Below, piece after piece: positions 1 to 25,418 of a stretch of 25,418 bases of DNA. The DNA lies in the IMG/VR virus record IMGVR_UViG_3300017739_002723, positions 1-25,418 of that record; one strand, written 5' to 3'. Numbering within the stretch: position 1 is the first letter of the stretch; each line of letters opens with the position of its first letter. The notes below the pieces were generated by a model that made no database searches, was not told the origin of the DNA, and saw only the letters and a program-made list of their open reading frames with translations. The DNA comes from a virus. A program made the translations under genes and the position numbers.

Positions 1-1
1 A

Positions 2-328
2 GCAACCATTGATAATTGGGGTCCGTACTACATTAAAAAAGTTGGACAAGTTATTGACGGTACTTGGGAGACTGGTGATTACTTTGGACATATGAACGAA
101 GATGCCGTACAAATGGCTCCTTTCACTAATATGCCAGCAGACGTCGAAGCAAAAGCTCAAGAAATCAAAGATGCTATCTCGAACGGTGAATACTTTGCAT
201 TTACTGGTCCTATCAAAGACAACACTGGCAAGTTACAACTAGCTGACGGTGAAGTGGCTGATGACACTCATTTAAATAGTATGATGTACTATGTCGAGGG
301 TATCACTGCTAAAGTACCAGGAACGTAA
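2..328 (+). CDS. BMP-family ABC transporter substrate-binding protein, C-terminal part (5' end outside window)
   Basis: The reading frame is open from base 2 and ends with TAA at 326-328, giving the last 108 residues. The visible part matches the C-terminal end of the basic membrane protein (BMP/PnrA/Med) family: a W-G-x-Y-Y-x-K-x-V segment, a tract around G-T-W-E-T-G-D-Y-F, a later F-x-G-P-I-x-D-N-x-G motif and a terminal D-x-x-L-x-x-M-x-Y-Y-V-E-G-I signature. BMP proteins are secreted or lipid-anchored periplasmic binding proteins of ABC importers, and several bind purine nucleosides. The signal sequence lies upstream, so export cannot be checked. The 2OG oxygenase gene starts 3 nt after the stop, which suggests one operon. 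An ABC solute-binding protein on a phage is a plausible auxiliary metabolic gene, supplying its product to the host permease; this role is inferred. An ATG at 92 is internal, not the start. Confidence 0.82.
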   Translation, partial: ATIDNWGPYYIKKVGQVIDGTWETGDYFGHMNEDAVQMAPFTNMPADVEAKAQEIKDAISNGEYFAFTGPIKDNTGKLQLADGEVADDTHLNSMMYYVEGITAKVPGT

Positions 329-331
329 GAA

Positions 332-1192
332 ATGATTCCAGTAATTGATTTTAAATCAGAATCAGTGCTGGAAGAGATTCGTGAAGCCTACACTACTGTA
401 GGCTTCGCAGTCTTTACTAATGCTCTGAGCACTCTTGACAAAAATATTATGAACTCTTGGTTTGATAATATGAAAGAGTTTTTCACTTTAGATCAAGAGG
501 TAAAAAGAAAATATAATTATGATCCTGATACTAATTTAGGTTACAGTGTGATGGGTGCTGAGAATGTTGACCCTACCGCACCAAAAGATATCAAAGAGTC
601 CTTTAATTATAATAATACTCGTATGCATCCTAGACTTTGGCCTACTGAGATTCCAGGATTTCAAGCTGAAGCTCTTAATACAATTAGAGTTGCAGATGAT
701 TTAACTATCAGAATACTAGAAAAATTTGATACAATTCTTGAATGCGGTACTACGTTAGTTGATTCTCATCAAAAACCATATAACACTACGAGAGTTATTC
801 ACTACCCCGCTTACACTGGTCCTATTAAAGAGCGTCAACAAAGAATTGGTGAGCACAGTGATTATGGGACTATTACCCTTTTATGGCAAATTAATGACGT
901 TCCTGGCTTAGAAGTTCAAGATTTAAAAGGTGATTGGCATCCTGTCCCTTACGCAGAAGATGGTGTTGTAGTTAACATTGGTGATCTACTACAGAGATGG
1001 ACTAATGATTATTTTGTTTCAACTAAACACCGAGTTGTAAACTCCCATATTCATATACCAAGATACTCTATGCCTCATTTTGTAGATCCTACTCCAGGCA
1101 CTATAGTTTCTAATTTAAGAGATGAACCAGCAAAATATGATCCAATAGAAAGTAAAGCTTATCTCATGTGGAGATTGGCTCAGAGTTATTAA
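332..1192 (+). CDS. 2-oxoglutarate/Fe(II)-dependent oxygenase, isopenicillin-N-synthase-like
   Basis: This 286-residue protein has the full double-stranded beta-helix signature of the IPNS/flavonol-synthase/thymine-hydroxylase family. The N-terminal DIOX_N-type region starts IPVIDF and has a G-F-x-V-F segment at about 24-29. The iron ligands read as H175-x-D177 (in GEHSDYGTITLL) and H233 (in STKHRVVN), and the 2OG-binding R-x-S is R244-S246. These enzymes couple oxidation of 2-oxoglutarate to succinate and CO2 with hydroxylation or related oxidation of a substrate in the cytoplasm. The substrate is unknown; a nucleobase is possible because a BMP binding protein precedes it and a phosphoribosyltransferase follows. 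A weak AGGA at 319-322 serves the ATG at 332. All catalytic residues are present, so an active enzyme is expected. Confidence 0.9.
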   Translation: MIPVIDFKSESVLEEIREAYTTVGFAVFTNALSTLDKNIMNSWFDNMKEFFTLDQEVKRKYNYDPDTNLGYSVMGAENVDPTAPKDIKESFNYNNTRMHPRLWPTEIPGFQAEALNTIRVADDLTIRILEKFDTILECGTTLVDSHQKPYNTTRVIHYPAYTGPIKERQQRIGEHSDYGTITLLWQINDVPGLEVQDLKGDWHPVPYAEDGVVVNIGDLLQRWTNDYFVSTKHRVVNSHIHIPRYSMPHFVDPTPGTIVSNLRDEPAKYDPIESKAYLMWRLAQSY

Positions 1193-1193
1193 T

Positions 1194-1598
1194 ATGGACT
1201 TATTTCAAAAATGTGATTTTATTTCTCATGCAGGTCTTCACTTAAAATGGAAAATTGAAATGGATGCTCTAAGTGATGCAGAGTGGGATACCTGTGCAAC
1301 CATGATTATGGAGTATCAAAAGCGTCCTTTTTATAAAGCTGAAGGTATTCCTCGTGGGGGAGTTAAGTTAGCTAACGCACTTAACAAATACGCCAGTGGC
1401 AATCCAGCAGATCAAGTGTTAATCTGTGATGACGTATATACTACAGGGGCAAGTTTTAGAGAATATATTAGCGAGAACTATCCAATGTGGACGATGGGTC
1501 AAGGTTATCGCTGGGTTGTTTTTGCTAGAAATCCTAGTTATGAAAAAGATTTTGTCAAAGCACTATTTACGATGCCGGAGAGATCTGATAGAGATTAA
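1194..1598 (+). CDS. Type I phosphoribosyltransferase-like protein
   Basis: This 134-residue protein carries the PRPP-binding signature of type I phosphoribosyltransferases, VLICDDVYTTGAS at residues 75-87 (two acidic residues followed by TTGAS). An upstream GIPRGGVKLA at 51-60 matches the loop that helps bind pyrophosphate. Such enzymes join a nucleobase to PRPP for salvage, or act as regulators. The protein is shorter than most salvage enzymes (about 150-200 residues), and the hood that sets base specificity cannot be recognised. The ATG lies 1 nt after the upstream oxygenase stop, so translation is probably coupled. A hairpin after the stop closes the operon. With the BMP protein and oxygenase it forms an apparent nucleobase uptake, oxidation and salvage set (inference). 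Confidence 0.8.
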   Translation: MDLFQKCDFISHAGLHLKWKIEMDALSDAEWDTCATMIMEYQKRPFYKAEGIPRGGVKLANALNKYASGNPADQVLICDDVYTTGASFREYISENYPMWTMGQGYRWVVFARNPSYEKDFVKALFTMPERSDRD

Positions 1599-1640
1599 GA
1601 GCACAGTCTTACATAATTAATTTGCACTGTGCTCATCTTT
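1599..1640 (+). terminator. Probable intrinsic terminator after the phosphoribosyltransferase gene
   Basis: A perfect 9-bp inverted repeat, GAGCACAGT at 1599-1607 and ACTGTGCTC at 1626-1634, encloses an 18-nt AT-rich loop directly after the TAA and is followed by a short T-rich stretch (ATCTTTCT). The loop is long and the U-tract weak, so strength is uncertain, but the placement between an operon end and a new promoter fits. Confidence 0.6.
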
Positions 1641-1663
1641 CTATTATAATTGGTTAATTTGTG

Positions 1664-1669
1664 TATAAT
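1664..1669 (+). promoter_or_regulatory. -10-like element upstream of the AsxRS-like gene
   Basis: TATAAT at 1664-1669 matches the sigma70 -10 consensus and lies 27 nt before the ATG at 1696. No convincing -35 is found at 16-18 bp, so it may need an activator or phage factor, or resemble T4-type late promoters, which have only a -10-like box. It lies just after a terminator-like hairpin and before an AAAGGA ribosome-binding site at 1684-1689. Confidence 0.5.
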
Positions 1670-1695
1670 AATTTACTATTTTGAAAGGAACCAAT

Positions 1696-2520
1696 ATGAC
1701 ACAACTAATCTCACCCACAAAATTTACCCACTCCGTAGACCTTTTAAGGTCTTTTTTTATGGGTAAAGGCTTTAAAGAAGTGCACACTCAAAATCGACTT
1801 TCAATCCTTGCAGCTTGCGAAGACCCCTTTAATGTAGCGACATACAACTATGCAGGAGAGGTATGGCCTCTTCCACAAACTGGTCAAATGTGGCTAGAAC
1901 ATGAATTACTCTCCCAGCCCGATTCAGAGGGCTTTTTTTGTGTCTCCACTTCCTATAGACAGGAACCTAATGCAGTAGAAGGTAGGCATGACATCATTTT
2001 TCCAATGTTTGAGTTTGAGTTTCCGGGCACAATTGATGATCTAAAACAAATGGAAATAGAACTATGTGAATACTTAGGATTTCCAAAGTTAACCGATCAA
2101 ACATATTACAAATGGGCTATGGACTTTGAAACAGAAGAGCTAGATCATGAACACGAAGAAAAGATAGGATACGGAATGATCACACACTTTCCTGAGTTTA
2201 CAAGTCCTTTCTGGAACATGTCTAGAAACGCAGATGGAGTTACAAGCAAAAAGATTGATGTGATTCTTGGAGGCATGGAGACAATTGGTTCAGCAGAACG
2301 CTCAACAGATGTAGAACAGATGCGCGATACTTTTCACACGATTACTAATGGTGAGTATAGTCAGCTGCTATACAAACTGTTTGGTAAAGAACGTGTTGAG
2401 GCAGAACTAGAAAAGTTCCTAGAGTTTGATTTCTTTTCTCGTGTTGGTGGAGGAATTGGTATGACTCGTATGATTGCAGCACTTGATACTTTACAAGAAG
2501 AAGCTCTAGCCGCAGAATAA
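1696..2520 (+). CDS. Class II aminoacyl-tRNA synthetase-like catalytic core (AsnRS/AspRS type, no anticodon-binding domain)
   Basis: The ATG at 1696 is preferred over a TTG at 1681 because AAAGGA at 1684-1689 lies correctly before it; this gives 274 residues. The protein is essentially only the catalytic core of an asparaginyl/aspartyl-tRNA synthetase. It starts near the motif-1 helix (GKGFKEVHT at 24-31). Motif 2 is at about 82-108 (STSYRQEP with R88 and E90, then FPMFEFEF). An AsxRS-like segment I-D-V-I-L-G-G-M-E-T-I-G-S-A-E-R follows at 187-201, and motif 3 is GGGIGMTRM at 251-259 with R258. The N-terminal OB-fold of about 100 residues is absent. Similar free-standing cores are known in archaeal asparagine synthetases and other aaRS paralogues. 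It may make asparagine, charge a tRNA or transfer an activated amino acid. The tRNA 7 nt downstream, with an Asn anticodon, makes tRNA charging an attractive but unproven role. Confidence 0.8.
   Translation: MTQLISPTKFTHSVDLLRSFFMGKGFKEVHTQNRLSILAACEDPFNVATYNYAGEVWPLPQTGQMWLEHELLSQPDSEGFFCVSTSYRQEPNAVEGRHDIIFPMFEFEFPGTIDDLKQMEIELCEYLGFPKLTDQTYYKWAMDFETEELDHEHEEKIGYGMITHFPEFTSPFWNMSRNADGVTSKKIDVILGGMETIGSAERSTDVEQMRDTFHTITNGEYSQLLYKLFGKERVEAELEKFLEFDFFSRVGGGIGMTRMIAALDTLQEEALAAE
1737..1758 (+). other. Terminator-like hairpin plus T-tract inside the AsxRS-like coding region
   Basis: A perfect 7-bp inverted repeat, AGACCTT at 1737-1743 and AAGGTCT at 1746-1752, is followed by T residues through 1758, giving the architecture of an intrinsic terminator about 40 nt into the coding sequence. 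The same bases encode D-L-L-R-S-F-F. An in-frame ATG follows at 1759, with an AAGG in the 3' arm of the hairpin, so an internal start is conceivable. The two-base loop would need to open to four in RNA, leaving a 6-bp stem. It may be a transcription attenuator or a chance feature. Confidence 0.4.
1916..1939 (+). other. Second terminator-like hairpin plus T-tract inside the AsxRS-like coding region
   Basis: AGCCC at 1916-1920 pairs with GGGCT at 1929-1933 around an 8-nt loop, followed by an unbroken T run to 1939. It encodes Q-P-D-S-E-G-F-F, with the two Phe codons forming the T run. It is a short but GC-rich terminator-like structure, the second in this gene within about 200 nt. Confidence 0.35.
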
Positions 2521-2526
2521 AATTTT

Positions 2527-2611
2527 TCTGGGGTGGTGGAAATGGCAGACACGCACGATTGTTTCTCGTGTGCCGTGAGGCGTGGAGGTTCGAGTCCTTC
2601 TCCCAGAGCCA
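2527..2611 (+). tRNA. tRNA with GUU (Asn) anticodon on a class II, Leu-like body with long variable arm
   Basis: A complete 85-nt cloverleaf with encoded CCA can be folded by hand. The acceptor is TCTGGGG (2527-2533) with TCCCAGA (2601-2607), one G-U pair; the discriminator is G2608; CCA is at 2609-2611. The D-arm is Leu-like (GTGGAAATGGCAGACAC). The anticodon stem CACGA/TCGTG (2554-2558 with 2566-2570) holds the loop TTGTTTC, so U33 is followed by anticodon GTT at 2561-2563. The variable arm has a GCC/GGC stem, and the T-arm is GGAGG-TTCGAGT-CCTTC. Position 37 is T, which is rare. U1-A72, G73 and GUU match bacterial tRNA-Asn, while the D-arm and long variable arm are those of tRNA-Leu/Ser. 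It is therefore either an unusual Asn-decoding tRNA, a remodelled tRNA-Leu, or a tRNA-like RNA. It sits directly after an AsnRS-like gene. Confidence 0.85.
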
Positions 2612-2655
2612 AATTTTTAAAAATTTCTTCACAAAACTGTAACATTTTTGTATAT

Positions 2656-2661
2656 TATAAT
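2656..2661 (+). promoter_or_regulatory. -10-like element before the PiT-like gene
   Basis: TATAAT at 2656-2661 lies in a TATATTATAATTAATA context. No clear -35 is seen. The expected start of transcription, near 2668, falls within the palindrome at 2663-2687, so that palindrome would be an operator or a 5'-end hairpin if this promoter is used. Confidence 0.45.
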
Positions 2662-2662
2662 T

Positions 2663-2690
2663 AATAAGAGGTCATTGACCTCTTATTTTT
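2663..2690 (+). terminator. 25-nt perfect palindrome followed by T-tract (terminator, attenuator or operator)
   Basis: AATAAGAGGTCA at 2663-2674 and TGACCTCTTATT at 2676-2687 form a perfect 12-bp inverted repeat around one central T, followed by T residues to 2690. It fits an intrinsic terminator for the tRNA transcript, possibly working in both directions. It also follows a TATAAT box immediately and precedes the ribosome-binding site AAGGAG at 2695-2700, so it may instead be a leader attenuator or a repressor site controlling the permease gene. Confidence 0.6.
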
Positions 2691-2708
2691 ATACAAGGAG
2701 AAATTATA

Positions 2709-3671
2709 ATGGAACTTGTAACTCTTTGGATGGTAATCGGTTTTCTTTTTGCGGGATATTCTGTGATTGCGAATGACTCAGTACAAACTCTCGGTACTTG
2801 GATTGCCTCAAACAACGAGAGATTTAATTGGAAAGTTATGTGGGGAGCAGCTTCGGCGGTTCTCCTTTATACTTTGTGGTATGGGTGGTCTACTAACGGA
2901 GGTGACATCAGTTACGGTCGTTTAAATAAAATCCCCTTTCAAGAAATCCAGTGGTATCATGCAATGGCTCCTGGATTATTATTACTACTCACTAGGATCG
3001 GTGTACCTGTTAGTACTTCATTCTTAGTATTGAGTGCCTTTGCTAGCACGTTTGTGCTTGAAAAAATGTTAGTAAAATCTATGATGGGATATGCGGTAGC
3101 AGCTGTTGCGGCATATGTTATTTGGATTATCGTTAGTAAAATAATTGATGAAGTAAACGATCCTGTCAAAGAAGAAAATAAAAGATGGTGGAGAATAGGA
3201 CAATGGGTAACTACAGGGTTCTTGTGGTTTACGTGGTTGTCACACGATATGGCTAATATAGCTGTCTTTTTACCAAGACAAATTCCTTGGGATTTGATGA
3301 TTGCTATTTCAGCAGTATTTGTTGCCGGTTTATGGTGGATGTTTAGAGAGGGTGGTGGTAAAATACAAAATATTGTCCTTGAAAAACATAATACTAGGTA
3401 CGTAAGATCAGCTACGATTATTGATGCTGTTTATTGGTTGATACTTTGGTTCTTTAAAGAATTAAATGATATTCCAATGTCAACAACATGGGTCTTCGTA
3501 GGTTTATTATGTGGACGCGAACTTGCTATGGCAACTATGACCGGTAAGCATAAATTCAAAGTAGTCTTTCCACTTATTGGAAAAGACTTTTTAAAAATGA
3601 TGGTTGGTCTTGCAGCATCTGTTGGTGTTGTTCTAGCTATTCACTATGTGATCGTTCCTAACGGTCTATAA
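2709..3671 (+). CDS. PiT/Pho4-like inorganic ion permease (probable phosphate transporter)
   Basis: This 320-residue protein is very hydrophobic, with about 8-10 membrane segments. It shows the two-fold repeat of the PiT family. Half one has an N-D-S-V-Q-T-L-G-T motif (22-30) and VPVSTSF (99-105). Half two has SHDMANI (178-184) and IPMSTTW (255-261). These correspond to the G-x-N-D-x-x-N and P-V-S-T-T-H signatures of PiT/Pho4 symporters, though residues differ from the canonical motifs. It is shorter than typical PiT proteins (about 400-500 residues). Such permeases import phosphate (sulfate in the CysP branch) driven by H+ or Na+. A phosphate permease would help a phage replicate in phosphorus-poor ocean water, as phage PstS is thought to do. 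AAGGAG at 2695-2700 precedes the ATG, and a terminator follows the gene, so it appears to be a single-gene unit. The ion is not shown by the sequence. Confidence 0.68.
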   Translation: MELVTLWMVIGFLFAGYSVIANDSVQTLGTWIASNNERFNWKVMWGAASAVLLYTLWYGWSTNGGDISYGRLNKIPFQEIQWYHAMAPGLLLLLTRIGVPVSTSFLVLSAFASTFVLEKMLVKSMMGYAVAAVAAYVIWIIVSKIIDEVNDPVKEENKRWWRIGQWVTTGFLWFTWLSHDMANIAVFLPRQIPWDLMIAISAVFVAGLWWMFREGGGKIQNIVLEKHNTRYVRSATIIDAVYWLILWFFKELNDIPMSTTWVFVGLLCGRELAMATMTGKHKFKVVFPLIGKDFLKMMVGLAASVGVVLAIHYVIVPNGL

Positions 3672-3697
3672 AAAACAAAGTCAAACTTATGACTGAA

Positions 3698-3731
3698 GGC
3701 GGTGTCAAAATTTTGACATCGCCAATTTTTT
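3698..3731 (+). terminator. Intrinsic terminator after the PiT-like gene
   Basis: A near-perfect 26-nt palindrome at 3698-3723 (GGCGGTGTCAAAA with TTTTGACATCGCC, one G-T pair) is followed by AA and a run of six T. Its place between the permease stop and a new promoter supports a strong rho-independent terminator. Confidence 0.82.
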
Positions 3732-3761
3732 GGCATTCATCGGCTTTCTGTTTAAAATAAT

Positions 3762-3790
3762 TTGCCTTCTGTACATTTTTCACATATATT
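3762..3790 (+). promoter_or_regulatory. Sigma70-like promoter for the spanin/envelope operon
   Basis: -35 TTGCCT at 3762-3767, a 17-bp spacer and -10 TATATT at 3785-3790. Transcription would start near 3797, the A of the ATG of the next gene, implying a leaderless message. The TTGCYY -35 recurs before 9250 and 22444. Confidence 0.55.
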
Positions 3791-3796
3791 ATATTC

Positions 3797-4291
3797 ATGG
3801 GAATAAAATTATTTTTAGCGTCACTAGCTGTTATAGGAGCCATGACTTTTGGCTTTGGATGGTATTATAAGATAACACAGGCTCGCATCACGACTCTTAC
3901 TGAAAACGCTGCTAAATTAGAAGTAGCAATTGATGCCGCAGAAGCCAGTATTACTTTACTTGAAAATGAAGCAGTTAAAAACGCAGAGCTGCAAAAGAAT
4001 TTGACAGTTCAACTACAAGAAGCAGAGTCTTATGGCGATAGCCTGCGTAAAAAGTTACGTGAACTTGATCTCTTAGGAGATGCCATGAGAGACGCAGCTA
4101 ACTTAGAAGGACGTATGAATGGCGCAACCGCAAATTTATGGCGCGATATCATGGGTGAAACTGGGAATGATGACGGCGGTAAGCGTGATCTTCCTCAGTG
4201 GTTGCAGCGTGATACCGGAGCCGGAAGTACAGGTAGTGACGGAGGTACAGAAAATAACAGTACCGATAGTAGCTCGCCCGAAACCGATTGA
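3797..4291 (+). CDS. Putative inner-membrane spanin (Rz-like)
   Basis: This 164-residue protein has one N-terminal membrane segment (about 3-23), then a long heptad-rich coiled coil (about 28-90, rich in A, E, L and K) and a Gly/Ser/Asp/Thr-rich low-complexity tail. This is the topology of type II inner-membrane spanins, which join an outer-membrane lipoprotein to fuse the two membranes at the last step of lysis. The strongest support is the lipoprotein gene at 4119 that begins inside it in another frame and overlaps it by 173 nt, the classic Rz/Rz1 arrangement. The ATG at 3797 lies only 6 nt after the -10 box and has no leader. A second in-frame ATG at 3842 has AGGAG only 2 nt upstream, too close for normal use. 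The assignment rests on topology and gene overlap, not sequence similarity. Confidence 0.7.
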   Translation: MGIKLFLASLAVIGAMTFGFGWYYKITQARITTLTENAAKLEVAIDAAEASITLLENEAVKNAELQKNLTVQLQEAESYGDSLRKKLRELDLLGDAMRDAANLEGRMNGATANLWRDIMGETGNDDGGKRDLPQWLQRDTGAGSTGSDGGTENNSTDSSSPETD

Positions 4292-4505
4292 TTTAGTAGA
4301 CACAAGAGTTTATGTTGTAAACGAACAAAATTTAGAGGCTTTCATAGAAAAATTTAAAGCCGAAAATGGAGACTTAGCTTATGTCGCTTTAAGTGTCAAA
4401 GATTATGAAAATTTAGCACTTAACGTAGCAGAACTAAGACGTTTTATCAATCAACAAACAGAAATAATAATTTACTATGAGAACGCAATGAAGCTTGATG
4501 AATAG
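4119..4505 (+). CDS. Putative outer-membrane spanin lipoprotein (Rz1-like), overlapping the i-spanin gene
   Basis: This 128-residue protein has a lipoprotein signal: Lys14, a hydrophobic stretch and lipobox F-L-S-G-C with acylated Cys at 29. The first 173 nt lie inside the i-spanin gene in a different frame, as in Rz/Rz1 pairs, and the rest extends beyond it. The mature part begins with a V/P/K-rich segment (about 30-57) followed by a helical region of about 70 residues. Rz1-type lipoproteins sit in the outer membrane and bind the periplasmic end of the inner-membrane spanin. It is larger than lambda Rz1 (60 residues). An alternative start at the MMTAV methionines (17/18) would leave a minimal signal peptide. 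Confidence 0.72.
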   Translation: MAQPQIYGAISWVKLGMMTAVSVIFLSGCSVIPEPEVQVVTEVQKITVPIVARPKPIDLVDTRVYVVNEQNLEAFIEKFKAENGDLAYVALSVKDYENLALNVAELRRFINQQTEIIIYYENAMKLDE

Positions 4506-4529
4506 ATACTCTAACCCCCTGGAGAGAAA

Positions 4530-5093
4530 ATGAAGTTTAACATTTTTACTGCTATTTTTTTAGCAGTCTTTTTTTCGACCAGTGCTTTTGCACAAACAAC
4601 GTCGAATGTAAATACAACAACAAATAGCACTAGCAACATAGATACTGAGGCAAGCTCACGTACTATTGTTATATCCCCACCTCCATCTGCGATTTCGCCT
4701 GGTGTTGGCTCGTCTTCTTCTGACCTATGTACAGTAGGCGTTTCTGGAGCAGTTCAGACACAGATTTTAGGCATTTCTACTGGCGAAACGGTACGCGATG
4801 AAAATTGTGAACGATTAAAGATATCTAAAACCCTTTATGATATGGGCATGAAAGTTGCTGCTGTTTCTGTGCTTTGCCAAGACAGGAGAGTATATGATGC
4901 TATGGAAATGGCAGGAACTCCTTGTCCCTACTTAGGACAAATTGGAGATAAGGCAACTGATGGTTGGTCTGATAATCCTAGTCGTATACCACCTGTTGTT
5001 GAAATGGAGACAAAGAAAGATGTTCAAAAACGTAATGCAGCGACTGCTGCTGGCGGTATTTCTCTCGGTCTGTTATTACTCTTCCTCCTCTAA
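4530..5093 (+). CDS. Secreted protein of unknown function with C-terminal hydrophobic segment
   Basis: This 187-residue protein starts with a clear Sec signal peptide (MKFNIF..., hydrophobic core, cleavage expected after A-F-A at about 19-21). A Thr/Asn/Ser-rich stretch follows (about 22-45), then a Pro/Ser-rich stretch, a central domain with four Cys (C67, C93, C115, C131 approximately) that could form disulfides, and a C-terminal hydrophobic end, GISLGLLLLFLL, likely a membrane anchor. The start is supported by GGAGAG shortly upstream. The last 74 nt overlap the next gene, whose signal peptide is encoded in another frame there. It may be an envelope or lysis accessory protein or a minor virion protein. 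I do not recognise the family. Confidence 0.75.
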   Translation: MKFNIFTAIFLAVFFSTSAFAQTTSNVNTTTNSTSNIDTEASSRTIVISPPPSAISPGVGSSSSDLCTVGVSGAVQTQILGISTGETVRDENCERLKISKTLYDMGMKVAAVSVLCQDRRVYDAMEMAGTPCPYLGQIGDKATDGWSDNPSRIPPVVEMETKKDVQKRNAATAAGGISLGLLLLFLL

Positions 5094-7071
5094 CGCTGAA
5101 ACTCAAGTAACTAATCCAGGACATAGTACTGTGCGCGACGATTCTTTTGTCGAAGTGCCTCTCCAATTCGTATTTCCTTTTTTTGGGGAAGAATTTTCTA
5201 CTAGTTATATGTTTACAAATGGTGTTGTCGGGTTCCAAGATCCTACACAACAAGGTGTGCAGTCGCACTGGTGTTGTCAAGGCAGGGATTTAGAAGCACT
5301 CGCAGAAGCAGGAGTAGATATTAGTCAGTATTCTTTTGTTATCGCACCTCTTTGGACTGACCTCATTGATCTACGTGTCGATGCTGATGGCGATGGTCAA
5401 GTAGATAGCGGTTTATTTACAGACGGTGATAGCACGCAAATGACTTATATTTGGAGAAACCTAGCTGAATATCGTAATGCTACTAAGCTAAATACTTTTG
5501 AATTACAAATCAAACCTGACGGAACCTATGACATAGATTATACAGGTATCGATATTATAAATCACGCAATTACCTCTGGAGTAGCTGGTGACTTAACAGG
5601 CGCTCACTTGTTAGCCGATCCATCAACAGCAGAAGGATTCACTCAGTATTTTTATTCAAGTGGTTTTACAGGTGTTTTAAATGGGTACAATAATAACTTA
5701 GAAATATTGTGTGTAACTAACCCTCTGTATGATCCTCAGTGTCCTGGCTACGCAGCTGCCTATGCTCAGTATCTATTTGAGCAACAATGTTCTGCAAACC
5801 CTTTGTACGATTCGACTTGTTCAGGATATGCAAACGCTTATTATGAGCAACAATGTACCCTTAATCCGTTGTATGATAGCGGTTGTTCTGGCTATACTCA
5901 AGCATTCTATAATCAACAATGCTCTTTAGATCCTTTATATGATTCTGGTTGTCCTGGCTATGCTCAGGCCTATTTAGATCAACAATGCTCTTTAGACCCT
6001 TTATATGATACTTCTTGCTATGGTTATGCTCAGGCCTATTTAGATCAACAGTGTTCTTTAGACCCTTTATATGATATCTCTTGTCCTGGATATGACACGG
6101 CTTATTTTAATCAACAGTGTACCTTAGATGCTACTTATAATCCACAGTGTCCAGATTATTACATGGCTATGTGCGAAGAAGATCCGCTTTATGATATGGG
6201 CTGTATTGGTTATGATACTGCTAATTTTGAGTATCAGTGCTCACTAGATTCTCAATATGATCAAAATTGTGTTGGTTACGTAAACCTTAGCAATGACGGA
6301 GATTTTATTGAAATTTTTGATCCAGTTATTGAGGATATTTTAGAAGAAGAGTATAATGAAAATAATTACATAACTGAACAAACTGTCCCAAGTTTTGTTA
6401 CTGAGTTCTTTGAAGAAGCTTTTGATGTTGATATAATATATTCAGAAAGAGATACTTTTGAAGAGGCTCTTGAGCTTGATTTAGAGTCTGAACTATCAGA
6501 GCTTGATGAAAATTCTTTTGAAAGAGAAGTTTTAGAAGAAGAGCCAGAACTTACTGAAGATGTTGAAGATCCTAGGGGGGATCAAATTCCAGAGAACGAT
6601 GACATAACGGGAGAAAGTGATGCTGCTGAAACGAATGATGGACAAGCAAAAACAGAGGATGACATCGAAAACGAAATCACATCGTTGGAGAAGACCGCTG
6701 ACAGCGAAGGGAAGTCAGAGCAAATGGAGAAGCCAGAGACAAAGGTACAAGAGTCCAGTAGTGATGTTCGGCCCGACGCGGATAGTTCAAGAAGAAATAA
6801 GTTAAAAATGCTTATTGCGGCTAAAGCTAATCAAGCTACTAAAGAACTTGAAGAAGCCGTTACATTAGAACAACAGATGAACATCCAAAAAAGAATTCTA
6901 GCACTTATTAGCTTTGTGCCAGACTTTAAGGATGAATATACAGAGAAAGAAGTAACTCAGGTGAATTTTTATCCCCCAAAACCTGTGGTTGATCATGCGT
7001 ATGCACGCTGGTTTTTAAATGATCCAACTTTTGGCGCGATGGAGGATTTACAATATCCTAGTTTGAGATAG
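5020..7071 (+). CDS. Large secreted protein: NIDO-like N-terminal domain, nine Cys repeats, acidic stalk
   Basis: The ATG at 5020 is preferred to the longer frame from 4942 because it begins a good signal peptide (MFKNVMQRLLLAVFLSV..., cleavage near S-N-A) with GGAG 10 nt upstream. The 683-residue protein has four parts. Residues 28-230 resemble the nidogen/NIDO-type fold (F-F-G-x-x-F near the start, then F-V-I-A-P-L-W-T-D, a Y-I-W-R-N-L strand, F-E-L-Q-I and Y-D-I-D-Y-T-G). Residues 231-420 contain nine tandem repeats of mostly 22 residues, each like C-S-L-D-P-L-Y-D-x-x-C-P-G-Y-A-x-A-Y-x-x-Q-Q. Residues 430-600 form a Glu/Asp-rich stalk. The C-terminal 80 residues are basic and helical, then end YPSLR. 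It may be a virion surface, adhesion or envelope protein. Paired Cys in each repeat suggest a disulfide-braced rod outside the cytoplasm. Confidence 0.75.
   Translation: MFKNVMQRLLLAVFLSVCYYSSSSNAETQVTNPGHSTVRDDSFVEVPLQFVFPFFGEEFSTSYMFTNGVVGFQDPTQQGVQSHWCCQGRDLEALAEAGVDISQYSFVIAPLWTDLIDLRVDADGDGQVDSGLFTDGDSTQMTYIWRNLAEYRNATKLNTFELQIKPDGTYDIDYTGIDIINHAITSGVAGDLTGAHLLADPSTAEGFTQYFYSSGFTGVLNGYNNNLEILCVTNPLYDPQCPGYAAAYAQYLFEQQCSANPLYDSTCSGYANAYYEQQCTLNPLYDSGCSGYTQAFYNQQCSLDPLYDSGCPGYAQAYLDQQCSLDPLYDTSCYGYAQAYLDQQCSLDPLYDISCPGYDTAYFNQQCTLDATYNPQCPDYYMAMCEEDPLYDMGCIGYDTANFEYQCSLDSQYDQNCVGYVNLSNDGDFIEIFDPVIEDILEEEYNENNYITEQTVPSFVTEFFEEAFDVDIIYSERDTFEEALELDLESELSELDENSFEREVLEEEPELTEDVEDPRGDQIPENDDITGESDAAETNDGQAKTEDDIENEITSLEKTADSEGKSEQMEKPETKVQESSSDVRPDADSSRRNKLKMLIAAKANQATKELEEAVTLEQQMNIQKRILALISFVPDFKDEYTEKEVTQVNFYPPKPVVDHAYARWFLNDPTFGAMEDLQYPSLR
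5710..6291 (+). repeat. Tandem ~66-bp coding repeats (nine units)
   Basis: The units begin at Cys codons near 5710, 5788, 5854, 5920, 5986, 6052, 6118, 6172 and 6238, mostly 66 bp apart; the first gap is 78 bp and one unit is 54 bp. Each encodes C-x-x-D/N-P-L-Y-D-x-x-C-x-G-Y-x-x-A-Y. The units at 5920-6118 are close to identical at DNA level over long runs, indicating recent duplication, while outer units are diverged. Copy number probably varies among relatives. Confidence 0.85.
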
Positions 7072-7073
7072 AT

Positions 7074-7556
7074 ATGGACCCAGTTAGTGCTTTAGCAACT
7101 GCCACAGCTGCTTTTAATGTGCTTAAAAAAGGTTTTCAGATCGGTAGAGATATCGAATCCATGGCCGGTGATCTTGGCCGCTGGATGAGTGCTATGTCTG
7201 ATTTATCAGAAGCAGAAAAACAAGCAAAGAATCCACCAATCTTTAAAAAATTAGTATTTTCAGGATCAGTTGAACAAGAAGCTATGCAAATATTTGCTGC
7301 TAAAAAGAAAGCAGAAGATATGCGTTACGAGCTTAAGCAATTTATTGGTCTATCTATGGGATCGAGCAAGTGGGATGAGCTTGTTCGTATGGAAGGGCAG
7401 ATACGCAAAGACCGTCAAGAGACTATTTATAAACAAGCACAACGAAGACGTGCGTTTTTGGAAGTTGTTGGTGTAATACTTTTAGTTGGGCTCTTTTCCC
7501 TTGTAGTGATAGGACTAGTATGGTTTATATATGCGGCTAAAAATGGACTTCTCTAA
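7074..7556 (+). CDS. Membrane-anchored helical phage protein, unknown function
   Basis: This 160-residue protein begins 2 nt after the previous stop. It is mostly helical: an Ala-rich N-terminus (MDPVSALATATAAFNVLKKG), a middle part with PPIFKKLVFSGSVEQEAMQIF (about 54-74), a charged helix rich in K/R/E/Q, and a C-terminal membrane segment (about 129-154). It would be a tail-anchored inner-membrane protein with a cytoplasmic domain. It resembles, in my memory, conserved hypothetical proteins of marine T4-like phages, but I cannot name a family. Its place in a block of small membrane proteins suggests a host-envelope or virion-assembly role (inference). Confidence 0.75.
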   Translation: MDPVSALATATAAFNVLKKGFQIGRDIESMAGDLGRWMSAMSDLSEAEKQAKNPPIFKKLVFSGSVEQEAMQIFAAKKKAEDMRYELKQFIGLSMGSSKWDELVRMEGQIRKDRQETIYKQAQRRRAFLEVVGVILLVGLFSLVVIGLVWFIYAAKNGLL

Positions 7557-7783
7557 TGGTACACATTTTTATGTTAGTCGTTATTTTAGGAACAGGAGAG
7601 TTTCGTAAAGAACTACCCAATCCTATGTATTTTTATGATATAAATAAATGTTTGTATTTTGCTAAGAAAATACCTACACAATATGGTAATTATGGTTTAA
7701 GTATGTACATAGATCCAAAAGATAGGATCACAGCTTACTGTAAACCAATTTATTCACAAGACTTTGAGGGGATATACGAATGA
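7556..7783 (+). CDS. Small protein, unknown function
   Basis: This 75-residue protein overlaps the upstream stop by one base (TAATG), so translation is probably coupled. The N-terminus MVHIFMLVVILG is hydrophobic but short (about 12 residues), followed by a Tyr-rich domain with two Cys (about 31 and 61) that could pair if exported. No motif is recognised. Coding is supported by its fit between neighbours with 1-4 nt overlaps on both sides. Confidence 0.6.
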   Translation: MVHIFMLVVILGTGEFRKELPNPMYFYDINKCLYFAKKIPTQYGNYGLSMYIDPKDRITAYCKPIYSQDFEGIYE

Positions 7784-7974
7784 TTTGGGGTTTTACTATC
7801 ACTATATTAGTGTTAATTAGTTTGCTTTTTGTTGTTGCTGGTTTCTACGATTTTGAAGTAGAAGAACCAGAGGTTTCAGATGCCGAACATAAAACCTACG
7901 AACTAAAGGAGAGATATAAATGGCTGAAATCGAATATGAGGGGATCAAACTTGGAGGATCAAAACTCCTCTTAG
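7780..7974 (+). CDS. Small single-pass membrane protein, unknown function
   Basis: This 64-residue protein overlaps the upstream gene by 4 nt (ATGA). It has one N-terminal membrane segment (about 3-22), then an acidic linker (FEVEEPEVSDAEH) and a short charged helix. The last 55 nt overlap the next gene, whose ribosome-binding site AAGGAGA lies inside it. The size and topology are common among phage lysis and superinfection-exclusion proteins, but nothing assigns a function. Confidence 0.6.
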   Translation: MIWGFTITILVLISLLFVVAGFYDFEVEEPEVSDAEHKTYELKERYKWLKSNMRGSNLEDQNSS

Positions 7975-8531
7975 TAATTCCTTTACTTGGTACAATCGGC
8001 GGCGGTCTATGGGCCGGTTTTGAATTTTATAAAGACTACATGGATATGAAAGAGCAGATTCAAAACTATGTAGCACCTGATTTAGGAGATATTAGAAAAG
8101 ATGTTGCCGTTATGAGAGAGCACCAAAACACGGTTGAGTCTCATATGGAGTTCGTTGAAAAAGAATTAGGTTTATTCAAAGATGAATTTTCAAATGTACG
8201 TATAGGACAACAAGATAACACGGATTATTTAAGAGACACAAAGCATGATCTCAAAGAAGAAATGGTACGTATTGAAAAGTATCTTGATCGGGTTGAAGAC
8301 GAGATTGACGAACTTGAATTAGAAATGGAAGTAACCCTTGATAGTTCAGATGAAATAGCTAGTAAAAATAGAGATTATGTGAGAGAGTTTGTTGATGATA
8401 CAGATAAGCGCTATGATGATAAAATTAGTGGATTAGAAGGATATGTCAAACGCGAACTAGAAAATCTTGAGGATCGTTTAAATAGTAAACTTACTAAAGC
8501 ATTAGACAATCCTCTAGCGAATAGAGATTGA
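7920..8531 (+). CDS. Membrane-anchored coiled-coil protein, unknown function
   Basis: This 203-residue protein has AAGGAGA about 7 nt before the ATG. After a short charged start it has one Gly-rich membrane segment (about 16-35), then a long, strongly charged coiled coil from about 45 to the C-terminus, rich in E, D, K and L with clear heptads (for example VRIEKYLDRVEDEIDELELE). The predicted form is an anchored rod projecting from the membrane. It resembles an i-spanin in topology but is longer and has no embedded lipoprotein gene. It may scaffold neighbouring small membrane proteins (inference). Confidence 0.72.
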   Translation: MAEIEYEGIKLGGSKLLLVIPLLGTIGGGLWAGFEFYKDYMDMKEQIQNYVAPDLGDIRKDVAVMREHQNTVESHMEFVEKELGLFKDEFSNVRIGQQDNTDYLRDTKHDLKEEMVRIEKYLDRVEDEIDELELEMEVTLDSSDEIASKNRDYVREFVDDTDKRYDDKISGLEGYVKRELENLEDRLNSKLTKALDNPLANRD

Positions 8532-8532
8532 T

Positions 8533-8820
8533 ATGTGGTTTTGGTTAATTTCATCTATAGCTGGATCAATTATTGGAGCTGCGTCAGAGTCGTGGTTCCG
8601 AGATACTAAATTAGGAGTTTGGTTTTATGCTAAATTGGATTCGCTCTATACTTGGGCGACAAAAAGATACGGGTTTAAAATGCTCACAGACGAAAAGAAA
8701 AGAATGGCAAAGTTCCCCGAACTTACCAAACAGCTCAGAAGTCTCGAAGCTCGTATTAGACTACTCGAAGAGCAAAAAAATGACAGAAACTCAGCTAATG
8801 GATATCAGGACGCGTTTTAA
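8533..8820 (+). CDS. Small membrane protein with C-terminal coiled coil, unknown function
   Basis: This 95-residue protein starts 1 nt after the upstream stop. It has a hydrophobic, Ser/Gly/Ala-rich N-terminus (WFWLISSIAGSIIGAAS), an aromatic amphipathic part (FRDTKLGVWFYAKL) and a C-terminal heptad-rich helix (LTKQLRSLEARIRLLEEQ). It fits a small inner-membrane protein that oligomerises through the helix, possibly with the coiled-coil protein before it. No family is recognised. Confidence 0.62.
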   Translation: MWFWLISSIAGSIIGAASESWFRDTKLGVWFYAKLDSLYTWATKRYGFKMLTDEKKRMAKFPELTKQLRSLEARIRLLEEQKNDRNSANGYQDAF

Positions 8821-8857
8821 TACATGGGAAAAAGACGGTCGTGAAGTTGATTTCTAA
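8780..8857 (+). CDS. Tiny ORF (25 residues), possible small gene
   Basis: The ATG at 8780 opens a 25-codon frame that overlaps the end of the previous gene by 41 nt and stops 9 nt before the next. It encodes a peptide beginning MTETQLMDIRTRF and ending KDGREVDF, with balanced charge and helical character. Purine-rich sequence (GAAGAGC) about 8 nt upstream could serve as ribosome-binding site. It fills what would otherwise be a gap in a tightly packed operon, which is the main support. Confidence 0.45.
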   Translation: MTETQLMDIRTRFNTWEKDGREVDF

Positions 8858-8866
8858 GGAGAGAAT

Positions 8867-9193
8867 ATGGCTAATAAAGTTTTAACATCTGATAGCGTGC
8901 TTAATGAAGCAGATTTAGATGGGGACGGAATCGTCTCTAATGATGAACTTAACAAACATGAGAGAATATTGAGAATAGAGAACGAAGACAAAAAAGAAGA
9001 TGCCCAACGTAATATGGCTTGGTTTGCGCTTTTTGGGATGTTATTGTATCCTTTTGCCGTAGTGCTTGCTACCTGGATGGGTTTATCAGGAGCCTCTGAT
9101 ATTTTAGGGGATATGGCTCCTACCTACTTTGTATCAGTTGCAGCCTTAGTTGCTGCATACTATGGTAAAGAGGCGTATGTAAAAGGCAAATAA
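8867..9193 (+). CDS. EF-hand-containing small membrane protein (holin-like topology)
   Basis: This 108-residue protein has AAGGAG just before its ATG. Residues 15-28 contain a canonical EF-hand calcium-binding loop (D-L-D-G-D-G-I-V-S-N-D-E-L; the DxDxDG pattern, with Glu at position 12). A charged helix follows (about 29-46), then two membrane segments (about 50-70 and 84-102) and a short basic tail. Two membrane segments and small size allow a holin or membrane-sensor role, and the gene ends the envelope block that began with the spanins. Calcium-controlled membrane function is an inference. EF-hands of this kind also occur in dockerin-like modules. Confidence 0.72.
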   Translation: MANKVLTSDSVLNEADLDGDGIVSNDELNKHERILRIENEDKKEDAQRNMAWFALFGMLLYPFAVVLATWMGLSGASDILGDMAPTYFVSVAALVAAYYGKEAYVKGK

Positions 9194-9196
9194 TAG

Positions 9197-9225
9197 TTGC
9201 TCTATAGTCCTTTGTTTTATATAAT
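9197..9225 (+). promoter_or_regulatory. Sigma70-like promoter before uvdE
   Basis: -35 TTGCTC at 9197-9202, a 17-bp spacer and a perfect -10 TATAAT at 9220-9225. Transcription would start near 9232, about 18 nt before the ATG, leaving room for GGAG at 9241-9244. Confidence 0.6.
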
Positions 9226-9249
9226 GAATCTATAACTTACGGAGTATTT

Positions 9250-10326
9250 ATGGAATATTTTAACAAACAAAGTACTGACTGGCGTATTGCTCAGTGTTGT
9301 CAATGGCACGACAAAGCCCTTGCTAAACGATACAACATGGGCACCACCACTAAAACTTACGCCTTAAAAGAAGGTGGCAAAGAACGAGTTCAATCTAAAG
9401 CGTTATCTAATTGTAATAAATTAGTTGATGCTTTAGAGAACTATTTTCCACATCAACCAAAGAATCTTAGAGCATTTAGGATCTCTTCTGAATTGTTTCC
9501 TTGTTATACTTTAGAATTTACTAATGATTGGTATGATGAGATAAGAGATGAAATTAAAGATATATTATCTAGAGCTGGTAAAGCAGCTAAAGAACACAGC
9601 ATTAGATTATCTGTTCACCCTGGTCAATATACAGTGTTAGCATCTAATAAACCAGACGTCGTTGAGAAATCTATTGAAGACTTAGAATATCATGCCCTTT
9701 ATGGTGACTACATGGGTCTTCCTGCTGAAGAATTTTCTATGAATATTCATTTACAAGGACTCTATGGAGGAAAACACGAAGATGGTATTAAACGGTTCGC
9801 CACCCACTTCCCATACTTATCCGATTATGCCCAAGGCTGCTTATCCGTCGAGAACGAAGATAAGCCCAACGGCTATGACATCCGCCACACACTTGAACTT
9901 GCCCAGCGTATCCCCATTCGCTGCACGCTTGACACTCACCACTATGCCTGCCACCGAATGGTTGAAACGGATAAGGTTAAAGTTGGAGATAAAACGGTCA
10001 ACCGCAAAGTGCGTGATGTCGTACACATCACAGCAAACTCCGATTACTTCAAAGAAGCCGTTAAGTCATGGAGAGGCGTCAGACCTCTTTTTCACAAAGC
10101 GCAATCTTTTCCGCCAGAAATACAAGATTACTGGATGAAACCAAATGCCCACTCTCAAACTTACTGGGACGAAGATTTAATGGCAAACCATGTTCCCATG
10201 TTAGAGTATGCTGATTTTGATATTGAAGCTAAATTTAAGGAAGTTGCAGTCCAAGGTTTTTACAAGTTTATTAAACAAGAAGAGCAATACTCTGGTGAGG
10301 ATATTGTACTTAAGAGGGCTGCATGA
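9250..10326 (+). CDS. uvdE: UV DNA damage endonuclease (UvdE/UVDE)
   Basis: This 358-residue protein is a full-length UVDE-family TIM-barrel nuclease. It nicks DNA 5' of UV photoproducts (cyclobutane dimers and 6-4 products), starting excision repair. Recognisable elements are RISSELFP (77-84), LSVHPGQY (120-127, metal ligand H123), MNIHLQG (164-170, H167), LSVENED (198-204, E201) and TLDTHHYACH (226-235, D228 and H230/H231). All are metal-site regions of the family. It has its own promoter and a good ribosome-binding site (GGAG at 9241). A segment of roughly 9780-10080 (residues about 177-277) is visibly richer in G+C and in C-ending codons than the rest, as if the gene were mosaic. The stop overlaps the next start by 4 nt (ATGA). 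Confidence 0.92.
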   Translation: MEYFNKQSTDWRIAQCCQWHDKALAKRYNMGTTTKTYALKEGGKERVQSKALSNCNKLVDALENYFPHQPKNLRAFRISSELFPCYTLEFTNDWYDEIRDEIKDILSRAGKAAKEHSIRLSVHPGQYTVLASNKPDVVEKSIEDLEYHALYGDYMGLPAEEFSMNIHLQGLYGGKHEDGIKRFATHFPYLSDYAQGCLSVENEDKPNGYDIRHTLELAQRIPIRCTLDTHHYACHRMVETDKVKVGDKTVNRKVRDVVHITANSDYFKEAVKSWRGVRPLFHKAQSFPPEIQDYWMKPNAHSQTYWDEDLMANHVPMLEYADFDIEAKFKEVAVQGFYKFIKQEEQYSGEDIVLKRAA

Positions 10327-10670
10327 GTCATGAAGTAGTTCTTTTTAAGGAGAATAATATTTCTAATTATGTGAGGTTAGTTGAAGAGGATATTACTCTC
10401 TTAGATAGAGATGATGTCAAAAAAAGACTACCTGATATTTTAGGAAGGGCTTTAGCTCGTAGTTGGATTGACCCTGATTATAAAAAATCTCTTAACTTTG
10501 ATGTTAAAGAAACTCTTGCAAAAGGTGGTGTTTTAATTCCTGAAGAATATGAATGTGTCTATGAAACCTCTACAGGTCAGAGAGCAAAAATTGTAGTATA
10601 CGAAAAGGCACGAAATAATTTTAAAATAAGAGTTTGTGGACTCTCATTAACAATGGTTGCTACTAGATAG
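10323..10670 (+). CDS. NHLP-like protein (nitrile-hydratase-alpha/leader-peptide-type domain)
   Basis: This 115-residue protein overlaps uvdE by 4 nt. Residues 36-80 resemble the N-terminal helix-strand unit of nitrile hydratase alpha and the NHLP leader peptides of RiPP precursors: L-G-R-A-L-A-R-S-W-I-D-P-D-Y-K-K-S-L, then a spaced D-V-K-E-T-L and G-V-L-I-P-E-E-Y-E-C-V-Y-E-T. This is the pattern A-W-x-D-P-x-F-(K/R)-x-x-L followed by L-x-x-x-G-x-x-I-P-x-G/E-x-x-V-x-V. The C-terminus (about 85-115) is beta-rich and contains one Cys but no obvious core peptide, so a RiPP precursor is not clearly indicated. It may be a stand-alone phage version of this fold. No NHase metal motif (C-x-x-C-S-C) is present. 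Function unknown. Confidence 0.6.
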   Translation: MSHEVVLFKENNISNYVRLVEEDITLLDRDDVKKRLPDILGRALARSWIDPDYKKSLNFDVKETLAKGGVLIPEEYECVYETSTGQRAKIVVYEKARNNFKIRVCGLSLTMVATR

Positions 10671-10678
10671 GAGAAGTC

Positions 10679-10864
10679 ATGCAAGAAGGACCATTTAAAA
10701 CAGCGATTGAGGCGTCAGCTGATAACGTTATTAAACAAGAATTTGTTACTTACTATGTAAATGCAGAAGGCGCTACTGCTAAAAGAACAGCAGAGCGTAG
10801 GTTTTTTAACGATGATTACGTTGATTCAAGTAGTACTGAGATTCTAGTTTTAGCAGAAAATTAA
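10679..10864 (+). CDS. Small protein, unknown function
   Basis: This 61-residue protein has TAGGAGA 6-8 nt before its ATG. It is soluble and mixed alpha/beta (for example IKQEFVTYYVNAEGATAKRTAERRFF), with no motif that I recognise. Tight spacing after the NHLP-like gene puts it in the same transcript, while a strong promoter immediately downstream starts a new unit. Confidence 0.65.
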   Translation: MQEGPFKTAIEASADNVIKQEFVTYYVNAEGATAKRTAERRFFNDDYVDSSSTEILVLAEN

Positions 10865-10865
10865 A

Positions 10866-10893
10866 TTGACACAGACTTTACACTATGTATAAT
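10866..10893 (+). promoter_or_regulatory. Consensus sigma70 promoter before the RRP/DWCA repeat gene
   Basis: A perfect -35 TTGACA at 10866-10871 and perfect -10 TATAAT at 10888-10893 are separated by 16 bp. Transcription would start about 10900, on the ATG of the next gene. It is the best sigma70 match in the window and probably acts early, using unmodified host polymerase. Confidence 0.8.
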
Positions 10894-10899
10894 ATTTGT

Positions 10900-11121
10900 A
10901 TGGCTGTAAGAAAATTAATTAAATCATCAACCGGCGAACGCGCATGGAAATCTATGAGTTCTTCCGTCAAGCGAAGACCTCATCAGGATTGGTGTGCGTT
11001 TTATACTCCTATGGGTCGTATGGTTACTAAACCAGCAGGGCGGCGTCCTCGCAATATGCATCCAGAGGATTGGTGCGCAGACAAGACCCCCTTCAAAGGT
11101 AAGGTACTAAGGAGTTATTGA
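10900..11121 (+). CDS. Small basic protein with duplicated RRP/DWCA motif, probably leaderless
   Basis: The frame is open from an ATG at 10885, but that ATG lies inside the promoter, so the ATG at 10900 (MAVRKL...) is taken; this gives 73 residues. The protein contains two similar units, RRPHQDWCAFYTPMGR (25-40) and RRPRNMHPEDWCADKTPFKG (48-67), each with R-R-P, then D-W-C-A and T-P. The pattern suggests a duplicated small motif, possibly binding metal or nucleic acid; only two Cys are present. Expected transcription start coincides with the ATG, so translation should be leaderless. The stop overlaps the next ATG (TGATG). With a consensus early promoter it could be a host-takeover protein (inference). 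Confidence 0.65.
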   Translation: MAVRKLIKSSTGERAWKSMSSSVKRRPHQDWCAFYTPMGRMVTKPAGRRPRNMHPEDWCADKTPFKGKVLRSY

Positions 11122-11834
11122 TGTTGAAACTAAACAACGAGCTTTTTCCTGAAGAAGCAAAACAAAAGTGGCAGACAAGTGAAATCGTTAAGGCGATTCA
11201 TAGGAGCCAGCACACTCAGCGGAACTACGATTTATCACAAACTATCCCAATTGAGGATGTCAAAACAATTATCACCTCCGCCACGCAGTGTCCTTCAAAA
11301 CAGAACGTAGCGTTTTACGATCTGTATGTAATCACTAATCGTCGTACGATTAATGATATTTACGAGACTACTACTAGCCTTCAAACAGATGATCCAAACT
11401 ATGCAGGATTATCTAACCCGCAAGTACTTGGTAATATGTTACTTATTTTTACTGATAAACAAAACGGTCCAAAGGGTTTTCATAAAGAATTATTTGAGAC
11501 TCGTGCAGGAGTAAAACAGGAAGAGAATGATAGAATTATACTTCAAGACAAGTTTACAGCTATCGGTATCGCAACTGGGTATGTTAATCTTACTGCTTCT
11601 CTTTTAGGTTACGAGACAGGGTGCTGCTCTTGCGTCATGAATTATGACAGAGTAAGAGAAATTTTAGGTATCGAAAGTATGCCTCAGCTTTTAATGGGTA
11701 TCGGATTTAAAAATGAAGGCGTTAATCGCAGAGAGCATCAATTAAAAAATACAGAAGTAGCCAAAAAAGAGGGTTGGTTTGAAAAATTCGGAACTGCTAA
11801 AAAGCAACAAATCGGTATCTATTACATCAAGTGA
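11121..11834 (+). CDS. Nitroreductase-family FMN-dependent oxidoreductase-like protein
   Basis: The ATG at 11121 is chosen over a TTG at 11118 because GGAG at 11111-11114 is well spaced; this gives 237 residues. The N-terminal half has nitroreductase features: R-S-Q-H-T-Q-R-N-Y (28-36; the R-S-x-R-x-F-like FMN contact), I-P-I-E-D-V-K-T-I-I-T-S-A (42-54) and T-Q-C-P-S-K-Q-N (55-62), equivalent to the A-P-S-x-x-N motif. The later I-G-I-A-T-G-Y-V-N-L-T-A stretch matches the central helix, and GCCSC gives an unusual cluster of three Cys near 170. Family members reduce nitro groups, flavins or quinones with NAD(P)H, or act in cofactor and RiPP chemistry. The substrate is unknown. Proximity to an NHLP-like protein is noted but not proof of a link. 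Confidence 0.75.
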   Translation: MLKLNNELFPEEAKQKWQTSEIVKAIHRSQHTQRNYDLSQTIPIEDVKTIITSATQCPSKQNVAFYDLYVITNRRTINDIYETTTSLQTDDPNYAGLSNPQVLGNMLLIFTDKQNGPKGFHKELFETRAGVKQEENDRIILQDKFTAIGIATGYVNLTASLLGYETGCCSCVMNYDRVREILGIESMPQLLMGIGFKNEGVNRREHQLKNTEVAKKEGWFEKFGTAKKQQIGIYYIK

Positions 11835-12204
11835 TGAGATATTCGATAGAATTTATTTTCAGCTTTACGCATGTCATGGTTTCGGTGCAAGAGAGTTTAT
11901 GTTACATTGTGAAATACTCTCAACAATCTGCGCTACGTATATGTTAGAGCGTTGTTCTGAGGCTTACATAATCAATTCAGCAAATCACTCAGTTTGTTAT
12001 GCGGGTGGAGATACTTGGGATATAAGTTTAGGATTAGTTTTTAGAGATTATATATATCCAGAATTGAATCTACCTAAACCTGAAATTATAGAATCATTTA
12101 AACCTTTCTTTAGGACTTACTATTTTGATCTTTACTATAGTCAGGAAGGTTTATCAGAATCAGCTAACTTTGTTCAATATAAGGAGATAAGAAATGCCAG
12201 CTAA
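11779..12204 (+). CDS. Conserved-looking protein, unknown function (start uncertain)
   Basis: The longest frame begins with a TTG at 11779 inside the nitroreductase gene and gives 141 residues; the first in-frame ATG is near 11898. Coding is supported by the gap it fills between genes. The sequence is rich in aromatic residues and Cys (for example YACHGFGAREFMLHCEILSTICATYMLERC), followed by a G-G-D-T-W-D-I-S-L segment and an acidic end. No family is recognised. It contains no clear membrane segment or signal peptide. The end overlaps the next gene by 11 nt. Confidence 0.5.
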   Translation: MKNSELLKSNKSVSITSSDEIFDRIYFQLYACHGFGAREFMLHCEILSTICATYMLERCSEAYIINSANHSVCYAGGDTWDISLGLVFRDYIYPELNLPKPEIIESFKPFFRTYYFDLYYSQEGLSESANFVQYKEIRNAS

Positions 12205-12352
12205 AAAGAAAAAGGGCGCAAAACCAACTAACCCTAAGCTTTATGCTAGAGTTAAGGCAGAAGCAAAAAGAAAATTTGCTGTATACCCCTCGGCCTATGC
12301 TAATGGTTGGTTAGTGAGGACTTATAAACAAAGAGGTGGTGGGTACAGATAA
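12194..12352 (+). CDS. Small basic protein, DUF5872-like (KAEAKRKF...YPSAYANGW motif)
   Basis: The ATG at 12194 follows AAGGAG at 12181-12186 and encodes 52 residues. It starts MPAKKKKGAKPTNPKLYARV and contains KAEAKRKFAVYPSAYANGWL followed by VRTYKQRGGGYR. The K-A-E-A-K-x-K-F-x-V-Y-P-S-A-Y-A-N-x-W pattern recurs in many viral and some bacterial proteins (I believe the family is DUF5872; accession unverified). It is strongly basic and likely binds nucleic acid or is packaged. The stop and the next ATG overlap by one base (TAATG), starting a chain of coupled small basic genes. Confidence 0.78.
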   Translation: MPAKKKKGAKPTNPKLYARVKAEAKRKFAVYPSAYANGWLVRTYKQRGGGYR

Positions 12353-12636
12353 TGGCTAAACCTAGGGGTGGATTGACAGCGTGGTTTGGTAAAGGCCCCA
12401 AAGGTGATTGGGTTGATATTGGTGCGCCTAAAAAAGATGGCAAATTTCAAGCTTGTGGCAGATCAAAACTAGCTAAAGATAAAAAAAGAAAATATCCTAA
12501 GTGTGTTCCTCGTGCTACAGCAAACCGTATGACTAAGTCTCAGATCCGAAGTGCTGTTCAGCGTAAACGTGCAGCTGGTAATCCAGGCGGTAAGCCTACA
12601 AATGTTAGCACTTTTAAAAAACGAAAGAAAAGCTAA
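12352..12636 (+). CDS. Small basic protein (GKGPKGDWVDIGAPKK / CGRSK...YPKCVP type)
   Basis: This 94-residue Lys/Arg-rich protein begins MAKPRGGLTAWFGKG. It has a W-V-D-I-G-A-P-K-K-D-G-K-F-Q-A-C-G-R segment and then K-Y-P-K-C-V-P. This module is known in marine phages and some cellular genomes, often beside or fused to the KAEAKRKF module encoded just upstream. The two Cys (about 35 and 51) are spaced as a possible metal or disulfide pair. The rest is a basic helix (QIRSAVQRKRAAGNPGG) and a basic tail. The biochemical role is not established; packaged or nucleic-acid-binding protein is the working idea. Confidence 0.78.
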   Translation: MAKPRGGLTAWFGKGPKGDWVDIGAPKKDGKFQACGRSKLAKDKKRKYPKCVPRATANRMTKSQIRSAVQRKRAAGNPGGKPTNVSTFKKRKKS

Positions 12637-12938
12637 TGGCTCCTCGTATTCCGAGAAAGAAAGGGCAGAGAGCTAACTCTAAAAAGCACTCTGATTTATA
12701 TACAGATGAAAATCCTAAAGGTACTATTAAAGGTTTGGGTTTTGCTAAAGTTAAAGATGCTCGCAGTTCTGTGGCTAAAATTAAAGCTTCTAGCAAAAGT
12801 CATGCGCATAAGACGCAAGCAGCAATAGCAATGGAGCAAAGAGCTAGAGTGGCAGGCAAGATTGGCGCTGCATCAGTCTACAGGAAGTTTATTGAGGCTC
12901 AAAAGAAAATTACTGCTCGTAGGAGGAATAAAAAGTAA
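12636..12938 (+). CDS. Small basic protein (KGTIKGLGF type)
   Basis: This 100-residue protein overlaps the upstream stop by one base. It begins MAPRIPRKKGQRANSKKHSD, continues LYTDENPKGTIKGLGFAKVK and has a helical region with SKSHAHKTQAAIAMEQRARV and SVYRKFIEAQKK. The D-L-Y-T-D-E-N-P-K-G-T-I-x-G-L-G-F motif occurs in other viral proteins as a small domain linked with ordered helices. It is very basic overall, consistent with nucleic-acid contact. AGGAGG near its 3' end serves the next tiny gene. Confidence 0.75.
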   Translation: MAPRIPRKKGQRANSKKHSDLYTDENPKGTIKGLGFAKVKDARSSVAKIKASSKSHAHKTQAAIAMEQRARVAGKIGAASVYRKFIEAQKKITARRRNKK

Positions 12939-13001
12939 ATGAATCCAAAAACAATTTACAAACTTGCTAAAATTTTACGAAAGAAGAAAAGTGATGCATA
13001 A
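12939..13001 (+). CDS. Tiny basic peptide gene (20 residues)
   Basis: The ATG directly follows the upstream TAA (12936-12938), with AGGAGGAAT about 10 nt before it, a near-perfect ribosome-binding site. It encodes MNPKTIYKLAKILRKKKSDA, a cationic amphipathic helix. It stops at 13001, overlapping the next start. The strong ribosome-binding site and cluster context are the evidence for coding. Similarity to membrane-active peptides is only compositional. Confidence 0.5.
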   Translation: MNPKTIYKLAKILRKKKSDA

Positions 13002-13143
13002 TGATAAGGTAATTAAAAAAGTTGCTGATGCTCTTGCTTCAGGCTCAAAGGTTCATTTGGGTCAGTCTAAAATGTTAAGAAAAATTTTAGGTTCTCCAAT
13101 GCCTAAAGGCACGAAAAATGGCTCCAAAAAGAAAAAAACCTAA
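12994..13143 (+). CDS. Small basic protein (49 residues)
   Basis: The ATG at 12994 overlaps the previous gene by 8 nt. The peptide begins MHNDKVIKKVADALASGSKV, followed by HLGQSKMLRKILGSPMPKG and a Lys-rich end. An amphipathic helix (about 3-15) precedes a Gly/Ser turn and a basic tail. Upstream GAAGAAAAG may serve as ribosome-binding site. Fit with the neighbouring tiny genes supports coding; no family is recognised. Confidence 0.55.
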   Translation: MHNDKVIKKVADALASGSKVHLGQSKMLRKILGSPMPKGTKNGSKKKKT

Positions 13144-13297
13144 AGTTAACATTTCTGAGCTTTTAAGAAAGCATAGGGCTGGTAAAAGTATTGGATCTAC
13201 TAATCGCGCTCGTTTAGTAGCTAGAGGACTAATACCACGTAAATCCGGTGCCCACAAGGGCAAAAAAATTGACTTAGGAAGAAGAGGAAAATCATAA
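13118..13297 (+). CDS. Small basic protein (59 residues), NRARLVARGLIPRK motif
   Basis: The ATG at 13118 overlaps the previous gene by 26 nt in another frame. The product starts MAPKRKKPKVNISELLRKHR, then has STNRARLVARGLIPRKSG and ends with a Lys/Arg/Gly tail. It is about one third Lys plus Arg. A short helix-turn-helix-like pattern (ISELLRKHRAGKSIGSTNRARLVA) may contact DNA or RNA, but this is only a guess from helical propensity. Its stop overlaps the next ATG by one base. Confidence 0.6.
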   Translation: MAPKRKKPKVNISELLRKHRAGKSIGSTNRARLVARGLIPRKSGAHKGKKIDLGRRGKS

Positions 13298-13353
13298 TGG
13301 CTATGCACAAAGGTGGAAAAAGAGGTGGTAAAAGAGGCGGAAAACGTAAATAA
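13297..13353 (+). CDS. Tiny Gly/Lys/Arg peptide gene (18 residues)
   Basis: The ATG at 13297 overlaps the upstream stop by one base (TAATG). It encodes MAMHKGGKRGGKRGGKRK, a pure G-G-K-R repeat resembling RGG-type nucleic-acid-binding tails. Its start MAMHK matches that of the basic protein at 13671, hinting at common origin. An overlapping GTG-start frame (13313) runs through it, so it could be a translation-coupling leader rather than a functional peptide. Confidence 0.45.
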   Translation: MAMHKGGKRGGKRGGKRK

Positions 13354-13696
13354 CGTTGACTGGCCTCATTACTTTGCTTCTATAGTGTCGGTATGTCCTT
13401 GGAGTAGGGCATACTGGCACAAGCAAAAAATAGACGTTCAATTGTGGAAGAGTGAGATTATACCGCTTAATGATTATGTTGCTAGGATGTACATTCATAA
13501 GAATGCTAGTGGGAGAAACCTTAAAAAGATAATGGAACGTATGAACGAAATAAGACACGATGAGGAATGGCTTTTTAGTCATCCTATGTATAGAGGACAC
13601 TCAACTCCAGTCCCGATTCTAATTCAACAAGACTTAGAACTTTTAACTAAAGCTAGAAAAGGAAGAGAAAATGGCAATGCACAAGAAAAACGGTAA
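13313..13696 (+). CDS. Phage protein with VCPWS motif, unknown function
   Basis: The longest frame uses a GTG at 13313 (127 residues), but the conserved-looking part starts near N-V-D-W-P-H-Y-F. It contains SIVSVCPWSRAYWHKQKID, a Trp-rich segment, and later EEWLFSHPMYRGHSTPVP. I recall similar VCPWS proteins in marine phages; function is unknown. Unlike its neighbours it is not strongly basic and looks like a folded globular domain. The start is uncertain: no ATG exists before the conserved part, and the first codons overlap the GGKR peptide gene. The last 26 nt overlap the next gene. Confidence 0.65.
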   Translation: MEKEVVKEAENVNNVDWPHYFASIVSVCPWSRAYWHKQKIDVQLWKSEIIPLNDYVARMYIHKNASGRNLKKIMERMNEIRHDEEWLFSHPMYRGHSTPVPILIQQDLELLTKARKGRENGNAQEKR

Positions 13697-13847
13697 GCCT
13701 ATGATGGGCGGTAAGAAAAAACCGACGAATGGAGCAGCTAAAAAGAAAAAAATGAATGGTAACGGCAACGGTCTTACTGCTGCTCAAAAGAAATTACCAC
13801 CAGGACTTCAGGCAGCTATCCTGAAATCAAAAAAGAAAAAGAAATAA
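13671..13847 (+). CDS. Small Lys-rich protein (58 residues), LPPGLQAAILKSK motif
   Basis: The ATG at 13671 follows GGAAGAG at 13661-13667. The peptide starts MAMHKKNGKPMMGGKKKPTN, includes a NGNGNG linker and ends in KKLPPGLQAAILKSKKKKK. A short amphipathic helix with L-P-P-x-L-Q-x-A-I-L-K is flanked by poly-Lys tracts. Similar L-P-P-x-L-Q-x-A-I tails occur in other phage small basic proteins as far as I recall. Nucleic-acid binding or packaging is likely by composition only. Confidence 0.68.
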   Translation: MAMHKKNGKPMMGGKKKPTNGAAKKKKMNGNGNGLTAAQKKLPPGLQAAILKSKKKKK

Positions 13848-13857
13848 CGAGGCAATA

Positions 13858-14766
13858 ATGAAAATATTACTCACTGGGGGGAGTGGGTTTATTGGTAAAT
13901 ATTTAACACCAGAACTTTCTCAACACGAAGTGTATCATCTCAAGTCTGATTTAAGAGATTATGATGCTGTTCGGGAGGAAGTTCTGGCGTTTCAACCTAA
14001 TGTTACTGTTCATCTGGCAGCTAGAACAGAGGTTGAATCTTCTTTTTACGAACAAGTCACTTTCTCTGAAATAAATTATGTAGGATCAGTAAATCTAATC
14101 GAGGCCTGTAAGGACATTGACGATTTTCAACTTTTCTTATTTGCTTCTACTATGGAAACTTACGGCTGGCAACCTGTCTCTGATTTAGTCAGAGATAACG
14201 ATTATATTAAACCTGCAGAAGCTTTTGCTTTTAATGAAGATACTCCCCTTAACCCTAACGCTCCTTATGCTGTTGCTAAAGTTGCAGTTGAAAAATATTT
14301 AGAATATGCCACCAGAGCTTATGGATTACCTTGGTGTGCCATTAGGACTACTAACTGTTATGGTAGATGGGATAATGCCTTTTTTGTAACCGAATCTATC
14401 ATCTCTCAAATGGCAAGAAAAGATGAGTGTAATTTAGGTTATTCAGAACCTTACCGTAATTTTATATTTATAGACGATCTAATTTATTTATATACTAGGT
14501 TAATTAATAATCCCCATGCGGCTTCTGCTCTTAAAGCTTTTACTTGTGGTCCGAATAACCCTATCAAAATGAGAGACTACGCTGAGTTAATAGCAAAAAA
14601 GATGGATTTCACAGGAACAATTAATTGGGATACTAGACCTCACAGACCTGGAGAGATTTTTTACTTATCTTCTACAAATGATAAAGTTAACGTGGTATTA
14701 GACTGGAAACCTAGAGTAGAGCTAGAAGAAGGCTTGGATAAAACAATCAAGCTATGGATAACGTAA
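13858..14766 (+). CDS. NAD(P)-dependent epimerase/dehydratase (extended SDR)
   Basis: This 302-residue protein is an extended short-chain dehydrogenase. The Rossmann motif T-G-G-S-G-F-I-G is at 6-13, the active-site S/T in F-A-S-T-M-E-T-Y-G at 95-103, and the catalytic Y-x-x-x-K is Y137-K141 (PYAVAK). A downstream TTNCYG and R-N-F-I-F-I-D-D segment is typical of nucleotide-sugar epimerases and dehydratases. These enzymes interconvert UDP-, GDP- or dTDP-sugars. It heads a run of glycosyltransferase-like genes and overlaps the first by 13 nt, so it probably makes their sugar donor (inference). The exact sugar is not evident. It is somewhat short for a GalE/RmlB-type enzyme, yet all core motifs are present. 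Confidence 0.9.
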   Translation: MKILLTGGSGFIGKYLTPELSQHEVYHLKSDLRDYDAVREEVLAFQPNVTVHLAARTEVESSFYEQVTFSEINYVGSVNLIEACKDIDDFQLFLFASTMETYGWQPVSDLVRDNDYIKPAEAFAFNEDTPLNPNAPYAVAKVAVEKYLEYATRAYGLPWCAIRTTNCYGRWDNAFFVTESIISQMARKDECNLGYSEPYRNFIFIDDLIYLYTRLINNPHAASALKAFTCGPNNPIKMRDYAELIAKKMDFTGTINWDTRPHRPGEIFYLSSTNDKVNVVLDWKPRVELEEGLDKTIKLWIT

Positions 14767-15869
14767 AATTTCTTTTTGAATATGATTTGCATTTATGGGA
14801 GGAAAAATATCTCTCCACAATCAATCATAAGTTCAATAAAAAAGTCTACTGGTGGATGGTTGACTTAAATCATTCTATCTTTGATTTTTATGATAAAGAA
14901 AGTCTTTTAATTGATGTACAAAATGGAGCATATGTTGTTGTTGATCATTCTCAAGACCCTTGCTCTCAGCTCACCCTAGAGACTCTTTTTTTAAAAGAAC
15001 TTCATCACGAGTTTAAGAATCGTAATATTTCAAAAAAACAGATCATAATTATAACTCCCACTCCCAGAGGTTTGTTTTTAGATAATCCTGATCTTCCTGT
15101 AAAATACGTCTCTTTTAATAGTTTATTTGAGATTACTAAAGTATATGCTAAACAGGTATTATCTTTTGATTTTACTGTACCCCTAAAATCTCCCAAAAAA
15201 CACTTCCTCTGTTTAATGAGGCGAGACTCTCCAAATAGGCGACTAACAAATTATTTACTACATATTAAAAATATTCATCATTTTGGCTTAGTGTCGCATT
15301 TACGAATTACAGAGGGTAATCAGCTATCTCGCGGGTTACTTAAAGATGAAGCTATCACAATGTTTCATCATGATTCTTTTGATCTAAAAAGCTTTACTAA
15401 ATTTGGTTTAATGAAACACTTTTTAGGGTCTGAATACCTGATAGACAAAGGTACAGCAGCTCACTCATATCCTCTGCATCAAAAGCTTTCTCAGGATACT
15501 GTATTTGAAATAGTTAGCGAAACTGACACAGGAAAAAATTTGTTTTTAACAGAAAAAACCTTTAAAGCTATTTTAAACAAAAGCCCGTTTATTATGTTAG
15601 GCAATAGGTTTATTTTAAAATATCTTCGTCACTTAGGGTTTAAGACTTTTCACCCAATAATAAATGAAGAGTACGATACTTTATCAAACACATATAAAAG
15701 ATTTAGTGCAGCCCTATACGAAGCAGAAAAACTTTGTAACTTATCATTAGATGATTGTGAGGATAAACTTTCTACACTTAATGATATTTGCGAGTTTAAC
15801 TATAATCATTTCTTAAATACTGATTGGCATTTTGATGTTCATAAAAATATTAGTGAACTGATATGTTAG
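14754..15869 (+). CDS. Putative glycosyltransferase, TEK-motif (GT10-like) family, paralogue A
   Basis: This 371-residue protein is the first of five related genes. Its C-terminal half has F-E-I-V-S-E-T (251-257), F-L-T-E-K-T-F-K-A-I (264-273), S-P-F-I-M-L-G (277-283), L-K-Y-L-R-H-L-G-F-K-T-F (288-299) and E-E-Y-D (305-308). The E...TEK-x-x-K-x-(I/L)...PF-x-x-x-G pattern parallels the nucleotide-sugar site of alpha-1,3-fucosyltransferases (GT10) and related GT-B enzymes. The N-terminal half shares with its paralogues V-Y-W-W (31-34), V-V-V-D-H-S-Q-D-P (61-69), I-I-I-I-T-P-T-P (97-104), and F-L-C-L-M-R-R-D (151-158) followed by R-R-L-x-N-Y-L-L-H. No signal or membrane segment is evident, so it should act in the cytoplasm. 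Donor and acceptor are unknown. Confidence 0.65.
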   Translation: MDNVKFLFEYDLHLWEEKYLSTINHKFNKKVYWWMVDLNHSIFDFYDKESLLIDVQNGAYVVVDHSQDPCSQLTLETLFLKELHHEFKNRNISKKQIIIITPTPRGLFLDNPDLPVKYVSFNSLFEITKVYAKQVLSFDFTVPLKSPKKHFLCLMRRDSPNRRLTNYLLHIKNIHHFGLVSHLRITEGNQLSRGLLKDEAITMFHHDSFDLKSFTKFGLMKHFLGSEYLIDKGTAAHSYPLHQKLSQDTVFEIVSETDTGKNLFLTEKTFKAILNKSPFIMLGNRFILKYLRHLGFKTFHPIINEEYDTLSNTYKRFSAALYEAEKLCNLSLDDCEDKLSTLNDICEFNYNHFLNTDWHFDVHKNISELIC

Positions 15870-16999
15870 AGGCAACTTTTTTATCTGATAAGCCTGATGA
15901 ATATCCAGTTCTTTTACGCTCTGATGTAAAAGGAGGTTCTTTTTCCTCCAAAGTTTACTGGTGGGAGCCACACCCTTGGGGTTCAAACAATATATTTGAT
16001 TACGTTCCTAAAGAAACCTTACTGACAGAAGATTTTTTTATAATTGTAGATTGTAGTCCTGATGCTGTGTATCAAGATTTCATCGAGAGAACTTACCTTT
16101 GGACTATATTTCAATTCTTTAGAGACAATAAAATATCTCTAAAAAGATTAATTGTTTTAACACCCTCACCAGAGTACCTTTTTATGGAAAAAGAAAGAGA
16201 TTATAAACATTTATTCTTCTCTCCTTTTTGGTTTATGATTCAAAAAGCGTACTTAAAAAACGACTTTACTAATTTACCTAAAAAGAACATAACAAAAACA
16301 TATTTTACTTTAATGAGAAAAGATACTAAGTCACGATGCCTACTTAACTATATGTTACATAAAAAAGAGATCCACGACAAAGGGTTTGTAACTCATAATA
16401 GAGTAAACCCTAAAGAAATACTGGTTGATGAAGTTTCTTTATCGAGTATGCTAGAGGAGTATCCTAAGATAGACCAAAAGGTATTACTAGATAAAGGGTT
16501 GAGCAAGCATGTAATTGATGGAAATTCTATACCAACCTTTAATGATCGTATTTTTAATGATCATCAGATCAGGTATTCTGACCTTCAGTTTAATTTAACC
16601 AGTAAGACTTTTCTTGAGGTAATTGTTGAGCCTCTTAATTTAGATAGAATGTTTTTTACTGAAAAAACCTTAAAAGCCTTTTTAACTAAAAGTATTTTTA
16701 TCATGTTCAATACTCAAAATTCTTTAAAATTTTTAAGGGGATTAGGTTTCAAAACTTTTGGAGAAACATTAGATGAAAGTTATGATGAGATTAGTAATCA
16801 GTTTGATAGAGTCAGTGCTTTCGTTGACGAAATAAAAAGACTTTCTTGCTTATCTACTATTGAGCAGACAGAGCTATATATTAATAATACAGAAATAGTA
16901 GAACACAATTTTACACATTTTATTACCCAAGACTGGTCGTTTAATTTACACAATCGTATAAAAAGGCATATAGATGAAACCGTATTTCATAGCCACTAA
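15863..16999 (+). CDS. Putative glycosyltransferase, TEK-motif family, paralogue B
   Basis: This 378-residue protein overlaps paralogue A by 7 nt. It keeps the family landmarks: V-Y-W-W (31-34), I-V-L-T-P-S-P (97-103), T-L-M-R-K-D (149-154) then L-L-N-Y-M-L-H-K (160-167), E-V-I-V-E-P (252-257), F-F-T-E-K-T-L-K-A-F (264-273), F-L-R-G-L-G-F-K-T-F (290-299) and D-E-S-Y-D (304-308). The VVVDHS segment is altered to I-I-V-D-C-S-P-D, and the PF-x-x-x-G loop reads I-F-I-M-F-N, lacking the Gly. Divergence from A is large, so duplication is old and specificity has probably changed. Its last 26 nt overlap paralogue C. Confidence 0.63.
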   Translation: MLEATFLSDKPDEYPVLLRSDVKGGSFSSKVYWWEPHPWGSNNIFDYVPKETLLTEDFFIIVDCSPDAVYQDFIERTYLWTIFQFFRDNKISLKRLIVLTPSPEYLFMEKERDYKHLFFSPFWFMIQKAYLKNDFTNLPKKNITKTYFTLMRKDTKSRCLLNYMLHKKEIHDKGFVTHNRVNPKEILVDEVSLSSMLEEYPKIDQKVLLDKGLSKHVIDGNSIPTFNDRIFNDHQIRYSDLQFNLTSKTFLEVIVEPLNLDRMFFTEKTLKAFLTKSIFIMFNTQNSLKFLRGLGFKTFGETLDESYDEISNQFDRVSAFVDEIKRLSCLSTIEQTELYINNTEIVEHNFTHFITQDWSFNLHNRIKRHIDETVFHSH

Positions 17000-18095
17000 C
17001 GGCACTAAATATGAAAGTTTAGATCTTTCTTTTGATCGTAAGGTGTGGTGGTGGATACCATCAATTGATCAGTATTCTTTTTTTGATCTGGTTAACAAGA
17101 ATGAGTTCACTAATTCAATGCTTAATGAGAATGCTGTTGTAATTATAGACCACTCTCAAGACCCGATCAAACTTGAAGAGTTTGAGAGCCTGTACTACTC
17201 TCAATTCAAAACACTATTTGAAGAGCATGATATAAGCACTGATAGGATAATTGTTTTAGAGCCTTCTCCTTCCGCTCAATTTTATATGACTGTTGACTCT
17301 CCAAACTATGTCAGTGTTATAGATAAGTTTCATTTACCAAAAAAATTTACACACATTATGTTTAACAGTTTGTTTCTAAATTATTGGAGAAGATGGGAAG
17401 ATGATGAACCAAGTTTCAAAAGAGATCCTGCAAAGCATTTCTTAACACTTGCAAGACACGACAAATTTAGTAGACGTTTTATAAACTACTCTTTACATAA
17501 AAATAATTTATTTGATAAAGGTTTTGTTAGTCACGTTATGATTGATTTTGATACTGATTTGACTCACGATTATCAACTAAAAATGCTTCAGACTAGGGGC
17601 GACTTTGACACTGCACAATATTTAAAGTATGGTTTTACTAAACATATTCTTGATACTGATACTCCTGCTCATCATCCTAAAATTAGCGACTATACTAATT
17701 TAGCAAATAAGACTTGTTTTGAATTAGTACAAGACAGTTTTATTACTGATTGTTTATTGCCAACTGAGAAAGTATTCAAACCTCTTTACGGTAAAACACC
17801 TTTCTTATATGTAGGTAGCCCTTATACGTTAAAATACTTAAAAACCCTTGGATTTGAAACTTTTGATAAAATCTTTGATGAATCTTACGATACTGAATTA
17901 GTATACTATGATAGGATCGAGCTTATTATGAATAATATGCGTGCTATGTGTAGTCTATCTCTGCAAGATTGTAAAAAACGAATAAGTCTTGTAGAAGAGG
18001 TATGTGAACATAATCATAAGCACTTTTTACATATGGATAAAGGTTTTAATATTAAGAAGAGATTAGATAGTGCATTCACCAATATTTTTACATGA
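16974..18095 (+). CDS. Putative glycosyltransferase, TEK-motif family, paralogue C
   Basis: This 373-residue protein starts at the ATG at 16974, with AAAAGG upstream inside paralogue B. Landmarks are V-W-W-W (24-27), V-V-I-I-D-H-S-Q-D-P (55-64), I-V-L-E-P-S-P (93-99), H-F-L-T-L-A-R-H-D (155-163), R-R-F-I-N-Y-S-L-H-K (167-176), L-P-T-E-K-V-F-K-P-L (262-271), T-P-F-L-Y-V-G (275-281), L-K-Y-L-K-T-L-G-F-E-T-F (286-297) and D-E-S-Y-D (302-306). The K-P-L after TEK and the E in GFET are shared with paralogue D, so C and D look closest to each other. It has the full motif set and is probably active. Confidence 0.65.
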   Translation: MKPYFIATNGTKYESLDLSFDRKVWWWIPSIDQYSFFDLVNKNEFTNSMLNENAVVIIDHSQDPIKLEEFESLYYSQFKTLFEEHDISTDRIIVLEPSPSAQFYMTVDSPNYVSVIDKFHLPKKFTHIMFNSLFLNYWRRWEDDEPSFKRDPAKHFLTLARHDKFSRRFINYSLHKNNLFDKGFVSHVMIDFDTDLTHDYQLKMLQTRGDFDTAQYLKYGFTKHILDTDTPAHHPKISDYTNLANKTCFELVQDSFITDCLLPTEKVFKPLYGKTPFLYVGSPYTLKYLKTLGFETFDKIFDESYDTELVYYDRIELIMNNMRAMCSLSLQDCKKRISLVEEVCEHNHKHFLHMDKGFNIKKRLDSAFTNIFT

Positions 18096-19128
18096 GGTAA
18101 ACAACGGTATTTTTGGAGAGATAGATTTTAAATTCTCAAAAAAGGTATTTGTAGCCTCTCCTGACGGTATTTACAATAACTCGTTTTCTACCTTAAATTT
18201 TGAAGAATCTTTTTTAATTGTCGATCACTCAGACGATCCAACAAACCAATCTGTTTTTGATGAGTTTACTTTCTCAAAATTAAATATAGATGCTAATAAA
18301 GTAATTATTGTATCACCGTCTCCTGATCAGCTATTCTACCGAGATTCTGTAAGCAAATTCAAACATATATTTTGTAATGGTCACTTTGCAAAGATTAAAA
18401 ATCGATTAAGTAAGAGGTTTGATTTGGTTAGTCAGAAGAGTATTAAAAAATTATTTTTGTGCTTGAGTAGAGAAGATAAACTACACAGGAGGTTAGTGAA
18501 TTATTGTCTACATAAAAATAAATTATTTGAAAAAGGATTAATTAGTCATCAAAGGACAGAAGGTGGGCATGGATTTAATCTAGCAGATGATTTAAGATTT
18601 TTTTCTCATAGAGTAGACTTTGATCCGACTTTTTATATGCAGTATGGTCTTCGTAAACATTTTATTGATAAGGTAACTGATTCAAGTAAAATCTTAGGTA
18701 AGTCTCTTGCTGCTTATAACTTTGAAGCTTATGCTAATTTAAATAAAGAAATACTTATTGATCTCCCTGTAGAATCTTATGTATCTGATTACATTTTTAT
18801 TACTGAGAAACTTCTTAAACCGCTTGTATTTAAGACTCCATTTTTATTAATAGGCTGTCCTCTGACTCTAAAGTACCTAAGACACTTAGGTTTTGAAACT
18901 TTTGACTGTGTATTTGACGAATCCTATGACGAAGAACTTGTTCTATACGATAGGGTGCAAGGTGTTATAAGCAACTTATCACAACTATCTACTTTATCCT
19001 TGCAAGATGCTACAAAAAAATTTAGAATTACAGAAGATATATGTAACCATAATTATAATCATTTTATGAACTCTGATTGGAGTTTTAACTTACAAGAAAA
19101 AATTGAGAGAGCCATCAATGTATCCTAA
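18070..19128 (+). CDS. Putative glycosyltransferase, TEK-motif family, paralogue D (GTG start)
   Basis: This 352-residue protein uses a GTG at 18070, with AAGAAGAG upstream; no better ATG precedes the conserved part. Landmarks are L-I-V-D-H-S-D-D-P (49-57), I-I-V-S-P-S-P (79-85), L-F-L-C-L-S-R-E-D (128-136), R-R-L-V-N-Y-C-L-H-K (140-149), F-I-T-E-K-L-L-K-P-L (243-252), T-P-F-L-L-I-G (256-262), L-K-Y-L-R-H-L-G-F-E-T-F (267-278) and D-E-S-Y-D (283-287). It lacks the WW pair of A-C in the N-terminal strand and is about 20 residues shorter there. It is most like C in the C-terminal half. Confidence 0.65.
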   Translation: MHSPIFLHEVNNGIFGEIDFKFSKKVFVASPDGIYNNSFSTLNFEESFLIVDHSDDPTNQSVFDEFTFSKLNIDANKVIIVSPSPDQLFYRDSVSKFKHIFCNGHFAKIKNRLSKRFDLVSQKSIKKLFLCLSREDKLHRRLVNYCLHKNKLFEKGLISHQRTEGGHGFNLADDLRFFSHRVDFDPTFYMQYGLRKHFIDKVTDSSKILGKSLAAYNFEAYANLNKEILIDLPVESYVSDYIFITEKLLKPLVFKTPFLLIGCPLTLKYLRHLGFETFDCVFDESYDEELVLYDRVQGVISNLSQLSTLSLQDATKKFRITEDICNHNYNHFMNSDWSFNLQEKIERAINVS

Positions 19129-20221
19129 TTTTAACGGCGAATCGATGAAGTACGATCTGGATAAATATAACTTTCCAAAGTGGGCTTTAGAAAGAATTCA
19201 AAATAAATATCCTCAAGTAACAGACTTAGAAACAATTCACGAAACTGTCGACTTGAAAGATATTGGGGCTTTACAAAACTGGGTTTCTTCTGGTTGTGGA
19301 ACTGTTGAGTTTATGAAAATGTTGGATAACTTTCTTATTGAAAACATTCAACCTAGGCTTGATGTAGATTTTTTAATTCAACGTTTTGGTACTTTAAGGG
19401 TTGTAATTCCTGAACAAGAAAAGGTCGGCAGATTACTAAATTACCATCAAGGTATTTTTGTAGGTAATGGAACAGGTCTTAGAACCATATGGACACCCTT
19501 TACAAAGTGCTGGGGATCAAATACAATGCATATGCTTAACCTTGATATTAGCCGTGAAATTACAAAAAGAAGTATTGAAGAAAAATGGACACAAGAGTTT
19601 TTCAACGGTTTTTCAGAAAATCACTCATACGATATAAATCTTAGTCCGGGTTATTCTTGGCTTTTTAATCAGGAACTTATCCATGGTAACGTTAATAACG
19701 AGACAGGTGTTACTAGAGTTAGTATGGATTTACGAATTATGATTAAAGGCGGTAATTATGGACGCAAATATCCTGGTCAATATTTTAGAACTTTGTTTGA
19801 TTGGGAGGATATAAATACTGAAGTTATAAATACATCAGGTACTTTCATCACTTATGCGGGTTGGAATTCTAACTACACAAAACATTTGCCTCTTGTTTTA
19901 CAGAGAGCCTTTATGGATAGTTATCTTGAAAAGCATAATATTACTATTAACGAATACAGCTTTGAAAATGAGTATCTTGATCACATGCCTAACTTACAAT
20001 ACCTTATTGGTAAAGTTGATAACATTGTTCTATTAAGTATCTATGCTTTACCTGACGATCCTGACGACAGACAAAAAATTTATAAAAGTGCATTAGATAA
20101 CCATTGTTACTTGCATTTTTCTCAAGAAGATATTATACTTACAAATGAGAGTGATATACAAAAAATAGAAACTTACCTTACTTGGGGTGAGAGTTATAAG
20201 GAATGGAGAATTAATGTCTAA
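19118..20221 (+). CDS. 2OG-dioxygenase-fold (phytanoyl-CoA-hydroxylase-like) protein with apparent HxG in place of HxD
   Basis: The ATG at 19118 is chosen over a TTG at 19103, with GAGAGAG upstream; this gives 367 residues. The middle region follows the phytanoyl-CoA/ectoine-hydroxylase layout: N-Y-H-Q-G (108-112), a T-I-W-T-P-F segment (123-128), G-S-N-T-M-H (133-138), P-G-Y-S-W-L-F-N (177-184), H189 in E-L-I-H-G-N-V, and T-R-V-S (199-202) with the likely 2OG-binding Arg. In this fold the first motif is usually H-x-D; here it reads H110-Q-G112, so the carboxylate ligand is missing. That is also seen in 2OG halogenases, where a halide takes its place. It may be an inactive relative, a halogenase-type enzyme, or use another ligand. 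It lies among glycosyltransferase-like genes, so a sugar or nucleotide-sugar substrate is possible. Confidence 0.55.
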   Translation: MYPNFNGESMKYDLDKYNFPKWALERIQNKYPQVTDLETIHETVDLKDIGALQNWVSSGCGTVEFMKMLDNFLIENIQPRLDVDFLIQRFGTLRVVIPEQEKVGRLLNYHQGIFVGNGTGLRTIWTPFTKCWGSNTMHMLNLDISREITKRSIEEKWTQEFFNGFSENHSYDINLSPGYSWLFNQELIHGNVNNETGVTRVSMDLRIMIKGGNYGRKYPGQYFRTLFDWEDINTEVINTSGTFITYAGWNSNYTKHLPLVLQRAFMDSYLEKHNITINEYSFENEYLDHMPNLQYLIGKVDNIVLLSIYALPDDPDDRQKIYKSALDNHCYLHFSQEDIILTNESDIQKIETYLTWGESYKEWRINV

Positions 20222-20555
20222 CGTTTTTTCTAATGCATCCTTCGCCGTTCTTTCGGTGATGAAAAGCCTTGATGCATCTAATACTAAAGTGTACAGAGGA
20301 TCTACTGTTTTCGTTCAAAGAAAGCCCGAGGCAGATTTCGGCAATATTACTGTTATTTCTTACAGTGATGATAGATTTGGTACAGATCACACACTACGAG
20401 TTGAAGACTTTGACCAACAGGCTGCTTTTGAAGCCAATGTTGTACCAAAAATTGCCACTGACATTAAGTCGATGATAAGTGATAGGCCTGTTGTTATTGC
20501 TAATAGTAACATCAGTGCTAACTCTTATACTATGAGTGGAACCGCTGTCTCATAG
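20214..20555 (+). CDS. Unknown protein (113 residues), Ser/Val-rich, possibly structural
   Basis: The ATG at 20214 follows a GGAG at 20205-20208 (a GTG at 20187 is in frame but less well placed) and overlaps the previous gene by 8 nt. The product is soluble and beta-rich (S-V-M-K-S-L near the start, V-Y-R-G-S-T-V-F-V-Q-R, I-T-V-I-S-Y), with an Asn/Ser/Thr-rich end. It has no Cys, no membrane segment and no recognised motif. It lies between two enzyme-like genes of the sugar cluster, so it might be the acceptor protein that is modified; this is only a guess from position. Confidence 0.6.
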   Translation: MSNVFSNASFAVLSVMKSLDASNTKVYRGSTVFVQRKPEADFGNITVISYSDDRFGTDHTLRVEDFDQQAAFEANVVPKIATDIKSMISDRPVVIANSNISANSYTMSGTAVS

Positions 20556-21513
20556 GATCGTAACAAATCAGATTAGTCAATCTGAAATGAACATTATTAC
20601 TCAAAAAACAGTAGACTTTTTGTCTAATAGGCTTTTAGGTAATTACAAACTAATTGATTTTACGTGGTTTAATCTATACGATAAAAGTATAGATTATGTT
20701 GAAGAGGATTATGTGGTAGCAGTAGATGTAGCTGATCCTCCCTACTTTCTTAATGAAAAATTAAAATGGATAGACAGGATTAAAAAACCTGTTATTTTTG
20801 TTGGTCCTCCGACTAATGAGTTTCCTTGTGTTGTTCCTTTTTTGGCTTGGCAACGCTTTAGACCTCAAAATCCCTTATCAAAACTTTCTCGTGATAAATT
20901 CTTTGTCTCTTTTAACAGAAAGCCCCACCCTCATAGACAGTTTTACTTTGATAACCTATCAAAATTTGGTTTAAAAGATAAAGGCTTAATAACTTATCAC
21001 TCTGAGAAACCCATGCACAAAATTCATTCACTCGACTTAGATGATGATATAGTAGAACTACAGAGATTAGCTCAAATCGTTGACGAAAAGCAACTAAATT
21101 CTCTTTTTGAGATTGTATGTGAAACCTCACCTTCTGACAATCATATGTTTCTAACTGAAAAATTCAATAAATGTATTGCTACTGAAACGCCTTTTTTCCT
21201 AGCTGGCAATAGAAACTCATTAAGCATACTAAAAAATTATTATGGATTTTACCCTTTTGGTCCAGACGACTCTTATGACTCGTTACCAACTTACAGAGAA
21301 AGAGTATTGAAAATGTTATCTACCGCAGAATTGTTTTTCTCTTATCCAATGAAATCAGTTTTTGACAACGCAAAGAAAAATGCTTATCATCTCTTTAATG
21401 ATTTCGATTCTATTCACGACAGAATCGTAGACAAAAATATAGAAAAGAGTATGAGATATGTTAAAAACTGCATCACGAATGGCTCTGCTTTCGCAGATAG
21501 TGTACGAAGATGA
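20536..21513 (+). CDS. Putative glycosyltransferase, TEK-motif family, divergent paralogue E
   Basis: The longest frame uses GTG at 20536 (325 residues); an ATG at 20587 would give 308 and keeps all motifs. This is the most divergent of the five: V-V-A-V-D-V-A-D-P-P (60-69), V-I-F-V-G-P-P (86-92), K-F-F-V-S-F-N-R-K-P (121-130), L-F-E-I-V-C-E-T (190-197), F-L-T-E-K-F-N-K-C-I (205-214), T-P-F-F-L-A-G (217-223), Y-Y-G-F-Y-P-F (235-241) and D-D-S-Y-D-S-L (244-250). It keeps E-T...TEK...PF-x-x-x-G. It is shorter at the N-terminus and separated from A-D by two unrelated genes, so it may transfer a different sugar or act on a different acceptor. Confidence 0.63.
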   Translation: MEPLSHRIVTNQISQSEMNIITQKTVDFLSNRLLGNYKLIDFTWFNLYDKSIDYVEEDYVVAVDVADPPYFLNEKLKWIDRIKKPVIFVGPPTNEFPCVVPFLAWQRFRPQNPLSKLSRDKFFVSFNRKPHPHRQFYFDNLSKFGLKDKGLITYHSEKPMHKIHSLDLDDDIVELQRLAQIVDEKQLNSLFEIVCETSPSDNHMFLTEKFNKCIATETPFFLAGNRNSLSILKNYYGFYPFGPDDSYDSLPTYRERVLKMLSTAELFFSYPMKSVFDNAKKNAYHLFNDFDSIHDRIVDKNIEKSMRYVKNCITNGSAFADSVRR

Positions 21514-22210
21514 GCACACAATAAATACGAAACTTCTTAAGATGGGTCTGCCAGACTGGGCCTGGTTTGAGCGTGACGGAACTCAGGGTATGATTGTGAA
21601 TAACAATGAAGAAATCATTATATGCTTCAGAGGCACTGAGCCAGATCAAATGTCAGACGTGTTAGCAGACCTCAAGGCTTGGCCAAAACGTAGCCAAGAG
21701 AGAGGCTTCGTGCATTTTGGTTTTGCACAAGCGCTTGATAAGGTATATGATGAAATGAGTACTTATCTTGAAAGGCTATCCCTAGGAGCGCCCGAAGGTA
21801 TCAAAGTCATCTGTACAGGTCATTCATTAGGTGCTGCTCTTGCTACTCTGTTTGCAGCTAGGGAAGACGCTCATGAGTTATATACTTTTGGATCACCAAG
21901 AGTAGGCACGCGATCTTTTTGTAAAGAGATCAAAAAAGATGGAGTTAAGCATTACAGGTTCGTAAATAATAACGATATCGTAACTAGTGTCCCCTTTGCT
22001 CTTATGGGTTTTCGTCATAGCGGTGATTTAGTTTATGTTAATCACTACGGCAATATCCGTAAAATGACTTTCTGGCAGAGATTTAAAGATAAACTTAGAG
22101 GCAGATTTGCTGCATGGAGAAAAAAACAAGCATTCGATGGAGTAAGAGATCACGACATCAATTCTTATTATAAAAAGATAAACAATGTCTGTATACAGAG
22201 CAAGGACTAA
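21458..22210 (+). CDS. Class 3 lipase-like alpha/beta hydrolase
   Basis: This 250-residue protein matches fungal-type class 3 lipases: I-I-I-C-F-R-G-T-E (53-61, oxyanion region), nucleophile elbow V-I-C-T-G-H-S-L-G-A-A (117-127, Ser123), L-Y-T-F-G-S-P-R-V-G (141-150), Y-R-F-V-N-N-N-D-I-V-T-S-V-P (166-179, Asp173) and H232 near V-R-D-H-D. The catalytic triad Ser123-Asp173-His232 is complete. There is no signal peptide, so it acts inside the cell or is carried in the virion. It could hydrolyse membrane lipids during lysis or entry. The ATG at 21458 overlaps paralogue E by 56 nt. A basic insertion (FKDKLRGRFAAWRKKQ) lies before the His. Confidence 0.88.
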   Translation: MLKTASRMALLSQIVYEDEHTINTKLLKMGLPDWAWFERDGTQGMIVNNNEEIIICFRGTEPDQMSDVLADLKAWPKRSQERGFVHFGFAQALDKVYDEMSTYLERLSLGAPEGIKVICTGHSLGAALATLFAAREDAHELYTFGSPRVGTRSFCKEIKKDGVKHYRFVNNNDIVTSVPFALMGFRHSGDLVYVNHYGNIRKMTFWQRFKDKLRGRFAAWRKKQAFDGVRDHDINSYYKKINNVCIQSKD

Positions 22211-22385
22211 TTGTCCGATATGTAATAATGAAGAAGAGGTTTGGTTTCAGAACGGTAAAATTGAACCTCTTGACGTAGTAGAATGTCCTAAATGTGAGCA
22301 TATGTTTGAGCCTAAAGATTTTGTATCAACATTTCTTGAAATGAAAAACAATGCAACTATATCAACCTCCTATGTAAGTCTTTAA
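22185..22385 (+). CDS. Small zinc-ribbon protein
   Basis: This 66-residue protein overlaps the lipase gene by 26 nt. It has C10-x2-C13 and C34-x2-C37, a four-Cys zinc-ribbon pattern (N-C-P-I-C-N ... E-C-P-K-C-E), with a hydrophilic loop between and a Ser/Thr-rich tail. Such ribbons occur in transcription, recombination and ribosomal proteins. No DNA-binding partner domain is visible, so the role is unknown. It ends just before a promoter for the next gene. Confidence 0.72.
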   Translation: MSVYRARTNCPICNNEEEVWFQNGKIEPLDVVECPKCEHMFEPKDFVSTFLEMKNNATISTSYVSL

Positions 22386-22414
22386 TTGCTTCTTTCTTAA
22401 TTTTTAGATATTAT
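22386..22414 (+). promoter_or_regulatory. Sigma70-like promoter for the 22444 gene
   Basis: -35 TTGCTT at 22386-22391, a 17-bp spacer and -10 TATTAT at 22409-22414 (with TATAAC overlapping). The start is expected near 22421, before AAGGAG at about 22432-22437. It shares the TTGCYY -35 of the promoters before 3797 and 9250. Confidence 0.55.
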
Positions 22415-22443
22415 AACTTATCAAATAAATCAAGGAGACAATT

Positions 22444-22719
22444 ATGGCTAAGAAGCGTCAACGTAAACAGCAAGTATCAAAAGGTACTACTCACCAGAAT
22501 CCTAACCGTCTTGGAAATCGTATTCGTAAATCTATGCTAATTGACTATAAAGGGTCAGAAGCAGAACTTTCTAATAAGGTTGCAGCTTGGCGTGCAGGTA
22601 AAAACGTAATCCTCACTGTTTCAAATCCTGATAAGAAAAACACTAAAGAACGCATGATTCGTATTCCTGCAACTGAATACTGGGGTTATCCTCGTCAAAT
22701 GCAAATAAAGATGCGGTGA
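22444..22719 (+). CDS. Small basic protein, unknown function
   Basis: This 91-residue protein has its own promoter and a strong ribosome-binding site (AAGGAG). The N-terminal 30 residues are Lys/Arg/Gln/Asn-rich (MAKKRQRKQQVSKGTTHQNP...), and the rest is a compact mixed domain with V-A-A-W-R-A-G-K-N-V-I-L-T-V and a terminal Y-W-G-Y-P-R-Q motif. The layout suggests a nucleic-acid-binding or ribosome-interacting protein, but I recognise no family. The dedicated promoter suggests high expression. Confidence 0.68.
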   Translation: MAKKRQRKQQVSKGTTHQNPNRLGNRIRKSMLIDYKGSEAELSNKVAAWRAGKNVILTVSNPDKKNTKERMIRIPATEYWGYPRQMQIKMR

Positions 22720-22952
22720 TGACTGAAATAACAAAAGGCATGATGAACGTCCTTACAAAAAGAGTGGACGAAAGTTTAGCACTTGCTATCATATTTTTCA
22801 TAGGTCATATTGTAATAGCTATGACTGTTGTTAGTGTGATAACAGGTGCTAGTATCTGGGAGGCGGGAGCGGTTGCTTTAATTGAGCCTGCTATCAACTC
22901 AGTTTGGTTTTATATTTTACATAAACTTTGGAAGGCATATAATGAAAAATAA
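22719..22952 (+). CDS. Small membrane protein, DUF2061-like
   Basis: The ATG at 22719 overlaps the upstream stop (TGATG) and is preferred to a GTG at 22716; this gives 77 residues. Two membrane segments (about 20-42 and 46-64) are joined by a short loop with G-A-S-I-W-E-A-G-A-V, and the second ends in S-V-W-F-Y-I-L-H-K-L-W-K. The G-x-x-x-E-x-x-x-x-x-x-x-Y-x-x-H-x-x-x-W layout resembles DUF2061 membrane proteins of bacteria and phages. Function is unknown; holin-like or membrane-remodelling activity is possible because of the two spans. Confidence 0.62.
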   Translation: MTEITKGMMNVLTKRVDESLALAIIFFIGHIVIAMTVVSVITGASIWEAGAVALIEPAINSVWFYILHKLWKAYNEK

Positions 22953-23052
22953 ATTTGAAAAACGCTTTGGTGAGGGTACAGCTTTTGACTTAGACTATGG
23001 CAAGTTACTTATCATTGCTCTTTGTGTTTACATCGCTGTGCAGGTTTCCTGA
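22942..23052 (+). CDS. Tiny single-pass membrane protein (36 residues)
   Basis: The ATG at 22942 overlaps the upstream gene by 11 nt, with GGAAGG about 6 nt before it. The product starts MKNKFEKRFGEGTAFDLDYG, and the C-terminal half is a membrane segment, K-L-L-I-I-A-L-C-V-Y-I-A-V. The stop TGA overlaps the Fpg/Nei start (TGATG), indicating coupling. Topology and context support coding; function is unknown. Confidence 0.6.
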   Translation: MKNKFEKRFGEGTAFDLDYGKLLIIALCVYIAVQVS

Positions 23053-23918
23053 TGCCTGAAGGTCCAGAATGTACTCGTACAGCGAGACAAGTTAATCGTG
23101 CTGCTCAAGGCAGAGAATTAGTTAATCTTAACTTTATCTCAGGCAGATATACAAAAAAGCTACCTGATAAGTTTGCGGATTTTTATATTGCATTAGAAGA
23201 AAAACATCTACCTGTAAAAGGTGTATATAATAAAGGTAAGTTTATTTGGTGGGAGTTCGGTGATCTTCTTCCAATCTGTTATATGTATACTACGCTTGGT
23301 ATGACAGGTAATTTTAAACTCCAACCATCAAAACATACTCGCATTGCATTTTATTTTGATGATGATTCGGCGATTTACTATAATGATCAACGTAATTTTG
23401 GTACTATTAAGTTTGTGTTTGATGATAAGGATCATCAAAAGAAACTGGCTTCTATTGGCCCTGATATGCTTAATAATCCTTGTACTCTATCCACATTCAT
23501 TGACATTGCTAACAGAAAGCCCGGATGGACTGTTGTTAAATGGCTTATGGAACAGTCTCAGATATCTGGTGTGGGAAATATCTACAAATCTGAATCACTC
23601 TTTCTCGCAGGTATTGCGCCTCATAGACTTATGGGATCTTTAGACGGTGAAGAACTTGAAAAACTTTATTATGCTGTGTGTAAGGTACTATCAGCATCGT
23701 ATGAGTCTGGAGGAGCAACTATTCGCAACTATTCTGATCTATATAATAATCATGGGAAGTATACTAGGTTTCCATCTAACCCAAATGAAATGATAGACGC
23801 TAGACAATCTCGTGTAATGGTGTATAATCAAAAAGAAGATATTTACGGAAACCCTGTTGAGCGTGTAAAACTTAATGATGGACGTACAACTTTTTGGTCA
23901 CCTGAAGTCCAGTTTTAG
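23052..23918 (+). CDS. Fpg/Nei-family DNA glycosylase with apparent zincless finger
   Basis: The ATG at 23052 must be the start because Fpg/Nei enzymes need the N-terminal M-P-E-G-P-E, where Pro2 is the nucleophile and Glu3 a catalytic acid; both are present. The 288-residue protein has the conserved Lys near K61-G-K63, a helix-two-turn-helix with I-S-G-V-G-N-I-Y-K-S-E (171-181), and a C-terminal finger region ending with G-R-T-T (277-280, Arg278). The usual C-x2-C...C-x2-C zinc ligands are replaced (N-P-V-E-R-V and F-W-S-P-E-V-Q), so it has a zincless finger as in NEIL1, plant FPG and some viral Nei. It excises oxidised bases and nicks the strand. Longer N-terminal extensions upstream are not part of it. 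Confidence 0.9.
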   Translation: MPEGPECTRTARQVNRAAQGRELVNLNFISGRYTKKLPDKFADFYIALEEKHLPVKGVYNKGKFIWWEFGDLLPICYMYTTLGMTGNFKLQPSKHTRIAFYFDDDSAIYYNDQRNFGTIKFVFDDKDHQKKLASIGPDMLNNPCTLSTFIDIANRKPGWTVVKWLMEQSQISGVGNIYKSESLFLAGIAPHRLMGSLDGEELEKLYYAVCKVLSASYESGGATIRNYSDLYNNHGKYTRFPSNPNEMIDARQSRVMVYNQKEDIYGNPVERVKLNDGRTTFWSPEVQF

Positions 23919-23928
23919 GAGTAATATC

Positions 23929-24267
23929 ATGACTAGTAAAAGATATAAGACACGTACATGGAATCAAGCAGGTATTGCTTGTACTGTTAGCGATAGTGCT
24001 ACTATTGCAATTAAAAGTGTTGACGAGACTATTAGTTTTGTTGCCATGCCTGACGACTGGTTTGAAGCAGGAAAAGAAGCTACTGAGATTGCAGGATGGT
24101 GGGGAGCTAAAGCAGATCATAGCAAATACGATAGAGAACTCCATAAAAAACATTTAGACAAACTAATTAAGATTGCTGAGGATTTTGTTAGACATGAAGC
24201 CGGAGATATTGGTGTTGCCATTTTTAAAGAGGAACTTGAAAGGCGGTTGGAAAAATATTGGCAATGA
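23929..24267 (+). CDS. Unknown protein (112 residues)
   Basis: The ATG at 23929 follows TAGGAG at 23916-23921 and is 10 nt after the glycosylase stop. The protein is soluble, with beta-like N-terminal strands (Y-K-T-R-T-W, I-A-C-T-V-S, T-I-S-F-V-A-M), a P-D-D-W-F-E-A segment and a helical, charged C-terminus. No motif is recognised. It lies between a DNA-repair enzyme and an ATP-grasp-like protein, and could belong to either unit. Confidence 0.6.
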   Translation: MTSKRYKTRTWNQAGIACTVSDSATIAIKSVDETISFVAMPDDWFEAGKEATEIAGWWGAKADHSKYDRELHKKHLDKLIKIAEDFVRHEAGDIGVAIFKEELERRLEKYWQ

Positions 24268-24276
24268 GGAGAGCAA

Positions 24277-25215
24277 ATGTCTTGGATGAATTATGATCCG
24301 ACTGAAAAAATGTCTCATCTCTACTCCAGTGTTAGTAATTCTGGTGTGATAATTCCTACTACAGACGAAGTAGCATGGGATCATTTTAGGTCATACAGGT
24401 GGATTTATAATAAACTTGAGATTGCTGAGTCTCAAGGTCTGTCTTGTGGTTTAGTGCCTACGATACCTGATCAATTCCCTGTTGTAGTAAAACCAGTTTT
24501 TAATTTAATGGGTGGTAGCATCAATGCTAAAGTAGCTCACAATCTTGAAGATTATTATAAAATAGTTGACCCAGGCAGCTTCTGGTCGCCTTTTCATTTT
24601 GGTGATCATTACTCAATAGATTTAATCCTCAAAGACGGTCAAATTGTAGAGATGTTTTCTTTCCACGGTGAAAAGTTACAGTTTGGGGCATTTGATTACT
24701 GGGAGCTTATTCAAGATGATGACGACTTATTAGAGCTTTTAGAACCTTGGATCGACGAGTTTATGTATCCATATACAGGTTGTTTGAACGTTGAAGTCAT
24801 AGGAGATTATATAATTGAAGCACAACTTAGGATGGGCGACATTGACCGCCTTGGTGATATCCAGCTCATGTCTGCTATTCACAAGCTGTACAACACTGGA
24901 GAGTGGGAGTATAGAAGGAACGGTGACACTCCTGAAACTTTCTTTTTAGCAGCATTATTTGGTCAAAAAGGAAAAGAGTTTGATATTGACATTGCTCTCT
25001 TCAACTACATCGTTGACGGTGAGCTAGTGTACTATCAATTCGACGACGTAGATGAGTATCACGCTAACCCTATGTACGGCAATAGGGTAGCACTTTTCTG
25101 TGACGATTCTTGGGAAAATGTAGAATGGGCAAGGAACATTGCAATTGCTATGACTAAACCAGATATTGATGGAAGATACGTTCAACCTTTGAAAGGGTTT
25201 GTCGAGTTGACATGA
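24277..25215 (+). CDS. ATP-grasp-like protein, unknown substrate
   Basis: This 312-residue protein has GAGGAGAG before its ATG. It has features of the ATP-grasp fold: a Y-N-K-L-E-I-A helix with Lys46, C-G-L-V-P (57-61), F-P-V-V-V-K-P (67-73, Lys72 as ATP ligand), a Gly-rich L-M-G-G-S (77-81), and N-V-E-V-I-G-D-Y-I-I-E-A-Q-L-R (171-185) with Glu173, Glu181 and Arg185 in the place of the metal-binding E-x-N/R site. The family ligates an acid to an amine, alcohol or thiol through an acyl-phosphate. The substrate cannot be seen. It overlaps the nucleotide-sugar dehydrogenase start by 4 nt (ATGA), so the two are probably co-translated and may work on the same product, for example amidating a uronic acid (inference). 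Confidence 0.6.
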   Translation: MSWMNYDPTEKMSHLYSSVSNSGVIIPTTDEVAWDHFRSYRWIYNKLEIAESQGLSCGLVPTIPDQFPVVVKPVFNLMGGSINAKVAHNLEDYYKIVDPGSFWSPFHFGDHYSIDLILKDGQIVEMFSFHGEKLQFGAFDYWELIQDDDDLLELLEPWIDEFMYPYTGCLNVEVIGDYIIEAQLRMGDIDRLGDIQLMSAIHKLYNTGEWEYRRNGDTPETFFLAALFGQKGKEFDIDIALFNYIVDGELVYYQFDDVDEYHANPMYGNRVALFCDDSWENVEWARNIAIAMTKPDIDGRYVQPLKGFVELT

Positions 25216-25418
25216 ATGTGGGTTGGATAGGTCTCGGTAAGCTTGGGCTACCTTGTGCTGAAGCTATCAGCTACAAGGGTCACAATGTCCAAGGCTTTGA
25301 CGTTGCTGATATAACGAGTAGTGAGATTGAAATCGTATCTTCTATTAAAGAAGTTTGCTACAACAAAGATATTGTCTTTGTTGCTGTTCCTACGCCTCAC
25401 CACGATAACTATGACGGC
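25212..25418 (+). CDS. Nucleotide-sugar dehydrogenase (UDP-glucose/GDP-mannose 6-dehydrogenase type), N-terminal part
   Basis: The ATG at 25212 overlaps the preceding stop by 4 nt, and the frame is open to the window end, giving 69 residues. It begins with a Rossmann NAD-binding motif, V-G-W-I-G-L-G-K-L-G-L-P (2-13), then a strand with G-H-N-V-Q-G-F-D-V (23-31), and D-I-V-F-V-A-V-P-T-P (53-62) matching the V-x-T-P signature of UDP-glucose dehydrogenases. These oxidise a sugar nucleotide twice to the uronic acid. Similar Rossmann starts occur in 6-phosphogluconate and 3-hydroxyisobutyrate dehydrogenases, but the G-L-P and V-P-T-P favour the nucleotide-sugar branch. It would supply a donor for the glycosyltransferase-like genes. 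Confidence 0.78.
   Translation, partial: MNVGWIGLGKLGLPCAEAISYKGHNVQGFDVADITSSEIEIVSSIKEVCYNKDIVFVAVPTPHHDNYDG

Follow-up and report, generated by a model that had tools for sequence, protein, structure and literature searches.

A putative AsnRS-fold pyrimidine-entry enzyme accompanied in marine phages by a class II tRNA with asparagine identity elements

The de novo route to pyrimidines is regarded as nearly universal, with CarAB, PyrB and PyrC as its first steps, and PylRS with tRNA(Pyl) is known as a dedicated synthetase-tRNA pair. The enzyme described here, referred to as X, can be set beside both of these systems as well as beside AsnRS (class IIb) and archaeal asparagine synthetase A (3p8t/3rex). 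With AsnRS it shares the core fold, the class II motifs and the pocket residues, but it has no OB-fold, is about 18% identical over the core and falls below all NCBIfam cut-offs; it also differs in its location in pyrimidine operons and in the class II tRNA that is its partner in phages. Archaeal asparagine synthetase A is, like X, a stand-alone AsnRS-like core of fewer than 300 residues; however, X is less similar to it than to AsnRS, and its genomic context is pyrimidine and not asparagine metabolism. A pathway position equivalent to that of CarAB-PyrB-PyrC is suggested by operons with PyrD/E/F and by mutual exclusion with PyrB and CarB, yet the fold is unrelated, the chemistry presumably different, and one enzyme of 274 residues would stand in for three or four proteins. 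As with PylRS, a synthetase-like gene is accompanied by a tRNA of its own that is unusual in structure, but X is widespread without this tRNA and the anticodon loop of the putative pair is poor for decoding. The gene family itself corresponds to the T4-GC194 'tRNA ligase' of P-SSM2 and P-SSM7, where it is followed by this class II tRNA-Asn; the publication concerned gives T4-GC194 by name only ('tRNA ligase'), with no function, tRNA partner or bacterial relatives (PMC3037559). Our search of the literature found no description of such an enzyme or tRNA, nor of this pyrimidine route.

The window, i.e. the whole stretch of DNA that was analysed, comprises 25,418 nt of IMG/VR virus record IMGVR_UViG_3300017739_002723 (positions 1 to 25,418). 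The gene for X (1696..2520, + strand) has an AAGGA ribosome-binding-like motif just 5' of it. Its sole Pfam match was PF00152 (class II D/K/N synthetases; E 1e-13, residues 14-263), and it also matched phrog_29758 (E 9e-142), a PHROG of unknown function. AF2 modelled the window protein with a pLDDT of 94.4, and the top PDB folds found with Foldseek were AsnRS catalytic cores at a TM of about 0.74 (8h53, 2xgt, 1x54); several of the best-matching AsnRS structures contain Asn-adenylate or analogues. A profile search gave the same order, with AsnRS 2xgt at E 2e-12 and archaeal asparagine synthetase A at E 4e-4. The core starts at about residue 14 and leaves no remainder, with no OB-fold anticodon-binding domain found in the AF2 model or by Foldseek, so that the core-only AsnRS-type enzyme of the preliminary description was borne out by Pfam, the model and the fold comparison. 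X has motifs 2 and 3, the class II core of AsnRS: the motif 2 region (residues 80-110; 1933..2025, + strand) contains the invariant R88, E90, R97, H98, E106 and E108, and the motif 3 region (2440..2484, + strand), with RVGGGIGMTRMIAAL and R258, contains the invariant R249, G255 and R258. The catalytic residues of both motifs were unchanged across 44 phage and bacterial homologues. In alignments, the Lys of AspRS (SPQLYKQ) is replaced by Leu in X (TGQMWLE), likewise in AsnRS (SSQLYLE), and the Asp of AspRS (SLDVE) by Glu in X (MFEFE), likewise in AsnRS (HVEAE); judged by these residues, the amino-acid pocket of X is of the AsnRS type. The window X gave no match to the curated AsnRS models (TIGR00457 / PRK03932), which its relatives matched below cut-off only, and no NCBIfam model was matched over cut-off by any of 44 family members. 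Membership of a known curated family is ruled out by this result together with the PHROG of unknown function.

After a gap of 6 nt downstream of the stop codon of X, the window carries a class II tRNA whose U1-A72, G73 and GUU are Asn identity elements and whose CCA is encoded (2527..2611, + strand), called by ARAGORN as tRNA-Asn(GUU) at 2527-2611. The parsed helices comprise a 7-bp acceptor stem, a Leu-type D-arm, a normal T-arm and a long variable arm of 13 nt with a 3-bp stem (2571..2583, + strand; 13-38 nt in relatives), and the anticodon GUU (2561..2563, + strand) is invariant in the family. The mixture of tRNA-Asn identity elements with a Leu-type D-arm and a long arm, noticed earlier from the letters, was thus confirmed by ARAGORN and by the helix read-out, and the covariation check proposed at that time supported the fold. 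Among 29 distinct downstream sequences of relatives, 99.9% of helix cells were paired and 18 of 23 pairs showed compensatory changes (0 of 500 shuffles as high); the covariation score was 0.613 versus 0.189 in shuffles and was lost when the partner was slid. Covariation was seen in all helices, the anticodon stem included. A scan of the window tRNA against Rfam returned nothing at the gathering threshold, which does not outweigh the other evidence: the window tRNA is a real class II tRNA. U1-A72, G73 and GUU were present in 102 of 102 parsed family tRNAs, GUU being part of the parsing criterion and U1-A72 and G73 not, and in 101 of them the variable arm had 13-38 nt, the short variable loop of tRNA-Asn being absent there. 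One family tRNA (L005 3806-3883) has a Leu-type D-arm and U37 with a variable region of just 6 nt. In variable arms of 28-38 nt (such as L041 3839-3939 and L017 3850-3951), the terminal loop recurrently contains GCAA and the 3' strand TATTTA is conserved; short variable arms are often capped by GNRA tetraloops.

Overall, the tRNA adjoined X in about 109 of 126 phage-type loci, a count made up of the 102 parsed tRNAs and seven recognised by inspection (L039, L092, L102, L110, L114, L118, L183). The usual spacing is 5-13 nt; a small number of loci have the start of the tRNA within the last part of the X reading frame. A reverse search with the tRNA pattern alone gave 80 sites, 77 of them with X within 300 nt upstream; L335 and L338 are locus-edge cuts whose contigs (those of L048 and L112) encode X, and L277, the sole pattern match without X, was discarded as a different tRNA whose acceptor and anticodon region are unlike those of the family. 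All 79 independently found family tRNAs are on X-bearing contigs. X was found without the tRNA in about 13 phage-type loci (roughly 10%), and no hidden tRNA was found elsewhere on these tRNA-less phage contigs, including the jumbo contig of L054. The linkage is one-directional: the tRNA never occurs without X, and X sometimes occurs without the tRNA. The conserved adjacency asked about in the preliminary description therefore stood as regards the tRNA and most phage-type loci, but not as regards X, which also occurs alone. In the tree, L126 and L183 branch off first within the phage clade. Both carry the tRNA, which was present from this deepest branch onwards and was lost several times later. 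After X in L124 (4865-4885), the acceptor stem and GCCA alone survive, as if the interior had been excised. Two huge phages (LR756501 and LR756508; L085, L086) have an X of 45-49% identity without the class II tRNA; tRNA-Asn genes of class I are found at other sites in these phages. The cultured cyanophages P-SSM7, P-SSM2 and P-SSM5 carry the pair of X and tRNA, and P-SSM2 has a single tRNA gene (PMC3037559). The P-SSM2 record (L083, AY939844.2) annotates the tRNA-Asn about 2 kb downstream, within a coding sequence, and ARAGORN puts it straight after the 'tRNA ligase' gene (positions concerned: 6813-6900, 8825-8910).

Bacterial homologues of X, identified by a genome scan, are 52-63% identical and have the same active site. 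Their hosts include Patescibacteria, Bacteroidota (Aureispira, Chitinophagales), Pasteurella atlantica, Midichloriaceae and others. Evident phage contigs apart, no tRNA was found beside bacterial X, and a tRNA model found no class II GUU tRNA in 10 X-bearing bacterial genomes, the long matches reading as Leu, Ser or Tyr. Since X does without the tRNA in bacteria and in about 13 phage-type loci, the tRNA is not essential to the chemistry of X. PyrD, PyrE or PyrF was found within about 4 kb of X in 26 of 72 bacterial loci, and such a neighbourhood was also found in 22 of 127 phage-type loci. Tight operons of X-PyrF-PyrE(-PyrD-PRPP synthetase) occur in L162, L155, L158, L165 and L131; the run is X-PyrF-PyrE-PyrD-PRPP synthetase in Midichloriaceae and X-PyrF-PyrE in Pasteurella.

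The upstream enzymes of the pathway are mostly missing where X is present. Over cut-off, 50 X-bearing genomes contained PyrB in 6 cases, CarB in 5 and PyrC in 4, and PyrF was matched in 32; control genomes had PyrB and CarB in 14/14 each. Many X-bearing genomes are MAGs and small, so a comparison inside one order is the better test. In the order of Aureispira, where X occurs in 5 of 120 genomes, PyrB was found in 0/5 X-positive versus 110/115 X-negative genomes (p 1.3e-6, computed as if the genomes were independent, though they are only partly so). CarB over cut-off was likewise found in 0/5 versus 97/115, and PyrC in 0/5 versus 95/115, with lower-scoring PyrC-like genes persisting in the five; because these sub-cut-off genes are kept in the Bacteroidota members, loss of the PyrC step is unsure. 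The complete genome of Pasteurella atlantica contains X, PyrD, PyrE and PyrF, its PyrB match is OTCase-like only, and no CarB or PyrC match was found in it; Pasteurellaceae such as H. influenzae are without the upstream pyrimidine steps anyway. Among related genomes, X is thus found instead of PyrB and CarB, with exceptions in the 6 of 50 X-bearing genomes that still have PyrB. Four genomes of the order of Aureispira (G078, G092, G115, G140) have no X and neither PyrB nor CarB over cut-off, and may be auxotrophs or users of yet another route.

In the window, X is directly preceded by a gene for a short PyrE-like phosphoribosyltransferase of 134 residues (1194..1598, + strand), identified by a phmmer neighbour survey and from the sequences; relatives of it lie beside X in L414-L416 and L422. 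The PyrE-like genes found in bacterial X operons and in phage X cassettes are members of its family; the Pfam Pribosyltran match is below cut-off in the window copy and has an E of 1e-5 in the bacterial homologue of L131. Searches seeded with PyrE-like and PyrD-like genes gave phage cassettes of the order X-tRNA-PyrF-PyrD (L463, L465, L472), PyrD-X-tRNA-PyrE (L468), PyrD-X-tRNA (L452, L456-L459) and PyrE-X-tRNA (window, L414-L416), as well as X-PyrD without the tRNA (L432, L433), and these gene orders place the tRNA inside pyrimidine cassettes. The PyrD/E/F copies beside phage X are mini forms. X elsewhere on the contig was found for 1 of 45 PyrD- or PyrE-bearing phage contigs, which are fragments. 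The PyrE-like gene had no match among 50,697 records of cultured phages, so cultured members cannot confirm the PyrE linkage. Directly 5' of the PyrE-like gene, the window encodes a 2OG-Fe(II) oxygenase of the isopenicillin-synthase type (332-1192; Pfam E 2e-18), which may have a link to pyrimidine chemistry. Further downstream, a motif resembling FLTEK..K......PF recurs in five adjacent or nearly adjacent ORFs (14754-19128 and 20536-21513), apparently tandem paralogues from a single enzyme family.

The anticodon loop of the window tRNA, UUGUUUC, gives U at position 37 (2564..2564, + strand), which is unexpected for tRNA-Asn and is a feature that the preliminary description does not mention. 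Of the 102 family tRNAs, 79 have T at position 37, 16 have A and 7 have C. A pyrimidine was found there in 59/68 distinct family tRNAs versus 3/225 other tRNAs of the fetched loci (p about 3e-48, uncorrected for relatedness); a purine is present in the other 222, while the three with a pyrimidine are short GUU tRNAs with U37 that resemble L005. U33 is lost and GUU kept in two family tRNAs (L102 3900-4000 and L092 from 2390, with G33 and C33). The family tRNA thus looks poorly suited to decoding, and the combination of invariant U1-A72, G73 and GUU with a pyrimidine at 37 suggests selection on AsnRS-type recognition and not on the needs of the ribosome. A decoding role may nevertheless be played, because A37 is found in 16 of the 102 and U33 is mostly retained.

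We propose that X is a pyrimidine-entry enzyme of the AsnRS fold and that in phages it is joined by a dedicated Asn-carrier tRNA, a combined claim that we consider evenly balanced between right and wrong. X would form acyl-adenylates with its AsnRS catalytic core and would have been recruited to open the de novo pyrimidine pathway, standing in for carbamoyl-phosphate synthetase and aspartate carbamoyltransferase and perhaps also for dihydroorotase; its product, as the genomes suggest, would feed PyrD, PyrE and PyrF. On chemical grounds, the simplest balanced reaction would be Asn + HCO3- + ATP -> L-dihydroorotate + AMP + PPi. As L-dihydroorotate equals asparagine plus CO2 minus water, this reaction would suit an Asn-binding, adenylate-forming X, and it would make CarAB, PyrB and PyrC all dispensable at once. 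On entry into marine phages, X would have become tied to the class II tRNA, which appears to have retained U1-A72, G73 and GUU for AsnRS-type recognition and not the purine 37 of good decoding. This tRNA may be X's own carrier of asparagine, with either the host AsnRS or X charging it, and may provide the phage pyrimidine cassette with a supply or buffer of Asn, use by the ribosome probably not being its main role. In bacterial tRNA-Asn, U1-A72 is also read by the GatCAB amidotransferase, so a route from Asp-tRNA to Asn-tRNA is conceivable. A bolder and distinctly improbable version is a tRNA-linked pyrimidine synthesis in which X makes dihydroorotate directly from Asn, bicarbonate and ATP, and a dedicated, largely non-decoding class II tRNA-Asn of marine phages carries the Asn and shunts it from the host into phage nucleotides.

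An alternative explanation, unlikely in our view, is that of an orthogonal translation pair, in which X charges the tRNA with Asn, Asp or another amino acid through the acceptor end or the long arm. It would account for the obligate one-way linkage, the spacing of 5-13 nt in most loci, the AsnRS core and AsnRS-type pocket of X and the invariance of the Asn identity elements; however, bacterial X, with the same invariant residues, lies in pyrimidine operons and is without such a tRNA (10 genomes), about 13 phage-type loci have X alone, and a pyrimidine at 37 is unfavourable to decoding. Of the charging pair put forward in the preliminary description, the Asn identity elements and the linkage thus stood, while an exclusive bond and normal decoding did not, X being widespread without the tRNA and tied to pyrimidine genes. 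X could also be an archaeal-type asparagine synthetase (Asp + NH3 + ATP -> Asn) with the tRNA as extra Asn-decoding capacity. The core-only architecture is indeed that of the archaeal enzyme (3p8t/3rex) and there is weak NCBIfam similarity, but we rate this reading as quite improbable: X scores far under the cut-off of the asparagine synthetase models (PRK06462; 20.7 versus 389 bits), a free-asparagine role suits the bacterial neighbours PyrD/E/F less well and leaves the loss of PyrB and CarB unexplained, and a decoding tRNA would not be expected to have a pyrimidine at 37. Very unlikely is a tRNA serving as a processing or regulatory element, whether cleavage by RNase P and RNase Z defines where the X mRNA ends or autoregulation works through binding of the tRNA by X; its position 5-13 nt past the stop codon, with overlap of the coding sequence in a few loci, would fit, yet punctuation has no need of an invariant GUU, G73 and encoded CCA, nor of a full tRNA maintained with a covarying anticodon stem. 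Accidental adjacency, which had been offered as the alternative at the outset, is ruled out by the covariation, the linkage searches in both directions (77/80 reverse matches) and the 102 parsed loci.

The best-supported reading is that X derives from AsnRS, has so far gone unrecognised as an entry enzyme of pyrimidine synthesis and is joined by a tRNA partner in phages only. The cultured strains P-SSM2, P-SSM7 and Aureispira carry X, so both halves of this reading are open to direct testing there, and the set of X and tRNA might serve as a ready-made orthogonal tool. If true, the tRNA would be kept for a metabolic enzyme instead of for codons, the gap in genomes with PyrD/E/F but no upstream pathway would be filled, and Bacteroidota, Patescibacteria, relatives of Rickettsiales and abundant marine phages would have a new metabolic entry point into pyrimidine synthesis.

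Follow-up and report, generated by a model that had tools for sequence, protein, structure and literature searches.

Organization of the locus

The window, that is, the whole 25,418-nt stretch analysed from IMG/VR virus record IMGVR_UViG_3300017739_002723, derives from a virus of marine bacteria and carries five diverged paralogues (A-E) of an unnamed family of predicted GT-B glycosyltransferases. A-D are consecutive and E lies beyond a gap, with all genes described here on the plus strand. Paralogue A (14754..15869), which was aligned with the modelled homologue D, has the donor motif SET...TEKTFK...PFIMLG. In paralogue B (15863..16999), the G of the PFxxxG motif is replaced by N, and in paralogue C (16974..18095) the conserved acidic position holds D, not E (QDS). 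Paralogue D (18070..19128) overlaps C by 26 nt, as C does B, and the overlap between A and B is 7 nt. The frame of paralogue E (20536..21513) opens upstream of its likely start; because the orthologues point there, an ATG at about 20587 is suggested as the true start. Each of the five frames runs open for 325-378 codons, and the homology among them is far above chance. The five intact tandem paralogues and the four consecutive copies with 7-26 nt overlaps of the sequence-only reading were thus borne out, as was an epimerase preceding the array. This gene, an NAD-dependent nucleotide-sugar epimerase/dehydratase of the SDR type (13858..14766), matches Pfam Epimerase (1.9e-37) and phrog_540, nucleotide-sugar epimerase (1.3e-53), shows GxxGxxG and YxxxK by eye, and is syntenic upstream of the array in related contigs.

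Two genes between D and E, a fusion protein (19103..20221) and a small ORF (20187..20555), were absent from the earlier description and are syntenic in relatives. Homologues of the small ORF are 37-57% identical and are found at the equivalent position in most of the related contigs; in one contig (L191) the homologue is duplicated downstream of E. A Pfam search with the small ORF gave no match. Directly downstream of E is a class 3 lipase (21458..22210; Pfam Lipase_3, 3.6e-26), which is syntenic in most related contigs and perhaps lies outside the glycan module.

Homology and distribution of the paralogue family

Pairs among A-D align end to end with 29-35% identity and BLASTP E-values of 1e-40 to 1e-71; matches of A to B, C and D extend over about 350 residues (1e-49 to 1e-52). 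Paralogue E matches A-D at 1e-5 to 7e-12 by BLASTP and at 1e-9 in a separate search, and on this sequence comparison it is a real but distant family member. Its orthologues in two related contigs (L011 and L047) are 51-54% identical. The motif set proposed as common to A-E needs correction for E, which lacks the exact N-terminal motifs and carries VDVADPP, GPPT and FNRKPHPHR instead, followed in its C-terminal half by LSILKNYYGFYPF and the variant DDSYD. Nine residues (R140, E246, K247, K250, G274, Y286, D287, R295 and N328 in D numbering) are invariant in all 15 lineage proteins checked. A predicted GT10-like donor pocket pattern, R...E...TEK...K...G, is followed by a family-specific signature, DESYD...R...N.

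An origin of the copies within this lineage, which the sequence-only reading had proposed to check by phylogeny, is upheld in part: C and D are sisters, but A has no resolved place in the grouping and B shows a weak affinity to the relatives' "post-E" genes, which occupy another slot. Recent duplication of all of A-D inside the virus was rejected because only C and D are sisters.

Searches of Pfam, PHROGs, NCBIfam and PDB sequences returned nothing usable for A-E or for 56 of their relatives. A weak match of B to a PHROG "DNA binding protein" (E 0.006) was rejected, as other members gave it no support. The family is present in dozens of large uncultured phages and is widespread in uncultured viral contigs, often T4-like, where it is often in tandem and beside sugar-nucleotide and radical-SAM genes. 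In cultured phages, tblastn with four family members found no relative, and neither did tblastn with the fusion protein; near records may have been left out of both searches. Members are rare in Pseudomonadota (2 of 398 genomes). A contig scan found one metagenome-assembled genome (MAG) with family members, from Caulobacteraceae, with five dispersed copies, at least two of which have bacterial-looking surroundings (purF, transporters); in the order of this MAG, 2 of 150 genomes have a member. On these counts, the idea of a phage-only family was rejected.

Predicted fold and donor site

AlphaFold models of D (pLDDT 85.4, pTM 0.84) and E (pLDDT 86.9, pTM 0.85) both have a GT-B fold with two Rossmann-like domains. 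Structurally they match GT-B transferases best, over about 250 residues, and the top matches are nearly all nucleotide-sugar transferases, so the models support the proposed glycosyltransferase identity. For D, the VIA Z values are 11.0 for T4 BGT and 10.7 for a GT10 FucT, with glycosyltransferases or close GT-B enzymes further down the list. For E, the values are 12.4 for a bacterial glucosyltransferase, 12.0 for the GT10 FucT and 10-11 for T4 AGT and BGT. Z values near 11 place the fold only and not the activity. Foldseek of model D against the PDB gave no match at E<0.001. Viral fold matches at E<0.001 number 24, of which 21 are named "Uncharacterized protein", and 20 of these 21 are from uncultured Caudovirales phages. 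GT90 (PF05686), the top Foldseek family, was rejected (hhalign probability 0.5%; score 19, within the shuffle range; no Pfam match).

The resemblance of E...TEK...G to GT10 donor sites stands locally. In a profile-profile comparison, the donor stretch E-N/T...TEK...P...G matches GT10 with a score of 45, a probability of 74.5% and an E-value of 2.7e-5, whereas 100 shuffles scored at most 19. The alignment is limited to a block of 58 columns with no full-length similarity, and most of the DESYD...R...N block falls outside it. Membership did not stand: the GT10 model PF00852 matched none of the 56 family members, and a six-frame search of the window was empty, as were the control genomes; the same model matches in 15 of 249 Pseudomonadota genomes. 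By their sequences, A-E appear to have a GT10-like donor site and not to be GT10 members.

The oxygenase fusion

The fusion protein between D and E, for which the ATG at 19118 may be the actual start, joins a SpoChoClust_2 2OG-Fe(II) oxygenase to a SpoChoClust_1/LIC12192 domain. It matches TIGR04324 (2.4e-21, 76.4 bits; curated cut-off 150 bits) and TIGR04323 (1.1e-13), in both cases below the curated cut-off, and the oxygenase half is a diverged relative of SpoChoClust_2 (TIGR04324). In bacteria, neighbouring genes encode the two halves separately. The iron site of the oxygenase half reads HQG...H...R; HQG...H is found in every phage copy, whereas all 33 cellular rows aligned have HxD/E...H. 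The aspartate of the SpoChoClust_2 iron triad is thus replaced by glycine, and the phage site fits the HxA/G...H rule of Fe(II)/2OG halogenases (PMC8407142, PMC10947486). However, the hydroxylase AspH likewise has HxG...H (PMC10947486). The oxygenase half therefore looks halogenase-like from its motif, and HQG...H is no proof of halogenation.

Gene context and divergence in related viruses

Sugar-related genes surround the family in relatives. A sample of 112 neighbour genes included 19 radical SAM and 10 SPASM proteins, 9 GDP-mannose-dehydratases/epimerases, and 5 each of DegT aminotransferases, carbamoyltransferases and UDP-Glc/GDP-Man dehydrogenases. Related contigs also carry an HldE/rfaE-like nucleotidyltransferase and a mannose-6-phosphate isomerase. 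The A-D slot holds four glycosyltransferases here and one gene in related contigs. Mean identity is 45-58% in the glycosyltransferase slots, compared to 76-83% for interleaved or flanking genes. The suggestion that the copies are alternatives, or a diversifying use of them, is consistent with this copy-number turnover and fast divergence. Relaxed constraint could also produce such divergence, although the donor-site residues stay conserved.

A candidate glycan-modification island

The explanation judged probable is that A-E belong to an unnamed family of soluble GT-B glycosyltransferases and lie within a fast-turnover glycan-modification island. The homology, GT-B fold, donor-site resemblance, sugar-gene context, fast divergence and variable copy number described above are observed, and the enzymatic activity, sugar, acceptor and selective reason are inferred. 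The paralogues would use nucleotide-sugar donors through the GT10-like pocket, and together with the upstream epimerase and the oxygenase fusion would make up one island whose products assemble or decorate at least one glycan, using unusual sugars. The acceptor would most likely be surface-exposed, either the polysaccharide of the host envelope while infection proceeds or proteins of the virion itself, and the fast-changing block of sugar genes probably serves to remodel the surface of the virus or of its host. The copies would probably differ in acceptor and perhaps in donor, and would be gained, lost and diversified quickly to keep pace with receptors, competing phages or defences. As a far more speculative extension, and an improbable one, the phage-specific HQG-type Fe(II)/2OG enzyme might halogenate or otherwise oxidatively tailor a sugar that the rapidly duplicated glycosyltransferases, as a new CAZy family, place on varied acceptors. 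If true, a virus would have a pathway to surface sugars that are halogenated or hyper-tailored.

A narrower possibility, less likely but to be taken seriously, is that the targets of the module are virion proteins (tail fibres, capsid) and not host glycans. The glycosyltransferases are soluble and cytoplasmic with no obvious membrane segments, the window has no polysaccharide export or polymerisation gene (no match to a flippase, polymerase or polyprenyl-phosphate transferase that would indicate polysaccharide synthesis), and the glycosyltransferase island of pelagimyophages sits with tail-fibre genes (PMC7029224). The missing synthesis genes also weigh against the main explanation. However, no tail-fibre gene was identified adjoining the array, and the authors of the pelagimyophage study favour modification of the host O-chain (PMC7029224).

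Glycosylation of hypermodified bases in phage DNA, which the sequence-only reading had also raised, is unlikely. T4 AGT and BGT glucosylate hydroxymethylcytosine and are among the closest folds of the D and E models, and the relatives are often T4-like; sugar-modified phage DNA is also known (e.g. PMC12838424). However, all GT-B enzymes tie at the observed Z values, and a single DNA acceptor would not sit well with five fast-diverging copies whose number varies. The window, which covers part of the genome, contains no identified base-hydroxymethylating gene and nothing else in favour of DNA hypermodification. For the comparable pelagimyophages, the authors argue against a restriction-driven role because a restriction-modification system is present in only one of more than 100 SAR11 genomes (PMC7029224).

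Slightly less probable still is that decay has turned some copies into degraded genes or pseudo-enzymes, retained as material for recombination. The PFxxxG glycine is missing from B, C carries D at the conserved acidic position, and the E orthologue is interrupted in one contig (L010), a record that also has runs of unknown bases. Against this, the five frames remain open, A-D keep R140, E246 and K247, the TEK motif and HR arginine persist in E, and C and D diverge without stops. Least probable is that A-E are members of CAZy family GT10 (fucosyltransferases), where the local donor-stretch match and fold Z values of 10.7-12.0 are set against the missing PF00852 match and the 58-column limit of the alignment.

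A CAZy-grade definition of the family, together with one solved structure, would give names to many phage proteins in one step. Copy-number turnover with fast divergence makes the locus a tangible model in which to study the targets of phage glycan islands, and the interleaved HQG oxygenase offers a clean lead to unusual sugar chemistry in a virus.

Comparison with known systems

GT10 alpha-1,3-fucosyltransferases (H. pylori FucT, PDB 2NZW/2NZX/2NZY) have in common with the phage family a GT-B fold and the donor stretch, but the phage family has no PF00852 or full-length profile match and has the extra conserved DESYD...R...N block. T4 BGT and AGT are likewise GT-B enzymes of a phage and share the overall fold (Z 10-11); however, identity is 8-14% among the alignments listed, and the A-E family has sugar-biosynthesis neighbours and multi-copy, fast-diverging arrays. 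The sporadic carbohydrate cluster proteins TIGR04324 and TIGR04323 are both represented in the phage fusion, in the order in which they are often found side by side in bacteria, whereas the phage version is one fused chain, below both cut-offs, with glycine for the iron-site aspartate. The hypervariable host-recognition islands of pelagimyophages, which are T4-like marine phages, similarly contain several glycosyltransferases, sugar-activation genes such as rfaE and radical-SAM cassettes (PMC7029224). GT8 is the most represented glycosyltransferase family there (PMC7029224), whereas the A-E family is unnamed by the libraries searched. On the best reading, the A-E locus would be a fast-turnover island that resembles these published ones.

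Organization and divergence of the putative glycosyltransferase genes

Paralogues A (14754-15869), B (15863-16999), C (16974-18095) and D (18070-19128), all putative glycosyltransferases, are consecutive in the window with overlaps of 7-26 nt, and the array starts after a sugar-nucleotide epimerase (13858-14766). Two further ORFs separate D from paralogue E (20536-21513), whose start, judged from its orthologues, probably lies at about 20587. A-D are homologous end to end at 29-35% identity. E is a distant member of the family (E-values of 1e-5 to 7e-12 against A-D, and 1e-9 in a separate comparison), with orthologues at 51-54% identity in related viral contigs. The motif list that the sequence-only reading assigned to all five paralogues holds for A-D, and is found in a weaker form, only in the C-terminal half, in E. 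The window spans an entire virus record of 25,418 bases; the record is probably itself a fragment, and the genome is incomplete.

Related contigs share a common order of epimerase, glycosyltransferase (slot 1), oxygenase fusion, small ORF, E, in some cases another glycosyltransferase (post-E), lipase and Fpg. Slot 1 holds four glycosyltransferases in the window, whereas relatives in which the whole slot is visible have one. Five contigs have the post-E gene, which the window, L191, L195 and L196 lack; L194 carries a duplicated E. Pairwise identity averages 51% in slot 1, 45% among the post-E genes and 58% for E; for the neighbouring genes the averages are 76% for the epimerase, 78% for the fusion, 81% for the lipase and 83% for Fpg. 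The N-terminal half, presumed to be the acceptor side, is more variable than the C-terminal half, the donor side (33% versus 43% identity overall; 51% versus 63% within slot 1). C and D are sisters (tree support 95/95 in one analysis and 94/94 in another) and B leans toward the post-E clade (83/93), which makes the array a mixture of a local duplication and older paralogues; the trees do not place A.

Predicted fold and donor site

Searches of Pfam, PHROGs and NCBIfam gave no name for A-E or their relatives. AlphaFold2 models rated good give D (82-row alignment, pLDDT 85.4, pTM 0.84) and E (53-row alignment, pLDDT 86.9, pTM 0.85) a GT-B fold. The structures that match them best are T4 BGT, GT10 fucosyltransferases and bacterial GT-B glucosyltransferases; lower-ranked matches are nearly all glycosyltransferases or close GT-B enzymes. 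Every Foldseek match in the PDB lies above E 0.01, which indicates no close relative among solved structures. Among predicted viral structures, 24 matched at E<0.001. Uncultured Caudovirales phages account for 20 unnamed proteins and for one annotated as a UDP-glucose/GDP-mannose dehydrogenase; the others are a mimivirus protein, also unnamed, and two giant-virus proteins annotated as glycosyltransferases. Fold and motif together predict glycosyltransferase activity for A-E, short of proof.

The profile of 82 family members was compared with that of 15 Pseudomonadota GT10 proteins, and 58 columns aligned (score 45, probability 74.5%, E 2.7e-5; 100 column shuffles scored at most 19, and GT90 scored 19). 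The aligned part is exactly the E...TEK...P...G stretch that had been called GT10-like from the sequence. The profile comparison detected no similarity to GT10 beyond this stretch and no family member reaches PF00852; thus membership of GT10 fails, and the family has a donor site that looks like that of GT10, with distant kinship probable. Residues R140, E246, K247, K250, G274, Y286, D287, R295 and N328 (D numbering) are invariant in 15 proteins of the window's lineage.

An oxygenase fusion between D and E

The sequence-only reading missed the ORF at 19103-20221. Its first part matches the SpoChoClust_2 2OG-Fe(II) oxygenase (TIGR04324, E 2.4e-21) and its second the SpoChoClust_1/LIC12192 domain (TIGR04323, E 1.1e-13), both under the curated cut-off. 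The two halves are neighbouring separate genes in several bacteria, which makes the phage version a natural fusion.

The window's protein reads HQG at its first iron-site motif, and so do those of all related phage contigs checked (HQG...H in L010, L011, L047, L191 and L193-L197 as well as in the window); the motif lies inside an almost invariant stretch of the phage proteins. Each of the 33 cellular rows aligned, some of them from overlapping loci, reads HxD or HxE here; the distal His and the Arg are conserved throughout. The HQG site is phage-specific among the rows compared, and halogenase-like or AspH-like. Fe/2OG halogenases are usually recognized by an Ala or Gly in place of the carboxylate residue (PMC8407142); one of these enzymes, AdeV, has a nucleotide as substrate. 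The hydroxylase AspH likewise has HxG (PMC10947486), and for this reason halogenation by the fusion oxygenase is offered as a hypothesis, not a result.

Distribution of the family and neighbouring genes

Scanning viral contigs for the FDESYDE core, in collections that may omit near records, gave 128 stretches, 113 of which encode relatives. Clustered or tandem members are common, many contigs having 2-5 per locus, and a T4-type portal gene occurs in 8 of the 18 contigs searched. Sampled neighbour genes (n=112; descriptive rather than statistical counts, as the sample includes some related contigs) include 19 radical SAM proteins, 10 proteins with SPASM, nine of the GDP-mannose-dehydratase/epimerase type, and five each of DegT aminotransferases, carbamoyltransferases and UDP-Glc/GDP-Man dehydrogenases. 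L021 (6939-9863), like L024 and L026, encodes a 974-aa fusion of a family member with a B12-binding radical SAM protein, beside three more tandem members.

The family extends beyond phages. A Caulobacteraceae MAG (G002) has five dispersed members, at C99, C31, C91, C152 and C161, at least two in bacterial-looking surroundings. Members occur in only 2 of 398 Pseudomonadota genomes, and most genomes of the MAG's order have none. Apparent bacterial-type transporter parts (TctA family permease and PnrA-like Bmp substrate-binding proteins) are seen in two phage contigs of the window's lineage, L207 (5702-7851, G532) and L210 (12599-13663, G533).

Elsewhere in the window, a short class II tRNA-synthetase-like protein (1681-2520; Pfam tRNA-synt_2, 279 aa), possibly a truncated asparaginyl-tRNA synthetase or an asparagine-synthetase-type paralogue, directly adjoins a tRNA-Asn gene (2527-2611). 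In a 709-aa protein (4942-7071), a 66-bp tandem repeat (5883-6116) encodes cysteine-rich repeats of about 22 aa, such as QQCSLDPLYDSGCPGYAQAYLD, after which comes an acidic stretch; the protein had no match in the Pfam search.

Proposed role and comparison with known systems

Sugar nucleotides would be made or tailored by the phage epimerase and oxygenase and by host enzymes and, in related contigs that carry these genes, also by an rfaE-like nucleotidyltransferase and mannose-6-phosphate isomerase; A-E would then transfer the sugars to acceptors. Because the glycosyltransferases are multiple, vary in copy number and diverge fast, a surface-exposed structure, either a host envelope glycan or a virion protein, is favoured over DNA as the putative acceptor. 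Related contigs and a published parallel suggest a marine host. Islands very similar to the one in the window occur in published pelagimyophage genomes, whose authors interpret them as regions for host recognition and for modification of the O-chain (PMC7029224).
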